A stretch of 64,000 bases of DNA from an uncultured Litoreibacter sp. (lineage in GTDB: Bacteria; Pseudomonadota; Alphaproteobacteria; Rhodobacterales; Rhodobacteraceae), in assembly GCA_947493265.1 (NCBI GenBank), contig CANLQL010000001.1, positions 744,001 through 808,000 of the forward strand, read 5' to 3'. The translations under genes were made by a program, and so were the position numbers. Below are positions 1-64,000 of the stretch, piece after piece (within the stretch, counting starts at the first letter, position 1; every line of letters starts with the position of its first letter). The notes below the pieces were generated by a model that saw only the letters and a program-made list of their open reading frames with translations, did no database searches and was not told the DNA's origin.

Positions 1-127
1 ACGTTGTTTGCTCTAGCTGTTCCATTGGTTTCGTCGTCTCTCAGTAATTTAAATTTGCACCAAAAAGTGGCGCTGTCGGCGACTAACGCACAGCACCGGG
101 GAAAAGTTCCAAGGAACAGCGGCTAAG

Positions 128-1105
128 CTAGGTTTTCTTGTGGTTTGAAAGCCTTGCAAATTGCGCGCACATGGGGAAATGGTCCGACCCGATCGGGTCA
201 AGCCGGTCAAAGGAGACCAGTTCCAGACCTTCAGTCAGATACAGCTGGTCGATGGGAAACCGCATCAGCCAGGAGTTGGCATCAAAGCTGGGCAACATCG
301 CGCGACCGACACGAGGATCGCGAAATTCGCCGTATTTCTTGAAGCGTTGGGAGCTATAGGACCACGCGACATCGTTGAAATCGCCCATAGCGATCACGGG
401 CATCGTTTTGCGGTCGGCCAGCAATGCGGCGCGCTTGATCTGTTCGTCGCGTTCGCGCGTGGAATTTCCGGGCACGGGTGGTCTTGGATGCAAGCCGACG
501 AAGAAGAATGGGCCACCGGGGCCCGAAAGCTCTGCCAGGATTGTGGGGGTGGTGTCATCAGACAAAAACACGATTTTCGTCGACAAAACATCCAACTTGG
601 TCGCAAAGATCAGCCCGTAATGGTCATCCTGAGGATGCGAGACAACTGTCGAATAGGATTGCAGATGGTCTGACAGCGCGTCCGCCCAGACCTGATCTGT
701 TTCCATCAAAAAGAGGATGTCAGGCTGGTTGCGGGTCAGCGTGTCGATCAGGGCATCGTGGTCGGTGTTTTCCATCAACACGTTGGACGCAATGACCTTG
801 ATTTGCGCATCCTCGGGGATGTCGTCGCGCAGTGTCAGCTCTGGTGTGGCCAGCCTTGTGTAGGGGAAGATCCGGACAAGCTGGTAGATCGCGCAGCCGG
901 TCAGGATGGCCGCTGTCAAAACCGTCAATGTCCCTTGCAGCGCGAACCCTAGGAGGGCGAAAAACAAGGCCACGATGGCGATATGGATGCGGGGAAAATC
1001 CCACCCTCTGATCCACCAGCGGACGCTGGATGTCAGGGGGGCAAGGGTCGTGAACAAGACCAGAGCGGCGCCAAGCCAAAATATGGAGGTGAGAACGACT
1101 TGCAT
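128..1105 (-). CDS. Endonuclease/exonuclease/phosphatase (EEP) family membrane protein
   Basis: The product has 325 residues. Three hydrophobic segments in the first 80 residues suggest membrane anchoring. The rest is an EEP (DNase I-like) domain. The expected active-site landmarks are present: Asn108 (ASNVL), Glu135 (METDQ), His206 (GLHP), Asp242/Asn244 (MGDFND) and the C-terminal Ser-Asp-His at 307-309 (GSDHF). This family hydrolyses phosphodiester or phosphomonoester bonds in nucleic acids, phospholipids or inositol phosphates, and the true substrate cannot be read from sequence. The membrane-anchored form is common in proteobacteria and is usually left as an uncharacterised EEP protein. 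The gene stands alone on the minus strand and the ribosome-binding site is weak. Confidence 0.88.
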   Translation of the reverse strand: MQVVLTSIFWLGAALVLFTTLAPLTSSVRWWIRGWDFPRIHIAIVALFFALLGFALQGTLTVLTAAILTGCAIYQLVRIFPYTRLATPELTLRDDIPEDAQIKVIASNVLMENTDHDALIDTLTRNQPDILFLMETDQVWADALSDHLQSYSTVVSHPQDDHYGLIFATKLDVLSTKIVFLSDDTTPTILAELSGPGGPFFFVGLHPRPPVPGNSTRERDEQIKRAALLADRKTMPVIAMGDFNDVAWSYSSQRFKKYGEFRDPRVGRAMLPSFDANSWLMRFPIDQLYLTEGLELVSFDRLDPIGSDHFPMCAQFARLSNHKKT

Positions 1106-1215
1106 GGAGTTCGATACCTATCAGATCAGCGGTGGTTTGGCACTAAGACCCGTCACCTAAGCTTCTGAGATGGGGTGATCCAGTAAAATGTCGCCTTGCT
1201 GGTCAGAAACAGATA

Positions 1216-1249
1216 AAAAAGGTCCACACATTTCTGCGCGGACCTTTTT
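1216..1249 (-). terminator. Intrinsic terminator, possibly bidirectional
   Basis: A 10-bp inverted repeat pairs AAAAAGGTCC (1216-1225) with GGACCTTTTT (1240-1249) around a 14-base loop. It lies just past the stop of the small minus-strand gene at 1260-1451. Runs of A and T at both edges would let it work in either direction. Confidence 0.8.
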
Positions 1250-1259
1250 CTAGGTTTGG

Positions 1260-1451
1260 TTATACCGCAGCGCTGCGAGAGCGTGGACCTGCGAAGAACC
1301 AGATGATGAAGCCCACGATTGGCAGTACGAGGACCAGCAGGGTCCAGCCAACTTTTGCACCTGTCGATGCGGATGAGCCAATAATTGAAACGATTGCCCA
1401 AATGTTCAGGACGAGGACGATAAGGCCGCCAAAACCAGCATATTCCATCAT
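1260..1451 (-). CDS. Small PLDc_N-domain (cardiolipin synthase N-terminal-like) membrane protein
   Basis: This is a 63-residue protein with two transmembrane segments, about residues 7-26 and 33-53. The pattern is that of the PLDc_N family: a first helix, a GAKVGWTLLV turn, a PIVGFIIWFF second helix and a short basic tail. In larger proteins the domain is the membrane anchor of phospholipase D/cardiolipin synthases. The stand-alone form has no known enzymatic activity. An AAGGA motif lies about 7 bases upstream of the ATG pair. A terminator follows and the formate/nitrite channel gene lies upstream on the same strand. Confidence 0.75.
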   Translation of the reverse strand: MMEYAGFGGLIVLVLNIWAIVSIIGSSASTGAKVGWTLLVLVLPIVGFIIWFFAGPRSRSAAV

Positions 1452-1520
1452 GTTTAAATCCTTCTGTTTGCTTATCTTGTAGGCACAACGCGCCTGAACG
1501 AAGAAAGGTTCCCGAAAACT

Positions 1521-2354
1521 TTAGGTATCTTTTTCTTCGACCAATTCGTGGCGGACCTGACCGAAGGCAAGCAGGGTGAAAATGACCGTTCCGCCGACGA
1601 TATTGCCCGCAAGAACCGGCAGGAAAAACTGGAAGACGGCGTCGGATGGCGACAGCAGACCTTGAACCATAAGGAAGGCCATCTCGACCGAGCCTGCGAC
1701 CACATGGGTGAAATCGCCTGCGGCAATCAACCAGGTGAACACGACGATGACGAAAAACCCGAAACCTTCGGATCGGGGCAGCATCCACACGATAGAGGCC
1801 ACGAGCAGGCCAGCGGGGATCGCACGTTGGAACCCTTCCATTGCGGGAAAGCCTGTTGCGTGGCGGGACAATTCCTCGATCGCGGGCAGCAGATCGGCCG
1901 GGATCGCGGAGGTATGGGCCATCAACGTTGCCACAAGAAATGCACCGATCACATTCGCACCCAGGACAATCATCCAAAGCACGCACATACGCTTGAGAAG
2001 CGTCAGGCTTCGGTCTTGCACAACGGGAAGAACGGTTGTGATCGTGTTTTCGGTAAATAATTGCATGCGGCCCAGGATGACCGCCAAAAAGCCCAGACTG
2101 TAGCCCAGGTTTTCGACCAGATAGGCCCAGTCAGCGGGCGGCAGATAGGTTCGAAAGATCGCCTCCCCCAGAACCGACAGTGAAATCAGGATGCCAGCGG
2201 CAATGCCCGACCAGAACAATGACGCATTGGGGCGCTCCAGCTCTTCCTCGCCCTCTTCGCGGATGACCTCGAAAATTTCCTTGGAGGAAAGCTTTGGCGC
2301 TTCTGTGTCTTGCGCGTCTTCAATCGCGTCGGTGATGGTCTGGGGTCTGGTCAT
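1521..2354 (-). CDS. Formate/nitrite transporter (FNT) family channel
   Basis: The product is about 277 residues long. A charged cytoplasmic N-terminus of about 50 residues (rich in Glu) is followed by six hydrophobic segments. The FNT fold shows in the helix-break signature around LGRMQLFTENTITTVLPV and in GANVIGAFLVA. FNT proteins are pentameric channels for small monovalent anions such as formate, nitrite or hydrosulfide, but the acidic N-terminal extension places this one in a less studied branch (YfdC-like) where the substrate is not certain. An upstream TTG at 2375 would add seven residues. The ATG at 2354 is preferred because it has a GCGGA-like sequence at usable spacing. Confidence 0.82.
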   Translation of the reverse strand: MTRPQTITDAIEDAQDTEAPKLSSKEIFEVIREEGEEELERPNASLFWSGIAAGILISLSVLGEAIFRTYLPPADWAYLVENLGYSLGFLAVILGRMQLFTENTITTVLPVVQDRSLTLLKRMCVLWMIVLGANVIGAFLVATLMAHTSAIPADLLPAIEELSRHATGFPAMEGFQRAIPAGLLVASIVWMLPRSEGFGFFVIVVFTWLIAAGDFTHVVAGSVEMAFLMVQGLLSPSDAVFQFFLPVLAGNIVGGTVIFTLLAFGQVRHELVEEKDT

Positions 2355-2398
2355 GTCTTTGTCCGCTGTTGGCAATATCGTTGGTGGGGCAAACGAAA

Positions 2399-2424
2399 GA
2401 CCGCCAAGCAGATGCCTGGCGGTC
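2399..2424 (-). terminator. Probable intrinsic terminator
   Basis: An 8-bp perfect stem, GACCGCCA (2399-2406) with TGGCGGTC (2417-2424), has a 10-base loop. Read on the minus strand it is followed by TTTCGTTT. It follows the stop of the 2450-2935 gene and separates it from the FNT gene. Confidence 0.65.
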
Positions 2425-2449
2425 AGTCGAATTCGTTAGAACCGCTGTC

Positions 2450-2935
2450 TTATTGCAGTTTTGATACCACATTTTCAGCGAAGGCGTCGATCATGCTTTC
2501 GTAGTAATCTGGGCTGTCGCTTGTGATGGCTTCAAAGTCGGTGTTCTCCGGAAAGTAGGCCTTTGCCTGCTCGAAGCTGACTTTGAGCGTGTAGAATTCA
2601 TGCTGCGAATTGTCGAACGGGTTGGAGATCAACACGTCGCCGACCATGAAGTTTTCTTCCCAGCCAAATGTCCGCTCAAAGGAATTTGCCAAGGACACTT
2701 CGTCGATATCAATCGACAGAGATGCCCCTTTTTCATCGACGATATCAGTCACGCGCGAAACGATTTCTTCTTCCAGATCGTCGGCAACGTCTGTCCAGTA
2801 ATTTGCCGCTTTGGCGTTCTGGATCGCGTTCAGATCGACGTCGACGCTGACGCTTTGGATTGGTGTTGCGGCGATGGCGCTGCCTCCGAAAATCAGGGCT
2901 GCTGCACATACTGTCGTTTTCAAAGTATTTGTCAT
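2450..2935 (-). CDS. Exported protein of unknown function
   Basis: I do not recognise this family. The product has 161 residues. It starts with a clear Sec signal peptide (two basic-end residues, hydrophobic core AALIFGGSAIA, likely cleavage near residue 21-22), leaving a mature acidic alpha/beta protein of about 140 residues with no cysteines. The ATG at 2935 is chosen because AGGAGA stands about 6 bases upstream. A longer reading frame from 2977 would put charged residues before the signal peptide. A periplasmic role is inferred from the signal peptide only. The gene is monocistronic, with a terminator after it. Confidence 0.7.
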   Translation of the reverse strand: MTNTLKTTVCAAALIFGGSAIAATPIQSVSVDVDLNAIQNAKAANYWTDVADDLEEEIVSRVTDIVDEKGASLSIDIDEVSLANSFERTFGWEENFMVGDVLISNPFDNSQHEFYTLKVSFEQAKAYFPENTDFEAITSDSPDYYESMIDAFAENVVSKLQ

Positions 2936-3099
2936 TGTAGTCTCCTTTTCAGCTTTGTTGCTGTCATGCAGGTACAACTTGAAGGGGGTGAGGTTTGTTC
3001 CAAAACAGGTTCATGCAATGTGCGAAAATCTGCCGATTATTCGATCAAATAACTGTTTTTAAATAAAAAATAACGAAGAAGCTTTCGTTGGGAAGGCCG

Positions 3100-4122
3100 T
3101 TAACGGTGGTTTTCTGCAATCCTGTCAAGGCCAGATTCAGCTAAAGCATTCCGGATATTTTCCTCTGTCGGGAATTGCATATTGTGGAAAACCGGCACGT
3201 TGGCGGCTTCAATTTTCGCGATGGAGCCTAGATCGCTATCATCGGATCCGTTTCTTGTTTCCCGCAGCACAACGGCAGCGACACGTCCTGGATGGGAATT
3301 GACAATGCCTGCGTAAATCTCTGCGTCTTTTTGGCCGGTATCACCCATCAGGATCACGGGAAGGTCAGGGTGGGCCCGTATCAGCAAATCAATGCTGCCG
3401 CCCTTGTGGTTCCCGTGGCCGTCGGTGATGAGTTTCGTCTCGCTAAGGCCCAAATCCCGCAGAAACATTGGCCCACGAACAAGGGCGTTGCGTTCAAAAA
3501 TATCATTAAGAAACCCATAAAGGTTCCAAGGTGATGAGCTGACGTAGAAAATCGGGTTCTGCCCGCCCTTTGACAAATCAGAGATCAATGTGACGGCATC
3601 TGCGTAGATATGGCGCGTCAAAGCGTTGCCGGTCAGGGACGTCCACAGATTGCGCGCCAGTGAATACGCGCCGGTTTCCATGACTGTGTCGTCAATGTCG
3701 GATATCACCATGAATTCTGCGGATGAGGGCGCGATAAACGCAGAACAAATCGTGGCGTCTTCAAAACCGTCGATATGCACCGGAACATCCACCCATCCGG
3801 ACGTTTCCGGTCTGGGCAAAAGGAGCGTGAAGTAACCCTCTTCGTTTGTCAGTGCTTCAATTTCACCAGCGTAAACGCGCACATCAGCGACCTCGTCGGT
3901 CAAGAACAGTGATAACATTTGGCGGAAATTTGTGACGATGCCGGCGTCTTCGCTGGCTGTCTGACCTTTCAGCTTTGTCAGAACCCGGCCACGAATAACC
4001 AGATGTTCTTCCGAGGCATAGCCCGCATACCCTTCAAGGGCGCGGGTCGCTTTCTGTTTTCGCTGAAATCGGTCTGCGATGTGTTCGAGCCGCAGCAGTG
4101 TTCTGTGGAGAATTCGCTTCAT
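3100..4122 (-). CDS. App1-like phosphatase (DUF2183 family)
   Basis: The product has 340 residues. The C-terminal half is a HAD-like phosphatase of the App1/DUF2183 family. The motif I aspartates are Asp142 and Asp144 in SDIDDT (141-146), and a later GDTGQKD motif near residue 258 fits the conserved Mg-binding loop. The family is named for yeast App1, a Mg-dependent phosphatidate phosphatase, so a lipid phosphatase activity is possible here. The N-terminal 130 residues look like an accessory beta-rich domain. The gene starts 6 bases after the creA stop, so it is probably the third gene of an operon with the 24-residue peptide and CreA. Confidence 0.82.
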   Translation of the reverse strand: MKRILHRTLLRLEHIADRFQRKQKATRALEGYAGYASEEHLVIRGRVLTKLKGQTASEDAGIVTNFRQMLSLFLTDEVADVRVYAGEIEALTNEEGYFTLLLPRPETSGWVDVPVHIDGFEDATICSAFIAPSSAEFMVISDIDDTVMETGAYSLARNLWTSLTGNALTRHIYADAVTLISDLSKGGQNPIFYVSSSPWNLYGFLNDIFERNALVRGPMFLRDLGLSETKLITDGHGNHKGGSIDLLIRAHPDLPVILMGDTGQKDAEIYAGIVNSHPGRVAAVVLRETRNGSDDSDLGSIAKIEAANVPVFHNMQFPTEENIRNALAESGLDRIAENHR

Positions 4123-4128
4123 GCAAGG

Positions 4129-4593
4129 TCAGGGTTGGTAAAGCGGCACGGTTGAAATGGCCATTTTTGCCGACCCGTTTTGGATTTCCCGCGCGTGCGC
4201 GAGGTATATGAGCGTCTGGTTCGCCTCATCGAAAATCCGCTTCACGTTAAGGCTTTTCAGAATGATCGAGCGACGTTCCGAGAACACGCTTTCCCCGTCA
4301 TCCGACTTGTCGATGTCGCCGATAACAATCGGGCCTGTCTGCCGACAACTGATCGACGAGTTAGACGGATCTTCGAACCAATTGCCTTTTTGCAACCGGT
4401 CGATCAACCCGCGTTCGAAATAGGCCACATGACATGTAACCCCTTCAACCTTTGGATCAGAAATCGCTTCGATGATAATGTCATTGCCAAGCCAATCGAC
4501 ATCAACTTGACCGACCTCTTCGGCTGCAACGCTACCGCTGAAGAGACAGAGGAGCCCGGCTGTCAGACCCGTTGACTTGGCGAAATTTTTCAT
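4129..4593 (-). CDS. creA: CreA family periplasmic protein
   Basis: This 154-residue protein has a signal peptide (residues 1-24, ending SVAAEE) followed by a CreA (COG3045) domain. Landmarks are VDWLGND, the DPKVEGVTCHVAYFERG block, a second Cys in SISCRQTGP and a C-terminal region ending near YLAH. The two cysteines could form a disulfide. CreA homologues are widespread in proteobacteria and are predicted periplasmic, with no established activity. Its start codon lies two bases after the stop of a 24-codon gene, and its stop lies 6 bases before the App1-like gene, so the three are very likely co-transcribed. Confidence 0.88.
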   Translation of the reverse strand: MKNFAKSTGLTAGLLCLFSGSVAAEEVGQVDVDWLGNDIIIEAISDPKVEGVTCHVAYFERGLIDRLQKGNWFEDPSNSSISCRQTGPIVIGDIDKSDDGESVFSERRSIILKSLNVKRIFDEANQTLIYLAHAREIQNGSAKMAISTVPLYQP

Positions 4594-4595
4594 AC

Positions 4596-4670
4596 TCAGC
4601 GAAGGCCGAGGAATGAAAGGATTACGAGGACGACGACAACAAGGCCGATGATGTAAATGATGCGATTCAT
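4596..4670 (-). CDS. 24-residue hydrophobic membrane peptide
   Basis: This very short gene encodes a single hydrophobic helix. The N-terminus is MNRIIY, the middle is almost all Ile, Val and Leu, and the C-terminus is FLGLR, followed by TGA. AGGAA sits 5 bases before the ATG. The stop is two bases upstream of the creA ATG, which implies coupling. Its compact layout (one basic residue at each end, one membrane helix) suggests an inner-membrane single-pass peptide. I recall similar very short ORFs in Rhodobacterales genomes but cannot check conservation here. The function is unknown. Confidence 0.6.
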   Translation of the reverse strand: MNRIIYIIGLVVVVLVILSFLGLR

Positions 4671-4800
4671 TGTTTTTCCTTAGATTAAGTCTTGGTTTTT
4701 GTAACTTCCGACAATCTAACGCCCAGGAAATCGATTTGTTCCCGAAGAGTTAACGTCCGGGAAAAATAATCGCCAAATATCGCTGGCAGACCAGTGGCCC

Positions 4801-4834
4801 TCAACGATGGCTGCATCCCACAGCGCATCGTTGA
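4801..4834. repeat. Inverted repeat downstream of dps
   Basis: A 9-bp perfect inverted repeat, TCAACGATG (4801-4809) with CATCGTTGA (4826-4834), lies past the dps stop. There is no T-run on the minus strand, so it may stabilise the 3' end of the transcript rather than act as a classic terminator. The rest of 4671-4855 shows nothing recognisable. Confidence 0.5.
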
Positions 4835-4855
4835 AGGTAGCTGGCCTAAGCCCGC

Positions 4856-5326
4856 TCAGCGCAGATGGGCGCGCAGCATCCAGGCGAATTTCTCATGAAC
4901 TTGGCCGCGGGCGATACACAGATCTTCGGTCAGCGTGTCGCCAAGTTCCGACGCGATTTCCCCGCTTTCAGCAAGGGTTTTTGCGAGGGTTTGCTGCGCA
5001 TCCATCAGTTTTCCGATCATTTCTTTGTCGGTCGCTTTGCCTTCATGCTCTGCGATTTTGGACCTTTCCAGCATTCCGGCAAATGTGCCCTCGGCGTGGC
5101 CATCAAGCGCTTTTATCCGCTCCGCCAAGTCGTCTTGCGCGGTAAAGTGATCCTCGTAAATCTCTTGGAAAAGCGTGTGCAGAGGGCCAAATGCCATACC
5201 GGTCACGTTCCAATGAAAGTTCTGGGCCAGCATTGTGGTGACGGTTGTTTCCGCGACCGACTGGTTCAAGGCGTCAACGATTTTTGCTTGCGAATTCTTG
5301 GCAAGTGCTGCGGCTGTTTCGGTCAT
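4856..5326 (-). CDS. dps: Dps ferritin-like DNA-protection protein
   Basis: This is a 156-residue four-helix-bundle protein of the Dps family, the usual length. The inter-subunit ferroxidase residues are present: His38 (HWNVTG), His50, Asp65 and Glu69 match His51, His63, Asp78 and Glu82 of E. coli Dps. Dps dodecamers oxidise Fe(II) with hydrogen peroxide, store the iron and protect DNA. A TTTAGAA-N3-TTCTAAA palindrome lies about 83 bases upstream of the start codon, and a related palindrome precedes katG elsewhere in the window, so joint iron/peroxide control is likely. The next gene, an acyltransferase, is divergent. Confidence 0.93.
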   Translation of the reverse strand: MTETAAALAKNSQAKIVDALNQSVAETTVTTMLAQNFHWNVTGMAFGPLHTLFQEIYEDHFTAQDDLAERIKALDGHAEGTFAGMLERSKIAEHEGKATDKEMIGKLMDAQQTLAKTLAESGEIASELGDTLTEDLCIARGQVHEKFAWMLRAHLR

Positions 5327-5408
5327 TTTGCGATCTCCAGTCCTGAATTTTGAGAAGCAGAATTGCTTTCTCCAGACTTAATACCTTGCAGAAAAAAGCC
5401 AAGCACTT

Positions 5409-5425
5409 TTTAGAATAATTCTAAA
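5409..5425. promoter_or_regulatory. ICE/PerR-like palindromic operator upstream of dps
   Basis: TTTAGAA-TAA-TTCTAAA is a perfect 7-bp inverted repeat with a 3-base spacer. It resembles the iron-control element recognised by the Fur-family regulator Irr in alphaproteobacteria and is also similar to PerR boxes. A site with the same core lies at 27680-27700 upstream of katG. The assignment to a particular regulator is inferred. Confidence 0.6.
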
Positions 5426-5534
5426 CTAGGTCGGTTTTCTGCCACTCTGGGGCGATCAGTTTGAGTGGGTCATGCTGCTTTTGCTTCACAATTTGAGCGC
5501 CTTAGTGTCAACTTCGCCCCTGAGGTGAGGAATA

Positions 5535-6179
5535 ATGATCCGACTGCTAGCGGCTGTTACAGGCCAGATTCTAACGACGTTTGCGCGATTTATCACGGCG
5601 GCACGGGCCGATTGGCGGGGTATCGAGCCTGTTCGCAAGCAACGGATTTATTTTGCCAACCACACGTCCAATGCGGATATGCCGCTTATCTGGACAGTTT
5701 TGCCGCCCGCATTGCGGCGCGAAACCCGGCCTGTCGCGGCTGCGGATTACTGGTTGAAAAGCAAACTCCGGGCGTTTGCGGGCCGGGACGTTTTTAAGGC
5801 GGTGCTGATCGACCGGCGCGCAGAACATCGCACGGAAGACCCGATTGCGAAGATTGTGGAAGCGCTTGACGAAGGGTCTTCGATCATCATTTTCCCCGAA
5901 GGTGGGCGCAATATGACCGATGATCCGCTGCTGCCGTTCAAGGCGGGTATTTTCAATATTGCCACGCGACGGCCCGACGTTGATCTGGTGCCGACTTGGG
6001 TCGACAATATCTCCAACATCATGCCCAAGGGGGAGGTAATCCCCGTGCCGCTGGCCTGCACCGTGATTTTCGGCGCGCCTGTGCATCTGAAAAAGGATGA
6101 GGCGATGGAGCCGTTTTTGACCCGCTGTTCTGATGCGCTTGGTGCGTTGAACCCGGCCCAATCGGGAGCACGCGGATGA
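5535..6179 (+). CDS. 1-acyl-sn-glycerol-3-phosphate acyltransferase family protein
   Basis: The product has 214 residues and belongs to the PlsC/LPLAT superfamily. The catalytic HX4D box is NHTSNAD (His43, Asp48) and the phosphate-binding motif is FPEGGR (120-125). It probably transfers an acyl chain to a lysophospholipid at the inner membrane. Its stop overlaps the start of the phosphatidate cytidylyltransferase-like gene by four bases (ATGA), so the two are translationally coupled. Together they would make phosphatidate and then CDP-diacylglycerol or a related activated lipid. The N-terminal hydrophobic stretch is short. Confidence 0.88.
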   Translation: MIRLLAAVTGQILTTFARFITAARADWRGIEPVRKQRIYFANHTSNADMPLIWTVLPPALRRETRPVAAADYWLKSKLRAFAGRDVFKAVLIDRRAEHRTEDPIAKIVEALDEGSSIIIFPEGGRNMTDDPLLPFKAGIFNIATRRPDVDLVPTWVDNISNIMPKGEVIPVPLACTVIFGAPVHLKKDEAMEPFLTRCSDALGALNPAQSGARG

Positions 6180-7111
6180 CCCAGACCTCAGCCGACCTGA
6201 TCATGCTTTTCGCGGGGGTTGTTGGCCTCCTGTTTCTGGCGACAATCGCGGGAGAGATTTTGCGCGTCCGCGACGCCGACGGCAGTCCTGTCGTTGATAC
6301 ATTCGTCACGCGGGTGCATTCCTGGTGGGCGATGGTCGCCATTCTTGCGCTGGCGTTGATATCGGGGCGGGTGGCGATTGTTGTCCTGTTTGCTTTCGCA
6401 TCCTTCGCGGCCTTGCGGGAATTCATGACGCTGACCCAAAAAACACGGGCGGATCATTGGGCAATGGTTGCCAGCTTTTACGTCGTGCTGCCGGTGCAAT
6501 ATATCCTGATCTGGTGGGGGCAAGAGGGGCTGTTTACGTCCTTTATTCCCGTCTATGCCTTCTTGCTATTGCCGATCTTGTCGATGCTGCGCGGGGCCGG
6601 AGCGTCGTTTCTCTCGCGTATTTCAGAAACGCAATGGGCCCTGATGATCTGTGTCTTCTGTGCCAGCCACGTGCCCGCGCTGCTGGTGTTGGACATCGAT
6701 GGATACGGTGCGCGCAATGTGCTGTTGATTGCGTTCCTTGTCCTTGTGGTTCAGCTCGGGGATTTGATGGAATATTTCGCAGGCCGCCGGTTTGGCCGCA
6801 CACGTGTTGCGGAAACCATTTCCCGCAAGACCTGGGAAGGTGTCGGATGTGGGCTTGCATTTGCGGTTCTGGTGGGTGCGCTTCTTGCCTGGATCACGCC
6901 CTTTGGCGTGTTCTGGTCCGGGGTTTACGCAGGTATTGCGTTTCTGGTTGGTGTCGGCGGTGCCTTGGTTCTTGCAGCAATCAAGCAAGACCGGGGTGTT
7001 CAGAACTGGGGTCACCTGATCCCCGGACAAGGCGGATTTGTCGATCAGTTGGACTCAGTGTTTTTCGCGGCACCGGTATTTTTCTACATGACCCGATATT
7101 TCTGGGTCTGA
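6176..7111 (+). CDS. Phosphatidate cytidylyltransferase family (CdsA/YnbB-like) membrane protein
   Basis: This 311-residue integral membrane protein has about eight hydrophobic segments. The CDP-diglyceride synthetase C-terminal block is recognisable (IPGQGGFVDQLDS, about residues 282-294, with the catalytic-type Asp in FVDQLDS). It is divergent: the usual K-D-x-G just before is replaced by Q-N-W-G, and IPGHGG by IPGQGG. A mid-protein GDLMEYFAGRRFGR segment fits the conserved cytoplasmic loop. CdsA enzymes make CDP-diacylglycerol from phosphatidate and CTP. This divergent type, paired with an acyltransferase, resembles YnbB, whose physiological role is less clear. It may not be the housekeeping CdsA. 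Confidence 0.8.
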   Translation: MTQTSADLIMLFAGVVGLLFLATIAGEILRVRDADGSPVVDTFVTRVHSWWAMVAILALALISGRVAIVVLFAFASFAALREFMTLTQKTRADHWAMVASFYVVLPVQYILIWWGQEGLFTSFIPVYAFLLLPILSMLRGAGASFLSRISETQWALMICVFCASHVPALLVLDIDGYGARNVLLIAFLVLVVQLGDLMEYFAGRRFGRTRVAETISRKTWEGVGCGLAFAVLVGALLAWITPFGVFWSGVYAGIAFLVGVGGALVLAAIKQDRGVQNWGHLIPGQGGFVDQLDSVFFAAPVFFYMTRYFWV

Positions 7112-7114
7112 CCT

Positions 7115-7591
7115 TCAATCGAAGCCCGGGAATCCCGAGAAAAAGTCGCCAAAATTATTCATGATCGACACCAGCAGTACCACACCGCAGATGATCAAAA
7201 CCACCCAAGACAGCCACTGAAACGCGATGGCACCCGCGCCCAGACCAATGGCATAGACCGCCGGGTTTCTGTCTTCTCGGCGGATCAAACCTATCAATCC
7301 GATGATGATAGCAAGCGCGCCAGCTGCCGACCCGACAATTTTCAGAATACGGTCATAGTCGACGAATTCCGGCTTGGGTTCAGGGGCAGGCATGGGTGTT
7401 CCGGTAACCTTCGCGATGGCAGCTTGCCGGATATCACCGGCGATCTCACCGATGGTGACGCCGATTTCCTGCTGCGGGTTAAATGGCCCGCCAAAATGGT
7501 GCACCAAAACGACCAGCAAAGCCAAAGCGCCAAAGGCGAAGCCCGCCAATCCTGCAAAAGAAGTGCGATCAGATGTTGTTGCTGTTGTCAT
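7115..7591 (-). CDS. Hypothetical inner-membrane protein
   Basis: This 158-residue protein has an N-terminal transmembrane helix (about 15-33), a 50-residue soluble stretch containing a Pro/Glu-rich MPAPEPKPE segment, and three further hydrophobic segments (about 83-101, 112-127 and 127-145). I do not recognise the family. It converges with the cytidylyltransferase gene, 3 bases apart. No catalytic motif is visible. Confidence 0.6.
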   Translation of the reverse strand: MTTATTSDRTSFAGLAGFAFGALALLVVLVHHFGGPFNPQQEIGVTIGEIAGDIRQAAIAKVTGTPMPAPEPKPEFVDYDRILKIVGSAAGALAIIIGLIGLIRREDRNPAVYAIGLGAGAIAFQWLSWVVLIICGVVLLVSIMNNFGDFFSGFPGFD

Positions 7592-7664
7592 AGCTTTAGC
7601 CCGCCTGGTTCTGAAACAAGCGCTATATTTACCTATTCAGGCGGCAAAATTGTGGCAGGGCGCT

Positions 7665-7976
7665 TTAATGCGTCCAGACACCCCGGCGGTTGGTTGCGAA
7701 ATTGTCACCGTATCCGCCCGGCCGGATGTTGGCTTTCCGCTTCTTCGGTTCTTGCACAATCGCATCGATATTGTTGTCTTCAGCATATTCGACCGCGGCT
7801 TCCTTGCTGTCGAACCGCAATGTGACCTGCGATTGCATGTCGCCCGATGACGTCCAGCCCATCAGCGGATCAACCTCACGCGCACTGTTTGGGGCAAATT
7901 CCAGTACCCAGCCCTTGGTCTTGGCTTGGCCAGAGGACATTGCTGTTCGGGCTGGCTGATAAATCCGTGCGCGCAT
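7665..7976 (-). CDS. NADH dehydrogenase (complex I) accessory subunit, NDUFS4-like
   Basis: This 103-residue protein belongs to the ETC complex I subunit family, the alphaproteobacterial homologue of mitochondrial NDUFS4 (18 kDa/AQDQ subunit). Supporting blocks are ARIYQPARTAMSSG at the N-terminus, WVLEF, DPLMGWTSSGDMQSQVTLRF in the middle and the basic C-terminal NRRGVWTH. The subunit binds the peripheral arm of NADH:ubiquinone oxidoreductase and is seen in alphaproteobacteria such as Paracoccus and in mitochondria. As is usual in this group, it is encoded away from the nuo operon. A short AGGAG-type site precedes the start. Confidence 0.9.
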   Translation of the reverse strand: MRARIYQPARTAMSSGQAKTKGWVLEFAPNSAREVDPLMGWTSSGDMQSQVTLRFDSKEAAVEYAEDNNIDAIVQEPKKRKANIRPGGYGDNFATNRRGVWTH

Positions 7977-8102
7977 GGTCGTTTCTCCTGAGTATTGCTG
8001 CTATATATCCTCCTCCTGACAGGACTTGGCAAGAGGACAGATTGCCCGACTTGAAGCCCGCTCAAAACAGGCCATCTTAGGGAAGTATTAAGGAATCGCG
8101 CC

Positions 8103-10310
8103 ATGCACAACAATTCACCTGAATCCATGCCTCAACAGCAGCCGATCCTCAGCAATCCGGCACCGGACGTTAAATCGCGCGAAAAGCTGGAAGGGGGCGT
8201 TGCGTTTCGTCTGCAAACGGAATTTGAACCTGCAGGCGATCAACCGACGGCGATCAAGGAATTGAAGGCAGGTGTTCTGGGCGGGGAGCGCGATCAGGTT
8301 CTGCTGGGTGCAACCGGAACCGGTAAAACCTTCACAATGGCCAAGCTGATCGAAGAAACCCAGCGTCCGGCGATCATTCTGGCCCCGAATAAAACGCTCG
8401 CAGCGCAGCTTTATGGCGAGTTCAAAGGCTTCTTTCCGGACAATGCGGTCGAATATTTCGTCAGCTACTACGATTACTATCAACCCGAAGCCTATGTCGC
8501 GCGGTCTGATACCTATATCGAAAAAGAAAGCCAGATTAACGAACAGATTGACCGGATGCGCCACTCTGCCACCCGGGCGCTGCTGGAACGGGACGATGTG
8601 ATTATCGTGGCGTCGGTGTCGTGCATCTACGGGATCGGCTCGGTCGAAACCTACGGGGCGATGACACAAGATTTGCATGCCGGTCAGGAATACGACCAGC
8701 GCAAGGTCATGGCCGATCTGATTGCGCAGCAATACCGTCGCAACGATCAAGCATTTCAGCGTGGCACGTTCCGCGTGCGCGGTGATAGCCTGGAGGTTTG
8801 GCCTGCCCACCTGGATGATCGGGCCTGGCGGCTCAGCTTCTTTGGTGAAGAGCTTGAGAAAATCGTCGAGTTCGACCCTTTGACCGGTCAGAAAACCGAC
8901 GATTTTGAGCGGGTGCGGATCTATGCCAATTCGCATTACGTGACGCCGCGCCCGACGATGCAGCAAGCGATCAAAGGGATCAAGAACGAGCTTGCCCAAC
9001 GCCTGCCGCAGCTTGTCGATGAAGGTAAGTTGCTGGAAGCACAACGCCTTGAGCAGCGCACCAATTTCGATCTGGAAATGCTGGAAGCCACCGGTGTGTG
9101 CAACGGGATCGAGAACTATTCGCGCTACCTGACCGGTCGCGCCCCTGGCGAGCCGCCCCCCACATTGTTCGAGTTCATCCCCGACAACGCGATTGTGTTT
9201 GCCGATGAAAGCCACGTGTCCGTGCCGCAAATTGGCGGCATGTACCGAGGCGACTATCGCCGCAAATTCACGCTGGCAGAACACGGCTTCCGTTTGCCGT
9301 CCTGCATGGACAACCGCCCATTGAAGTTTGAGGAATGGGACGCCATGCGGCCGCAATCCGTGTTCGTCTCGGCCACGCCTGCGGCTTGGGAGATTGAACA
9401 ATCGGGCGGTGTCTTCGTGGAACAGGTGATCCGTCCGACGGGCCTATTGGACCCTGTGATTGAAATCCGGCCGGTTGAGACGCAAGTCGATGATGTCATG
9501 GACGAAATTCGCCGCGTCAGCGCTGCCGGGTACCGAACGCTGGTCACCACATTGACCAAGCGGATGGCCGAGGATTTGACAGAATACCTGCATGAGCAGG
9601 GGATCAAAGTGCGTTACATGCACTCCGATATCGACACGATTGAGCGGATCGAAATCCTGCGTGACCTACGTCTGGGGGCGTTTGATGTCCTGATCGGGAT
9701 CAACCTTTTGCGTGAGGGTCTCGATATTCCGGAATGTGGATTGGTGGCGATTTTGGATGCCGACAAAGAGGGCTTCTTGCGCTCCGAAACCTCGCTCATC
9801 CAGACCATCGGGCGGGCTGCGCGGAACGCCGACGGCAAGGTGATCATGTATGCCGACCGGATCACCGGTTCGATGGAGCGCGCCATGGGGGAGACGGAAC
9901 GTCGCCGCGCCAAGCAGATGGCCTATAATGAGGAACACGGGATCACGCCCGAAACCGTCAAGAAGAACGTCGAGGATGTTCTGGCCGGACTCTATAAAGG
10001 CGATGTCGACATGAACCGCGTGACAGCCACGGTAGACGCGCCGTTGGCCGGGGCGAACCTACAAGCGGTCCTGGATGGGTTGCGGACGGATATGCGCAAA
10101 GCTGCAGAAAACCTGGAGTTCGAAGAAGCCGCCCGCCTGCGCGACGAGGTGAAGCGATTGGAAACCGTGGACTTGGTCGTGTCCGACGATCCATTGGCCC
10201 GCCAATACGCCGTCGAAAAAGCCGTCACCGACGCCCAGAAAATGAGCGGCCGAAGTACAGCAGGCCGTCCGGGGCAACGAGGCGGAGTGAAGAGACGGGG
10301 GCGGGGGTGA
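8103..10310 (+). CDS. uvrB: Excinuclease ABC subunit UvrB
   Basis: This 735-residue UvrB is slightly longer than the E. coli protein because of a 28-residue N-terminal extension and a Gly/Arg-rich tail. It has Walker A GATGTGKT (69-76), the beta-hairpin motif [11 protein letters not shown] around residue 120, helicase motifs including DESHV and a C-terminal UVR motif around 660-685 for UvrC binding. UvrB loads at damage sites with UvrA and positions UvrC in nucleotide excision repair. AAGGA lies 7 bases before the ATG. I saw no GTTC-N7-GTTC LexA box in the 126 bases upstream. The next gene overlaps by four bases. Confidence 0.97.
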
Positions 10311-10948
10311 CCTTCTGGAAGCAAGCATCTTTCTCTGAGCAGACGAAGCAGATTTCGTCGCATATTGCGACGACCTTGAAGCCGCTGGGGTACAGAAAAC
10401 GCCGGAATGGGTTCAACCGACGGCTCGACAATGGTCTCATTCACCAGATTTCATTGTTCACTGTTGGAGCCTATTCAATTGATCATGGGAAATTTTACAT
10501 TCATGCCGGATGCTACGTACCCGAGGCCGAATTATTTCTTAAAAACGCTCAAAATCCGAAATGGGTAATTGACGCGATTTGCACAATCAGGGGCAGTTTT
10601 CCCGATACGCAACAGGATGGCCACGCGTATCTTAGTATTTGCAAGATTGCGGCGGATCCGGAACAAGCTGATCCGTATTTGTCCCGTGCCCTTGCGTCGC
10701 TCAGCCATTTTGAAACCTATGATCAGATTTTGAATGCGGCAGTTTACGCCCCTCCTTTCGATTTCAGTAGGCCGCCCCTCGCGCTGGTACAGGCTTGCAT
10801 TCTTATTGATCGAAAAGACTTGTCTGGTGCGACTGCTATTCTCGAAATGTATCTCGCAGGCTGCGAAGCGGAGCCCCAACCTCATCGCGGCCATATTGAC
10901 TTTGTTGCGAGTTGGGCAAAAAGCAACGGACTGTCTATCGAGTTCTGA
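10307..10948 (+). CDS. DUF4304-like hypothetical protein
   Basis: The product has 213 residues. The N-terminal [17 protein letters not shown] segment resembles the start of DUF4304-type domains (a short basic beta motif after an amphipathic helix). The middle and C-terminal parts hold an all-helical region with no catalytic motif. The start is the GTG that overlaps the uvrB stop (GTGA), preceded by a G-rich stretch. This implies read-through from uvrB rather than a dedicated promoter. Codon choice is less GC-biased than in uvrB (for example ATT, TTT, GAT), which could mean recent acquisition or low expression. Any DNA-repair role is only suggested by position. Confidence 0.6.
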
Positions 10949-11054
10949 ATAGTTCCAGCTGGCTTGCGTGTTGTTGGACCTGCCTGCGAATGATTTTGAA
11001 TGCAGCAATCGCGCTAAGGGATGACATATTGATTTTGGGCACTACTGTTGCGCC

Positions 11055-11483
11055 ATGAGATTCTTGCCCTGGCTCTTCCTTATGATCCCCCTCCAAGCGC
11101 AAGCTTGGACCTTCACGCCCGGTTTGATCTGTCGTCTGTCCCACGAGACGGAGACTGCAGAGATCGAACTGACCTTCGATCCGCGCGTGCCGCTTTATTC
11201 TGTCACCGTCAGTCGGGGGGCGGCGTTGCCGCAGGCGGATGTTTTCTCCATGCGGTTTGTGGGGCCTCAGGGGCGGATGATTTCGACCAATCGGCACAGC
11301 TTTGGGGATGGGGGCACCGCTGTCACGGCGCAGGATAGTGGGTTTGGCAATGTTCTGGATGGCCTGCAATTCAACCAGGTCGCGGAGGCAATCTTGGGGG
11401 ATACAGTTTTGCGATTCCCCTTAAACGGCGCGGCAGACCCTGTCGCAGCATTCCGTAAATGTGAGGTTGCCGCGGGTGTTTAG
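11055..11483 (+). CDS. Exported hypothetical protein (Rhodobacterales-type)
   Basis: This 142-residue protein has a signal peptide (residues 1-17, cleavage after AQA) and a small beta-rich domain with two cysteines (about 27 and 136) likely to form a disulfide. Blocks such as FTPGLICRLSHETETAEIELTFDP and FSMRFVGPQGRMISTNRH look conserved. I recall similar proteins being mislabelled as 'excinuclease ABC subunit B' because of their position next to uvrB. The sequence shows no nuclease or ATPase motif, so that label should be avoided. Function unknown, probably periplasmic. Confidence 0.65.
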   Translation: MRFLPWLFLMIPLQAQAWTFTPGLICRLSHETETAEIELTFDPRVPLYSVTVSRGAALPQADVFSMRFVGPQGRMISTNRHSFGDGGTAVTAQDSGFGNVLDGLQFNQVAEAILGDTVLRFPLNGAADPVAAFRKCEVAAGV

Positions 11484-11497
11484 GACGCAGAAAACAA

Positions 11498-11521
11498 AAA
11501 TAGTTTAATATTAAACTATTT
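11498..11521. promoter_or_regulatory. 24-bp perfect AT-rich palindrome
   Basis: The left half is AAATAGTTTAAT and the right half is its exact reverse complement, with no spacer. It lies 15 bases after the stop of the exported hypothetical protein and about 100 bases before the universal stress protein gene, which is convergent. It might be a dimeric-regulator operator or an AT-rich transcript-end hairpin. Which of these it is cannot be told from sequence. Confidence 0.45.
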
Positions 11522-11621
11522 CCCGTCTTGGCGACGTCCGAAGTCCAGCAAGACCTGCCTGATTCCCTGAAAAAGTTAGAACGCCGCTCGGAAAATGCAC
11601 CGATTTAGCACGCTGAGTTGT

Positions 11622-12029
11622 TTAGCGGATCACGTGAACAGTGCATTGCGCATACCGCACCACACGGGCTGCGGTGCCGCCCAAAAAATAGTCCTGCACG
11701 CCCGGTTTATGAGAGCTGACGATGATGCAATCTGAGCCGTTGTTTTCTGCATAGTCTAGGATGGTTCGCGAAGAATGACCCGTCGTGACGACGCCAACAC
11801 CGCCTTCAATGCCGGCAGCGATTTGAGTAAGTCGTGCCGCCACGGTTTCAGCGCTGCGTTCCAGATACTCATCCGCGATATAGGTGCTGGCGTAGCTGGG
11901 AAGCTCTTCAATCACGTGCAAAAGCGTGATGCTGGCCCCGTCAGAGGCGAGTGTTTTCGCAGCCGCAATCGCCGCATCAGGCGTTTTTGTTTCGTCAAAG
12001 ATGATGGGCACGAGGATGTTTTTGTACAT
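11622..12029 (-). CDS. Universal stress protein UspA family
   Basis: This is a single-domain 135-residue UspA protein. It starts MYKNILVP and has the alpha/beta fold with a G-x2-G-x9-G(S/T)-like ATP-binding pattern near the C-terminus (VVTTGHSSRTILDYAENNGSD, then the GGTAARVVRYA block). AAGGAG lies about 7 bases before the ATG. An FNR-type box, TTGAT-CCAG-ATCAG, is centred about 60 bases upstream of the start, so the gene is probably induced under oxygen limitation by FnrL, as known for Usp genes in Rhodobacterales. Confidence 0.9.
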   Translation of the reverse strand: MYKNILVPIIFDETKTPDAAIAAAKTLASDGASITLLHVIEELPSYASTYIADEYLERSAETVAARLTQIAAGIEGGVGVVTTGHSSRTILDYAENNGSDCIIVSSHKPGVQDYFLGGTAARVVRYAQCTVHVIR

Positions 12030-12082
12030 GGCGGTACTCCTTATTTCGGATGTGAGTATGTCAGAAAACGGATGACGGGGCT

Positions 12083-12096
12083 TTGATCCAGATCAG
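12083..12096 (-). promoter_or_regulatory. FNR/FnrL-type binding site
   Basis: TTGAT-CCAG-ATCAG matches the FNR consensus TTGAT-N4-ATCAA with one mismatch. It is placed 54-67 bases upstream of the universal stress protein start codon, a normal position for activation. Confidence 0.55.
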
Positions 12097-12100
12097 TCCC

Positions 12101-12406
12101 CTAATTCGCTTCATCAAGGTTCAATTGCTGCAACAGCGCGGCGGCCCATTCACCGATGATCGGAATGAAATCGATCTGGGCCAGGAAGAACCCGAGCAAT
12201 GAGACCAGGATCGACGCGCCTATGACCGTGCCAAGGCCAAAAGCCAGACCACGGGCGAAATTAAACGCCAGAAGCTTTGGCAAAGAGTTGTGCATCCGGA
12301 TAAAACGGTGGGAATTGAGGCGGGCAACTTCAACGGTCAGCGCCTCAACATCTGAGGAAACGCCGGGATTGACCTGCGGGCCTTGGGTGTTTTCGTCTAG
12401 TCTCAT
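12101..12406 (-). CDS. DUF5665 domain membrane protein
   Basis: This 101-residue protein matches the DUF5665 pattern: a variable N-terminus, a short coiled section (EALTVEVARLNSH), a conserved RMHNSLPKLLAFNFARGLAFGLGTVIGA core and a transmembrane helix of about 20 residues around 60-80. The function is unknown. Its start overlaps the stop of the hemerythrin-like gene by four bases, so the two are co-expressed. Confidence 0.8.
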   Translation of the reverse strand: MRLDENTQGPQVNPGVSSDVEALTVEVARLNSHRFIRMHNSLPKLLAFNFARGLAFGLGTVIGASILVSLLGFFLAQIDFIPIIGEWAAALLQQLNLDEAN

Positions 12407-12954
12407 CCGTCAAATCCTGTCTTTAGAATGACCGGAACGATGATTTCTTCCTCGTCGGTCAAATGCCTGTTGAGCAGCGTTTGAAATTTGGCCAATTGCG
12501 TCTCAAACGGGCCAATCTTTTTGTCGTCATTTGACTGCAGGACATCATTCGCCGCCGTTGCCATATCATTAAGAAACGCGTCAATCGCGTGGTGATCGCT
12601 GTCAAGGATCTCGAAGCCCCGCTCAAGCCGGGTATCCAGCGAGACCAGACGCGGAAAATAATGACTGTCTTCGATATGGTGGTGATTGTGCAGCTCGTTG
12701 AGAAAAAGACCCGCGAAACGTGAAAGACGCGGGGTATAGGCCTCAAACGTCATCTTTTGATCCAGCGCAGATCGCGCATCGTCTTGCAGCATGGACAGCA
12801 GTTTTCGAAACATCAGGTGACGTTCCAGCCAAAACTGTACCATACCACCAAAATTCGGATGGGCTTCCCATGTTTCGCGGGGCAACTCGGTCACGAGGAC
12901 CCGAAGCGCGTCGGGCAGGCCCGCCCGCTCGGTCAGGGAAAGATCAGATATCAT
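12403..12954 (-). CDS. Hemerythrin HHE-domain protein
   Basis: This 183-residue protein is all-helical with hemerythrin-type iron ligands: HNHHHIEDSHYFPRL (around residues 90-104), DSDHHAIDAFL (about 129) and HLTDEEEIIVPVIL near the C-terminus. Such proteins bind a di-iron centre and may sense or scavenge oxygen, peroxide or nitric oxide. It is translationally coupled to a DUF5665 membrane protein and adjacent to an FNR-boxed stress protein, consistent with a role in oxygen-related physiology. A strong terminator from the gene upstream separates it from the beta-helix gene. Confidence 0.85.
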   Translation of the reverse strand: MISDLSLTERAGLPDALRVLVTELPRETWEAHPNFGGMVQFWLERHLMFRKLLSMLQDDARSALDQKMTFEAYTPRLSRFAGLFLNELHNHHHIEDSHYFPRLVSLDTRLERGFEILDSDHHAIDAFLNDMATAANDVLQSNDDKKIGPFETQLAKFQTLLNRHLTDEEEIIVPVILKTGFDG

Positions 12955-13016
12955 GCCCTAAACGTGCAGTGTGCGTGGCGAATTACAACCCGCAGGGATC
13001 AGAAAGCCAAAAAAAA

Positions 13017-13039
13017 CCCCCGGACGCTTTGGCCGGGGG
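13017..13039 (-). terminator. Strong intrinsic terminator of the beta-helix gene
   Basis: Perfect 7-bp GC stem (CCCCCGG at 13017-13023, CCGGGGG at 13033-13039) with a 9-base loop. On the minus strand the stem is followed by eight T's. It lies 13 bases after the stop of the minus-strand beta-helix gene. Confidence 0.92.
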
Positions 13040-13052
13040 TGATTTTGGTTAT

Positions 13053-15344
13053 TTAGAACGGGTTGTCCATTCTGGCGGTCACATTCACCGTTCCTTTGAC
13101 GGCTGTGGGCCAGATCAAGTGTATCTCCCCGCCTGATGTGCCTTCTGAGACATCCCCGTAAGCAGTGGCAAATTCCACACCGTCCGCGGCATTCAGCAAC
13201 GGACCAATGGGCACGACAGAGGTGACATTGCGCGCCTCACCACCGAAGGGAAGCCAATCAGAAAAATCACAAACCCATGTTGTCGCGGCCGTGGCCTGAT
13301 CAAATTGCAAAACGGCAGGGCTGGCTGTCCATTGATCGATCTGGTGATAGGTGTTGTCGACCCAACTGATGTTGCGACAGCGTCCCAAATCCAGAAACGC
13401 GATAGAGCTGTCCATCAAATCAACCCGGTCAATATTGCCCCCCGATGCCTTGAACGTGTTCCCGGTGACCGAAAGTCCGTTGATGAAATGTCCGGTTCCA
13501 TAAGGCTTGATGACGATGAACGTCATCCAAGAGGCCGAGTTCAGCGAGGTGAAGTTATTGCCGGTGATCGACATGGACCCAAAGCTCAATTCGCTGGAGA
13601 AATCGGGCTCAGCGTCGTGTTCGTTGTTCCACTCGATAAAGCAATTGTCGATGTAATTCCCGGTGATCACCTGGCGACCATTGGCTGTTGTCATCACAAG
13701 GCCTGCCTGGCGTGCGCCGCCATTGACATTGTCGCCTTGGAAGAAGTGGTTGCCTTGGATCAGATGGCCCGACCCGTGCAAAATTCCCCAATGGGCAAAG
13801 CGCGCCGCGCGGCAATCGCGGATCTTGGCGTCGTTGGAGTTGACGTTGAACCCGATGCTGGTGCGGTTTTGCGACAGTTCGGCCTGCTCGTTTGATAGAA
13901 ACTGGCAACGGTCGATCAGAAGACCCTGACAGGCCGACCCGATGGAGGTGATGCCACGATGCAGCGGCCGGTTGATGTAGCAGTCGCGAATGTGCCAGAT
14001 CAGACCGGCTTTCGACAACATAACGCCACTGGCAACCCCGTCGCATTTGATCTCGATCTCGGCAATATTGAAGCGTGACATGCTGTCAAACCCACTGAAA
14101 TCAAGCATGTAGCGGAATCGTGTGAATGTGTAGGTCTGGGTTCCGACCGCCCCATAAAGCGGTTGGCTCAGCGTCACGGTCTGCGACCCGAGGTTCGTCT
14201 CGGTCACATATACCTCACGCCCGACACCAGCGCCGGTGACGATGCTCCCGATTTCAATATTGGCGACGTTTGTGACGCCCGTCAGGCTCAGCGGGTTGCC
14301 GGTGTTGTAGGTGCCCGACGAGGTGACGCTAGCCTCGTCCCAGTTGGTGCTGCTGACCGCATCAAAGATCCCGTTGCGGATCACGCGTCGGTTGGCGAAT
14401 GAGGTTACGTCAGGCACGCAGGCCTGCATATCAATCGGCCCATCGACCGAGATTGATCGCCCTCGCATATCCAGACCTTCATGATCGGAAAATTTAATCA
14501 ATGCCTGGAAGGCTTTTTTGAAGCCCAGAAGCTCGTCTCCGAAGGCGTCAATATAGCTGTCCAACTCGAAATTCTGGCGCAGACCAAGATGGCGGTTGTC
14601 GGGCATCGTCACAGTACCCTGAAACCGAACATCGCTTTCGAAAGCCACGTTATCGGCGAGGTAAAATACCCCGTCAGAAACGAGAACAGAGCCGCCATTT
14701 GCCGCAGCATCCGCGGCTTCAAATGCGGCGGTGTTGTCGGTCGTTCCATCACCGATTGCGCCGAAATCCTTGACGTCGACCCAGTCCATCATGGTGCGTA
14801 GGAAGGCCGAGGTGAAATCTTCGATGATCAAATCATCGATGCGCACGACACCGCCACTTGGTCCCGTTAGGTTTAATCCGAAATGGCCGTAGATCGCGTC
14901 AGGACCCCAGGCCATATCGACGCCTGTGCGGGTGCCGTTGCCAACAATTGCGCTGACCTCGACGATCTCACCATATTCGGTAAGCTGGACGGAGCTTCCC
15001 GTGGTTACAACTCCTGGGATCGCAATATCGCCGGCTTGCGCAGCAAAGGCTGCAATTTCAACAGCAGGCAGGTTGCCGGAAACAGCTTTGACCCGCGCAG
15101 TAACCTTCAGATAACAGCCCGGCAAGATCGGGGTCTGCCCCATATAGCGCAGGGTTTGCGTGGCTTCGGTTTTCAGAATTTCCAGACATCCAGCAAAATC
15201 GATGTCGCCGGGCACGTAGGCGGCAGAGGCATACCCGTCATAAGTTGCCGTTCCGGATGTTCCATCGCCGCGCGACCAGACGTCCAAACCTTGTGAAAAC
15301 GCAGGCGGTGTCAGCACCAACCCATCGGTAATTGCCTTGTTCAT
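13053..15344 (-). CDS. Pectate-lyase-type right-handed beta-helix protein (possible gene transfer agent head spike)
   Basis: This 763-residue protein has no signal peptide. The N-terminal ~180 residues form a carbohydrate-binding-like beta domain (LVLTPPAFSQGLDVWSRGDGT). A Pectate_lyase_3/GH28-like entry motif, VKDFGAIGDGTTDNTAAFEAA, follows (about 194-214), and then a long parallel beta-helix rich in N-x-F/N-x-Y turns. The ATG at 15344 has AAAGG at good spacing and is preferred to one 15 bases upstream. Phage tail spikes share this design, and I recall a similar protein family in Rhodobacterales linked to GTA head spikes (GhsB), but no other GTA gene is nearby. It could alternatively be a polysaccharide-degrading enzyme, though the missing signal peptide argues against a Sec-secreted one. 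Confidence 0.75.
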   Translation of the reverse strand: MNKAITDGLVLTPPAFSQGLDVWSRGDGTSGTATYDGYASAAYVPGDIDFAGCLEILKTEATQTLRYMGQTPILPGCYLKVTARVKAVSGNLPAVEIAAFAAQAGDIAIPGVVTTGSSVQLTEYGEIVEVSAIVGNGTRTGVDMAWGPDAIYGHFGLNLTGPSGGVVRIDDLIIEDFTSAFLRTMMDWVDVKDFGAIGDGTTDNTAAFEAADAAANGGSVLVSDGVFYLADNVAFESDVRFQGTVTMPDNRHLGLRQNFELDSYIDAFGDELLGFKKAFQALIKFSDHEGLDMRGRSISVDGPIDMQACVPDVTSFANRRVIRNGIFDAVSSTNWDEASVTSSGTYNTGNPLSLTGVTNVANIEIGSIVTGAGVGREVYVTETNLGSQTVTLSQPLYGAVGTQTYTFTRFRYMLDFSGFDSMSRFNIAEIEIKCDGVASGVMLSKAGLIWHIRDCYINRPLHRGITSIGSACQGLLIDRCQFLSNEQAELSQNRTSIGFNVNSNDAKIRDCRAARFAHWGILHGSGHLIQGNHFFQGDNVNGGARQAGLVMTTANGRQVITGNYIDNCFIEWNNEHDAEPDFSSELSFGSMSITGNNFTSLNSASWMTFIVIKPYGTGHFINGLSVTGNTFKASGGNIDRVDLMDSSIAFLDLGRCRNISWVDNTYHQIDQWTASPAVLQFDQATAATTWVCDFSDWLPFGGEARNVTSVVPIGPLLNAADGVEFATAYGDVSEGTSGGEIHLIWPTAVKGTVNVTARMDNPF

Positions 15345-15537
15345 AAATATGCCTTTCAAACTTTAAATCGAAGGCGTGTCTTTGGCAGGCGCGCATGAAA
15401 ACAGGCGCGCACCCTGCCTGCAGGATGTGAAATTCAGCTCATGATGGGAAAGTGGGGGACACGCCGTCCGGACCGGGGCTTGGTCTATCTCAACACGGTT
15501 AAGATATTCCTAAATAGCACCGTTCGCAGGGGGCCGA

Positions 15538-15951
15538 TCAAGCTCCGACGGGTGGGGCCGCTAGCAATTGTACGCCGTCGATTTGCCATCCCTGATCTGT
15601 CTCGATCATGTTGTATTCAAGGACATGAGGGGCTCCTTGGGCGTCGCGGACAAGGACTTTTTGAAACAGAAACGGACCTTGCGTTCGAAGTTCAAGAAAC
15701 TCGACATCTGTCGGACGCCAGACCATCGGATAGCCGTTTCGAACCATCGATCCAAACCGTTGTGGTGTTTTGAACAATTGCTTGATCGTGGGGGAGGCGT
15801 AGCCAAAAGCCTTGGGAAAATCATCCACGAGGAACGCATCGATCTGACCTTGGATCGTTTGTTCGATCCCGGCACTTCGCGGGTCCTGCGCGTGAACGGG
15901 ACCAGAAAGTGTGAGGGCAAGAAGCGCAGCGGCGATAAGACGAAACATCAT
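15538..15951 (-). CDS. DUF4864 exported protein
   Basis: This 137-residue protein has a signal peptide (1-21, ending VHA). The mature part follows the DUF4864 pattern: I-x2-QIDAFLVDDFPKAFGYASPTIKQLF, then MVRNGYPMVWRP and a C-terminal YNMIETDQGWQIDGVQLL. The fold is probably an NTF2-like cone that could bind a small ligand. No catalytic role is known. A second ATG three bases downstream is equally possible. The 193 bases between this gene and the beta-helix gene start hold no clear feature. Confidence 0.82.
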   Translation of the reverse strand: MMFRLIAAALLALTLSGPVHAQDPRSAGIEQTIQGQIDAFLVDDFPKAFGYASPTIKQLFKTPQRFGSMVRNGYPMVWRPTDVEFLELRTQGPFLFQKVLVRDAQGAPHVLEYNMIETDQGWQIDGVQLLAAPPVGA

Positions 15952-16029
15952 GTGACCTTTTCCTTAGACTTCCCTGAAGCCTAGGGCAGAGGGCCGTCAG
16001 GTCAAATCACGCGCGCGTCAACGCCTGGG

Positions 16030-17607
16030 TCAGGCGGCGAGTTCTCCGGCAAGCGCCTTGTCGATCAACGCAATGGTTTCATCGATGCCATATAGCGCGA
16101 TGAAGCCCCCGAACCGTGGGCCTTGCGACGCGCCAATCAGCACCTCATAGATCCCCTTGAACCAGTCGCGCAGGGGGTCAAATCGTTCACGCCCACAAGC
16201 ATAGACCAGCGATTGCAACTCTTCCGCATCCAGCCCGCCATCCCAGGCAGCCAATTGACGGCGCAGGTCTTCCAAGGCTTCACGTTCCAAATCTGAAGGC
16301 AGACGGAACGCACGCGTCGGCGCGACAAAGTCCTTGAAGTAGCGCACTGCAAATTCGGCCGCCCGGTCCATATCTGGGTGGGTTTCCGGGGACGTGTCGG
16401 GCGCATATTTGCGAATGAATCCCCAAAGCGTGTCCGTGTCTTCTGCACCGGAAACACCCGCAAGGTTCAAAAGCATCGCGAAGGGGACCAGCATTGTCGA
16501 TGTCGGCACGTCCGCCCCGTGGATATGAAACACCGGGTTGTTGCACTGCGCTGCTGCATCCTGGGTCGGGTAGGCACGTAACTGTTGATGGTATTCGTCC
16601 ACGGCTTTCGGGATCACGTCAAAATGCATCCGCTTCGCGGTTTTCGGCTTCTGATACATGAAATAGGACAGCGATTCCGACGACGCATAGGTCAACCACT
16701 CATCGATCGAGATGCCGTTGCCCGATGATTTGGAGATCTTGTGACCATCCGCGTCCAAAAACAGCTCATAGGTGAAGTGCTCTGGCTTCTTGCCACCGAG
16801 GATTTCGCAAATCCGATCGTAGATCGGTGTGTTGGTGGAATGATCCTTTCCGTACATCTCAAAATCGACGTCCAGCGCCGCCCAACGGGCACCGAAATCC
16901 GGCTTCCATTGCAGCTTCACATTGCCGCCAGTGACCGGGACCGTGAATTCCTTGCCGGTCTCATCATCGAAGGTGATTGTGCCATTGGCCGCATCCACAT
17001 GCTTCATCGGAACATAGAGAACCCGGCCCGTTTCGGGATGCAGCGGTAGAAAAATCGAATAGGTCTCACGACGCTCTTCGCGCAGGGACTTCAGCATCAC
17101 CTTCATGATGTCGTCATAGCGTTCCGCAGCGCGCAACAGGACGGTGTCAAACTGGCCGGATTTGTAGAATTCCGTGGCCGAAATGAAGTCATACTCAAAC
17201 CCGAACGTGTCCAGGAAGCGCCGCAACATTGCGTTGTTGTGGTGACCGAAACTTTCATGTGTCTCAAACGGATCCGGCACAGATGTCAGCGGCATCTGCA
17301 GATATTGTTCCAAAGCTTCCGGATTAGGCACATTTCCGGGCACCTTGCGCATGCCGTCTACATCATCGGAAAAGCAGATCAAGCGCGTCGGGATGTCGGA
17401 GATGACTTCGAAAGCGCGCCGGATCATTGTCGTCCGCGCGACCTCGCCGAACGTGCCGATATGGGGCAGGCCAGACGGGCCGTAGCCTGTTTCAAACAGG
17501 ACATAACCTTTTTCGGGTGGGGCTTTTTCAAAGCGTTTGAGCAACCGGCGCGCTTCGTCGAAGGGCCAGGCTTTGGAGCTTAACGCTGCATCGCGAAAAT
17601 CAGACAT
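16030..17607 (-). CDS. lysK: Lysyl-tRNA synthetase, class I
   Basis: This 525-residue enzyme is the class I (archaeal-type) LysRS used by alphaproteobacteria in place of class II LysS. The HIGH-like motif is PSGLPHIGT (44-52) and the KMSKS-like motif is KISKSSGNG (about 289-297). A C-terminal helix-bundle anticodon-binding region follows. It charges tRNA-Lys with lysine at ATP cost. The gene is monocistronic. A small inverted repeat, GTAGCA/TGCTAC (17632-17650), lies in its leader region. Length and motifs are intact. Confidence 0.95.
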
Positions 17608-17631
17608 GATGTCACTTTCCGAAAAAGACTT

Positions 17632-17650
17632 GTAGCACCCGATATGCTAC
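17632..17650. repeat. Short inverted repeat in the lysK leader
   Basis: GTAGCA (17632-17637) pairs with TGCTAC (17645-17650) around a 7-base loop. It sits in the divergent region between lysK and the TerB gene. It could be part of a leader hairpin or an operator. It is too short to be sure. Confidence 0.3.
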
Positions 17651-17716
17651 TTGGAGGTTGCTACCTATTGTGCTGACCTTCCAAGGTCAATATTCTGCAC
17701 TGCAACATAGCTGAAA

Positions 17717-18148
17717 ATGGACCCCTCCATGACCTCTCAAGAAGTCCTGTCGCCACAAGACTGTCTCGTCGCGCTGATGATCTCTGTATCCTTTTCGGAT
17801 GCGAATGTTCGTACGGCGGAATTGCTGGCCATCCAGCAACTCGTCAATCACCTGCCGATCTTTGCAAATTACGATGTGGACCGTATCCAGAAGATGGCGG
17901 GCATTACAGCGGATCTTTTTGCAGAAGAAGATGGGCTTGATGCCTTGTTCGGATTGGTTCGCGAAAGCCTGCCGCCTGTGTTGAACGAAACGGCTTATGC
18001 GTTGGCCTGCGATGTAGCGGCCGCGGATGCCCATGCGGGCCAACCAGAGTTGCGATTGCTTGAGGAAATTCGCTACGAGTTGGATATTGACCGTCTGCAC
18101 GCAGCTGCGATCGAACGGGGTGCACGTGCGCGGCACATGACTTTGTGA
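17717..18148 (+). CDS. TerB-like tellurite resistance family protein
   Basis: This 143-residue helical protein has the TerB/DjlA-N pattern: an opening PQDCLVALMISVSFSDANVRTAELLAIQQLV helix pair with Asp/Glu metal-ligand candidates and a matching second half, AYALACDVAAADAHAGQPELRLLEEI. The duplicated D-A-x-x-x-x-E signature is usual. TerB domains bind divalent metal, and many copies have nothing to do with tellurite. A second ATG 12 bases downstream is possible because no strong ribosome-binding site is visible. The next gene starts inside the stop codon of this one, so the two proteins are probably made together. Confidence 0.82.
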   Translation: MDPSMTSQEVLSPQDCLVALMISVSFSDANVRTAELLAIQQLVNHLPIFANYDVDRIQKMAGITADLFAEEDGLDALFGLVRESLPPVLNETAYALACDVAAADAHAGQPELRLLEEIRYELDIDRLHAAAIERGARARHMTL

Positions 18149-19731
18149 CCACAGACGGGACCAGCCCGGCCACGGCTCGGCCACTGGCGCATATCCAATG
18201 TGCAGAATTCGGGTTTGGAGTCCCCACCGTTTTCCGGAGACAGTTTCGACTGACGCAAGGGGGGCTTCGTCCGGTTAATGGGTTCCAAGCGCGTGAGATT
18301 GGCGGATGGTTATTGGAACACTGCCCGCTATTGCCAGTCGCGGAATTGCAAGACAAAGACGGAACGGTTTGTGGCGCTGTGCTTGGGATTGCAGGCGATC
18401 CAGATGACCGGCGTGTGACAGACGGATATCGCTTCGACAAATCAGTGACCGATCCTGAGTTTATGGACAGTGTCGATCCATTCTTCACCTGGTCGTCGGG
18501 CCGTTTTGTAGGGTTTGTCGCGCATCCCGATCTGGCGGAGCAGGGTCGCGTCTATGTTGATCCGGGCGCGTCATACGGGTGCGTTTTCGATCCTGAGACA
18601 AAGATCGTCGCGTCCAGTTTGCTTCTGAGCCTGACACGACCAATCGAAGATCGCGACGACTATGACCACGATGCAATCGTGGGCGGTGCGCAAATGTCGT
18701 CAGACGCCGAACCTGTTATGCGGGGCACTCCCGTCCCATTCGGGTATTATTGTTTTGGTCACACACGTGACCGAAGCGTTACGCGACTTAGGGCCAATCA
18801 TTTTTTATCACTCGGGGGTTTTGCGGTTCACAGACATTGGCCCGTTGCCGGTCAGCAATTTGTCCCTGCTGAGACGTCGATCAGTGCTGCAGGTCAGCAA
18901 ATAGGACTGCGCCTTGCACGAAACACAAAGCTTCTGACCGACGGCCAAAGTGGAGTTTTCGCGCTGTCGGGTGGTTACGATTCCCGGATGCTTTTGGCCC
19001 ATGCGGCATCGATTCTGCCAGACAGTTTCCAGATTTACACCCATGCGATGAGTTGGACGACCAGCATTGATGCGCAGTTGGCTGAACGACTTGCCCGTAT
19101 TGTCGACCGGCCGCTTAAATCGGTTGTACCCCCCGGCGGCAACGTTCGGCGCGGGTCGTTCTTGCGGCCAGCGCGTTCGATCAATCTGGCGCGGCAGTAC
19201 TTGCTTTCTACCGGCTATCTGAGCGTACAGGGTCCGCATGAAAGGCGCGGGGTTTACGAATGGATCGACAATGATGCCATCCTTCTGCGCGGCAATATGC
19301 TTGAACTGGTCTCGGCGGTTCTGGAGCCTAATCATAAGAAAATAACCGATCGCGCATTCTTTGAGTTCTTAATCGAGACCGCGCAGGCCCAAGTTGCAAC
19401 ACCTGATCACGAAGAGGCGCGGATGCAGGACGCGAAAGCGTGGTTCGCCTCAATTCCTGAGGAGTTTCACAGCTGGGTTCATGATCTGAACTACACGGAA
19501 AACCGCCTGTCTCATTCTCAGGCTGGGATGCTGTTTCCCGGCCGGTTCTTTTACGCAGCCCCGGCCTGTGACCGGAAAATTTTCGCGCTGTGTAGCCACA
19601 TCTCTCCGCAGGATCGGAAGGCGCGAAATTTGTACCGGGCTGTTGTCGAAGCGGGGTGCCCCGCTTTGCTGAACATACCAACGCTTGCCGAATTGCGACA
19701 TGAACTTGCTGCGAGGGACGTAAAATCCTAG
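18145..19731 (+). CDS. Asparagine-synthetase-like PP-loop ATPase
   Basis: This 528-residue protein has an Asn-synthase-type PP-loop, SGGYDS, at 275-280 (FALSGGYDSRMLL), the signature of ATP pyrophosphatases that adenylate a carboxylate. The N-terminal ~240 residues are beta-rich and resemble the glutaminase-like half of AsnB, but there is no N-terminal catalytic Cys, so glutamine hydrolysis is unlikely. Proteins of this build include lasso-peptide cyclases and beta-lactam synthetase-like enzymes, as well as many orphan types in exopolysaccharide clusters. The GTG start overlaps the TerB stop by four bases. No precursor peptide or protease was seen nearby. The substrate is unknown. Confidence 0.72.
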   Translation: MTTDGTSPATARPLAHIQCAEFGFGVPTVFRRQFRLTQGGLRPVNGFQAREIGGWLLEHCPLLPVAELQDKDGTVCGAVLGIAGDPDDRRVTDGYRFDKSVTDPEFMDSVDPFFTWSSGRFVGFVAHPDLAEQGRVYVDPGASYGCVFDPETKIVASSLLLSLTRPIEDRDDYDHDAIVGGAQMSSDAEPVMRGTPVPFGYYCFGHTRDRSVTRLRANHFLSLGGFAVHRHWPVAGQQFVPAETSISAAGQQIGLRLARNTKLLTDGQSGVFALSGGYDSRMLLAHAASILPDSFQIYTHAMSWTTSIDAQLAERLARIVDRPLKSVVPPGGNVRRGSFLRPARSINLARQYLLSTGYLSVQGPHERRGVYEWIDNDAILLRGNMLELVSAVLEPNHKKITDRAFFEFLIETAQAQVATPDHEEARMQDAKAWFASIPEEFHSWVHDLNYTENRLSHSQAGMLFPGRFFYAAPACDRKIFALCSHISPQDRKARNLYRAVVEAGCPALLNIPTLAELRHELAARDVKS

Positions 19732-20492
19732 GCTGAAAACAGCGTGTCCGTCAGTTGTTTTGAGGCGGCCTGTATAACCGGGGTCATTGCCAAGGCATCG
19801 GTAACGCTCACGCGTTGGATCGGGCCGTGAAACGCGACCGACGCACAGTAGCGCCCTTGCGAGTCTACAACCGGCACGCCGATTGCAACCATCCCTTCGA
19901 TGAATTCCTGATGATCCAAGGCAAAGCCCTGTTTGGCGATTTGCGCCAGCTCTGCGAGCAGCTTTTCAGGATCGGTAATCGTCCCTTCGGTATATGCTTT
20001 TAGATCCATGACATTCACCAACCGTTTGCGTTCCGCCCGCGGGATGCTGGCAAGATAGGCCTTGCCGCTTGCAGTGCAGTGGAACGGCACATGGGTCCCG
20101 ATGGGTAGCTGGATACGGAAAGCCCAGTTGGTTTCGACCCGGTCATGATAGGCCATGCCGCGATCTTCCGGCACAACGTAGTTGATCGTCTCGCCGATGC
20201 TGCTGGCAAGATTGCTGAGGATCTGGTGGCGTTGGATATGTGCAGATGAGCTGTGGATGATCCCTGTCGCCATCATCCTTGCACGCCGTCCAGGGCGCAG
20301 ACCCTTGCCGCTTTCGTCCCGTACAAGGAACCCTTCTTCCTGCAAGGTCGCGCATAAACGGTGTGTGGTTTGCTTTCCCAATCCAACCGCGCGTCCGATT
20401 TCAGCCGGGCTCATCGCGTTTGTGGATTTGCCAACGATTTCCATGATCAGAAAGGGCCGAAGGTTGGATGGAATACGAGCGGACTCTGTCAT
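19728..20492 (-). CDS. IclR family transcriptional regulator
   Basis: This 254-residue regulator has an N-terminal winged helix-turn-helix (NAMSPAEIGRAVGLGKQTTHRLCATLQEEGFL, about 25-57) and a C-terminal IclR effector domain with GTHVPFHCTASGKAYLA, DHQEFIEGMVAIGVPVVD and a final SVAFHGP motif. IclR proteins sense small carboxylates and related catabolites. It is divergent from the GMC oxidoreductase/TerC/TRAP genes and probably controls them. A 15-bp palindrome between the two start codons is a candidate binding site. It converges with the asparagine-synthetase-like gene, overlapping by four bases. Confidence 0.92.
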   Translation of the reverse strand: MTESARIPSNLRPFLIMEIVGKSTNAMSPAEIGRAVGLGKQTTHRLCATLQEEGFLVRDESGKGLRPGRRARMMATGIIHSSSAHIQRHQILSNLASSIGETINYVVPEDRGMAYHDRVETNWAFRIQLPIGTHVPFHCTASGKAYLASIPRAERKRLVNVMDLKAYTEGTITDPEKLLAELAQIAKQGFALDHQEFIEGMVAIGVPVVDSQGRYCASVAFHGPIQRVSVTDALAMTPVIQAASKQLTDTLFSA

Positions 20493-20553
20493 TTGCGCCT
20501 CCTCGGAAGAATCTTCTTGTCAACATTACTATAACGTGTTTGCATCAATTAAC

Positions 20554-20568
20554 GAGACTAATAGTCTC
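20554..20568. promoter_or_regulatory. Candidate IclR operator
   Basis: GAGACTA-A-TAGTCTC is a perfect 15-bp palindrome between the divergent IclR gene (start 20492) and the GMC oxidoreductase gene (start 20605). Its place in the shared promoter region makes it a likely binding site for that regulator. Confidence 0.55.
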
Positions 20569-20604
20569 ATTTTTTGACTTTAACACGCTTTTGGGAGGAA
20601 GTGA

Positions 20605-22203
20605 GTGGAGTTCGATTTCATTATCGTTGGTGCAGGCTCTGCTGGTTGTGTTCTCGCAAACAGACTTTCGGCCAGTGGCAAATACACAGTCGCGGTCCTC
20701 GAAGCGGGTGGAAAAGACACTTATCCCTGGATTCACATTCCTGTTGGCTACTTCAAAACCATGGGCAATCCGAAGACGGATTGGAGCTATGAGACAGAGC
20801 CTGATCCCGGACTGAACGGGCGCGCCATCAAGTGGCCCCGTGGCAAAGTCCTCGGCGGGTCTTCATCGATTAACGGTTTACTGTATGTCCGTGGGCAGGC
20901 AGAAGACTATGATGCGTGGCGTCAGCTGGGCAATGCCGGCTGGTCTTGGGAAGATGTCGGCCCGCTGTTCAAGCGATCTGAAAGTTTCAGCGGGAACGGC
21001 GATGATGACATTCGTGGCCGCGAAGGTCCGCTTTCCGTATCTGACACGACCGTTACCCGCGAGATTGTCGACAAATGGCTCGAAGCAGCGCAAGCGGCTG
21101 GGTACAAGAGCAATCCTGACTACAATGGCGCAGACCAAGAAGGCGTGGCGCTGTTCCAATTGACGACGCGCAATGGGCGGCGGTGTTCATCTGCGGTGGC
21201 TTATCTTAACCCGGCGAAGTCGCGCGAAAATTTGACTGTCATGACCCATTGCCCGGTCGAGCGTCTTACGTTTGAAGGCAAGCATGTCACCGGATTGATT
21301 GCGAATTACAAAGGTAAGCAGGTCACGATGAAGGCCCGCCGCGAAGTTATCCTGTCGGCAGGTGCTTTAGCATCTCCGCAAATCCTTATGGTGTCCGGGG
21401 TTGGTCCTGGGGATCACCTGCGCGATCACGGGATTGAAGTGATCCACGAATCTGAGGGTGTGGGGCAGAACCTGCAAGACCACCTGCAAGCGCGCCCGGT
21501 CTATAAATGCACGACGTCGACCATCAACACGGAAGTTAACAATATCTTCAAGCAGGCGATGATTGCGATGCAATACGCTGCCACGCGCGGTGGACCGATG
21601 GCGATGGCCGCAAGCCTGGGAACGGGTTTCCTGAAGACGCGGGAAGATCTCGAAGTTCCTGACATCCAATTCCATATCCAGCCGTTTTCTACCGACAAAA
21701 TGGGCACAGAGGCCCATAGTTTCGACGCGTTCACGGCATCTGTCCTGCAGTTGCGTCCGGAAAGTGCCGGACACCTGGAATTGAGGTCCGCTGATATGCG
21801 TGACTATCCGAAGATTTACCCGAACTACCTCGCGACAAAGACAGATTGCGACACGTTGGTTGAGGGTATCCGCATCGCGCGCCGCATCTCTCGTATTGCA
21901 CCACTCACGGACGTTATTACTGAGGAGCACGCGCCCGGTGCCCATATCAAGGACGACGATTATGACGCCATCCTGAATTGGGCCCGGGACCATTCGACCA
22001 CGATCTACCATCCAACCGGGACCTGCAAAATGGGTCAGGACAAAATGGCAGTTGTGGATGAGCGTCTGAAAGTTCGCGGCGTCAAAGGGCTGCGGGTTGC
22101 AGATGCGTCGATCATGCCGATCATCGTGTCGGGCAACACCAACGCACCAAGCATCATGATTGGCGAAAAGGCCTCTGATCTTATTTTGGAGGACGCGACA
22201 TGA
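20605..22203 (+). CDS. GMC family FAD oxidoreductase (choline/alcohol dehydrogenase-like)
   Basis: The product has 532 residues. The N-terminal FAD-binding Rossmann motif is VGAGSAGCVLANRL (about 7-20). The GMC signature RGKVLGGSSSINGLLYVRG lies around residue 80, and the C-terminal catalytic region has HPTGTCKMG and VSGNTNAPSIMIGEKA. Members oxidise a primary alcohol and pass electrons to the respiratory chain. A precise substrate cannot be read from sequence; choline, other alcohols and polyethylene glycols are used by relatives. A GTG start follows GGGAGG. The stop overlaps the TerC start (ATGA), and a TRAP transporter follows, so the set may take up and oxidise one substrate under IclR control. 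Confidence 0.9.
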   Translation: MEFDFIIVGAGSAGCVLANRLSASGKYTVAVLEAGGKDTYPWIHIPVGYFKTMGNPKTDWSYETEPDPGLNGRAIKWPRGKVLGGSSSINGLLYVRGQAEDYDAWRQLGNAGWSWEDVGPLFKRSESFSGNGDDDIRGREGPLSVSDTTVTREIVDKWLEAAQAAGYKSNPDYNGADQEGVALFQLTTRNGRRCSSAVAYLNPAKSRENLTVMTHCPVERLTFEGKHVTGLIANYKGKQVTMKARREVILSAGALASPQILMVSGVGPGDHLRDHGIEVIHESEGVGQNLQDHLQARPVYKCTTSTINTEVNNIFKQAMIAMQYAATRGGPMAMAASLGTGFLKTREDLEVPDIQFHIQPFSTDKMGTEAHSFDAFTASVLQLRPESAGHLELRSADMRDYPKIYPNYLATKTDCDTLVEGIRIARRISRIAPLTDVITEEHAPGAHIKDDDYDAILNWARDHSTTIYHPTGTCKMGQDKMAVVDERLKVRGVKGLRVADASIMPIIVSGNTNAPSIMIGEKASDLILEDAT

Positions 22204-22868
22204 TGGATGTGGCACTGGATTTCGGCAAGATTATCATTGCCGATCTGATTTTGTCTGGGGACAATGCACTTATCATCGGGATGGCGGCAGCTGGCCTTGC
22301 GCCGGAACTGCGCAAGAAAGCAATTCTTTACGGGATGATCATCGCAGCCCTGCTGCGGATTGTCTTTGCGGTCATCGCCACGCAACTGCTTGGAATACCG
22401 GGGATCCTATTTGTGGGGTCGCTATTGCTGTTTTGGGTGTGTTGGAGGCTTTTTGCCGAAATTCGCTCCGGCACGGATGAACAGGCCGAACACGCGCTGG
22501 AAATGGCCGAAAATCCGGAAGAGGGATATACAGGGCCGCCGCGCAGGACGCTGGCCTCTGCACTGATTTCGATCACAATCGCCGATGTGTCTATGTCTTT
22601 GGACAATGTTTTGGCGGTTGCAGCTATTGCAGATGGCGACACCACGATGCTGGTGTTTGGCCTCGGACTTGCGATCTTGTTGATGGCCTTTGCTGCGACA
22701 ATGATCATGAAACTTCTTTCAAAATACCCCTGGATTTCGTGGCTTGGCCTGATCGTGCTGGTCTATGTGGCCGGGGAAATGTTCTATCGCGGGGTCTTTG
22801 ACATTAATCTCGGGATCGGGCCTTACTTGGGTCTGGTCGAAGGGTGGGACCTCGGCAAGGGGCACTAG
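22200..22868 (+). CDS. TerC family integral membrane protein (YjbE-like)
   Basis: This 222-residue protein has seven hydrophobic segments and the two TerC signature stretches: DLILSGDNALIIGMAA near the N-terminus (about 14-29) and ISITIADVSMSLDNVLAVAAIAD near residue 125. Each carries an SGDN/SLDN Asp-Asn pair typical of the family, linked to metal (Mn, Ca) export or membrane-protein metalation. It is translationally coupled to the GMC oxidoreductase. Coupling of a TerC protein to a flavoenzyme is unusual and has no obvious explanation. Confidence 0.88.
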   Translation: MMDVALDFGKIIIADLILSGDNALIIGMAAAGLAPELRKKAILYGMIIAALLRIVFAVIATQLLGIPGILFVGSLLLFWVCWRLFAEIRSGTDEQAEHALEMAENPEEGYTGPPRRTLASALISITIADVSMSLDNVLAVAAIADGDTTMLVFGLGLAILLMAFAATMIMKLLSKYPWISWLGLIVLVYVAGEMFYRGVFDINLGIGPYLGLVEGWDLGKGH

Positions 22869-22914
22869 GAAGGAATACGAAGACGACTTGTGCCTGCGGC
22901 GGCGTACGCAGCGG

Positions 22915-22969
22915 GACTTAAAGAAAGCCGGGCGATACTGCCTTCATCACTCGGCTCATGACTTAAAGA
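22915..22969 (+). repeat. Direct repeat upstream of the TRAP binding-protein gene
   Basis: GACTTAAAGA occurs at 22915-22924 and again at 22960-22969, 45 bases apart (start to start), in the 129-base gap before the TRAP solute-binding gene. It may be a regulator site or chance. The gap otherwise carries only a good ribosome-binding site, GGGAGGA. Confidence 0.35.
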
Positions 22970-22997
22970 GAAGGCTTGGACCTTAAGGGAGGACCTA

Positions 22998-24092
22998 ATG
23001 ATTAACTATAAAACTCTAACTGCGAGTGCAGTTGGCCTTGCGTTGATGGCGTCTAGCGCCTTGGCGGAAAAGGTTCTGCGCATCCAGTCAGTTCTGCCAA
23101 ACACGGCTGACGAAGTGGTCATGCTCAATGAGTTCGGCAAAGACGTTGCTGCGCTGACAGGCGGATCGCTGACCATCGAAGTACTGCCTGCTGGTGCGAT
23201 CGTTGGACCACGCGACATCATGGACGCGGTTGACGCGGGCCTGGTTGAAGGTGGCTTTGCTTGGACACACTACTGGGGTGGTAAGCACGTTGCAGCCAAC
23301 CTCTTTGGTGCGCCTGTTGCGGGTGCCGGTGTCGGCCTCGACAACATCGCATTCCTGAGCTGGTTCCAGTTCGGCGGCGGCAAAGAGCTGTATGACCGTC
23401 TGTGGGACGAGATGGGCGTGAACGTCAAAGGCTTCATGCTGCAGCCAGTTGGCCCAGAAGCCCTGGGTTGGTTCCCAGAGCCGATCACATCCATGGATGA
23501 CTTCCGTCAGATGCGTTTCCGTGCCCCTCCAGGTATGGTTGGTGCTGCTTACGCTGACATCGGTGTTCCTGCTGTTGCTATGGGTGGCGGTGACATTCTT
23601 CCAGCTCTGGAAAAGGGCACAATCGACGCGGCTGAATGGTGCTGCCCGAAGCCTGACTCCGTGTTTGGTTTCCAGAAAGTCCTGAAGCACTACTATCTGC
23701 AAGGCCTGCACCAGGTCACAGTGAACGCAGACATGTATGTGAACAAAGACTTCTACAACGGCCTGACAGAGCTTGAGCAAAAAGCACTGGAAGTTGCATC
23801 AACCGCGTCGCTATCGAAGTCGCTGTCTTACCGTATCTATGAAAATGGTAAAGCGCTGAAGGATCTGACCGAAAACCACGGTGTTATCCTTGAGGACACT
23901 CCAGCTGACTACTTCACAGAGTATTCCGCTGCTGCGACCAAAGCGCTTCAGGCTGCTGCGGACGAAAACGAGTTCTTCGCAGAGGTTTGGGCGTCTCAAA
24001 CTGAGTTTGCCAAGATCGCAGTTCCATTCTGGGCCGGTGCTCAGACATCGAACGCGAACCTTGGTCGCGCATTTGCAGACACACTGAAGTAA
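22998..24092 (+). CDS. TRAP transporter solute-binding protein (DctP family, TakP-like)
   Basis: This 364-residue periplasmic binding protein has a signal peptide of 23 residues ending SALA. The DctP ligand-binding block is around residues 160-180: MDDFRQMRFRAPPGMVG, with the conserved Arg. EWCCPKPD follows near residue 216, typical of the TakP/2-oxo-acid group. Its codon use (frequent GCT, CCA, CGT) resembles that of the ribosomal-protein genes in this window, implying very high expression. A strong hairpin separates it from the permease gene, which would reduce permease relative to binding protein. The substrate is likely a carboxylate or 2-oxo acid. Confidence 0.9.
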   Translation: MINYKTLTASAVGLALMASSALAEKVLRIQSVLPNTADEVVMLNEFGKDVAALTGGSLTIEVLPAGAIVGPRDIMDAVDAGLVEGGFAWTHYWGGKHVAANLFGAPVAGAGVGLDNIAFLSWFQFGGGKELYDRLWDEMGVNVKGFMLQPVGPEALGWFPEPITSMDDFRQMRFRAPPGMVGAAYADIGVPAVAMGGGDILPALEKGTIDAAEWCCPKPDSVFGFQKVLKHYYLQGLHQVTVNADMYVNKDFYNGLTELEQKALEVASTASLSKSLSYRIYENGKALKDLTENHGVILEDTPADYFTEYSAAATKALQAAADENEFFAEVWASQTEFAKIAVPFWAGAQTSNANLGRAFADTLK

Positions 24093-24101
24093 TTCAGGTC
24101 A

Positions 24102-24127
24102 GAGCGGGCCCTTCCGGGGGCCCGCTC
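24102..24127 (+). terminator. Hairpin between TRAP binding protein and permease
   Basis: A 10-bp perfect GC-rich stem pairs GAGCGGGCCC (24102-24111) with GGGCCCGCTC (24118-24127) around a 6-base loop, followed by GTTCTT. It looks like a partial terminator or mRNA-stabilising hairpin that sets a high binding-protein to permease ratio. Confidence 0.8.
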
Positions 24128-24215
24128 GTTCTTGCTTTCCAAGCGCCCACAATTTGGGGCGTTTTGAAAATAAGAACGTGGATCAGAAATCCATGTCTAG
24201 GGGAGGGACCGCCAC

Positions 24216-26675
24216 ATGGCAGATGAACCGAATCCAGAAGACCTGGAGATCGCGGATGAATTGATCGCGGAGCGACGTTCTGAAGCCCCTGGCGAAACGC
24301 CAGAAGACATGACGCCGTGGCAACGTCCAATCACTGCTGTGATCGATGTGATCAACTACCGGGCTGGTCAGATCATCGCCTTGTTGATGGTCCCGCTGAT
24401 TATCATCGTCGTCTGGGAGGTTTTCTCCCGTAACTCGTTCATCATCTTGCAGAACGCTGGATATGAAGACTTTGCCCGCTCCTGGGGCCTTGGTCCGACG
24501 CTGCAAGCCTACGACCTCAGTCGGATGATTGCCGGTGTCTTGTGGATGGCGGGTGCCGGTTACGGTCTTATGCGCGGCGTGCATATTCGTGCTGATTTCA
24601 TCTATCGCTTCTGGTCGGACAAAACCCAGGCCACCGTGGATGCAATTGCCTACCTGTTGTTCTTCATCCCGTCGATGATCTTCTTCACAGTAGTCGCGTC
24701 GCAATACTGGGTCCTTTCCTATGAAACTGGCGAGCGCCTGGCGCTTGATAGTGCATGGCAACCAATCCTGTGGCCCGCACGCCTGGCCATGCCGATTGGT
24801 GGCGTCTTGCTCTTGCTGCAGGGTCTGCCCGAGATTTTCCGCGCGTTTCACAAGATGGGCAAGGAGCGGGAGAAGTGGTTCGTCCGCTTCCTGCCTATCT
24901 ACCTTGTTGGCATCGTCTGGCTTTCGCTGGCAATCTTCCTGCCTGATGTCATTCCTGGCGGGGCTATGTTCACCGAACTGATGAGCGCACGGCCGAATCT
25001 AGATAAGCCGACCATCGGTTTGATCATGCTGGGCGCGATGCTGTTCGTGATCTTCATCGGCTTCCCGATCTCTTTCACGCTGATCTTCTTGGCCTTTGTC
25101 TTCGGTATCTGGGGGTCCAACTTCAAGCTGACGACGCTTCTGATGACGCTCAACACCAACTCCACCATGCTGAACGATCAGCTGATGGCGGTGCCGCTTT
25201 TCGTTCTGATGGGTATCGTGATGGAAAGCGCGGGTTTGATGGAGCGTCTCTTTGCGTCGATCCAGATGATCATGGCCCGCGTGCGCGGCGCGTTGTTCAT
25301 TGCCGTTTTGATCGTGTCGACGATCTTCGCGGCAGCAACCGGTATCGTGGGCGCGTCTGTGACGCTGCTTGGCATTATGGCCGGTGCCACGATGAGTAGG
25401 TCTGGATATGACGTCAAACTGGCGGCGGGTACGATTACTGCGGGCGGTACGTTGGGCATCCTGATCCCACCTTCGATCATGCTAATCGTCATGGGACCCG
25501 TGCTTGAAGTGTCTACGCTTGATCTGTTCCGGGGTGCTTTTATCCCCGGTGCACTTCTTGCCTCGCTTTACCTGATTTACACATTGGGGCGTTGCTGGAT
25601 CAATCCGAGCCTGGGTCCGATCCTGTCGGAAGAAGATCAGCCTGATACTTCAAGGTTCTACGGGGCCGAGGTCGCCTTGATCTGTCTGGGTATCCTGACG
25701 GTCTGCCGCGTCTTCGGACTGGGCATGGGTGGCGCGCTTGGCACGGTCATCCCCTTCGGTGGTCTATTCGGACTTATCGTGGTCGTGGGCCTCGCATATG
25801 CCGCGTATCGCAAGCTTGCTGTCCTGCGGATCATGGTGCCGATTGCGGTGCTCTTTCACCTCTATTTGTCGCTGGTCGCAGGAGGTATCTCGGTTTGGGG
25901 TATGGTCTTCAGTGCCTTCATCGTGCTGCTCGCCTTCCTTGGGCGGCCGATCTACAGCAAGGAGGCCGAAGGTGGCTTCTACTTCTCGAACCTGTGGGAT
26001 GAATTCTTCGCCGGTCTGATGCCGCCTACGATCCTGATTTCTTTCGCGCTGGGCTCAATCCTGCTTGGTTTCGCAACGCCAGCCGAGGCTGCGGCAATGG
26101 GGGCGTTTGGTGCGATCCTTCTGTCCATCGCCTATGGCAAGTTCACCTTCCCAGGGTTCTTTGACAGCTTGATCAAGGCGCTTGAGATCACGGTTCTGAT
26201 CATGTTCCTCGTGGCTGCTTCTAACTTTTTTGGCGCGCAGTTCAGTGCGCTGGGAACACCCCGAATGATGACAGAGATCTTGCTGGGCCTCGATATGGCA
26301 CCGTTCTTTGTGCTGCTGCTGGTGATGGCGCTGATCTTCCTGCTGGGTTGGCCGTTGGAATGGGTGCCGATCGTTCTGATCGTTGTCCCGATCCTTTTGC
26401 CTACAGTTCAGGCGTTGGAGCTTCATGGCCTCAGCCGCTACGACATGATGGTCTGGTTCGGCATCCTCGTGGCGGTGAACTTGCAGACCGCGTGGCTTAG
26501 TCCGCCGGTGGCGCTTTCCGCCTATTTCTTGAAAGGCGTCGTGCCCAATTGGGACCTCAAGGACATCTATTTGGGCATGATGCAATTCATGTTGGTGCAG
26601 CTGCTTGGTCTTACCCTCCTTCTGGCATTCCCACAGCTTGTGCTTTGGCTGCCTCGGGTCATGGGCGGAGGCTAA
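24216..26675 (+). CDS. Fused TRAP transporter permease (DctQ-DctM)
   Basis: This 819-residue membrane protein fuses the small permease (about 1-235, four transmembrane helices, after a charged N-terminal leader) to the large permease (about 255-815). The DctM part has the family motifs around GIVMESAGLMERLF, GIVGASVTLLGIMAGATM and GTLGILIPPSIMLIVMG. A hydrophobic insert of about 100 residues lies near 490-590 (VALICLGILTVCRVFGLG onward). Fused QM permeases are common in Rhodobacterales. The transporter uses an ion gradient with the upstream binding protein. An intrinsic terminator follows at 26697-26722. Confidence 0.92.
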   Translation: MADEPNPEDLEIADELIAERRSEAPGETPEDMTPWQRPITAVIDVINYRAGQIIALLMVPLIIIVVWEVFSRNSFIILQNAGYEDFARSWGLGPTLQAYDLSRMIAGVLWMAGAGYGLMRGVHIRADFIYRFWSDKTQATVDAIAYLLFFIPSMIFFTVVASQYWVLSYETGERLALDSAWQPILWPARLAMPIGGVLLLLQGLPEIFRAFHKMGKEREKWFVRFLPIYLVGIVWLSLAIFLPDVIPGGAMFTELMSARPNLDKPTIGLIMLGAMLFVIFIGFPISFTLIFLAFVFGIWGSNFKLTTLLMTLNTNSTMLNDQLMAVPLFVLMGIVMESAGLMERLFASIQMIMARVRGALFIAVLIVSTIFAAATGIVGASVTLLGIMAGATMSRSGYDVKLAAGTITAGGTLGILIPPSIMLIVMGPVLEVSTLDLFRGAFIPGALLASLYLIYTLGRCWINPSLGPILSEEDQPDTSRFYGAEVALICLGILTVCRVFGLGMGGALGTVIPFGGLFGLIVVVGLAYAAYRKLAVLRIMVPIAVLFHLYLSLVAGGISVWGMVFSAFIVLLAFLGRPIYSKEAEGGFYFSNLWDEFFAGLMPPTILISFALGSILLGFATPAEAAAMGAFGAILLSIAYGKFTFPGFFDSLIKALEITVLIMFLVAASNFFGAQFSALGTPRMMTEILLGLDMAPFFVLLLVMALIFLLGWPLEWVPIVLIVVPILLPTVQALELHGLSRYDMMVWFGILVAVNLQTAWLSPPVALSAYFLKGVVPNWDLKDIYLGMMQFMLVQLLGLTLLLAFPQLVLWLPRVMGGG

Positions 26676-26696
26676 TCAGCCACACGCAAAAAATAG

Positions 26697-26722
26697 AAAG
26701 GCGGTCCTGCGGGGCCGCCTTT
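26697..26722. terminator. Bidirectional terminator between the TRAP permease and oxyR genes
   Basis: AAAGGCGG (26697-26704) pairs with CCGCCTTT (26715-26722) across a 10-base loop, with T-rich sequence on the plus side and A-rich on the other. The two flanking genes converge here, so it can end both transcripts. Confidence 0.8.
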
Positions 26723-26734
26723 TCCTTTTGTGAG

Positions 26735-27625
26735 CTATACCGCTGTGGTGGTCCGAAAAAGCTCTGCTATCTGTTGGAACTGTGCGGCCATCGGTGTCGT
26801 CTTTCGCCAGATCAGACCGATTTGGCGGGTCGGTTCTGGTGTCGGAAAACGCGCAACGGACACATCTGCAGACCTTGTTTCCAACCTGACAGCCATTTCT
26901 GGCAAAAGGGTCACTCCCAGACCACTGGCGACCATCTGTACCAGTGTCGACAGGGAACTGCCTTCCATACTTTCATGCGGGGCGTTGGGCGAGGGGCCGC
27001 AGAACGACAGCGCTTGATCGCGGAAGCAATGCCCTTCCTCCAGCAACAAAAGCCGCATCTTGCGTAAGGTTTCGCCGTTGGGCACTGGCTTATGCGCATC
27101 GCCCACGGCCCGCAGCAAAACAAACGGTTCTTCAAACAGCGGCACTTCGGCCAGCGCAGGTTCGGATATCGGCAATGCCACCAACGCGATGTCCAATTCA
27201 CCAGCCAAAAGGTCCGCGATCAGCTTTTCGGTCTGGGTTTCGCGCATCCGTACATCCAACCCCGGAAACGCCGCCGTCAGGTCCGTGACGAATTTTGGTA
27301 GCAAATAGGGACCAACGGTCGGGATCACCCCAAGGCGGAGTTTGCCGACCAAGCCAGGATTGGCCGCGCGGGCGAGGTCTGACAGATCATCTATGGCCCG
27401 CAAAATAGGTTGCACACGTTCTGAAAATACGCTTCCGAAGGCGGTTAGCCTGATGTGGCGGGCATGGCGTTCAAAAAGCTTCTGGCCCAGCGTTTGTTCA
27501 AGCTCTTTGATCTGAACCGAGATCGCGGGTTGCGAGATTGAACAGATCTCAGCCGCCCGTCCAAAATGCCCCTGCGCGGAGACGGCTTCGAAGTAGCGCA
27601 GCTGTTTTATGGTGATATTTTCCAT
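26735..27625 (-). CDS. oxyR: Hydrogen-peroxide sensing LysR regulator OxyR
   Basis: This 296-residue LysR-type regulator has an N-terminal helix-turn-helix (GHFGRAAEICSISQPAISVQIKELE, about 19-43) and a regulatory domain with the OxyR redox pair Cys200 and Cys209 in EEGHCFRDQALSFC, matching Cys199/Cys208 of E. coli. Peroxide converts them to a disulfide and activates transcription. The gene is divergent from katG, the classic target. A palindrome, TTATC-N5-GATAA, lies 10 bases upstream of its start codon and may be its own binding site. Confidence 0.95.
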   Translation of the reverse strand: MENITIKQLRYFEAVSAQGHFGRAAEICSISQPAISVQIKELEQTLGQKLFERHARHIRLTAFGSVFSERVQPILRAIDDLSDLARAANPGLVGKLRLGVIPTVGPYLLPKFVTDLTAAFPGLDVRMRETQTEKLIADLLAGELDIALVALPISEPALAEVPLFEEPFVLLRAVGDAHKPVPNGETLRKMRLLLLEEGHCFRDQALSFCGPSPNAPHESMEGSSLSTLVQMVASGLGVTLLPEMAVRLETRSADVSVARFPTPEPTRQIGLIWRKTTPMAAQFQQIAELFRTTTAV

Positions 27626-27634
27626 AACCCAAGA

Positions 27635-27649
27635 TTATCGCTATGATAA
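27635..27649. promoter_or_regulatory. Candidate OxyR binding site
   Basis: TTATC-GCTAT-GATAA is a dyad with the T-N11-A layout of LysR-type sites. It sits in the 127-base divergent region between oxyR and katG. Confidence 0.5.
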
Positions 27650-27679
27650 AAAAATGCAAATTCCATATATGGCTCGACT

Positions 27680-29924
<2,245 letters not shown>

Positions 29925-29951
29925 GGCTGGCTCAAACGAAAATACCAAATG

Positions 29952-29983
29952 CGCGCGCAAGTTTTTGTGCGCGCGTTTTTTTT
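29952..29983 (+). terminator. Strong intrinsic terminator after katG
   Basis: CGCGCGCA (29952-29959) pairs with TGCGCGCG (29968-29975) over an 8-base loop and is followed by eight T's (29976-29983). It is 27 bases past the katG stop. Confidence 0.92.
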
Positions 29984-30066
29984 GCCGCGGTCAGCCTTGC
30001 CAAAGTGCAAAAAGAAGCGCGGAATAAACCAAGGCCGCGTGCTAGCCACCAAAAGGAGTATGACCC

Positions 30067-31077
30067 ATGAAAGCTGTCGGATTGACGCATTACCTGCCGA
30101 TCACGGATCCCAATTCTTTTCTGGATGTGGAGCTTCCGACGCCGCAAGCAACAGGGCGGGATCTGCTGGTTCGGGTCAAAGCGGTGTCGGTCAATCCGGT
30201 CGACACAAAAGTGCGGGTTTCAAAAGACACCGTAGAAGACGTGCCACGCGTCTTGGGCTGGGATGCCAGCGGGATCGTAGAGGCGGTCGGCCCCGATGTG
30301 ACATTATTTGCCCCAGGCGACGAGGTTTACTACGCCGGTGACATCACCCGCCCGGGCTCCAATTCTGAATTCCAACTCGTCGATGAGCGGATCACAGGCA
30401 AAAAGCCCGAAACTCTTAGTTTTGCGGAAGCAGCGGCGCTGCCTTTGACGACATTGACGGCATATGAAAGCTTTTTTGACCGTCTTGGCATCGACCGCAA
30501 TGGGACCAATGCGGGCGAAACGATCCTGATTGTCGGGGCAGGAGGTGGCGTTGGCTCCATCGGGATACAGTTGGCGAAGGCCGCAGGATTGGTGGTGATC
30601 GCCACTGCGTCGCGGTCCGAAACCTCCGACTGGGTCCGAGATCTTGGGGCAGACCATGTGGTTAACCACCGTGAAGATATGGTCGCCCAAGTGCGTGCGC
30701 TTGGGATACATCATGTGGATCACATCGCGATTTTCAACGACATGCGCCATTGGGACACCGCCGTGGAGTTGATCCGCCCGCAAGGGGGTATCGTGTCCAT
30801 TGATGCAACGGATTTGCCGATGCCCATGGCTGGGATGAAGATGAAAGCGGCCTCCCTGCATTGGGAGTTCATGTTTGCCCGTGCGATGCATGAAACACCA
30901 GACATGATCGAACAGCACAAGCTTTTGAACCATGTCAGCGCGGAGATAGATGCGGGCCGCATCAGGACCACGCTTGAAACAGTGCTCAGCCCGATCAATG
31001 CCGAAAACCTGCGCAAAGCCCATGCTTTGATTGAAACGAAGACCGCCAAGGGTAAAGTGGTGATCAAAGGCTTTTAA
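30067..31077 (+). CDS. Zinc-type/quinone-oxidoreductase-like MDR alcohol dehydrogenase
   Basis: This 336-residue protein is a medium-chain dehydrogenase/reductase. It has an N-terminal GroES-like domain (RVKAVSVNPVDTKVR, GWDASGIVEAVG) and a Rossmann fold with GAGGGVGSIGIQLAK around 159-173. There are no zinc-ligand cysteines, which places it in the quinone reductase/zinc-independent branch using NADPH. It may reduce enones or quinones. An AAGGAG lies before the ATG. It opens a plus-strand run of mainly oxidoreductase genes. Confidence 0.87.
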   Translation: MKAVGLTHYLPITDPNSFLDVELPTPQATGRDLLVRVKAVSVNPVDTKVRVSKDTVEDVPRVLGWDASGIVEAVGPDVTLFAPGDEVYYAGDITRPGSNSEFQLVDERITGKKPETLSFAEAAALPLTTLTAYESFFDRLGIDRNGTNAGETILIVGAGGGVGSIGIQLAKAAGLVVIATASRSETSDWVRDLGADHVVNHREDMVAQVRALGIHHVDHIAIFNDMRHWDTAVELIRPQGGIVSIDATDLPMPMAGMKMKAASLHWEFMFARAMHETPDMIEQHKLLNHVSAEIDAGRIRTTLETVLSPINAENLRKAHALIETKTAKGKVVIKGF

Positions 31078-31116
31078 CCCGCAAATTACCGGGGATACCT
31101 AGAAGGAATTGAGCTG

Positions 31117-31497
31117 ATGCAGATTGCAAAGCTGGATCATGTAAATCTTCGCACGACACAGCTTGAAACGCTGATTGCGTGGTATTGTGACGTGCTTGGA
31201 TTGCGCCACGGCGAGCGGCCTGATTTTCCTTTTCCCGGTGCCTGGCTTTATGCGGGCGACACAGCCGTCGTTCATTTGAACGGGATCGATGGCCCGGAAG
31301 GTGTGGGCTCCGATCAGGATTTGAAACTGGAGCATTTTGCGCTGACCGCGACCGGTGCCGCCGCGTTTGAAGAAAACCTGCGTGCGAAGGATGAGATCTA
31401 TCGCCGGGTCGAAATAGCCCAGACCGGAACCATCGCTTTCAATGTCTGGGACCCTGATGGCAACCATATTCATGTCGACTTTCCCAGCGGGGAATAG
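31117..31497 (+). CDS. VOC superfamily (glyoxalase/dioxygenase-like) protein
   Basis: This 126-residue single-domain protein has paired beta-alpha-beta-beta-beta units. LDHVNLRTT opens with a metal-ligand His, HFAL and a DPDGNHIHVDF ending supply further His and Glu ligand candidates. VOC members include glyoxalases, extradiol dioxygenases and resistance proteins, so the reaction is open. The GGAATTGAGCTG sequence before the ATG provides a usable ribosome-binding site. It lies between the MDR and aldehyde dehydrogenase genes on the same strand, which hints at a shared pathway. Confidence 0.82.
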   Translation: MQIAKLDHVNLRTTQLETLIAWYCDVLGLRHGERPDFPFPGAWLYAGDTAVVHLNGIDGPEGVGSDQDLKLEHFALTATGAAAFEENLRAKDEIYRRVEIAQTGTIAFNVWDPDGNHIHVDFPSGE

Positions 31498-31539
31498 CGC
31501 CATCGTACCCAACTCATCAAAACAAGCGGAGTGTTTGCA

Positions 31540-32988
31540 TTGAAACCACTTGGGATCTCATCTGATCGTTGCTTGATCGGCGGGTCATGGGTTGCACCGC
31601 AGTCGGGCAAAGTGCTTGACCTGATCAATCCGTCGGACGGGACGGTGCTTTGTGAAATCGCACGTGGGGCAGAGGCTGACATAGACGCCGCTGTTGCCGC
31701 GGCTGAAGACGCCCTGCAAGGGTCTTGGGGCAAAGCCACCGCAGCGGAACGTGGTCGGGTTTTGGCCCATATCGGTGCGCTGGTTCTTGAGAACAAGGAC
31801 ACGCTGGCAGAGCTGGAAGCCCAGGATGTCGGGAAGCCGTTGAAGCAAGCCTCTGCAGATGTCTTGGCTCTCGCCCGGTATATGGAGTTCTACGCTGGTG
31901 CTGCGGATAAGCTGCATGGGCAAACGATCCCCTATCTGGACGGCTACACGGTCTACACCCTGCGCGAGCCGCATGGCGTGACAGGTCATATCATTCCGTG
32001 GAATTATCCGATGCAGATTATCGGCCGCTCTGTCGGAGCGGCTTTGGCCACCGGAAATGCCTGTGTCCTGAAACCCGCTGAGGAGGCATGCCTGACCGCG
32101 CTGGCCTTTGCAGAACTGGCGAACCGCGCGGGGCTTCCGCCGGGGGCCATGAATGTTGTGCCGGGCCTGGGGGCAGAGGCTGGGGCCGCGCTAACGGCGC
32201 ATCCCGGCGTACACCATGTCTCGTTCACTGGGTCGGTGGGCGTTGGGAAGCTGATCCAACGGGCGGCCGCAGACAATATCGTTCCGGTCACGCTGGAATT
32301 GGGCGGCAAGTCGCCCCAGGTTGTGTTCGAGGATGCCGATCTTGAGGCAGCATTGCCGTTTCTTGTGAACGCAGGGATCCAAAACGCCGGTCAGACCTGT
32401 TCGGCGTCATCGCGTATTTTGGTGCAGCAAAACCGGTACGCTGAGGTCGTTGAGGCGATGGCCAATCGCTACGCTAAGTTGCGCGCGGGCCCGGCATTGG
32501 CAGACCTGGATGTGGGGCCGCTGGTGTCGAATCGGCAGAAAGACATCGTTGAGGGCTTCCTTCAAAAAGGTGCCGATCTGGAAATTGCCGCACAAGGGCA
32601 AGTCATTGGGGATGCGCCAACGGGCGGGGCATACGTCGCCCCAACACTGTTTGCGGGCGTCACACCGGATCATGTACTGGCGCAGGATGAAATTTTTGGA
32701 CCGGTGCAGGTCGTCATTCCTTTCGCGGACGAAGACGACGCTGTAGCGATCGCCAATGGAACCGATTTCGGTCTGGTGGCAAGTTGCTGGACACAAGACG
32801 GGGCGCGGCAATTGCGAATGGCGAAGCGGTTGCGTGCGGGACAGGTTTTCCTCAACAATTATGGCGCTGGCGGCGGTGTTGAACTGCCATTCGGCGGCAC
32901 CGGCCTGTCAGGGCATGGGCGGGAAAAAGGGTTCGAGGCTCTTTACGGATTTACGACGCTCAAGACCGTTGCGGCGTTTCATGGATAA
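31540..32988 (+). CDS. NAD(P)-dependent aldehyde dehydrogenase
   Basis: This 482-residue protein of the ALDH superfamily has the catalytic Cys in NAGQTCSASSR (about 284-294), the general-base Glu in LELGGKSPQ (about 250-258) and the cofactor motif FTGSVGVGK (about 227). Members oxidise an aldehyde to an acid. The start is taken as the TTG at 31540, nine bases after GCGGAG. The GTG at 31531 directly abuts that motif and is less likely. The gene is followed 12 bases later by an SDR gene, so the two are co-transcribed. Confidence 0.9.
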   Translation: MKPLGISSDRCLIGGSWVAPQSGKVLDLINPSDGTVLCEIARGAEADIDAAVAAAEDALQGSWGKATAAERGRVLAHIGALVLENKDTLAELEAQDVGKPLKQASADVLALARYMEFYAGAADKLHGQTIPYLDGYTVYTLREPHGVTGHIIPWNYPMQIIGRSVGAALATGNACVLKPAEEACLTALAFAELANRAGLPPGAMNVVPGLGAEAGAALTAHPGVHHVSFTGSVGVGKLIQRAAADNIVPVTLELGGKSPQVVFEDADLEAALPFLVNAGIQNAGQTCSASSRILVQQNRYAEVVEAMANRYAKLRAGPALADLDVGPLVSNRQKDIVEGFLQKGADLEIAAQGQVIGDAPTGGAYVAPTLFAGVTPDHVLAQDEIFGPVQVVIPFADEDDAVAIANGTDFGLVASCWTQDGARQLRMAKRLRAGQVFLNNYGAGGGVELPFGGTGLSGHGREKGFEALYGFTTLKTVAAFHG

Positions 32989-33000
32989 GAGGATGCGAAA

Positions 33001-33747
33001 ATGCGTTTGAAAGACAAAACGGCCCTTGTGACAGGGGGAGCATCTGGTTTTGGTGCTGGAATAGCCCGCAAATTTGTTGCTGAAGGCGCGCGGGTGATGA
33101 TCGCAGACCTCAACATCGCAGCCGCTGAAGACTTTGCGCGTGAACTCGGGTCTGCGGCACAGGCAATTGAGGCAAATGTCGCCGATGATGCCAGCGTTCA
33201 AAATATGGTTAACACCATGCAGGAAAGCGTTGGATCAATTGATATCTTGATCAACAATGCAGGGACGACGCATCTGCCTGCGCCGATGGAAGACGTCACT
33301 GAGGCTGATTTCGACAAAGTGTTCATGGTGAACTGCAAATCGGTTTATCTGACCGCGAAATACGTCGTGCCTTTGATGAAAGCGCGCAAGAAAGGGGCAA
33401 TATTGAATGTCGCGTCTACGGCGGGGGTCAGCCCGCGTCCCCGGTTGAACTGGTACAACGCGTCAAAAGGTTGGATGAACAACGCCACAAAGGGCATGGC
33501 GGTGGAACTTGCGCCAGATAGTATTCGCGTCAATGCCATTAACCCGGTCGCCGGGGAAACGCCGTTGCTGAAAAGCTTTATGGGGGAAGATACACCAGAA
33601 ATTCGGGCCAAGTTTCTTTCCACGATCCCATTGGGACGGTTCTCCACGCCAGAGGATATGGGCAATGCGGCGTGCTACCTGTGTTCGGATGAGGCCAGCA
33701 TGCTGACAGGTGTGTGCATGGAGGTTGATGGCGGACGGTGCATCTGA
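33001..33747 (+). CDS. Short-chain dehydrogenase/reductase (SDR)
   Basis: This 248-residue SDR has the NAD-binding TGGASGFGAGIA motif (about 12-23), the NNAG motif (about 86-89), the catalytic Ser in NVASTAG (about 139) and the YNASK active site (about 155-159). C-terminal CMEVDGGRCI closes the fold in the usual way. It would oxidise an alcohol or reduce a ketone with NAD(P). AGAGGA precedes the start. The next gene, an M20 deacylase, starts just downstream or overlapping, depending on which start is used. Confidence 0.92.
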   Translation: MRLKDKTALVTGGASGFGAGIARKFVAEGARVMIADLNIAAAEDFARELGSAAQAIEANVADDASVQNMVNTMQESVGSIDILINNAGTTHLPAPMEDVTEADFDKVFMVNCKSVYLTAKYVVPLMKARKKGAILNVASTAGVSPRPRLNWYNASKGWMNNATKGMAVELAPDSIRVNAINPVAGETPLLKSFMGEDTPEIRAKFLSTIPLGRFSTPEDMGNAACYLCSDEASMLTGVCMEVDGGRCI

Positions 33748-33799
33748 CCCTGCGACACCCCTATTGCCACGCTCTGCGTCAGAGCGGATACTGACCCGC

Positions 33800-35107
33800 A
33801 TGGATGACCTGAGACAGGCAGAACCGCGCCACATATTGCTGCGCGAAACAATCGAAAGTCGGCGTGATGATCTGATCGCGCTGACGCAAGACCTGATCCG
33901 GATTCCGACGCTGAACCCACCGGGTGAGAATTACCGCCTGATCTGCGAATTTCTGGAAGACCGTTTGGCCCCGCGCGGATTCGAATGCCAGCTTGTGCGG
34001 GCCACTGGTGCCCCCGGCGACTGCGAAAAATACCCGCGTTGGAATATCGTGGCCCGAAAGGATGGGACAACACCGGGGGAATGCGTGCATTTCAACAGCC
34101 ACACGGATGTCGTTGACGTTGGGCTTGGCTGGACCAAAGATCCCTTCGGGGCAGAGCTTTCGGATGGCAAGATCTACGGGCGCGGGGCGTGCGATATGAA
34201 AGGTGGCCTTGCGGCGTCTATAATTGCCGTTGAGGCTTTTATTGATACTTTCCCCGACTACGCCGGTGCGATTGAAATATCCGGGACGGCGGATGAGGAA
34301 TCCGGTGGATATGGCGGCGTGGCCTATCTGGCAGAGCAAGGCTTCTTTTCGCCCCAGCGCGTACAGCATGTCATCATTCCGGAGCCGCTTCACAAAGATC
34401 GTGTGTGCCTTGGCCATCGCGGTGGATGGTGGGCCGAGATCGAAACCTTTGGCGAAATCGCCCATGGCTCAATGCCTTTCCTGGGGGATTGTGCCGTGCG
34501 TCACATGGGGGCGGTGCTCGAAAAGTTTGAAGATGACCTTTATCCCGCAATGGCATCGCGCAAGACGGATATGCCGGTGATCCCCGAAGGCGCCCGGTCG
34601 TCGACGATGAACATCAATTCGATCCACGGTGGCCAGCAGGAGCGGGACGAAGAAAATTCAGCCCTGCCGTCTCATTGTGTGCCAGACAGCTGCCGGATCG
34701 TAATTGATCGCCGGTTTCTGGCCGAGGAAAATCTTGAAGATGTCCGCAGTGAGGTGCGCGATTTGCTGGATGATTTGAAGCGGGATCGCCCGAAATTTGA
34801 CTACGACCTTCGGGAATTGAACCACGTTTTGCCCTCCATGACAGACCGGGATGCGCCGGTTGCAAAAATCGTCGCCCAGGAGATCGAAAACGTTCTTGGA
34901 AAAGCGGCCGAGTTCGTTGCGTCGCCTGGAACTTACGACCAAAAACACATTGACCGCATCGGTCGGTTGAAAAACTGTGTGGCCTATGGTCCTGGAATTT
35001 TGGAGATGGCCCACAAACCTGATGAATATATCGGGGTGGATGATATGATCGACAGCGCACATGTGATGGCGCGAAGCCTGGCAGAATTGCTTTTGCCGAA
35101 AGACTGA
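33800..35107 (+). CDS. M20 family metallo-amidohydrolase (ArgE/DapE-like deacylase)
   Basis: The product is about 435 residues long. The di-zinc ligands of the M20 family can be followed: HTDVVD, GRGACDMKGG, TADEESGG (with the general-base Glu) and, later, TYDQKHID. AHGSMP lies in the dimerisation/lid region. Such enzymes deacylate N-acyl amino acids or hydrolyse amide bonds. The start is uncertain: an upstream ATG at 33710 or 33728 would overlap the SDR gene, and the start at 33800 was chosen because the family homology begins soon after it. An ABC importer for peptide-like compounds follows, so it may process an imported N-acylated substrate. Confidence 0.85.
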   Translation: MDDLRQAEPRHILLRETIESRRDDLIALTQDLIRIPTLNPPGENYRLICEFLEDRLAPRGFECQLVRATGAPGDCEKYPRWNIVARKDGTTPGECVHFNSHTDVVDVGLGWTKDPFGAELSDGKIYGRGACDMKGGLAASIIAVEAFIDTFPDYAGAIEISGTADEESGGYGGVAYLAEQGFFSPQRVQHVIIPEPLHKDRVCLGHRGGWWAEIETFGEIAHGSMPFLGDCAVRHMGAVLEKFEDDLYPAMASRKTDMPVIPEGARSSTMNINSIHGGQQERDEENSALPSHCVPDSCRIVIDRRFLAEENLEDVRSEVRDLLDDLKRDRPKFDYDLRELNHVLPSMTDRDAPVAKIVAQEIENVLGKAAEFVASPGTYDQKHIDRIGRLKNCVAYGPGILEMAHKPDEYIGVDDMIDSAHVMARSLAELLLPKD

Positions 35108-35124
35108 TAACAGGGAGACCCCGA

Positions 35125-36600
35125 ATGACTTTTCTCAAAACACTGACAGGCGCAAGTGCGCTGGCCCTGCTTGCAGGTATGGCTGCAGCACAAACCGATA
35201 TCACGGTTGCAATCCAGCTTGAGCCGCCAAATCTTGATCCAACCGGGGGCGCTGCTCAGGCTATCGACTCCGTGCTTTATTCCAATGTTTTTGAAGGGTT
35301 AACCCGATTTATGGCGGATGGCTCGGTTGTGCCTGGGCTGGCAGAAAGCTGGGAAATCTCAGATGACGGGCTGACCTATACCTTCACACTGCGCGACGGT
35401 GTGACCTTCCATGACGGCACCACTATGGACGCGGAGGATGTGAAATTCAGCCTCGACCGGATCAACGCCGAAGATAGCGCCAATGCGCAGAAAAAGCTTT
35501 TCGCGAATATCACGGATGTCAGTGTTGTGGATCCGCAGACGGTTGCCGTCACGCTGGATCAACCCAATGGGATGATGCTGTTCAACCTCGCATGGGGTGA
35601 TGCAGTGATCGTGGCCCCGGAATCGATTGAGAATATCGCAACAAACCCGGTGGGCACTGGCCCGTTCAAGTTTGATGATTGGGTTCAGGGCGACCGGATC
35701 GAAATGTCCGCCTATGACGGCTATTGGGGGGACAAACCGGCGCTGACAGAGGCGACGTTCCGGTTCATCAGTGATCCAACTGCTGCATTCGCTGCTGTGA
35801 TGGCGGAAGATGTTGACGCGTTTGTCGGCTTCCCGGCACCGGAAAACCTGCCGCAATTTGAGGCTGACCCAAGGTTCCAAGTGCTCAACGGGAACACCGA
35901 AGGCGAAACAATCCTGTCGACCAACAACAAGATGCCACCGTTTGACGATGTGCGGGTGCGTAAAGCTGTGGCACACGCCATCGACCGCCAGGCAATCATC
36001 GACGGTGCAATGTTTGGGCTGGGCACACCGATTGGCACGCATTTTGCACCGCACAACCCGGACTATGTCGATTTGATCGGCAATTCGCAGCATGATCCAG
36101 AACTGGCCAAGAAATTGTTGGCCGAGGCGGGTTATGCCGATGGGTTCACCACCACGCTGAAGCTTCCGCCGCCCTCCTATGCGCGACGCGGTGGCGAGAT
36201 CATTGCCGCTCAACTTCGCGAAGTTGGCATCACTGCGGAAATTTCCAATCTGGAGTGGGCGCAATGGCTGGAAGAGGTGTTCAAAGGCAAGGATTTCGGT
36301 CTGTCGATCGTCAGCCACACAGAACCAATGGACATCGCGATCTATGCCAATCCGGATTACTATTTCCAGTATGACAACGCCGAATTCCAAGCGTTGATGG
36401 ACGAGTTGAACGCCACAACCGATCCGGAAGGCCGCTCTGCCTTGTTGGCAAAGGCGCAAACGATCATTTCGGAAGACTACGTCAATGGCTACCTGTTTGA
36501 GCTGGCGGTGTCGACGGTTGCGAAAGCGGGTTTGCAAGGGCTTTGGCTGAACCAACCGACGGCGGCCGTAGACCTGACCGGGGTTAGCTGGGCAGAGTAA
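35125..36600 (+). CDS. ABC importer substrate-binding protein, family 5 (peptide/nickel type)
   Basis: This 491-residue protein has a signal peptide of 22 residues (ending AAAQ) and a classic SBP_bac_5 pattern (LEPPNLDPTGG, YSNVFEGLTRF, WEISDDGLTYTFTLRDGVTFHDG). It presents a peptide, glutathione or opine-like compound to the two permeases. AGGGAG precedes the start by 8 bases. It begins a four-gene importer unit. An imperfect hairpin follows its stop (36607-36634), probably setting the ratio to the permeases. Confidence 0.93.
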   Translation: MTFLKTLTGASALALLAGMAAAQTDITVAIQLEPPNLDPTGGAAQAIDSVLYSNVFEGLTRFMADGSVVPGLAESWEISDDGLTYTFTLRDGVTFHDGTTMDAEDVKFSLDRINAEDSANAQKKLFANITDVSVVDPQTVAVTLDQPNGMMLFNLAWGDAVIVAPESIENIATNPVGTGPFKFDDWVQGDRIEMSAYDGYWGDKPALTEATFRFISDPTAAFAAVMAEDVDAFVGFPAPENLPQFEADPRFQVLNGNTEGETILSTNNKMPPFDDVRVRKAVAHAIDRQAIIDGAMFGLGTPIGTHFAPHNPDYVDLIGNSQHDPELAKKLLAEAGYADGFTTTLKLPPPSYARRGGEIIAAQLREVGITAEISNLEWAQWLEEVFKGKDFGLSIVSHTEPMDIAIYANPDYYFQYDNAEFQALMDELNATTDPEGRSALLAKAQTIISEDYVNGYLFELAVSTVAKAGLQGLWLNQPTAAVDLTGVSWAE

Positions 36601-36606
36601 GGCAGA

Positions 36607-36634
36607 ACCTCGCTGCGGTGTGCCGCGGTGAGGT
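36607..36634 (+). terminator. Intercistronic hairpin after the binding-protein gene
   Basis: ACCTCGCTGCGG (36607-36618) can pair with CCGCGGTGAGGT (36623-36634), two pairs being G-U, around a 4-base loop. No T-run follows, so it probably stabilises or partly attenuates the mRNA. Confidence 0.6.
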
Positions 36635-36653
36635 CTGACATGCGGGCTTTCCC

Positions 36654-37598
36654 ATGATCCAATACGCCCTGCGCCGGTTTGTCTCGTTGGTGGTCTCGTT
36701 GATCGTGGCCTCCATCGTGATTTTCGCGGTGGTTGAGGTGATCCCGGGCGATCCGGCAGCCTTCATGCTTGGGGTCAATGCGCAGGAAGACACTCTGAAT
36801 GCGCTGCGCGAACAGATGGGTCTGAACGATCCGCTTCCGGTACGGTACTTCAATTGGGTCACAGGCATGCTGTCTGGCGATTTTGGCAATAGCTGGACCT
36901 ACAAGGCCCCCGTGGCCGAGATGATTGCAGACCGGATCTGGGTGTCCTTACCCTTGGCGATTTACGCACTGATCTTGTCGACCCTGATTGCGTTTCCGGC
37001 AGGGATTTACGCCGCCAGTCGGCGCGGCAAACCCGGTGATATTGCTGTCATGGGGGCCACGCAGCTTGGCGTCGCGATACCGAACTTCTGGTTCGCGATG
37101 ATCCTTGTGTTGATCTTTGCGATTAACCTGCGCTGGTTCAGTGCAGGTGGTTTCCCCGGCTGGGAGAACCCGTTTGACGCGCTGAAATCCCTGACTTTGC
37201 CTGCCATCGCTTTGGCCTTGCCGCAAGCGGCGATCCTGGCCCGTGTCATGCGGTCGTCCCTGTTGGACATGCTGGGGGAAGATTTTATCCGCACTGCGCG
37301 GGCCAAAGGTCTGACCCGCAGGCAAGCGCTTTGGCGGCATGCGGTGCGCAATGCGTTGATCCCTGTTTTGACGATCATTGGCCTGCAATTCAGCTTCTTG
37401 TTGGCGGGCGGTATCATCATAGAGCAGGTGTTTTTCCTGCCCGGCCTTGGCCGCTTGATTTTTCAGTCGATCAGCGCACGCGATCTGATTGTCGTCGAAA
37501 GCGTGGTCATGCTTCTGGTCTTCGTCGTGATCTTGGTCAATTTCGCAGTTGATTTGGCATATGCGGTTGTCGATCCGCGTCTCAGGTCGCGCGTATGA
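36654..37598 (+). CDS. ABC transporter permease (DppB-like)
   Basis: This 314-residue inner-membrane protein has six helices. The N-terminal signature is MIQYALRRFVSLVVSLIVASIVIF and EVIPGDPAAFMLG. The cytoplasmic EAA loop reads DFIRTARAKGLTRRQALWRHAVRNALIP (about 207-235). It pairs with the second permease, which starts inside this gene's last codons (ATGA overlap). Confidence 0.93.
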   Translation: MIQYALRRFVSLVVSLIVASIVIFAVVEVIPGDPAAFMLGVNAQEDTLNALREQMGLNDPLPVRYFNWVTGMLSGDFGNSWTYKAPVAEMIADRIWVSLPLAIYALILSTLIAFPAGIYAASRRGKPGDIAVMGATQLGVAIPNFWFAMILVLIFAINLRWFSAGGFPGWENPFDALKSLTLPAIALALPQAAILARVMRSSLLDMLGEDFIRTARAKGLTRRQALWRHAVRNALIPVLTIIGLQFSFLLAGGIIIEQVFFLPGLGRLIFQSISARDLIVVESVVMLLVFVVILVNFAVDLAYAVVDPRLRSRV

Positions 37599-38410
37599 GA
37601 CGAAACTTGATCTTTGGTGCGCTTCTAAGCGTGATCTTCCTATTGGCCGCGCTGCTGTCGTTTATCTGGACGCCCTTTGATATCGAAAGCCTCGATATTG
37701 CCAATAAACTGAAACCACCCAGCGGTGCGCATTGGCTTGGCACGGATCATTTCGGGCGGGACATCTTGTCGATGATCATGATGGGTGCGCGGACCTCCAT
37801 CGCTGTGGCGGTTGTTGCTGTGGGCATCGGGATCATCTTGGGTGTGCCGCTGGGATTATGGGCCGCCGCGGGTAAGGGAAGCTGGCTTGATGAGCTGATC
37901 ATGCGCGGCAATGATCTGATCTTCGCGTTTCCGTCGCTGGTCATTGCGATCTTGATCACGGCGGTGTTCGGGGCGTCGGCGGTGAACGCAATCATCGCCA
38001 TCGGGATTTTCAATATTCCGGTGTTTGCACGCTTGTCGCGCGGTGCTGCCCTGTCGCTTTGGGAGCGGGATTTCATCCTTGCTGCACGCGTTGCCGGGAA
38101 ATCTGCCTTCCGGATCAGTTGGGAACATATCCTGCCCAACATCACCAGCCTGATGATCGTGCAAGGCACCATTCAGTTCAGTCTTGGTATTCTTGCAGAA
38201 GCTGCTTTGTCCTATATCGGTCTCGGGGCGCAGCCACCGACGGCCAGTTGGGGACGGATGCTGGCGGATGCGCAAACACTTGTCTCCATCGCGCCGCACA
38301 CCGCTTTGGTCCCCGGATTTGCAATCGTGTTGATGGTTCTGGGCCTCAACCTGATGGGGGACGGGTTGCGCGACTGGCTTGATCCGCGGCTACGGGTGAC
38401 GCGGGTATGA
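37595..38410 (+). CDS. ABC transporter permease (DppC-like)
   Basis: This 271-residue protein has a short N-terminal helix, the conserved HWLGTDHFGRDILS block (about 46-60) and the EAA loop around RDFILAARVAGKSAFRISWEHILPN. It forms the transmembrane channel with the preceding permease. Starts and stops overlap by four bases on both sides, with the permease before and the ATPase after. Confidence 0.93.
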   Translation: MRRNLIFGALLSVIFLLAALLSFIWTPFDIESLDIANKLKPPSGAHWLGTDHFGRDILSMIMMGARTSIAVAVVAVGIGIILGVPLGLWAAAGKGSWLDELIMRGNDLIFAFPSLVIAILITAVFGASAVNAIIAIGIFNIPVFARLSRGAALSLWERDFILAARVAGKSAFRISWEHILPNITSLMIVQGTIQFSLGILAEAALSYIGLGAQPPTASWGRMLADAQTLVSIAPHTALVPGFAIVLMVLGLNLMGDGLRDWLDPRLRVTRV

Positions 38411-39984
38411 GCTTGCTTGAGATCAAGAACCTGAACCTTTCGATTTATCGCACCCCGATTTTGCGGGACGTATCGCTCAGCGTTGATCCGGGGCAGATCG
38501 TGGCGATCACTGGTGAAAGTGGGTCGGGCAAGTCATTGACAGCGCTCAGCGTGATGGGTTTGACACCACAAGGCACGCAGATGACCGGTAAGGTTTTGCT
38601 GGACGGCAAGGACATCTTGCAAACGTCCGAACCCGAGTTGTGCAAAATGCGGGGGCAAGATGTGGGAATGGTTTTTCAGGAACCAATGACCGCGTTGAAC
38701 CCGGTGCAAACCATTGGTGCGCAAGTGGCCGAAACGATCCGGATGCACCAGAAGACGGGCAAACGCGCCGCGCTTGCGCAAGCGGAAGAAATGTTTCGGA
38801 AAGTTGGCCTAGAGATCCCCTCCAGCCGCTACCCGCATGAGCTATCAGGGGGACAGCGGCAAAGGGTTGTTATCGCAATGGCGGTTGCGTTGCGCCCGAA
38901 GCTTTTGATTGCGGACGAGCCAACCACAGCGCTTGATGTTACGACACAAGCTCGCATTCTGACGCTTCTAAAGACCCTTGTTCAAGAGTTTCAGATGGGG
39001 CTTTTGATGATCACCCATGATCTGGCAGTGGTCAGCGATATCGCAGATCAGATCGTGGTTATGCAAGAAGGTCAGGTTGTTGAACAAGGGCAGACGCAGC
39101 ATCTGCTTCAGCACATGTCGCATCCCTACACGAAAGCGCTTTTCGCCGCCTCTGGCCATCAAGTTGATTTGCCTCAAACCCCTGTTCAAAAACCACTTTT
39201 GCGGGTTAGTGGCGTGTGTCGCGACTATCCGATTGGGCGAACCTCCGTCTTCGGTGCCCGCAAAAGTTTCCGTGCGCTTCACGAGGTGAGCTTTGATTTG
39301 GGCCGCGGGGAGCGGGTCGGGCTTGTCGGCGAAAGCGGCTGCGGTAAATCAACGCTAACGCGCGCTATCCTAGGTCTGGAGGACGTTCAGGAAGGATCGA
39401 TCGCGCTGGATGGGCAACCGGTTTTCGCGGGCAAACGGCCAAATCTTGACGTGCGCAGGCAGATGCAGGTGGTGTTCCAAGACCCCTATAGCAGCTTCAA
39501 TCCGCGCCACCGGGTTGGGCGTCTGATCACCGAGCCATTTCATCTTTTGCAAGCGCCGCCGGAAGGCATCGCGCGTCAACAAGTCATTGAGCAAGCGCTT
39601 ACAGATGTCGGGTTGCATCCAACGGATGCCGGTAAGTTCATTCATGAGTTTTCCGGCGGTCAGCGGCAACGCATCGCAATTGCGCGGGCGTTGATCATCA
39701 AGCCAGAGCTTGTTGTATTTGACGAAGCTGTATCGGCCTTGGATGTGTCAGTTCGTGCGCAGGTTCTCGACCTGTTGGCAGAGCTGTGTCGCAAACGCCC
39801 GTTCACCTATTTGTTCATCAGCCATGATCTATCTGTTGTGCGGTCCGTCACCGACCGCGTTCTGGTCATGAAAGAGGGCCGCATTGTCGAACAGGGACCG
39901 ACAGAATCCGTCTTCACCAACCCGCAGCACAGCTATACTCAGGCGCTCATTTCTGCTGCGCCAAGATTGCCGGAGCTGGCCTAG
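38407..39984 (+). CDS. Fused dual ABC ATPase of the peptide-type importer
   Basis: The 525-residue product holds two ATP-binding cassettes in one chain, like DppD and DppF joined. The first has GESGSGKS (Walker A, about 37-44), LSGGQRQR and [11 protein letters not shown]. The second has GESGCGKS (about 312-319), FSGGQRQR and [11 protein letters not shown]. It powers the permeases encoded upstream. Its stop overlaps the convergent AhpD-like gene by four bases. Confidence 0.93.
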
Positions 39985-40589
39985 CTGTGGTTCCAGTCCT
40001 CTGAATTGTCGGAATTATTCGGCGACAAGCCAATGATGTCACCGCTGGTAGAGCAGCCAAGCCCAAGAACGGTCCGATTGGCATAGTTGAAATAGGCGGA
40101 CACCTGGTTGATTTCCAACACCTCACCGTCCGAAAACCCAGCGTCGCGCAGCGCCACAACGTCAGCTTCGACCATATCCTGAGGGCTTTTTGTCAGCTTT
40201 TCCGCGTAAGCCATCGCCTGCTTTTGCGCATCATCAAGTGGCGCGCTATCGGTCTGCCCTCTTTCGATTGCGGCACGAATGGCGTCGCTGCGCGGATCGT
40301 TGGCCAGAAGGCGTTTCATGCCGGCGAAATGATGCTCCACACAGTAGTCGCAACCATTCAGCGCACTGACCCAAACCCCAATCGCTTCCAGAAACCACTT
40401 TGGAATGGTGTTGCCGGAATGATGAAGCACGTTCTTGTAGATCGTCATATGGCCGACCATCGTATGGGGCCGCAGGCTGTGCGACATCATGATGTTGTCG
40501 ACATTGTCATCGGGGCCTTTGACGCGGTCATAAAGCGTTTTCAATTTGCCGTCTGCGTCCGCATAGGGGACGGTTTTGATCCACGACAT
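39981..40589 (-). CDS. AhpD-like peroxidase-related protein (carboxymuconolactone decarboxylase family)
   Basis: This 202-residue protein carries the redox motif CxxCxxxH at Cys80, Cys83 and His87 (GCDYCVEHH), with the upstream Glu68, as in AhpD-type alkyl hydroperoxidase proteins. Such proteins reduce peroxides or act as disulfide partners of other enzymes. It lies 28 bases downstream of the Rieske-thiamine-diphosphate enzyme gene on the same strand, so it is the probable last gene of the Rieske operon. A thiol-redox partner for that system is a reasonable inference. Confidence 0.85.
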   Translation of the reverse strand: MSWIKTVPYADADGKLKTLYDRVKGPDDNVDNIMMSHSLRPHTMVGHMTIYKNVLHHSGNTIPKWFLEAIGVWVSALNGCDYCVEHHFAGMKRLLANDPRSDAIRAAIERGQTDSAPLDDAQKQAMAYAEKLTKSPQDMVEADVVALRDAGFSDGEVLEINQVSAYFNYANRTVLGLGCSTSGDIIGLSPNNSDNSEDWNHS

Positions 40590-40617
40590 CGCGGTCTCCT
40601 GTCTTTCTTAGTTCTTC

Positions 40618-42597
40618 TTAGACTAACTCGGCGTCGGTCATGATCTCAACCAGGGCTGGTCCATTGACGGCAAGTGCGCGTTCGATCGCCTCGGCCAGAT
40701 CTTCGGATTTGGTGACTTTCTCGCCGTGGCCGCCGCACAGGCGTGCGAAGGCGGCAAAAGACGGGTTCAACAAGTCGGTTTCCCAGACCGGCCATTCGCC
40801 AGAGCGTTGTTCCTTCGAGATTTTGCCAAGTTGTCCGTTGTGCAAAAGAATATGGGTGACATCCATGCCGTATTTCACCGCTGTGGTGAAATCCATCGGG
40901 TACTGCCCGAAGCCACCATCGCCCGAGATTGAGACGACTTTGCGCCCCTTCAACGCGGCAATATCCTGTGTTGCGGCCCAAGCGCCCATCCCGGCCGGAA
41001 AGCCAAACCCGATGGAGCCCAGATAGCCCGACATCAGCACCCGTTGATTTCCCTTGGTCTCCAGATAACGTCCGAAGGAATAGGTGTTATTGCCGACATC
41101 AACGGCGAAGATCGTATCGTCAGGGACCAGTTTTCCAAGCGTATCGAAGACAGCAAAGGAATGTATGCCACCGCTGCGTTCCTCTTCCAGGCGGCTGGTT
41201 TTCTCGGACCGCCACATGCGCCAGCGGTCGGCAAGTTCAGCGGTTTGATCTTCCGCATCAGCGCCGGGTTTGATCAGATCGCTTGAAGCGTCACAAAACG
41301 CGCCGATATCGCCCCAGACAGGGACTTTTACGGCGTGGAATTTGCCCAATTGCATCCGGTCATGATCGACCTGAATGATGTTTTCCTTTTGGCCAATGCC
41401 CGTGTGGTTCGAAAAGCTGGCCCCAAAGGCGATCAGGACATCCGCCTCGTTCATGAACCAACTGGCGATCGGGGTGCCCGACCTTCCAAGAACACCTGCA
41501 CCCAGTGGGTGGCTATCGGGAACCAGGCCTTTTGCCTTGAAGGTCGTGACAACAGGCGCGCCTAGTTTTTCGGCAAGCGCGATGATCTTGTCGCGTGCGC
41601 CATAGGCCCCATGACCCACGACAAACATTGGCCGCTTGGCAGAATTGAGCAGATCAACCGCCGCTGTAATATCTTCTTTGGACGGGATGATCCCGGTCCC
41701 ACTGACCCGTCCAGCAGGGCCGCCTGCAGGTTTGGCCGAGGGCAGCGTTTGCATGTCATCGGGGAAAATCAGATGGGCCACGTTCTGTTCGACGATGGCG
41801 TTTTTGCAGGCCAGTGACATCAATTCGGCGTGGTTCGACGTGCTGAGGACAGGTTGCGAAAATGTGGCGACGGCCTGAAACGCAGATTTCAGATCAATGT
41901 CCTGAAACGCCCCTGGTCCCATGACTTGCGTTTGTACTTGTCCGGTCAAAGCTAATATCGGTGCGCGGTCGACTTTCGCGTCCCAAAGCCCGGTCAGCAA
42001 GTTCGTGGCACCGGGTCCTGCAATTGTCAGGCAGCCTGCCGGAATGCCCGTGAGTTTGCCATAGGCAGATGCGGCAAACGCTGCCGCACCTTCATGACGA
42101 ATGCCGTAATAGCTAAGCTTGCCATCGATGACGGACCGACGGATCGCGTCGGCGAGGCCAAGATTTGAATGGCCAACCATGCCAAAGATCGTCTGCACGC
42201 CCCAATTGGTCATGGTTTCAACCATCACGTCTGTGACCGTGGTTTCATGGGCAGGTTCAGGCTCTAGGCCCACGAATATTTCACCGTCACGGATGTCGAT
42301 CTCATAAAGCTTTTGGCCCGTGTCTTCATGCCCTCCGGGAGGGGCCCCGGTCAGCGGGTCAAAATCCCACCCGTGCCATGGGCATCTGATCCAGCATTTG
42401 CCTTCGATCCCTTTTTCAATCGACCCTTCGCCAAGCGGGCCTTTCTGGTGTGGGCAGTGATTGTCCATCGCTGACCATTGGCCGTCAAAATGCACAAGGC
42501 AGATGGATGTCGTACGCGCAGTGACGGTTTTCACGCGGCCTTCTGGCAGGTCGTCGACATGGCCAACGGAGATCCAATCAAGTGTGTCAGTGGTCAT
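40618..42597 (-). CDS. Rieske [2Fe-2S] domain fused to a thiamine-diphosphate enzyme (pyruvate-oxidase/acetolactate-synthase-like)
   Basis: The product has 659 residues. An N-terminal Rieske domain (about 1-112) has the cluster ligands Cys48, His50, Cys72 and His75 (HCPH and RCPWH). The remaining ~540 residues are a three-domain ThDP enzyme: Glu169 in RHEGAAAF activates ThDP, GPGATNLLTGLWDA is the usual PYR-domain segment, and GDGGFGQ plus NGQLGKI near residue 570-600 bind Mg-ThDP. ThDP enzymes of this kind decarboxylate a 2-oxo acid. A Rieske domain attached to one would give a direct electron exit. The ATG at 42597 is preferred over the one 6 bases upstream because GGAG lies 6 bases before it. 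Confidence 0.88.
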   Translation of the reverse strand: MTTDTLDWISVGHVDDLPEGRVKTVTARTTSICLVHFDGQWSAMDNHCPHQKGPLGEGSIEKGIEGKCWIRCPWHGWDFDPLTGAPPGGHEDTGQKLYEIDIRDGEIFVGLEPEPAHETTVTDVMVETMTNWGVQTIFGMVGHSNLGLADAIRRSVIDGKLSYYGIRHEGAAAFAASAYGKLTGIPAGCLTIAGPGATNLLTGLWDAKVDRAPILALTGQVQTQVMGPGAFQDIDLKSAFQAVATFSQPVLSTSNHAELMSLACKNAIVEQNVAHLIFPDDMQTLPSAKPAGGPAGRVSGTGIIPSKEDITAAVDLLNSAKRPMFVVGHGAYGARDKIIALAEKLGAPVVTTFKAKGLVPDSHPLGAGVLGRSGTPIASWFMNEADVLIAFGASFSNHTGIGQKENIIQVDHDRMQLGKFHAVKVPVWGDIGAFCDASSDLIKPGADAEDQTAELADRWRMWRSEKTSRLEEERSGGIHSFAVFDTLGKLVPDDTIFAVDVGNNTYSFGRYLETKGNQRVLMSGYLGSIGFGFPAGMGAWAATQDIAALKGRKVVSISGDGGFGQYPMDFTTAVKYGMDVTHILLHNGQLGKISKEQRSGEWPVWETDLLNPSFAAFARLCGGHGEKVTKSEDLAEAIERALAVNGPALVEIMTDAELV

Positions 42598-42865
42598 GCT
42601 CATCTCCGGGTTGTGTGAATTTTGAGGTGATAAAGTCGATCAGGCGTTGCAGCCAAGTCAGGATCATGAAGACGCCGACAGCCCAGATCAGAAGCTCAAA
42701 CGGGGCAAATTGCGTGCCGCGTAACCAGCGACGCAGAAGCCCACCGTCAGGGCGAAGGCCAAAGAAGTCCCCACGCGCCCAAAGGTCGAGAAACCAAAAT
42801 CGTGAAAGATAGAACAGCACGATGGTCAGAACGGCCATCAGCAACAGAAGCGTGATGCGTATCAT
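42587..42865 (-). CDS. Small membrane protein of the Rieske operon
   Basis: This 92-residue protein has two hydrophobic segments: about 3-24 at the N-terminus and 57-74 in the second half. The middle contains FFGLRPDGGLLRRWLRGT, and the C-terminus ends in a His/Asp-rich tail (GDEHDH) that could touch metal. I do not recognise a family. It overlaps the gene before it by four bases and the gene after it by eleven. Confidence 0.65.
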   Translation of the reverse strand: MIRITLLLLMAVLTIVLFYLSRFWFLDLWARGDFFGLRPDGGLLRRWLRGTQFAPFELLIWAVGVFMILTWLQRLIDFITSKFTQPGDEHDH

Positions 42866-43626
42866 CCGTCTATGACCTCCAATGTCTCAGGGTCCATGCG
42901 CAGAACCAGAATGTCGCCCCGGCGTTCAAGCTCGCCCTCTAGGGTGATGAACTGACCGATAAAATCATAGGCCATGTCTGGCAGTCTTCCGCCATCCAGC
43001 CCGGTGATCAGCATGAAGTCCGATCCTTCGACAGGTTGGGAGGACACGAATACCGGTGGAACTTCATTGATCAGGCAAAGCGCTGCGCAGGCTTTGTGGG
43101 CAAGTCCACGGCCCGGGCGCATCGCCCCGTTGAGGCATTTGCCGTCGCAAATCTCACCCGCCAGTTTCCAACGGCCCAAAGGTTCCGTGTCAAATTCGGG
43201 TGTGTCGCCTTCTGCGGCTGACAGGCCCCGCTGACCACCGGCCAATTGCAGCATATCAATGGTGCCGCGTTGCAAAACGATGCCGCTGACCTGAACCAAC
43301 CCGCCTTCATGGGGCGCGGCACGGGCGTCGACGCCTGACTTGCCGGCCGCAGCCAACATCAGGGTCTTGCCTGGTTTGATCAGGTCGTTGCCTTCGGTCA
43401 CCCGCAGGATCGGATAGGGGGTCAATTCGACCACACCCGTTACCGTTTGGCGCCCATAGTCGAACCGGAACCCTGATTGACCTGGGTCATCCTGCGTGCT
43501 GCCAATCACCAAACCAGCCAGAAGAAACAGCAAAACCACCCCGACACTGATCAAGGCCAGAAAGCCTTTCAATTGGCCGGGGATCGGGAAGTAGCCTACG
43601 AAAAACGGTTTGTCATTCTGGCTCAT
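42862..43626 (-). CDS. Membrane-anchored hypothetical protein of the Rieske operon
   Basis: This 254-residue protein has one transmembrane helix near the N-terminus (about 22-42) after a short cytoplasmic segment; the rest is likely periplasmic. Four cysteines occur as CDGKC and CAALC in GEICDGKCLNGAMRPGRGLAHKACAALC, a possible metal- or cluster-binding or disulfide motif. I do not recognise the family. Its ends overlap the flanking genes by four bases each, so it is an integral part of the operon. Confidence 0.65.
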   Translation of the reverse strand: MSQNDKPFFVGYFPIPGQLKGFLALISVGVVLLFLLAGLVIGSTQDDPGQSGFRFDYGRQTVTGVVELTPYPILRVTEGNDLIKPGKTLMLAAAGKSGVDARAAPHEGGLVQVSGIVLQRGTIDMLQLAGGQRGLSAAEGDTPEFDTEPLGRWKLAGEICDGKCLNGAMRPGRGLAHKACAALCLINEVPPVFVSSQPVEGSDFMLITGLDGGRLPDMAYDFIGQFITLEGELERRGDILVLRMDPETLEVIDG

Positions 43627-44693
43627 GCCATCACCTCCTGAGGTTTTGCATCGGGAAGGGGTACTGGTTCGACATAGGTGCCGGGCGGATTTGCTTGTGT
43701 TTGCACTTCGATGCTGTCGCCCGATAGGCGCAAATTATACGTAGGCACCATTTCGGTGAACGGTGCCGGAGACCGTCCATTGGTGACGTTGTACTGAAAG
43801 CCGTGCCAGGGACAGGTCACGAGGCAATCAATGATTTTCCCTTCACCCAGTGGGCCGTTTTGATGGGCGCAGGCATTGGATATCGCACTGAGCTTGCCGT
43901 CCTGGTTGAAGACAGCAACCCTATCACCGCCGGGCAGGACCCGGATTTTCGCAAACCCGTTTTCGATATCAGAAGTTTTGCAAACCTCGATCCACCCGTC
44001 TTTTTCGGTGCCGGGCTTGTCGCCTTTGCGAAGATCAAGCCAGGCCGCATAGGCGTGCAGCCCAGCCACGCACAGCGCCCCACCAATGAAGATTACTGTC
44101 ACGGTATGGTTTTGCTGGTCTTGCAGGATGCCGAAACTAACATGGGCAACCAGCGAGATATAGGCCAGATAAATGAAGCTGTGCAGACGTTTCCAAACAG
44201 GAGGTGTCAGAAACTTCATCCAGAAATCATGACTGGTGACTGCCAGAAGCAACAACGTCAGTAGGCTGAAAACGCCGAAAACCTCAAAGGGGAAACCAGC
44301 AAGCTGCGTGTAGCTTGTATTGGCAAACAGAAGTGCCTCGAACTTGTTGGAGCTTGAAAACGCGAAGTACCAATCGATGATGAAGCCTGCATGAGTGATC
44401 GCAACAAAGGTCGTCATCACGCCAAAATGCCTGCGATTGTAAAGCAGTGGTAGAAACCGTCGATCGATCCGCGCAAGCGGCCCGATACACAAGATAACCG
44501 TTAGCATCACAAATGCCGCCGCGCCAAAGGCACGGGCGTTGTGCACCTGGGGGTTAATCGGAAACTCGTGGCTCAGAATTTCGGGGCTGACGAAGAGAAA
44601 CACGTATAGAAACAGCACGACGCCGATCAGCATCACACCGTCATAAAGCCACTTGTTCCGGTTCCATTGAACGGGGGTGTATTTGACACTCAT
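43623..44693 (-). CDS. Ferric-reductase/cytochrome-b-like membrane protein with a C-terminal Rieske domain
   Basis: The product has 356 residues. The first ~220 hold six hydrophobic helices with histidines suited to haem (His101, His155, His171 and His184), resembling ferric-reductase-like transmembrane domains (YedZ/MsrQ). The C-terminal Rieske domain has Cys275, His277, Cys294 and His297 (CAH and CPWH). The start at 44693 (MSVKYTP) overlaps the preceding stop by four bases. A longer open frame upstream to 44855 is out of keeping with the fold. The protein would carry electrons between the membrane haem and a Rieske partner. Confidence 0.82.
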   Translation of the reverse strand: MSVKYTPVQWNRNKWLYDGVMLIGVVLFLYVFLFVSPEILSHEFPINPQVHNARAFGAAAFVMLTVILCIGPLARIDRRFLPLLYNRRHFGVMTTFVAITHAGFIIDWYFAFSSSNKFEALLFANTSYTQLAGFPFEVFGVFSLLTLLLLAVTSHDFWMKFLTPPVWKRLHSFIYLAYISLVAHVSFGILQDQQNHTVTVIFIGGALCVAGLHAYAAWLDLRKGDKPGTEKDGWIEVCKTSDIENGFAKIRVLPGGDRVAVFNQDGKLSAISNACAHQNGPLGEGKIIDCLVTCPWHGFQYNVTNGRSPAPFTEMVPTYNLRLSGDSIEVQTQANPPGTYVEPVPLPDAKPQEVMA

Positions 44694-45067
44694 TGGGACA
44701 CCTGCGCCGCCGGAGCGATTTGCTGTGGTACGAAATCTGCGGGCCAAATTTGGCGCTGTGACAGGCCAAGCACCAACACCAGAATGATCGCGACCGGCAT
44801 TGCGAAGGCGATCCAGTGATGCGCGGTTCGGCGTGGCTTGTAGCGGCTGGACCACTCATCCTTGCCATCTGCCAGAATGTACCAACGCCACAAGACCAGT
44901 GGCCAGATAAGCAGAATGCCGGGGATCAGAAGCGGGCGAAAGACATAGGCCCCGTCCGCGTCTTCATCGATCCGCTCAATCCCGATTGTGAGAAAGATCA
45001 ACGCGACACAGGCTCCGATTGCGCCCCAAATTTTGGCGAACAGGAAGATAGCCTCTGCTTCATTCAT
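44690..45067 (-). CDS. Three-helix membrane protein of the Rieske operon
   Basis: This 125-residue protein has hydrophobic segments at about 8-27, 45-63 and 87-102. Between the second and third lies a loop with RWYILADGKDEWSSRYKPRRTAHHW. No family is recognised. It overlaps its neighbours by four bases at each end. It may be a subunit of a membrane complex with the Rieske-tailed protein encoded next to it. Confidence 0.62.
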   Translation of the reverse strand: MNEAEAIFLFAKIWGAIGACVALIFLTIGIERIDEDADGAYVFRPLLIPGILLIWPLVLWRWYILADGKDEWSSRYKPRRTAHHWIAFAMPVAIILVLVLGLSQRQIWPADFVPQQIAPAAQVSQ

Positions 45068-46674
45068 GACAGACCTCCGAAGGTCACGCCGGAAATCTCA
45101 GACATGTCTTTTTTCCAGGTTGTCAGGTCGTCGTGGTTGAATTTCGACAGGTGATCATGACCACATGCCCGCGCCATAACCTGCATAAGCTCGGTGCTGG
45201 CGTCAAAGAAGTTTGCCAGTTGGCGCGCTGATTTTTCTACCACGAGCCGATTGACCAGTTCGGGTTTCTGGGTTGCGATCCCGACGGGGCAGTTGTTGGT
45301 GTGACACGCGCGCATGGCGAGACATCCAATCGCCTGCATCGCTGAATTTGAAACAGCAATCGCATCCGCACCCAAGGCCATTGCTTTGATAAAGTCAGCC
45401 GGTTTGCGCAAGCCGCCTGTGATTACCAGGCTGATATCATTGCGCCCCAATTTGGTTAGGTGCGCGCGGGCCCGGGCCAAAGCCGGGATTGTCGGGACCG
45501 AGATATTGTCGCGGAAGATGATCGGGGCGGCACCGGTTCCGCCGCCGCGCCCGTCCAGAATTATATAGTCCACACCAACTTCAAGCGCTGCATCGATGTC
45601 TTTTTCGATATGTTGCGCACTCAGCTTGTAACCGATGGGAATGCCGCCGGTCTTGCTGCGCACTTCATCGGCAAATTCCTTGATTTGCGAGGTTTCTGTC
45701 CAATCTGGAAACCGTGGTGGGGAAACGGCCGATGTTCCGGGCTCCAGGCCCCGCACCTCGGCGATTTTGCCTTGGACTTTGTTGCCCGGCAAATGGCCAC
45801 CGGTTCCGGTTTTTGCGCCTTGACCGCCTTTAAAATGGAAAGCCTGTACCTTCTCCAGCTTTTCCCAGCTAAAGCCAAACCGTCCAGAGGCGAGTTCGTA
45901 GAAATATCTGGAATTGGCCTGTTGTTCTTCGGGCAACATCCCGCCTTCCCCGGAACAGATGCCGGTTCCTGCCAATTCCGCCCCACGGGCCAATGCGATC
46001 TTTGCAGGCTCGGACAATGCGCCAAAGGACATGTCGGAGACAAAAAGCGGGATATCTAGGCGCAGTGGTTTCTGGGCGTTGGGCCCGATTACGACTTCTG
46101 TGCCGACCGGATCATCATCAAGTAAAGGCGGCTTCGCTAGTTGAGCGGTGATGATCTGTATATCATCCCAATCCGGCAATTCGCCGCGAGGGACCCCCAT
46201 GGAATCGACTGTTCCGTGATGGCCGGTTTTGGACAGCCCGTTTTTGGCGTAGCCTTGGATCAGACCATTGTAAGGTTCCGCGTCTGTGCCATGGCTGGGG
46301 TCGGCATAAAGACCAAGATAAGCATCGCGATTGTAGGGCTGTGGGTTGTCCTTGCCCCAAGCCAGAATTTCGTCCTCATCTACAAGGATGTCACCGTCTT
46401 CGATCCAGGCTTTGAACTTCGGCAAAACCTCATCATTGGCGTAAGCGGACACGCCACTATCCAACCTGTAGTCCCAATTATGGACCCCGCAGATCAGGTC
46501 CTTCCCGCGCACGAACCCGTCTGACATCAACGCGCCACGGTGCAGGCATCGCCCATAGAAAACCGAGACTTCCTCATCAAACCGAACCACCACCAGATCC
46601 ACCTCGCCGACAAGCGCGTATTCAGGCTTTCGGTCCGCAAGTTCGCTTAGTTTGTAGATCGGTGTCGGTTTCAT
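45064..46674 (-). CDS. Glutamate-synthase-like FMN/[3Fe-4S] protein with an N-terminal Rieske domain
   Basis: The product has 536 residues. An N-terminal Rieske domain (about 1-110) has Cys43, His45 (CLH), Cys62 and His65 (CGVH). The rest is the FMN-binding synthase domain of GltB (about 170-530), with GGRGGGTGAAP and the 3Fe-4S cysteines in C-x5-C-x4-C (CLAMRACHTNNCPVG). There is no glutamine amidotransferase domain, so free ammonia or no ammonia at all is used. Related proteins act as N-methylglutamate or archaeal-type synthases. The Rieske domain suggests electrons enter from the membrane. GAGG precedes the ATG. It is the first Rieske gene of the operon. Confidence 0.85.
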   Translation of the reverse strand: MKPTPIYKLSELADRKPEYALVGEVDLVVVRFDEEVSVFYGRCLHRGALMSDGFVRGKDLICGVHNWDYRLDSGVSAYANDEVLPKFKAWIEDGDILVDEDEILAWGKDNPQPYNRDAYLGLYADPSHGTDAEPYNGLIQGYAKNGLSKTGHHGTVDSMGVPRGELPDWDDIQIITAQLAKPPLLDDDPVGTEVVIGPNAQKPLRLDIPLFVSDMSFGALSEPAKIALARGAELAGTGICSGEGGMLPEEQQANSRYFYELASGRFGFSWEKLEKVQAFHFKGGQGAKTGTGGHLPGNKVQGKIAEVRGLEPGTSAVSPPRFPDWTETSQIKEFADEVRSKTGGIPIGYKLSAQHIEKDIDAALEVGVDYIILDGRGGGTGAAPIIFRDNISVPTIPALARARAHLTKLGRNDISLVITGGLRKPADFIKAMALGADAIAVSNSAMQAIGCLAMRACHTNNCPVGIATQKPELVNRLVVEKSARQLANFFDASTELMQVMARACGHDHLSKFNHDDLTTWKKDMSEISGVTFGGLS

Positions 46675-46706
46675 ATTGGCCTCGTTTCTTGTTTAGGAAT
46701 AGGAAA

Positions 46707-48002
46707 TCAAATCGTATTGTCATGCGATCCCGCCGTAGGATCTGGGCGGGGTGTAGTGGCTGAATTGGAAACATATTTAGCATACCAGCTTGCCGCAGGT
46801 GCCGCTGAAAGGCCATGAAGAACTGCGCTGATCCAAACAAGGTTGATCGCCAGATGCAGGATGCTTTCGCCCAATTCCATTGAAATGCTCTCGACAATCA
46901 GCAAGGCAAATAGCGCCGTGGCCAACCCGCGTGGTCCAAACCAGCCAAAGAAAAACCGTGTCGTTGGGTCCGCGTCTGTCCCAACCAGTGACACCCAGAT
47001 CGCCAGAGGGCGGATCACAAAGAGGCTGAGGAGGATGAACACGAAGGTGGTCACGCTCAGATGTTGGATCGCGTCTGGGACCAGTGCAGCACCCAATAGT
47101 AAGAACGCGGCCCATGTCAGAAGCTGGCCTTCACCTTCGCCGAATTCGAAGATGAATTTGCAGCGGTCTTTGACCACAGCGCCAAATGCCAAGCCCGCCA
47201 CAAAAGCAGAGATAAAGCCGTTGCCGCCGATCATAGTCGCCGTCAGATAGGCCGCGCCCGCCATCGCCAAAGCGCCGATGCCTTCATAGGCCTCTGCGGT
47301 CCATTTTTTGTTCTTTGCGATGATCAGAAGCTGACCACCGATCCAGCCAACCGCAACTCCGACGGCTGGTCCCAGGATAAGTTGTTTGGCGGCAAACGCA
47401 GTCCAGACAGAGACGTCTTGCGCATCCGTTCCCGCGGTTAGGCTGGCAAACAGCAAGATGAAAGGGAGCGCCAAACCGTCGTTCAAGCCGCTTTCAACGG
47501 TCAAACTGCGGCGCACGCGTTCCGGCACTGCTTTGTTGGACACGACAGCCTGTCCGAGGGCTGCATCGGTTGGTGAAAAGATCGCGGCAACCAAAATCAA
47601 GGCGAAGATTGACCAGTCGGGGAAGAACAGGACCCCGGCACCGGTTCCAAGAATGATGGCCAACGGAAGACCAATGAGCAACATTCGCATGGGCCAGATA
47701 TGACGTTCTTTCAAAGCACGAAGATTGACTTGGGATGCATCAAGAAACAGCAGCACCACCAAGGCCGTTTCGGCGACGGGGTCCAGCAAGGCCTCTGCGG
47801 TTTCGACGGCGATAAGATCCGAAACCGTCAACAGCGCACCCAAGCCGATGAAAACCATCGGGGCTGTCACAATCGTTTGCGACAGCCGGCGTCCAAAGAC
47901 GCCGAAGACGGTCGCAACGCAACAGATTAGCAGAAATCCCACCAAGGAATGATCCATTGTCCCAACCGGCATTATTGCCGATATTTTCAACATGATAGAC
48001 AT
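46707..48002 (-). CDS. Monovalent cation:proton antiporter (CPA1-like)
   Basis: This 431-residue protein has 12 to 13 hydrophobic helices. Motifs of the CPA family are visible: FSPTDAALGQAVV (with the conserved Asp), VESGLNDGLALPFIL (Asn-Asp pair) and FGWFGPRGLATALFALL with the conserved arginine. It would exchange Na+ or K+ for protons. The start at 48002 is uncertain; the ATG at 47957 (MDHSLVGF) is also possible. It ends 32 bases before the Rieske-GOGAT-like gene on the same strand and might be the first gene of that operon. Confidence 0.88.
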   Translation of the reverse strand: MSIMLKISAIMPVGTMDHSLVGFLLICCVATVFGVFGRRLSQTIVTAPMVFIGLGALLTVSDLIAVETAEALLDPVAETALVVLLFLDASQVNLRALKERHIWPMRMLLIGLPLAIILGTGAGVLFFPDWSIFALILVAAIFSPTDAALGQAVVSNKAVPERVRRSLTVESGLNDGLALPFILLFASLTAGTDAQDVSVWTAFAAKQLILGPAVGVAVGWIGGQLLIIAKNKKWTAEAYEGIGALAMAGAAYLTATMIGGNGFISAFVAGLAFGAVVKDRCKFIFEFGEGEGQLLTWAAFLLLGAALVPDAIQHLSVTTFVFILLSLFVIRPLAIWVSLVGTDADPTTRFFFGWFGPRGLATALFALLIVESISMELGESILHLAINLVWISAVLHGLSAAPAASWYAKYVSNSATTPRPDPTAGSHDNTI

Positions 48003-48167
48003 GGAACACCCGTTTTTGGCGAATAAATTAGCCGTGACGGTTTGTGAATATTGTGACGGTTCCCGTTCTTGGCGAAGCGCGCCCTTGATTTTGTGGCCAA
48101 AAACTCATCTGAGTGGCGGGCGAAAACTCACCGGGGAACGGTGATCTGGCAGAATGGCAAGGGACGG

Positions 48168-49205
48168 ATGGGAAAGACTTCAACAGCAAAAATTGTCGTG
48201 ATCGGGGCCGGTCTTATCGGTCGGAAGCACATCGAACTTGTCGCGAAACATGCTGACCTGGTGGCGGTTGTTGATTTTGCTCCAAGCGCCAAGGATGTCG
48301 CCGAACGTTACGGTGCGCGCTGGTTTCCTGACCTGCAAGGCTGTTTTGAGGATGTATCGCTTGATGGTGCCATTGTTGCGACGCCAAATCAGCTGCACCT
48401 CGACCATGCGCGGACCTGTCTAGACCGTGGTATTCCCGTTCTGGTCGAAAAACCACTTGCTGAGAATGTCGAGGCCGCAACGCAGATTGTTGCGCAGTCA
48501 GAAGCCGCTGGCGTGCCTATTCTGGTTGGCCATCACCGGCGTCACAGCAGTCTTGTGCGCGCTGCCAAAGCTGCGATCGATGCGGGCCAACTTGGCAAAA
48601 TTGTCGTGGTCAATGCGCAGTTCTGGTTGTTCAAACCTGACGATTATTTCGATGCGGAATGGCGCAGGCAAGAAGGGGCGGGGCCGACCTATATCAACCT
48701 GATCCATGATATCGACCTGCTGCGGTATTTTTGCGGTGAAATCGTATCGGTTCATGCGGTGCAGTCGAACGCAACCCGTGGCTTTGACGTCGAAGACAGC
48801 TGTGCGGTTATTCTTGAGTTTGGAAACGGCGCGCTGGGCACCGTCTCCATCTCCGACACTGTGTCTGCCCCATGGAGTTGGGAGCTGACGTCTGGCGAAA
48901 ATCCGGTTTATCCGACAACAGATATGTCTTGCTACACGCTTGGCGGCACGCACGGGTCGCTTTCAATCCCTGATTTGCAGCTTTGGACCCATCCGGGCAA
49001 GCGAAGCTGGTGGGAACCGATTGACGCCCGGCAATTGCCTCGCAGTGCGAATGACCCGGTGGCCGATCAGTTCCTGCACTTCCTTGATATCGTTGAAAAC
49101 GGGGCTGCACCGCTGGTGTCTGGTCGCGAAGGGCTGAAAAATATGATGGTTCTCGATGCGATCAAACATGCCTCAAAACACGGGAAAACCGATATCGCTG
49201 TTTGA
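48168..49205 (+). CDS. Gfo/Idh/MocA family oxidoreductase
   Basis: The product has 345 residues. It has an N-terminal Rossmann domain (KIVVIGAGLIGRKHIELV, about 7-24), the conserved EKP motif (VLVEKPLAEN, about 90) and a C-terminal substrate domain with AGPTYINLIHDIDLLRYF. Members oxidise or reduce sugars and inositols with NAD(P). The ATG at 48168 has AAGGGA upstream; a longer open frame exists from 48069 but adds residues that do not fit the family. The gene is divergent from the antiporter. The helicase gene follows 118 bases later. Confidence 0.9.
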   Translation: MGKTSTAKIVVIGAGLIGRKHIELVAKHADLVAVVDFAPSAKDVAERYGARWFPDLQGCFEDVSLDGAIVATPNQLHLDHARTCLDRGIPVLVEKPLAENVEAATQIVAQSEAAGVPILVGHHRRHSSLVRAAKAAIDAGQLGKIVVVNAQFWLFKPDDYFDAEWRRQEGAGPTYINLIHDIDLLRYFCGEIVSVHAVQSNATRGFDVEDSCAVILEFGNGALGTVSISDTVSAPWSWELTSGENPVYPTTDMSCYTLGGTHGSLSIPDLQLWTHPGKRSWWEPIDARQLPRSANDPVADQFLHFLDIVENGAAPLVSGREGLKNMMVLDAIKHASKHGKTDIAV

Positions 49206-49323
49206 TGGCCTGGACGCAGTGTTGGCGAAAATCAGCGATGCACCGACTATACATTCGCCAGCAGACGTACTAGATGCCGGGTTTCGGTCGGCCCGCCGTG
49301 TTCAAGCAAAGAAGTAAACACTC

Positions 49324-51300
49324 GTGAAAAAAGCACTCGCAGATGCGCTGGAAAAGCGCGGCTATACCACTTTGACGCCCGTTCAGGTGGAGGTGACCAA
49401 GCCGGAACTGACAGGCAGCGACCTCTTGGTTTCCGCCCAGACAGGGTCCGGGAAAACCCTGGGTTTTGGCCTGGCAATCGCATCCTCCATCTTGGGAGAG
49501 GACGAAGGTTTTGCGGCTGCATCGACCCCACTGGCGCTTATCATCGCACCAACGCGGGAACTTGCACTGCAGGTGAAGCGCGAACTGAGCTGGCTTTACG
49601 CAGAAGCTGGTGCGGTCGTCGCGTCCTGTGTGGGCGGGATGGATATGCGCGATGAACGGCGCAGCCTTGCGCGCGGTGCCCATATCGTTGTGGCAACGCC
49701 TGGCCGTTTGCGCGATCACATCATGCGGTCTTCCATCGACCTGAGTGCGATCCAGGCGGTCGTTCTGGATGAAGCGGACGAAATGCTAGATCTGGGATTT
49801 CGAGAGGACCTTGAATTTATTCTCGGTGAAGCACCAGAAGACCGCCAGACTTTGATGTTCTCTGCGACGGTTCCGGCGGCGATTGCGAAGCTTGCCAAGA
49901 GCTATCAGAAAGACGCAGTGCGGGTGACGACAACGGCTGAAAAAAGTCAGCATGCCGATATTGAATACCAGGCGATGACGGTTGCGGCGCATGATGCCGA
50001 GAATGCGATCATCAATGTGCTGCGGTTTTATGAAGCTCCGAACGCGATTGTGTTTGGAAATACGCGCGCGATGGTTAACCGGCTGACAACGCGCTTGTCG
50101 AACCGTGGTTTCCCGGTTGTTGCCTTGTCGGGCGAGTTGTCGCAGAGCGAACGGACCCACGCATTGCAGGCGATGCGGGATGGGCGGGCGCGTGTCTGTG
50201 TCGCGACTGATGTGGCTGCGCGGGGCATCGATCTACCAAACCTCGATCTGGTGGTTCATGCAGAACTTCCGACAAACCACGAAACACTGTTGCACAGATC
50301 TGGTCGGACGGGTCGCGCTGGGCGCAAAGGTGTCAGCGCGCTGATTGTTCCTCCTGCCGCACGCAAGAAAGCCCAACGCATCCTGAGCCAGGCTAAGTTG
50401 ACGGCCAAATGGTCTGACGCCCCTTCTGCGGATGCGGTACGGGCGCAGGATGAAGACCGGATGTTGGCTGATCCATCCTGGCATCAGGAGATTTCAGACC
50501 AGGAGAGCGCGTCTGTCGAAAAGCTGGTTGAAAAGTTTTCGACTGAACAAATCGCGGCGGCTTATCTGCGACTTTATGCCAGCCGCCATTCTGCCCCGGA
50601 AGACCTGTCGGCGGCCCCTGAAAAGCCAGCCCCGCGGGCAGCGTTTGGTCCGAGCGTTTGGTTCTCTGTCGCCGGTGGTCGCGCGGACAACGCGGAGCCG
50701 CGCAGGTTGTTGCCAATGGTGTGCAAAGCCGGTGGGATCACCAAAGAAGCTGTCGGCGCGATTAGAATCCAGCAAGAGGCCAGCTTCGTGGAAATTCGCG
50801 AAGCTGACGCGCCACGATTTATGGAAAAAATCGGGGAGCCGATGCGCATAGAAGGCGCGGAGGTCAAAAAGCTTGATCAGCCACCGTCTGATACTCGCGG
50901 ACCGAAACAACATCGCGGCAAGCCCGTTCCGGATCGGGGTAAATCGGGAAAACCCGGTGCCGCCCGAAAAACGCCAAAGTCCGAGACTGGCGCACCGATT
51001 GATTGGAATGATGCCCCGGAGCCAAAATCAAAGAAACCAAAGAAGCCAGCTTTCAAAGGGTCGCCGAAACACGCGAAGGCCAAACCAAAGTCCATTGCGG
51101 AACCCTTTAAGGCGAAGCCAGACGGCAAACGGGCGGCACCGAGTCGTGACCGCACAGGTGATGCAAAACCTGACAACGCTCGCAAATCCGATGGCAAGGG
51201 GAAGGGCAAAAAGCCTTTCCCGCGTAAGAAGCCCGGTGGAAAATTTGATCCGCGCGATCCAAAAAGCAGGGGACCCCGCAAACCGAAACCTAAGTCATAG
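49324..51300 (+). CDS. DEAD-box RNA helicase with a DbpA-type RNA-binding domain
   Basis: This 658-residue protein begins at GTG. The first 370 residues carry the helicase core: Q-motif TPVQVEV, AQTGSGKT, PTREL, TPGRL, DEAD, SAT, ARGID and HRSGRTGRAGRKG. Residues about 440-520 resemble the DbpA RNA-binding domain (FSVAGGRADNAEPRRLLPMVCKAGG). The final ~130 residues are disordered and rich in Lys, Pro, Arg and Gly, as in cold-adapted helicases. It remodels RNA, probably in ribosome assembly or at low temperature. The downstream PA14 gene is convergent. Confidence 0.92.
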   Translation: MKKALADALEKRGYTTLTPVQVEVTKPELTGSDLLVSAQTGSGKTLGFGLAIASSILGEDEGFAAASTPLALIIAPTRELALQVKRELSWLYAEAGAVVASCVGGMDMRDERRSLARGAHIVVATPGRLRDHIMRSSIDLSAIQAVVLDEADEMLDLGFREDLEFILGEAPEDRQTLMFSATVPAAIAKLAKSYQKDAVRVTTTAEKSQHADIEYQAMTVAAHDAENAIINVLRFYEAPNAIVFGNTRAMVNRLTTRLSNRGFPVVALSGELSQSERTHALQAMRDGRARVCVATDVAARGIDLPNLDLVVHAELPTNHETLLHRSGRTGRAGRKGVSALIVPPAARKKAQRILSQAKLTAKWSDAPSADAVRAQDEDRMLADPSWHQEISDQESASVEKLVEKFSTEQIAAAYLRLYASRHSAPEDLSAAPEKPAPRAAFGPSVWFSVAGGRADNAEPRRLLPMVCKAGGITKEAVGAIRIQQEASFVEIREADAPRFMEKIGEPMRIEGAEVKKLDQPPSDTRGPKQHRGKPVPDRGKSGKPGAARKTPKSETGAPIDWNDAPEPKSKKPKKPAFKGSPKHAKAKPKSIAEPFKAKPDGKRAAPSRDRTGDAKPDNARKSDGKGKGKKPFPRKKPGGKFDPRDPKSRGPRKPKPKS

Positions 51301-51322
51301 GATTGGTGCGCGCCGCAACGTG

Positions 51323-53863
51323 CTACCAATCATGTCGTTCGTAGCTGTTCATGTCGTAAGAGCTTTCGGATTGTTCTGAAGAGCTTGAGACATCCTCCTG
51401 CATGACATCATCGTTTTCCCCGTCACCTTCGTCAGCGTCGTTATCGCCATTTGATGTCCAGCCTGAGACGTCATTTTCGCTCTCTTGGTTTTCGGCCATA
51501 TAGATTTCATCAGACCCATCGTTTTGGCTGGATCGCGCGTCGATATCCCCAACTTCGATGGTGAAGCTTTGTGTCTCTTGGAAAGTTTGGCCGTTAAAGG
51601 CTTGGCTCGAGTATGAAAGCTCAGCTGTGATTTCGCCTTCAAACCCAAGCGGTGGTGAGATTTCGATCAGATCGAGGTTCCAACCGGTCAAGTTCAACTC
51701 ACCGCCGTTTGAAACTGCAGAATTGTCCCCTGAAACCAGTATGGTGTCCGCGGGCAATCCGGACATGCTGATCACCGTGCCGTCGGCACTATTGAGCCCG
51801 TCGATTTTGATCTGAAGCGTTTCGCTTTCATCAACCGCCAATTCGTTGGAGGCTTGCACAAGTTCGCGCCCGTCGATGCCCGGGCCTTCCCATTCGAGTT
51901 TCAGGCCAGCATGGCCATAGTTTTCAAAATACCGGACTTCAATATGATGGGTGCCAGGTTCTAGATCGATCTCACCAGACCGGGTTCGAAAGCCGTGCAG
52001 GCCGTCATTGTCGACAACTTCGACTCCATTTACAAACAAGACCACGCCGTCGTCCCCACCGATGAAGAAATCGAAAGTACCCCCTTCTTCAACATTAATT
52101 TCGCCGGTAATTTTTGCCCCGAACGTGTCTCGGGAGCCGCCCTCCCAGAAAGAGTTGCTGCTGTTGGTATAGTTAACCTCGCCGACCACTTCCTCATGGG
52201 TTGGATCTGCGTTCCAGTCGATTTGATCCAGCTCCCGAATGCTGTGATTTACGTCGAAATAGCTGGCGTGAAACCCGCTACCGATTTCAACGACGGGGGG
52301 CTCAATCACAGCGGGGTTCACAGTAAAGTCCAGCGGTTCGGAGACCTGGACAACGTCGCCATTTCCCTGCGGAACAGATGTCACGACAGATGCCTGAACG
52401 TCGCCTGTAAACTCAACCGGCGGCGTGATCGAAAGCAGGGACGTGTCCCAATCGGAAATGTCCGCAGTCCCATCAGGTCCAACAACAACTGTTTGGTCGC
52501 CTGCATGTAAAACAGTTCCCGCGGGCAAGCCGGTGATCGTTTGAGAGACAGTGCTAGGATCGATCCCGTCGGGTATTTCCGCATCAAGCTGAACAGCCAT
52601 CGGCATGCCATTGACCGTTTGCAAATCGGAATGGTCAGGGCTGCGAACCAATTCGCGACCGTCCAGTCCCGGACCCTCCCATTCTAGTTTTAGACCTGCA
52701 TGACCGTAATTTTCAAAGTAGCGAACCTCGATCGAATGGGTGCCGGGTTCAAGGTCAATCTCGCCGCTGCGGGTTCGAAAGCCGTGCAAACCATCATTGT
52801 CGATCACTTCGACGCCGTTCACGAAAAGAACAACACCGTCATCACCGCCAATATGGAAATTGAATGTACCCCCTTCTTCAACATCGATGTTGCCGGTGAT
52901 CTTCGCACCAAACGTGTCTTTTGATCCACCGTCCCAGAAGGAATTGCCGCTGTTTTTGTAATTTACGTCAGAAACGATTTCTTCATGGGTTGCTTGACTA
53001 TCCCAATCGATCTGGTCCAATCGCCGCAAAGAGTGGTCAACGTCGAAATAGCTGGCATGAAAGCCAGACCCCAGATCAAGGCTTGGCATTTCAACAACGC
53101 CTATTTCAAAGCTCTCGGTTACCTGTGCGCCTGCGCTGTCGATTGCCGTTATTTGAAGCGGAATGGACGCTGCATCCGCCCGATCAAGCGAAACACCTTC
53201 CTTCAGTTTTATCTGACCAATTTCGACCTCAAAGCGATCATCGGACAGAATGAATTCATGCGTGTCGCCCGCATCGGGATCGACAACTGACAGTCTTCCA
53301 ACAACAGCACCATCACTGTTTTCCGCAATCGAGGTTTGGGATAAATTCAGCTCGGTTGGGGCGGCATTCGTTGGACCTTCTGGTGCCTCACCAAATCTGG
53401 GTTCTGCTTGTTGCTGAGTTTGCGTTTCCGGTTCGGAATTGGTTTCTGTCCCTGATGGCCCCTGTGGTGGAGGAGTTTGTGCGCCTTCTTCGGCTGCGTT
53501 ATCGGGCCGGACGGAATCTGACCCTCGCTCATCACGGCCATTTCCTGACCTTGGGCTTGATTGGACTTCGTCTGGATCAGAATCCGCTGGCTGTGCGTTT
53601 GATTGAGCTTCCGCCTCAGGTGTCGGCGTTTGATCATCGTTATATTCAGACGCAATTGTTGACGATTTCTGGCCACCGTCGGCATCGTCTGTTTCAACCC
53701 GCTGGCCTTCGTGATCCTTGCCGTAATGCAGCGAACTGCGGGACGGGTCTTCGGGGTTTTCCTGTGTTCCTGAGCTGGCGTCTTCCACCGCCTTCTTCTT
53801 CTCATTTCCCGAGTTTTCGGAATTTGGATCCGCCGAAAAATCGTCTTCGAATTGTTCATCCAT
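51323..53863 (-). CDS. Tandem PA14-domain secreted protein, candidate type I secretion cargo
   Basis: The product has 846 residues and no N-terminal signal peptide. Residues 1-160 are acidic and of low complexity (Asp, Glu, Ser, Pro, Gln). A cadherin-like domain is about 165-250. Two near-identical PA14 domains lie at about 260-411 and 521-671, each with GSGFHASYF, FWxGGSxDTFGAKITG, GDDGVVLFVNGVEV and ENYGHAGLKLEWEGPG. No GGxGxD RTX repeats are seen. The C-terminal ~60 residues are again acidic (Asp, Glu, Ser). The ATG at 53863 follows GAGGA. The gene is divergent from the secretion operon at 54002, which suggests export by it. PA14 domains often bind carbohydrate. Confidence 0.8.
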   Translation of the reverse strand: MDEQFEDDFSADPNSENSGNEKKKAVEDASSGTQENPEDPSRSSLHYGKDHEGQRVETDDADGGQKSSTIASEYNDDQTPTPEAEAQSNAQPADSDPDEVQSSPRSGNGRDERGSDSVRPDNAAEEGAQTPPPQGPSGTETNSEPETQTQQQAEPRFGEAPEGPTNAAPTELNLSQTSIAENSDGAVVGRLSVVDPDAGDTHEFILSDDRFEVEIGQIKLKEGVSLDRADAASIPLQITAIDSAGAQVTESFEIGVVEMPSLDLGSGFHASYFDVDHSLRRLDQIDWDSQATHEEIVSDVNYKNSGNSFWDGGSKDTFGAKITGNIDVEEGGTFNFHIGGDDGVVLFVNGVEVIDNDGLHGFRTRSGEIDLEPGTHSIEVRYFENYGHAGLKLEWEGPGLDGRELVRSPDHSDLQTVNGMPMAVQLDAEIPDGIDPSTVSQTITGLPAGTVLHAGDQTVVVGPDGTADISDWDTSLLSITPPVEFTGDVQASVVTSVPQGNGDVVQVSEPLDFTVNPAVIEPPVVEIGSGFHASYFDVNHSIRELDQIDWNADPTHEEVVGEVNYTNSSNSFWEGGSRDTFGAKITGEINVEEGGTFDFFIGGDDGVVLFVNGVEVVDNDGLHGFRTRSGEIDLEPGTHHIEVRYFENYGHAGLKLEWEGPGIDGRELVQASNELAVDESETLQIKIDGLNSADGTVISMSGLPADTILVSGDNSAVSNGGELNLTGWNLDLIEISPPLGFEGEITAELSYSSQAFNGQTFQETQSFTIEVGDIDARSSQNDGSDEIYMAENQESENDVSGWTSNGDNDADEGDGENDDVMQEDVSSSSEQSESSYDMNSYERHDW

Positions 53864-54001
53864 TTCGGAACATCCTCGCAACAACAATTGCGCAACCATT
53901 TCGAGGTTTGGAGAACGGATTATTAAAATGAACTGGTGGACTGTCGAAAATTTGAAACAGACTGAACCGAGTTTTCGCAGGGCGGTTAAGGAATTGCCAA
54001 A

Positions 54002-55774
54002 TTGAATCGTGCGATTGCTGCAACCCCAAGAAATGTAGAGTTCACCGTGACTGCTTTTTCCCAGATCATTGACGGCAAGATCGTACGCAAACCGGCAAAT
54101 GGTCCGGCAGTTATTGCTGCGACGCTGTCGTTGAACTTGTTGGCTTTGGTGCTTCCGATTGTCGTGCTGCAACTGTTTGATCGTGTCATTCCATATGCTG
54201 CAACTGAAACGCTGTTTTTTCTTTTTCTGGGTTTGTGCGCCGCGACCGTGTTCGAATTTGTGCTCAAATGGGCCAGGATCGTTTTGCTGACCGCTGAGGG
54301 TGAGCGGTTCGAGACAGAATTAAGCGCGCATTTTCTAAAACGAACGCTGAACGCAAAGCCCGATCAGTATCGCAAGACGACAACAGCGGAGCATCTGGAC
54401 CGGTTTGGCGCGATTGCGCAATTGCGGTCTTACTACTCAGGCCAAGGTCGAATTTTGGCGATAGATCTTCCGTTTACAGCCGTGTTTGTTGTTTTGATCG
54501 GTCTGATTGGCGGCTGGCTTGTGCTGGTCCCGATTGCCAGTTGCATACTTTTGCTGATGTTCAAAATCGCACTGCAACATGCGCAAACCACGATCTTTGA
54601 CAAACGAAACCTGCTGGATGCGCGGCGATATTCGTTCCTGATCGAAGTGCTTGGCCAAATCTCTACTGTGAAAGCCAACACGATGGAGCCGCAAATGGTC
54701 CGTCGCTATGAGCTTTTGCAGGACCAAACGGTCGATATCAGTCGGCGTCTCATCAAGTTCACCGGGTTTTCGCAATCTTTTGGTGCGCTGTTCTCGCAAT
54801 TGTCGATTGCCGCAATGGGGCTTTATGGCGGGTATCTGATCATTCAGGGCAATATCGGGATCGCCGAATTGGCCGCATGCATGCTGCTAAATGGGCGGAC
54901 AACCCAGCCACTTCTGAAATTGCTTGGGCAATGGGCGCAATCCGAAAATGTGGCGGCCTCAATGTCAAAGATCGGCGACGCAGTCGCGATCGAACAAACC
55001 AATCCAAAAAGTAGCAACGCGGCATCGATTAGCGGTCATATCAAGATGCAAAACGTGCGTCTCAAACATCCGACCAGGACCGAAAACCTGTTCACAGGTG
55101 TCGATTTGGATCTGCTGCCCGGTCAAGTTCTGGCGATCCTTGGGGCTGATGGTGCAGGCAAATCGTCATTTATGCGACTTCTTCTGGCGGAACAAACTGC
55201 CACGGAGGGTCGCGTTTTGATCGACGGCAGGCCACCTGCCAAAATCGCTGATCTTCGTGGGGAAAACGGCCTTGTCTATATTGACCATTCTCAGGTGGTT
55301 TTTCCGGGGTCTATTCTTGACAATATTTCTGCGTTTGGGGATGGGGACGCCAAACGGCGCGCCTTGGCGTTGTCCACCGCATTGGGGTTGGAGCAGACGG
55401 TTCACCGTTTGCCGCTTGGATATAACTCGCAAATTCAAAACAGCCCTGAGATCGCGAACAACCCGGCTTTCCTACAACTCGCATCAATCATCAGGGCGCT
55501 CACGCTTCGGCCGAAGATATTGCTCCTTAACAACGTGACCACTGCGCTGGATTCAAAAACCTGCGATGCGTTTGCCGCCGAACTGGCAAAGCGAAAGGGA
55601 GAGATGACAATCATCTTGGCAAGCCGGGACGACCGGTTATTGCAGCTGTCTGATGCGTTTGTCCAACTTGATACAGACCAGTCCGTCACAACCGAAAAAT
55701 GGGTTGAGGATGTGAGCGACACAGAATTTGAAAATGCGGCACGCTTGGCCCGACCTCAGAAGGGGGCGGCATAA
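54002..55774 (+). CDS. Type-I-secretion-like ABC transporter with a degenerate ATPase
   Basis: The product has 590 residues. Residues 30-330 form a six-helix transmembrane domain, and about 345-590 an ATP-binding cassette. Walker A is intact (GADGAGKSS, 381-389) and a Q-loop Gln (431) is present. Where LSGGQ is expected the sequence reads EIANNP (about 484-488). Walker B reads ILLLNN (506-511), so both acids are replaced by Asn, and the H-loop His is replaced by Ser (541, ASRD). ATP binding seems possible, but hydrolysis by this half does not. A TTG start preceded by AAGGA at 9 bases is used. The stop overlaps the start of the next ABC gene by one base. Confidence 0.85.
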   Translation: MNRAIAATPRNVEFTVTAFSQIIDGKIVRKPANGPAVIAATLSLNLLALVLPIVVLQLFDRVIPYAATETLFFLFLGLCAATVFEFVLKWARIVLLTAEGERFETELSAHFLKRTLNAKPDQYRKTTTAEHLDRFGAIAQLRSYYSGQGRILAIDLPFTAVFVVLIGLIGGWLVLVPIASCILLLMFKIALQHAQTTIFDKRNLLDARRYSFLIEVLGQISTVKANTMEPQMVRRYELLQDQTVDISRRLIKFTGFSQSFGALFSQLSIAAMGLYGGYLIIQGNIGIAELAACMLLNGRTTQPLLKLLGQWAQSENVAASMSKIGDAVAIEQTNPKSSNAASISGHIKMQNVRLKHPTRTENLFTGVDLDLLPGQVLAILGADGAGKSSFMRLLLAEQTATEGRVLIDGRPPAKIADLRGENGLVYIDHSQVVFPGSILDNISAFGDGDAKRRALALSTALGLEQTVHRLPLGYNSQIQNSPEIANNPAFLQLASIIRALTLRPKILLLNNVTTALDSKTCDAFAAELAKRKGEMTIILASRDDRLLQLSDAFVQLDTDQSVTTEKWVEDVSDTEFENAARLARPQKGAA

Positions 55775-57864
55775 TGGATATCGCACTCAATTCAGGCATG
55801 TCCCTGTTGAAGACTCTCATTTCGGCTGCTGGCTGGCACGGCAATGACCGAAGGCTGTTTGAGGCGGTTCCGCATATGTCGGACAGGCTCAAACCCTCTG
55901 ATTTGATCCGGACGCTGGAAAATTTGGGGGTTCCGGTAACGTCAACAAATTGTGCGCTTCGTGATGTGACAAAGGATGATTGCCCCGCGTTATTCGTCAA
56001 CAAGTCGGGGAAGGCGATCGCGATCCTGGATGCGCGTCCTGGTGAGGTTTTTGCTGCAGATGCTGATCAAAAAGACGGGTCCTGGCAGCCAACAACGCGC
56101 GCGCGCGGTCAGTTGGTGCGGTTGGAACGCTTCGACCTTCGGTCCGAAGAGGTCACGTTTGAGACCTTTTGGAGTGTCTCCAGCGGGTTCAAAGGTATGC
56201 TGTCGTGGTTGGTGTTGTCGTCGTTCATGACAAACGTCATGGGACTGGCCACGCCGCTGCTGATCATGATCATTTACGATAGGGTCATCCCCTCCGGGTC
56301 TGTCGACCTTGTGGTGACATTGGCTTTCGCGGTGGCGATTATTTTGGTTACGGACGCGTGTTTCCGCTACGCCCGAACCAGCGCTGTGGCCTATATGGGC
56401 AGCGTGATAGAGCGGCGCTTGGGCCTAGCATTGTTCCGAAAACTGATGGGTTTGCCGATTGACCAGATCCAAAAGTCCGACGTTGAACAACAGATTTCGC
56501 GGTTCAAGCAGTTTGAAAGTCTACGGGATTTCTTTACGGGGCAGATTCTAACAACGCTTCTGGATTTGCCGTTCACCTTAATTTTCTTCGCCGTACTTGC
56601 TGTTCTGGCACCGCAGGTTTCATTGTTAATCCTTGGATTGGGTTTGGTATTCGCGATCGCCACGGCAATAATCTTGCCGATCCAAAAGAACCTCAATGCG
56701 GTTGCCGCCAGTGACAAAAATCTGCTGCAAAGCCATGTTTTTGAGACGGCGAAAAACCAACATGCGATCCAGAGGCTTGGCTTGTCCGAGACGTGGAGCG
56801 ACAAGAACGCGATTTTGGTTCGAAAGGCCGCACAAAGTTCGCGTAAGGCCACAAGCTTTCAGTTGATCAGTCAAAGTTTCGGCCAAAGCATCATGACCGT
56901 CGCGGGGATCGGGGCAATTGTTCTGAGTACGAAAAGTGCGATCAATGGCGACATGTCATTTGGGGCCCTGATCGCGGTGATGTCGCTTGTCTGGAAAATC
57001 CTGACGCCGCTGCAATCGCTCTTTTCAAACGCGGCTCAGGTTTCGTCTTTCTTGACCAACCGCAATCAAAGCGACCGGGTACTAGGCCTTCCGCAAGAAA
57101 TGGTGCGCGGCGCGGCCCAGTCTCATCAGAAAAGCTTCGAGGGGAAAATCTCGATCACAGGGGTTACGCATCGATACCCTCAGGCGACCTCTCCGGCATT
57201 GTCCCAAATTTCCCTGGAATTTGAGGCGCGTGACTTAGTGATTATTTGTGGGGACAACAGCAGCGGGAAGACAACGCTCTTCAATTTGATCTGTGGTTTC
57301 TATCAACCAACTGTCGGCTCAGTACAGCTTGATGACATCAACATACGCCAAATCGCGGTCGATGACCTCAGGCAATCCATCGCATACAGCCAGTCCAGGC
57401 CCGAGCTGTTTTACGGCACCATTTTTCAGAATTTCCGGCTCGCAAGTCCGTCCATTCAAAAGCACGAGGCCGAGCATGCGATTGAGCAGATGGATCTTTC
57501 CGCTGATGTCAGCCATTTCGAAGACGGAATTGATACACGCCTGTCTGAATCTTTTCGGTCCACCCTGCCAACACCGACGCTCAGGGCGCTCACACTGGCG
57601 CGGACCTTTGTGCAAGACAAACCAGTTTGTTTGCTAAACGAACCTTTGGCGGGGCTGGATCAACAGCGCCGGAAAGCTTTGATTGCTTTGATCACAAGTC
57701 TCAAAGGGTCTCGAACGATCGTAATCGCGACCCAGGACCCCGCACTTTTGCACCTGGGTGACCACTTTGTTTTCCTCGATCAGGGTCGGGTTGTCGTCAA
57801 TGACAAGGGGCAAACAGGTCGGAAAAAACTCACCGCTATGCTGAACCGGAATGGAGACCGTTAA
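55774..57864 (+). CDS. Type-I-secretion-like ABC transporter with an N-terminal C39-like domain
   Basis: This 696-residue protein has an N-terminal C39-peptidase-like domain without a clear catalytic Cys/His pair (about 1-125), as in LapB/HlyB-type exporters. The transmembrane domain follows (about 140-430), then the ATPase (about 455-696). Walker A is GDNSSGKTT (493-501), and the Q-loop has Gln540. LSGGQ is replaced by STLPTPTL (about 596-603). Walker B is VCLLNEP (618-624), which keeps the Glu but has Asn for Asp. The H-loop has Thr-Gln (653-654) in place of His. It probably forms a heterodimer with the preceding protein. Confidence 0.85.
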   Translation: MDIALNSGMSLLKTLISAAGWHGNDRRLFEAVPHMSDRLKPSDLIRTLENLGVPVTSTNCALRDVTKDDCPALFVNKSGKAIAILDARPGEVFAADADQKDGSWQPTTRARGQLVRLERFDLRSEEVTFETFWSVSSGFKGMLSWLVLSSFMTNVMGLATPLLIMIIYDRVIPSGSVDLVVTLAFAVAIILVTDACFRYARTSAVAYMGSVIERRLGLALFRKLMGLPIDQIQKSDVEQQISRFKQFESLRDFFTGQILTTLLDLPFTLIFFAVLAVLAPQVSLLILGLGLVFAIATAIILPIQKNLNAVAASDKNLLQSHVFETAKNQHAIQRLGLSETWSDKNAILVRKAAQSSRKATSFQLISQSFGQSIMTVAGIGAIVLSTKSAINGDMSFGALIAVMSLVWKILTPLQSLFSNAAQVSSFLTNRNQSDRVLGLPQEMVRGAAQSHQKSFEGKISITGVTHRYPQATSPALSQISLEFEARDLVIICGDNSSGKTTLFNLICGFYQPTVGSVQLDDINIRQIAVDDLRQSIAYSQSRPELFYGTIFQNFRLASPSIQKHEAEHAIEQMDLSADVSHFEDGIDTRLSESFRSTLPTPTLRALTLARTFVQDKPVCLLNEPLAGLDQQRRKALIALITSLKGSRTIVIATQDPALLHLGDHFVFLDQGRVVVNDKGQTGRKKLTAMLNRNGDR

Positions 57865-57865
57865 A

Positions 57866-59194
57866 ATGATGTTCTTTCGACGAAAAGCAGCAGGTTCAGG
57901 TATTTTTGCAGACCGGGAAAAAGCGCGAAAGGACAAGGGGCCCAAGATCGCGTCGATGATCATCTTGACGATTTTCGGGTTCCTATTGGCCAATGTCGTT
58001 TTGGCAGCAAAAACAAGTATTCCGGAACTTACCCGCGCTGCCGGGGAAATCATCCCACAAGGGCATTTCTTGCAGGTAGAAAGTACGCAATCCGGGATTG
58101 TCGCCACTGTTCTTGTTCAGGAAGGGCAGGAGATCGAAGCGGGGCAAATCCTCACTATTCTGTCCTCGCCGGAAATTGATCAAGGCCTGCAGGATATTGA
58201 ACAAGAGATTGCAACAGGCGCGGCCAAGATCGTCGGTTTTGACGCGGTCGTAACTGCGATTTCGAACGCAGTTGAAAGTGGATCAGTTGAACAGAACGGA
58301 ACTGCGACGGAGAACGTGGCGTTTTCGAATGCGCGAATCCGGCTCTTTTTTGCCCAGCAGGAGGTTCAATCCGGCGTTGTAGAGTCGTTGCGTCGCAACG
58401 TGACCGTCCTTGAAGAAGCCGCGAAGATTGTAGCCACGCGGGCGACAAGCCGTGCTGCGCGGATCAAAGAGCTTGAAGAGCTGTTTGAGAAACGACTGGT
58501 CACGGTCCGCGAATACGAGGAGCGACGTGATAAATTTGATGAACTGCAAGCCGCGCAATTGACCGCCAAGTTGAAACTTGCGGACGCCCGCAAGGAATTG
58601 CGGTTGGCCGAAGCCGCACTTGCAGAAAATCGGTTGTCCCTGGAAGAGGAATATATCGAAAAGCTTTTTGATTTGAACCAGAACCAACTTGCCCTGACCT
58701 TGAAACAGACCGCGTTGCAGGCGCAAGCTGAGCGATTGAAAATCCGTTCGCCTGCGGCTGGCGTGCTGCATTCGATTTCGTTCCCAAGCCCAGGCGAGGT
58801 GATCGAACTAGGGGAAACCTTGTTTGAAATCCTGCCACGTGCCGAAGATTTGGTGGCCGAGATTAGAATTGGCGCAAACGATATTGGCCATATCAAAATG
58901 GGCGCCACGGTTTCACTGAAGCTTGATACCTACGATCCTCGGCGTTACGGCAAAATCACAGGCCATGTCGCAAGCATTTCGCCAAAAATCCTGATCGATA
59001 CTGTGACGGGGGAGGAGTATTTTCGCGCGACCGTCATCCTCGATTCCGATACGATCGGACGAGGGAAATGGCAGCGCGATCTTCGGGCGGGCATGTCCAC
59101 GTCTGCCGAAATAGTGACCAGTGAACGAACTGTGATGGCCTACCTTCTCAAACCTATCCAACGCTCCTTCGAAAGCGCGTTCGGCGAACGGTGA
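57866..59194 (+). CDS. HlyD family periplasmic adaptor of type I secretion
   Basis: The product is about 442 residues long with an N-terminal cytoplasmic stretch, one membrane helix (about 30-50), a beta-barrel/lipoyl half-motif (VESTQSGIVATVLVQEGQEIEAGQ), a long coiled coil (about 120-275) and the matching second lipoyl half (RSPAAGVLHSISFPSPGEVIELGE). The C-terminus ends YLLKPIQRSFESAF, typical of HlyD adaptors. It links the inner-membrane transporter to a TolC-type channel, which is not encoded nearby. The start at 57866 follows GGAG by 9 bases; the ATG at 57851 overlaps the upstream gene. Confidence 0.92.
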   Translation: MMFFRRKAAGSGIFADREKARKDKGPKIASMIILTIFGFLLANVVLAAKTSIPELTRAAGEIIPQGHFLQVESTQSGIVATVLVQEGQEIEAGQILTILSSPEIDQGLQDIEQEIATGAAKIVGFDAVVTAISNAVESGSVEQNGTATENVAFSNARIRLFFAQQEVQSGVVESLRRNVTVLEEAAKIVATRATSRAARIKELEELFEKRLVTVREYEERRDKFDELQAAQLTAKLKLADARKELRLAEAALAENRLSLEEEYIEKLFDLNQNQLALTLKQTALQAQAERLKIRSPAAGVLHSISFPSPGEVIELGETLFEILPRAEDLVAEIRIGANDIGHIKMGATVSLKLDTYDPRRYGKITGHVASISPKILIDTVTGEEYFRATVILDSDTIGRGKWQRDLRAGMSTSAEIVTSERTVMAYLLKPIQRSFESAFGER

Positions 59195-59203
59195 GCGGAA
59201 AAT

Positions 59204-59263
59204 CTTGACCTAAGTACTTGATGGCCCCTTGGTCAAGAAGGAGCGCTTGGTCTTTCCCGCTCC
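59204..59263 (+). other. Inverted repeats upstream of secE
   Basis: CTTGACC (59204-59210) pairs with GGTCAAG (59231-59237), and GGAGCG (59240-59245) pairs with CGCTCC (59258-59263). They lie in the 175 bases between the HlyD adaptor gene and secE and may end the secretion-operon transcript. No T-run or tRNA is seen; in particular, tRNA-Trp, often found before secE, is absent here. Confidence 0.4.
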
Positions 59264-59369
59264 GGCGCGGAGGCAATCAGATTGTGTGGGCGCGTCGTCG
59301 TTGAAGTCTTGCAATCCCGCCATGCGCACCGTATTTGCCAAGTAGATTGATCACTCGGAGACCGCAGAC

Positions 59370-59564
59370 ATGGCAATTACAAATCCAGCGCAGTTTATTC
59401 AGCAAGTTCGCGCTGAGGTTTCCAAAATCGTTTGGCCAACACGCCGCGAGGTTTTGTTGACGACGGTCATGGTGTTCATCATGGCGACACTGACTGCGAT
59501 TTTCTTTTCGCTGGTTGATCTGGGTATCCGCAGCGGCCTGAGCGGGATTTTCGGACTGTTTTGA
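59370..59564 (+). CDS. secE: Preprotein translocase subunit SecE
   Basis: This 64-residue single-helix protein has the expected basic amphipathic N-terminal region (FIQQVRAEVSKIVWPTRREVLLTTVMVFIM) containing the KxxWPxxxE signature (KIVWPTRREV), then one transmembrane helix (about 31-50). SecE clamps SecY in the translocon. The gene leads the usual secE-nusG-rplKA order. A hairpin follows between secE and nusG. Confidence 0.95.
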   Translation: MAITNPAQFIQQVRAEVSKIVWPTRREVLLTTVMVFIMATLTAIFFSLVDLGIRSGLSGIFGLF

Positions 59565-59650
59565 AAACTTCGAATTGCATCGCATTTTCGGTCTGAACCC
59601 CTTGAATCTATGAGGTTCGACGCGTAAAGCAGCCATCAACACGAACACAT

Positions 59651-59677
59651 AGCGCGTATCGATTCGAGATGCGCGCT
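59651..59677 (+). terminator. Hairpin between secE and nusG
   Basis: AGCGCGTATC (59651-59660) pairs with GATGCGCGCT (59668-59677) with one G-U pair and a 7-base loop, followed by GTTTTCGTTT. It is either a terminator or a processing/stability hairpin separating secE from nusG. Confidence 0.6.
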
Positions 59678-59765
59678 GTTTTCGTTTCGGCGGGTCGCAG
59701 CGGCAACCCATTGTTTGAATTGGAATAACCCTGCACATGCAGGCAACATCAGAGGTCGGTTTAAC

Positions 59766-60299
59766 ATGGCAAAACGGTGGTATTCGGTTTCTGTACTCTC
59801 GAATTTCGAGAAGCGGATTGCCGAGCAGATCCGTCAATCTATCGAAGAGAACGGACTTCAGGACGATATCGATGAGGTTCTGGTTCCGACCGAAGAAGTG
59901 ATTGAGATCCGTCGCAACAAGAAAGTCACCGCCGAGCGTCGGTTCATGCCGGGCTACGTTCTTGTGCATATGGAAATGTCTGATCGCGGATACCACCTGA
60001 TCAACTCGATCAACCGGGTTACAGGGTTTTTGGGACCGCAAGGCAAGCCGATGCCAATGCGGGATGCTGAAGTGAACGCGATTTTGAACCGTGTTGAAGA
60101 AGGTGCCGAAGCACCGCGCTCCACGATTGTGTTTGACGTCGGTGAAAATGTTGCCGTGACAGACGGCCCGTTCGAAGGCTTCTCTGGCATGGTTGAAGAA
60201 GTTGATGACGAGCAGCAGCGCCTGAAGGTGACTGTCTCGATCTTTGGCCGGGCAACCCCGGTTGAATTGGAATTCACGCAGGTTACGAAACAGACCTGA
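59766..60299 (+). CDS. nusG: Transcription termination/antitermination factor NusG
   Basis: This 177-residue NusG has an N-terminal NGN domain ([22 protein letters not shown]) with [16 protein letters not shown], and a C-terminal KOW domain ([40 protein letters not shown]). It binds RNA polymerase and links it to Rho or to the ribosome. The start at 59766 follows GAGG; an upstream open frame from 59715 adds residues not in the family. Confidence 0.97.
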
Positions 60300-60363
60300 G
60301 TGCATCTTGTGGGAGGTACGCTGCGCGCGCGGAGCAAGCCGGACCACTATAACGAAAAGCTAA

Positions 60364-60375
60364 GGGTCGCGACCC
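60364..60375 (+). promoter_or_regulatory. rplK leader palindrome
   Basis: GGGTCGCGACCC is a perfect 12-bp palindrome 28 bases before the rplK start codon. L1 is known to repress rplKA in many bacteria by binding the leader, so this could be part of that control, but the assignment is only inferred. Confidence 0.35.
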
Positions 60376-60402
60376 GAAGCGAGTTGAAAAAGGAGAGGCC
60401 CC

Positions 60403-60828
60403 ATGGCCAAGAAAATCGCTGGCACGATGAAGCTGCAGGTTCCTGCAGGTCAAGCCAACCCATCCCCACCCGTAGGTCCTGCATTGGGTCAACGCGGCAT
60501 CAACATCATGGAATTCTGCAAAGCCTTTAACGCAAAAACTGCAGATCTGGAGCCAGGTGCGCCTTGCCCAACCGTGATCACATATTACCAGGACAAGTCG
60601 TTCTCTATGGATATCAAGACGCCACCTGCGTCTTACTTCCTGAAGAAAGCGGCAAAGCTGAAGTCCGGTGCAAAAACACCATCACGCGAAATCGTGGGTT
60701 CGGTCACAACCAAGCAGCTGCGCGAGATCGCAGAAGCGAAGATGAAAGATCTGAACGCCAATGATATCGACGGCGCAATGCTGATCATCGCGGGCTCTGC
60801 TCGCTCTATGGGCATCGAGGTGAAGTAA
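60403..60828 (+). CDS. rplK: Large ribosomal subunit protein uL11
   Basis: This 141-residue L11 begins [22 protein letters not shown] and has the [19 protein letters not shown] and [25 protein letters not shown] landmarks of the N- and C-terminal domains. It binds 23S rRNA in the GTPase-associated centre. AAAGGAGAGG precedes the start. The stop overlaps the rplA start by one base. Confidence 0.98.
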
Positions 60829-61526
60829 TGGCAAAGCACGGAAAACGCACAACTGCCGCACGTGAGCAGTTCGCAGGAAAAAAAGACGTCACTGTTGAAG
60901 AAGCTGTGGCGCTGGTCAAAAACAACGCGAAAGCCAAATTTGACGAAACCGTTGAGATCGCGATGAACTTGGGTGTTGATCCACGTCACGCAGACCAAAT
61001 GGTTCGTGGTGTTGTCGCACTGCCAAACGGCACAGGTAAAACTGTTCGTGTGGCTGTTTTTGCACGTGACGCGAAAGCCGAAGAAGCAAAAGCTGCGGGC
61101 GCGGATATTGTCGGTGCAGAAGACCTGATGGAAATCGTACAAGGCGGCAAGATCGAGTTTGATCGCTGCATTGCGACCCCTGACATGATGCCGATCGTTG
61201 GCCGACTGGGTAAAGTTCTGGGCCCACGTAACCTGATGCCAAACCCAAAAGTTGGCACGGTGACAATGGACGTCAAAGCGGCTGTTGAAGCGGCCAAGGG
61301 CGGCGAAGTTCAGTTCAAGGTCGAAAAAGCTGGTGTTGTTCATGCCGGTATCGGCAAAGCTTCTTTCTCCGAAGATAAGCTTGTTGAGAACGTAAAAGCC
61401 TTCGTTGGCGCGGTTTCCAAGGCAAAACCGTCCGGGTCAAAAGGCTCTTACATGAAGAAAATCGTCGTCAGCTCCACAATGGGGCCGGGCGTTTCGATTT
61501 CTGTCGACAACGCGACTGGCAACTAG
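60828..61526 (+). CDS. rplA: Large ribosomal subunit protein uL1
   Basis: This 232-residue L1 has the conserved [12 protein letters not shown] segment and the [16 protein letters not shown] signature near 131-146. It forms the L1 stalk and represses its own operon in many bacteria. It is directly joined to rplK. A strong terminator follows, after which an unrelated metalloprotease gene interrupts the expected rplA-rplJ succession. Confidence 0.98.
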
Positions 61527-61570
61527 TTTCAGGCGTTATAGTTTCCATTTCGGAAACAATTGCGAGATTA

Positions 61571-61595
61571 GGCGGGCTTTGGCCCGCCTTTTTTT
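61571..61595 (+). terminator. Strong intrinsic terminator after rplA
   Basis: GGCGGGC (61571-61577) pairs with GCCCGCC (61582-61588) around a 4-base loop and is followed by seven T's. It ends the secE/nusG/rplKA transcript. Confidence 0.94.
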
Positions 61596-61729
61596 GTTCT
61601 GTCGGCAACAATCTGCATCCCGGTCACAAATGCCATATTTATGACCGAATTGTTAAGAAAATCGCGACTAAAGTTAAGAGAATCTCTTGCGCAACAATGC
61701 AGTAACCAAAATCTTGGAGTCGACGCCAA

Positions 61730-62806
61730 ATGCCATTTCTACTCAGTGGATATAAATGGGGAACACCCGCATACGGGGAAGCCAGTGGGCCGGTTTATTG
61801 GTCATCAGATGTAAGTGCCGCCAATGGGTTGGACTATAATACAACCTCTTATAGCGATGCGAACTTCAATACGGAGATACAACAAGCCTTCGACGCTTGG
61901 GAAAATATCTCTGGTGTAGATTTTGAGCAGGCAACCGCGGCGAACCCGGCGGTTTTGACTGTTGGGATGGGATCTTTGCCAGGGGATACCGTCGGACAGG
62001 CGTTTATTTCCTTTCAAGATCTTCCAACTGTTGATCAGATCATTTCGGTCGATATCACGATGGACAGCGATGAGTTCTGGTCACCGGAGGGCGATGTCGG
62101 AACGCTTGATTTCTACGCTGTGCTTTTGCACGAGATCGGGCATGGCATCGGTCTTGACCATGTCAATGATATTACAGAGATCATGAACCCATTCGTTGCG
62201 GGTGATACGCTGGGAACAGGCGATATCGAAGGCGCGCAGGAGATCTATGGTGACGCGTCCGGTGGTGGCGATCCAGGTGGTGGCGGCCTCGGCCCAACCG
62301 GCGGCACATTAAGCGATGACGGTGGCAGCAGCGGCGGCGCAGCCGCGTTCCTCGGACTTGGATTGATCGGGATTGTTGCAGCATTGATCGGTGCGTTTAC
62401 CGGCGGCGGTGCGGCAGCGGGTCTGGTTGTTTTGGCCGGGGAAAAAGCACCGGAAGACGAAGACGACGAATATACCGGGGAAGTTCGCACTGACCTGCAC
62501 CAGCTTTTCGCGACAGCAGAAGCAGCGGAAGCGGCGCATCACCATCATGACGGGTGCCACTCGGAAGGTTCGTCCTTGCACGACATTATTCCGGCTATCC
62601 CGGTTGCGGAAGCCGTGTGCGCAAGCTGCGGCCACGCGGGCTGCACCACATGCGGTCAGGAAGAAAATGACGTCGGTGAAATTGCGTCTTTGCTTGATTT
62701 GATCCCAGCCACAGAGATGACCGAAATCCCTTGTGATACTTGCGGAATGCCGGGATGTGGCACATGTTCTCAGGAAGAGACTGCGGAGGACCTTGTGCTA
62801 ATTTAG
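61730..62806 (+). CDS. Matrixin-type zinc metalloprotease with C-terminal Cys-pair repeats
   Basis: This 358-residue protein has the metzincin zinc site HEIGHGIGLDH (His134, Glu135, His138, His144) and the Met-turn Met152 (EIMNPF). It has no signal peptide. After a Gly-rich linker (about 180-205) comes a hydrophobic segment of about 30 residues (206-235), then an acidic region, a His-rich HHHH stretch and two copies of a CxxC-GxxGC-xxC block (CASCGHAGCTTC and CDTCGMPGCGTC). The C-terminus ends EDLVLI, an acidic residue followed by hydrophobic ones, resembling metalloprotease type I signals. It sits between rplA and rplJ, with its own terminator-like hairpin after it. It is a possible cargo of the secretion operon 2.5 kb upstream. 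Confidence 0.82.
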   Translation: MPFLLSGYKWGTPAYGEASGPVYWSSDVSAANGLDYNTTSYSDANFNTEIQQAFDAWENISGVDFEQATAANPAVLTVGMGSLPGDTVGQAFISFQDLPTVDQIISVDITMDSDEFWSPEGDVGTLDFYAVLLHEIGHGIGLDHVNDITEIMNPFVAGDTLGTGDIEGAQEIYGDASGGGDPGGGGLGPTGGTLSDDGGSSGGAAAFLGLGLIGIVAALIGAFTGGGAAAGLVVLAGEKAPEDEDDEYTGEVRTDLHQLFATAEAAEAAHHHHDGCHSEGSSLHDIIPAIPVAEAVCASCGHAGCTTCGQEENDVGEIASLLDLIPATEMTEIPCDTCGMPGCGTCSQEETAEDLVLI

Positions 62807-62873
62807 AAATTAGCGCAAAATCCCGCTCAGACCCCTTCACATCTTGGGAAAAACCCATTAACAGCCCCCTATT

Positions 62874-62899
62874 GGCCCGTCGTTAGATTCGTACGGGCC
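62874..62899 (+). terminator. Probable terminator after the metalloprotease gene
   Basis: GGCCCGT (62874-62880) pairs with ACGGGCC (62893-62899) across a 12-base loop and is followed by TTTATT. It separates the protease transcript from rplJ. Confidence 0.6.
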
Positions 62900-62982
62900 T
62901 TTATTCGTCCGAGACGGTGGGTGGCGTCAGCCTTAATTTTCCTGCCTGAGACGGGTTCAGACCAGTATTTCCGCGGGTGAAA

Positions 62983-63067
62983 GCTCCGGGTGGTTATGTG
63001 ACCCCGTTAATCGTGCGGACCAAACCACCGGAGCAATCCGGTTAGACTGAGCCGGGGAAATTTCCCC
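62983..63067 (+). promoter_or_regulatory. L10 leader-like autoregulatory RNA upstream of rplJ
   Basis: In the 185 bases before rplJ, GCTCCGGGTGGTT (62983-62995) can pair with AACCACCGGAGC (63023-63034) with one bulge, closing an internal loop region. A small CCGG stem and a GGGGAAATTTCCCC hairpin (63054-63067) follow before the start codon. The L10(L12)4 complex binds such a leader in bacteria and represses rplJL translation. This assignment rests on position and pairing. Confidence 0.6.
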
Positions 63068-63084
63068 ATAATTGGAGTAAAACT

Positions 63085-63603
63085 GTGGATAGAGCCCAGA
63101 AAGAAAAATTGGTCGAAGAGCTCGGCCAAATCTTTGAAAGCTCTGGCGTTGTGGTTGTAAGCCACTACGAAGGTCTTACGGTTGCTGAGATGCAAGATCT
63201 CCGGGGTCGCATGCGCGAAGCCGGTGGGTCTGTGCGTGTCGCCAAGAACAGGCTCGCCAAAATCGCTCTTGAGGGTCAGCCATGCGCAAGCATCGCTCAA
63301 TACCTCAATGGCATGACCGTTCTCGCCTATTCGGAAGACCCTGTGGCAGCTGCCAAAGTGGTTAACGACTACGCCAAGGAAAATGACAAGTTGTCGATCC
63401 TGGGCGGTGCAATGGGCGAAAGCGCGTTGGACGTCGCTGGTGTCAAAGCTGTGGCTGCTATGCCGTCTCGCGAGGAGCTTATTGCTTCCATCGTGGGCTG
63501 CATCGGGTCGCCTGCTTCTGGCCTTGCCGGCGCAATTGGCGCACCTGCATCGAACGTGGCAAGCATTCTCAGCACCATCGAGGAGCGCGCAGAAGCTGCG
63601 TAA
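63085..63603 (+). CDS. rplJ: Large ribosomal subunit protein uL10
   Basis: This 172-residue L10 begins at GTG ([17 protein letters not shown]) with GGAG 8 bases upstream. The N-terminal rRNA-binding domain contains [42 protein letters not shown], and the C-terminal helix ([15 protein letters not shown]-like ending) binds L12 dimers. It is expressed with rplL 70 bases downstream. Confidence 0.97.
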
Positions 63604-63673
63604 ACCTCGGCAAGATTTTCGTGGGTTGAAAAACACACGTTGGAACACATCTTAATAGAACGGAAACAGTATA

Positions 63674-64000
63674 ATGGCTGATCTGAAAAAACTGGCAGAA
63701 GAGATTGTTGGTCTTACCCTTCTCGAAGCACAAGAACTGAAAACCATCCTCAAAGACGAGTATGGCATCGAACCTGCAGCCGGTGGCGCAGTAATGATGG
63801 CTGGTCCAGCTGGCGGCGACGCTGGCGGTGCAGCTGAAGAAAAATCTGAATTTGACGTTGTTCTGGTCGCTGCTGGCGCACAGAAAATCAACGTCATCAA
63901 AGAGGTTCGCGCCATCACTGGTCTGGGCCTGAAAGAAGCAAAAGAGCTTGTTGAAGCTGGCGGCAAAGCTGTCAAAGAAGGCGTCGACAAAGCTGAAGCA
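63674..64000 (+). CDS. rplL: Large ribosomal subunit protein bL12 (5' part, cut by the window end)
   Basis: The first 109 codons are present, starting [22 protein letters not shown], followed by an Ala/Gly-rich hinge (about 35-53) and the C-terminal domain through [12 protein letters not shown]. The window ends inside the gene, about 15 codons short of the usual 120 to 125. L12 forms the stalk that recruits translation factors. rpoB and rpoC would normally follow. Confidence 0.97.

Follow-up and report, generated by a model that had tools for sequence, protein, structure and literature searches.

Three proteins with a Rieske domain, encoded side by side in a marine bacterium, raise the question of whether they belong to a single redox system and, if so, where its electrons go. 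The window (the whole 64,000-nucleotide stretch of DNA that was analysed) carries seven minus-strand open reading frames, g1 to g7, which an ORF check located at 46674-39981. An initial annotation had described seven genes joined by overlaps or short gaps, with three different Rieske proteins carrying CxH and CxxH ligand pairs, and both observations held. Five junctions overlap, by 4 bases at g1/g2, g2/g3, g3/g4 and g4/g5 and by 17 bases at g5/g6; a 28-base gap separates g6 from g7, and an antiporter gene lies 32 bases from g1. For g3, including its overlap with g2, we used the ATG start; the longest frame begins with GTG at 44855. No published description of this gene set was found, and neither was any pointer to methylated amines.

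The seven genes and their domains

The features discussed are the following.

46707..48002, minus strand: cation:proton antiporter, Na_H_Exchanger (Pfam, NCBIfam)
45064..46674, minus strand: g1, 536 aa (Pfam Rieske and Glu_synthase; alignment of 16)
46480..46548, minus strand: g1 Rieske ligands C43-x-H45 and C62-xx-H65, invariant in alignment A6 (16 sequences)
45289..45324, minus strand: g1 C451, C457 and C462, invariant in A6 and aligned with solved glutamate synthases
44690..45067, minus strand: g2, 125 aa, core membrane protein (52/52 loci, hydropathy, alignment A2)
43623..44693, minus strand: g3, 356 aa (Pfam, invariant histidines, AlphaFold model, fold matches)
43803..43871, minus strand: g3 Rieske ligands C275-x-H277 and C294-xx-H297, invariant in A4 (20 sequences)
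42862..43626, minus strand: g4, 254 aa, membrane-anchored with beta-rich domains, predicted periplasmic (52/52 loci, AlphaFold)
43075..43149, minus strand: g4 C160-x3-C164-x12-H177-x2-C180-x3-C184, invariant in an alignment of 34
42587..42865, minus strand: g5, 92 aa, two-helix membrane protein (48/52 loci, alignment A3, hydropathy)
40618..42603, minus strand: g6, 661 aa (Pfam, NCBIfam, PDB best match PoxB)
42373..42456, minus strand: g6 Rieske ligands C50-x-H52 and C74-xx-H77, invariant in A5 and A7
40810..40824, minus strand: g6 K594...E598, presumed substrate pocket, invariant in A5 and A7
39981..40589, minus strand: g7, AhpD/peroxidase-related protein (TIGR01926 over cut-off)

Pfam places Rieske (PF00355) over cut-off in g1 (4.5e-11), g3 (4.1e-16) and g6 (1.4e-16), which are three of the seven Rieske matches in the genome. 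Both ligand pairs are invariant in the alignments of 16 g1, 20 g3 and 16 g6 sequences, the window's included. Further Pfam domains are Ferric_reduct in g3, three TPP_enzyme domains in g6 and CMD in g7; g2, g4 and g5 have none above cut-off. PADLOC models of anti-phage defence returned no family for g1, g2, g3, g4 and g6, the proteins submitted.

In g1, an N-terminal Rieske domain, whose ligands are also kept in three haloarchaeal rows of alignment A8, is fused to a GltB-like FMN/3Fe-4S domain (Glu_synthase, 4.5e-92). The FMN domain of glutamate synthase is accompanied by its three cysteines, C451, C457 and C462, which by the GltS motif we take to be the ligands of a GltS-type 3Fe-4S cluster. 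Pfam finds no glutaminase (amidotransferase) domain in g1, and alignments with solved GltS are confined to query residues 213-509. Because g1 is of the short GltB type without this half, and carries a histidine for a GltS glutamine, its reaction may be other than glutamate synthesis. Paralogues exist whose GltB domain is 66-70% identical to that of g1 and which do not have the Rieske part. A CDGSH-type motif accompanies 23 of 24 such places (two motifs in 21, one in 2); the 24th (G229), where the marker motif is missing, was left out of this reading.

g3 is a six-helix NOX/STEAP/MsrQ-like haem protein with a C-terminal Rieske ferredoxin domain in place of the dehydrogenase half. Its Ferric_reduct match (3e-10) is over cut-off, and H89, H101, H171 and H184 are invariant in the alignment of 20. 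The AlphaFold model has helices at 87-109 and 173-191, with H171 just ahead of the second, so that g3 combines Ferric_reduct with the TM3 and TM5 histidine pairs of the NOX/FRD superfamily. The membrane part matches NOX5, DUOX1 and STEAP with modest TM-scores (0.39-0.43 by query), and the Rieske domain, predicted to lie on the cytosolic side, superposes on the carbazole dioxygenase ferredoxin with TM-scores of 0.83-0.89 by target among the ten best matches.

g6 consists of an N-terminal Rieske domain and a complete pyruvate-oxidase-like ThDP enzyme. Its best PDB match is E. coli PoxB (1.5e-64), its best NCBIfam match, pyruvate oxidase NF006377, reaches 385 bits against a cut-off of 742, and the nearest annotated pyruvate oxidase seen is 36% identical. 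The ThDP N, M (TPP_enzyme_M) and C domains, the catalytic Glu and the GDG-N motif of pyruvate oxidases are all present according to Pfam and the PoxB alignment; in A7, the g6 alignment with haloarchaea and Mycobacteroides added, the haloarchaeal rows read SDGG at the last motif. K594 aligns with PoxB F465 (positions counted by hand), and an invariant lysine at this place suggests an acidic substrate, for example a dicarboxylic oxo acid.

By hydropathy, g2 has three hydrophobic segments (overlapping windows merged by hand) and g5 two helices. The AlphaFold model of g4 (pLDDT 83) shows one N-terminal helix and beta-rich domains, and yields no PDB fold match at E <= 0.001; a weak, non-significant match is the metal-binding SilF (E 0.088). 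The invariant Cys4-His set of g4 probably binds a metal or a cluster or serves as a thiol redox site. Judged by eye, short proteins related to the C-terminal domain of g4 start with signal-peptide-like stretches and look secreted. Two of five such relatives (L153, L164) lie beside SCO1/SenC by Pfam and two others (L162, L165) beside sequences that resemble SCO1/SenC by eye. SCO1 is a family of copper chaperones.

A conserved membrane core with modular partners

Chance does not explain the arrangement, because many genomes carry the block or modules of it. In all 52 related loci examined, both g2 and g4 adjoin g3, and g5 is present in 48; g2, g3 and g4, usually with g5, make up a conserved membrane core. 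Genera with this core include Roseobacter, Ruegeria and Tateyamaria. Among the 45 loci with enough flank around g3, both g1 and g6 lie near the core in 18, g6 only in 8, g1 only in 6 and neither in 13. Gene order varies: g1 to g6 are complete in another family (L163), g6 and g1 precede the core (L057), g6 lies opposite a same-strand g1 and core (L151), or g1 follows the core (L160). By parsimony on the best g3 tree, in which few branches are well supported, adjacency changes 8 times for g1 and 7 times for g6. Three haloarchaeal plasmids carry g1 and g6 together, with no g3 match when the plasmids were searched, and both genes also occur without the core in G126 and G266. As the core likewise occurs without either, neither needs the other. 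In Rhizobium and G303 the core is accompanied by a second ThDP family that lacks the Rieske domain and by a related TPR protein.

In 295 genomes of the host family (294 genera), 14 of the 16 with g6 also have g3 (1.3 expected) and 15 of the 16 have g1 (1.5 expected); g1 is found in 16 of the 24 g3 genomes (2.3 expected), 7 of which have neither g1 nor g6. When genomes with linked pairs were left out, an excess persisted for g6-g3 (6 vs 0.45 expected, P 3e-7), g1-g3 (6 vs 0.88, P 6e-5) and g6-g1 (2 vs 0.16, P 0.008), all P-values ignoring kinship. As a control, CDGSH-GltB proteins in the same genomes were associated neither with g6 (2/16, 1.25 expected) nor with g3 (3/24, 1.87 expected). Since these relatives show no association, the partners seem to share the Rieske domain as their interface.

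The co-occurrence of the three Rieske proteins that the initial annotation had proposed as a check was therefore found, both near the core and genome-wide. Because it far exceeds expectation, also for unlinked genes, it supports the suggested connection of a ThDP enzyme with a membrane haem protein and an FMN/3Fe-4S protein, but as a modular assembly of core, g1 and g6 and not as a fixed seven-gene pathway. g7 drops out: none of the 52 related loci was found to have it, so its presence here is local and it does not count as a conserved member. The suspicion that the antiporter, nearest the K+/H+ type, goes with the operon is supported. It lies next to g1 in 12 of the 26 loci that have g1, and 0 of the 26 loci lacking g1 have it; it is a satellite that travels with g1. 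A distant member of its family lies beside g6 in Halorarius; for the antiporters there and in Mycobacteroides, kinship with the window's antiporter is distant or undetectable.

Possible electron routes

We favor, with a probability of roughly 0.45, a modular redox system in which Rieske domains connect the parts. Like pyruvate oxidases, g6 would use ThDP to decarboxylate a 2-oxo acid oxidatively; the electrons would go to the Rieske cluster fused to it, not to a quinone, and from there to the Rieske domains of two partners, g1 and g3. In g1, electrons would reach FMN via the 3Fe-4S centre for a glutamate-synthase-type reduction without NAD(P)H. In g3, they would move from the cytosolic Rieske domain across the membrane in NOX/MsrQ fashion, through probably two haems, judged from the four histidines, and arrive at the Cys4-His site of g4 in the periplasm. 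g2 and g5 would be structural subunits, and the antiporter would offset the ions and protons moved. A broader generalization is more tentative: the Rieske domain may be an interchangeable electron plug on a private 'bus' that uses neither NAD(P)H nor soluble ferredoxin. Any cytosolic enzyme that gained it would then be connected to the other members and, in cells with the core, also to a NOX-like membrane conduit whose periplasmic Cys4-His acceptor would be of a new type; the g1-g6 partnership would have been kept across Alphaproteobacteria and haloarchaea.

Alternatively, the core could exchange electrons with the membrane quinone pool, forming a Rieske-coupled 2-oxo-acid:quinone oxidoreductase; g4 would then help in assembly or handle metals. 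The closest solved relative of g6, PoxB, reduces ubiquinone, and MsrQ is able to take electrons from quinol; the SCO1/SenC genes or look-alikes beside four of the five short g4 relatives and the weak resemblance to SilF would fit metal handling. We nonetheless regard this reading as unlikely, given that g4 is constant with g3, has an invariant Cys4-His set and is predicted to be periplasmic. With the Rieske domain of g3 predicted to be cytosolic and g4 periplasmic, electron export across the membrane is no less likely than quinone coupling. We also doubt that g6 to g1 is the real pathway, a pyridine-nucleotide-free reductive amination driven by 2-oxo-acid oxidation and tied to cation homeostasis via the antiporter, with the core draining surplus electrons or merely sharing the niche. 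That g6 rarely occurs without g1, that the pair resides on haloarchaeal plasmids without a core match and that antiporters adjoin g1 or g6 are in its favor, yet it leaves aside the unlinked g6-g3 excess and the second ThDP family adjoining the core.

A NOX-like extracellular superoxide generator, fed by Rieske enzymes instead of NADPH, would suit the NOX5 and DUOX1 matches of g3 and the occurrence of the core in Roseobacter and related genera. According to the available text of PMC6414704, bacteria of the Roseobacter clade produce extracellular superoxide, and the enzymes are identified in one strain only. The constant g4 with its Cys4-His set, however, suggests a protein acceptor, and we consider superoxide generation improbable. 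Least probable of all is that separate functions hitch-hike together in marine Alphaproteobacteria and that their Rieske domains are unrelated coincidences. The patchy, modular distribution, with 13 of 45 core loci having neither g1 nor g6 nearby, would allow this, as would P-values that ignore phylogeny and a tree-aware adjacency test that was not significant (on average, of 5 pairs, g6 agreed in direction with g1 in 0.8, was opposite in 0.1 and showed no difference in 4.1). Against it stand the unlinked co-occurrence, the CDGSH control, neighbourhoods that are rearranged yet recur, and a g1-g6 pair that spans domains.

If the favored Rieske-wired system is real, a Rieske domain replaces the NADPH-flavin half of NOX in transmembrane electron export fed by oxidative decarboxylation, and the fused Fe-S domain decides an enzyme's partners, as the unassociated CDGSH-GltB relative would illustrate. 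Three proteins of unknown reaction would gain a shared, testable context, and redox partnerships crossing domains one more example. The core would also be a candidate for surface redox chemistry of marine bacteria, including an extracellular superoxide source in most of the Roseobacter clade.

Comparison with known systems

Pfam detects no cytochrome b or cytochrome c1 domain in the operon proteins, which sets them apart from a cytochrome bc complex. With the NOX/FRD superfamily, including MsrQ, g3 shares Ferric_reduct, TM3/TM5-type histidines and the fold matches; it differs in its Rieske ferredoxin domain and its constant partners g2 and g4. It is not a full NOX, as Pfam finds only Rieske families after the membrane part and no FAD/NAD(P)H dehydrogenase domain. 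The operon does not encode an MsrPQ system either: MsrP, the partner of MsrQ, is absent from the seven genes and the antiporter, in which Pfam detects no MsrP-like or molybdopterin domain. The combination of Rieske and FRD is not new, because such an architecture is listed as model M4 in the available text of PMC3591440. The Rieske domain of g3, which superposes on the carbazole dioxygenase ferredoxin, is close to the CarAc and HcaC type of Rieske ferredoxin in ring-hydroxylating dioxygenases; it differs in being fused to a membrane protein and encoded in an operon without an oxygenase (Pfam).

Glutamate synthases (GltB, Fd-GltS) resemble g1 in the FMN/3Fe-4S half with its three cysteines; they differ in having a glutaminase half and GGQLPG where g1 has GGHLPG. 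Class II CDGSH proteins with Glu_synthase, in which a short GltB-like domain is fused to CDGSH 2Fe-2S motifs (PMC5859297, available text), share this short domain with g1, but g1 is not one of them, since it has a Rieske domain in place of CDGSH motifs. Compared with PoxB, whose C-terminal tail has no counterpart in g6 (the match stops at PoxB residue 528 of 572), g6 differs by its N-terminal Rieske domain and by Lys594 for Phe465. The two enzymes share the full ThDP fold and the catalytic Glu; PoxB F112-Q113 corresponds to g6 F233-Q234, and the PoxB pocket glutamate E469 to g6 E598.

Layout and domain content of the operon

The seven genes (g1 to g7) lie in the window as placed in the initial annotation. 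Of their junctions, four are 4-base overlaps, one overlaps by 17 bases and one is a gap of 28 bases; the distance of 32 bases to the upstream antiporter gene was likewise confirmed. Pfam detects a Rieske domain in g1, g3 and g6, in agreement with the claim of three Rieske proteins; these make up three of the seven Rieske matches in the genome. Besides these, Pfam assigns Glu_synthase to g1, Ferric_reduct to g3, all the domains of a ThDP enzyme to g6, CMD to g7 (AhpD-like) and Na_H_Exchanger to the antiporter, and gives no family above its cut-off for g2, g4 or g5. None of the NCBIfam models listed reached its cut-off for g1 to g6 (g6: best 25 of 56). Scanning the operon for promoters and terminators gave no more sites than its shuffled versions did.

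In an alignment with E. coli pyruvate oxidase (PoxB), with positions counted by hand, g6 retains the catalytic glutamate and the FQ pair; its E598 matches PoxB E469, and K594 stands in place of PoxB F465. Residues E171, F233, Q234, K594 and E598 are invariant, the haloarchaeal and Mycobacteroides relatives included, and the PoxB positions aligned with them presumably line the pyruvate pocket. The Rieske-GltB-like flavoprotein g1 retains the 3Fe-4S cysteines as well as K288 and R308, which we take to be the counterparts of the Lys and Arg in the 2-oxoglutarate region of GltS; H294 replaces the glutamine of GltS GGQLPG.

In the predicted model of g3 (pLDDT 77), the Rieske domain is similar in fold to dioxygenase ferredoxins (target-based TM 0.83-0.89 among the ten best rows), and the whole chain matches NOX5, DUOX1 and STEAP at modest scores. 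Hydropathy alone gives five membrane segments and the model six. The third long membrane helix holds H89 and H101, the fifth holds H184, and H171 lies just before the fifth; all four histidines are invariant. From loop charges, we read both ends of g3 and its Rieske domain as probably lying inside.

The predicted periplasmic g4 has a single membrane helix (17-43) followed by beta-rich domains, which we read as OB-like. All 34 aligned proteins share C160, C164, H177, C180 and C184, and in this Cys-His loop the predicted model has some of its lowest confidence. A fold search with g4 gave nothing at E <= 0.001; its first rows, whole-chain alignments with an rmsd of 17-20 Å, were disregarded, and rank 12 was SilF, a small metal-binding protein (E 0.088). 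Short relatives corresponding to the second half of g4, with its C-terminal Cys-His motif, were found at five loci:
L159:9101-9517, short g4 relative, no SCO1-like neighbour seen
L162:9339-9764, short g4 relative adjoining an SCO1-like sequence (by eye)
L165:8770-9195, short g4 relative adjoining an SCO1-like sequence (by eye)
L164:9493-10077, short g4 relative adjoining SCO1/SenC (Pfam)
L153:9052-9573, short g4 relative adjoining SCO1/SenC (Pfam)
All five start, by eye, with signal-peptide-looking stretches, and none has a Pfam family above its cut-off. They possibly represent a copper or thiol-redox family.

Modular conservation of the gene set

A scan for g3, with one genome per species, gave 54 loci, of which 52 were kept after dropping L069 and L070, where the match is confined to the Rieske part. 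Because the scan requires exact peptide patterns of the window sequence, its counts are a lower bound biased to close relatives. Genes g2 and g4 lie beside g3 in all 52 loci and g5 in 48, forming the core. By contrast with its listing in the initial annotation, the AhpD-like g7 is not a member of the set, being present in 0 of the 52 related loci. Among the 45 loci with enough flank (the other seven were left out for short flanks), g1 and g6 are both near the core in 18, counting L066 with g3 and g6 in broken frames; g6 alone is near it in 8, g1 alone in 6 and neither in 13. Two core loci stand under titles from outside the Alphaproteobacteria (L065, Oceanobacillus; L067, a gammaproteobacterial MAG), through either mislabelling or transfer.

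A g4 profile search found full-length relatives in 14 genomes from other families of the class. In all 12 regions viewed (G436 and G519 were left out), g3 adjoins g4. The full set g1 to g6 recurs at L163, L151 has g4-g3-g1 with g6 divergent, L160 has the core followed by g1, and the other nine regions contain neither g1 nor g6. On a g3 tree of 49 proteins (42 rows scored), parsimony gives 8 changes of g1 adjacency and 7 of g6 adjacency, although the true minimum may be lower because only 11 of the 46 inner branches are well supported. A tree-aware test of g1/g6 adjacency was not significant, with too few pairs. The modules g1, g6 and core have been recombined, yet repeatedly reunited.

Co-occurrence of the three Rieske proteins was far above expectation among 295 Rhodobacteraceae genomes (294 genera), unlinked pairs included. 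We found g6 in 16 genomes, g3 in 24 and g1 in 28, the last being a hand count restricted to matches covering the N-terminal Rieske part. The g1 set takes in G098 and G157, both incomplete at the C-terminus, and G184, where the match is split in two; short matches to the C-terminal part only, in G220 and G249, were assigned neither to it nor to the CDGSH set described below. Joint occurrences were 14 for g6 and g3 (1.3 expected), 15 for g6 and g1 (1.5) and 16 for g1 and g3 (2.3). With linked-pair genomes excluded and ancestry ignored, 6 remained for g6-g3 (0.45 expected, P 3e-7), 6 for g1-g3 (0.88 expected, P 6e-5) and 2 for g6-g1 (0.16 expected, P 0.008). Since g6 occurs without g1 in just 1 of 16 genomes, g1 is the closest partner of g6; and since g1 and g6 are both missing in 7 of the 24 genomes with the core, the core has other donors.

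The suspected tie of the antiporter to the operon was supported: it adjoins g1 in 12 of the 26 g3 loci with g1 and in none of the 26 without. Among 20 unlinked g1 or g6 regions viewed, an antiporter stands beside unlinked g1-g6 pairs at L172, L174 and L176, and an antiporter fragment beside g1 at L189.

Partner choice and alternative partners

A paralogue of the GltB-like domain of g1, with NEET-type CDGSH 2Fe-2S motifs in place of the Rieske domain, served as a control. Such proteins have already been published (PMC5859297). They are 66-70% identical to g1 over the GltB-like part only, and occur in 23 of the 295 genomes (about 8%; G229 is included with its motif piece unread):
L121-L124 and L191-L209, CDGSH-GltB proteins
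CDGSH-type motifs are present in 23 of the 24 places (two motifs in 21, one in 2). Neither g6 (2 of 16) nor g3 (3 of 24) is associated with the CDGSH-GltB genomes; partner choice therefore seems to follow the Fe-S domain rather than the catalytic domain. In ten CDGSH-GltB genomes searched there is no g6 counterpart, the nearest ThDP matches being 25-33% identical. The same C-terminal GltB-like part was matched on Vibrio, Photobacterium and Pseudoalteromonas plasmids.

On the Rhizobium plasmids, viewed in three of five records, the core is divergent from a TPR protein and a ThDP enzyme that lacks a Rieske domain and shares 25% identity with g6. G303, a genome of another family, has the same arrangement, with 46% identity to Rhizobium in the ThDP enzyme and 37% in the TPR protein, and at L165 a 55% identical ThDP relative lies near the short g4 relative. 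The core, or its g4-like domain, thus meets ThDP enzymes from two distinct subfamilies. Apart from L151 and L163, which have g6 itself, the remaining core regions outside the family contain no ThDP enzyme by g6 profile. Genes neighbouring the Rieske-less enzymes include:
L211:1-2688, L212:1-2724 and L213:1-2725, OpgC-type gene adjoining the ThDP enzyme (Rhizobium plasmids)
L165:9217-11998, multi-helix gene, OpgC-like by eye, adjoining the ThDP relative (short g4 relative only)

Relatives of g6 with 52-59% identity along their length were found in a plasmid collection, on four haloarchaeal plasmids and on one from Mycobacteroides. Three of the four haloarchaeal plasmids also carry Rieske-GltB: g1 and g6 are 1.4 kb apart in Salinirubellus and 17 kb apart in Halorubrum, and an 8-kb span in Halorarius takes in g6, an antiporter, an ion channel and g1. 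The Haloferax larsenii and Mycobacteroides plasmids have g6 but no g1, according to the regions viewed and the plasmid search. Pfam places the antiporters of Halorarius and Mycobacteroides in one family with that of the window; by pairwise BLAST they are distant from it (27% over part) or undetectable as relatives. Within the plasmid collection g3 matched only Rhizobium, so the haloarchaeal plasmids yielded no core. Their regions around g6, and around g1 where present, look as if they were a stress island. These regions (L166-L169) hold many mercury-reductase or dihydrolipoyl-dehydrogenase-like genes, and are also rich in DsrE, peroxiredoxin, pirin and quinol-monooxygenase genes.

Candidate function and relation to known systems

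A Rieske-wired electron system is the best reading of these results. The parts, their ligands, their modular conservation and their association through the Rieske form are observed; the contact between Rieske domains, the direction of electron flow and the acceptor we infer. Other contexts were considered. For methylated amines or methanesulfonate, we found no supporting neighbour gene or publication, and a PADLOC search for anti-phage defence, run with five of the proteins, returned nothing. Riboflavin catabolism is unrelated, in that the thiamin decarboxylase and the Rieske dioxygenase are separate enzymes there (PMC12746152). A fixed metabolic context is contradicted by neighbours of the core that differ between loci, for example, a TctA protein in Roseobacter and, at L018, a fused aldolase/dehydrogenase and a sugar-isomerase-like protein. 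Because of this variation, the substrate cannot be read from the neighbours.

The eight-letter word AWTTGTGA, perhaps a regulator site, lies in 15 of the 53 upstream regions (expectation 0.6); most of these belong to close relatives, and the window lacks it. It lies about 70-160 bases upstream of the core or g1:
L027, L028, L030, L034, L036, L037, L053, L043-L045 and others, AWTTGTGA upstream of core or g1
Of the 18 regions upstream of unlinked g1 or g6, a count by eye gives one with the word (L175, an unlinked g1).

Among the papers listed in the literature searched, largely without subscription papers, we found no description of the gene set, of a Rieske-ThDP fusion or of a Rieske-GltB fusion, nor of the wiring between the Rieske proteins. 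Each large protein falls in a known superfamily, and a Rieske-bearing FRD architecture was listed before in PMC3591440. The positions of the g3 histidines fit those given there for TM3 and TM5 of the FRD superfamily, and the proposed wiring relates to NOX/MsrQ-type transmembrane electron transfer.
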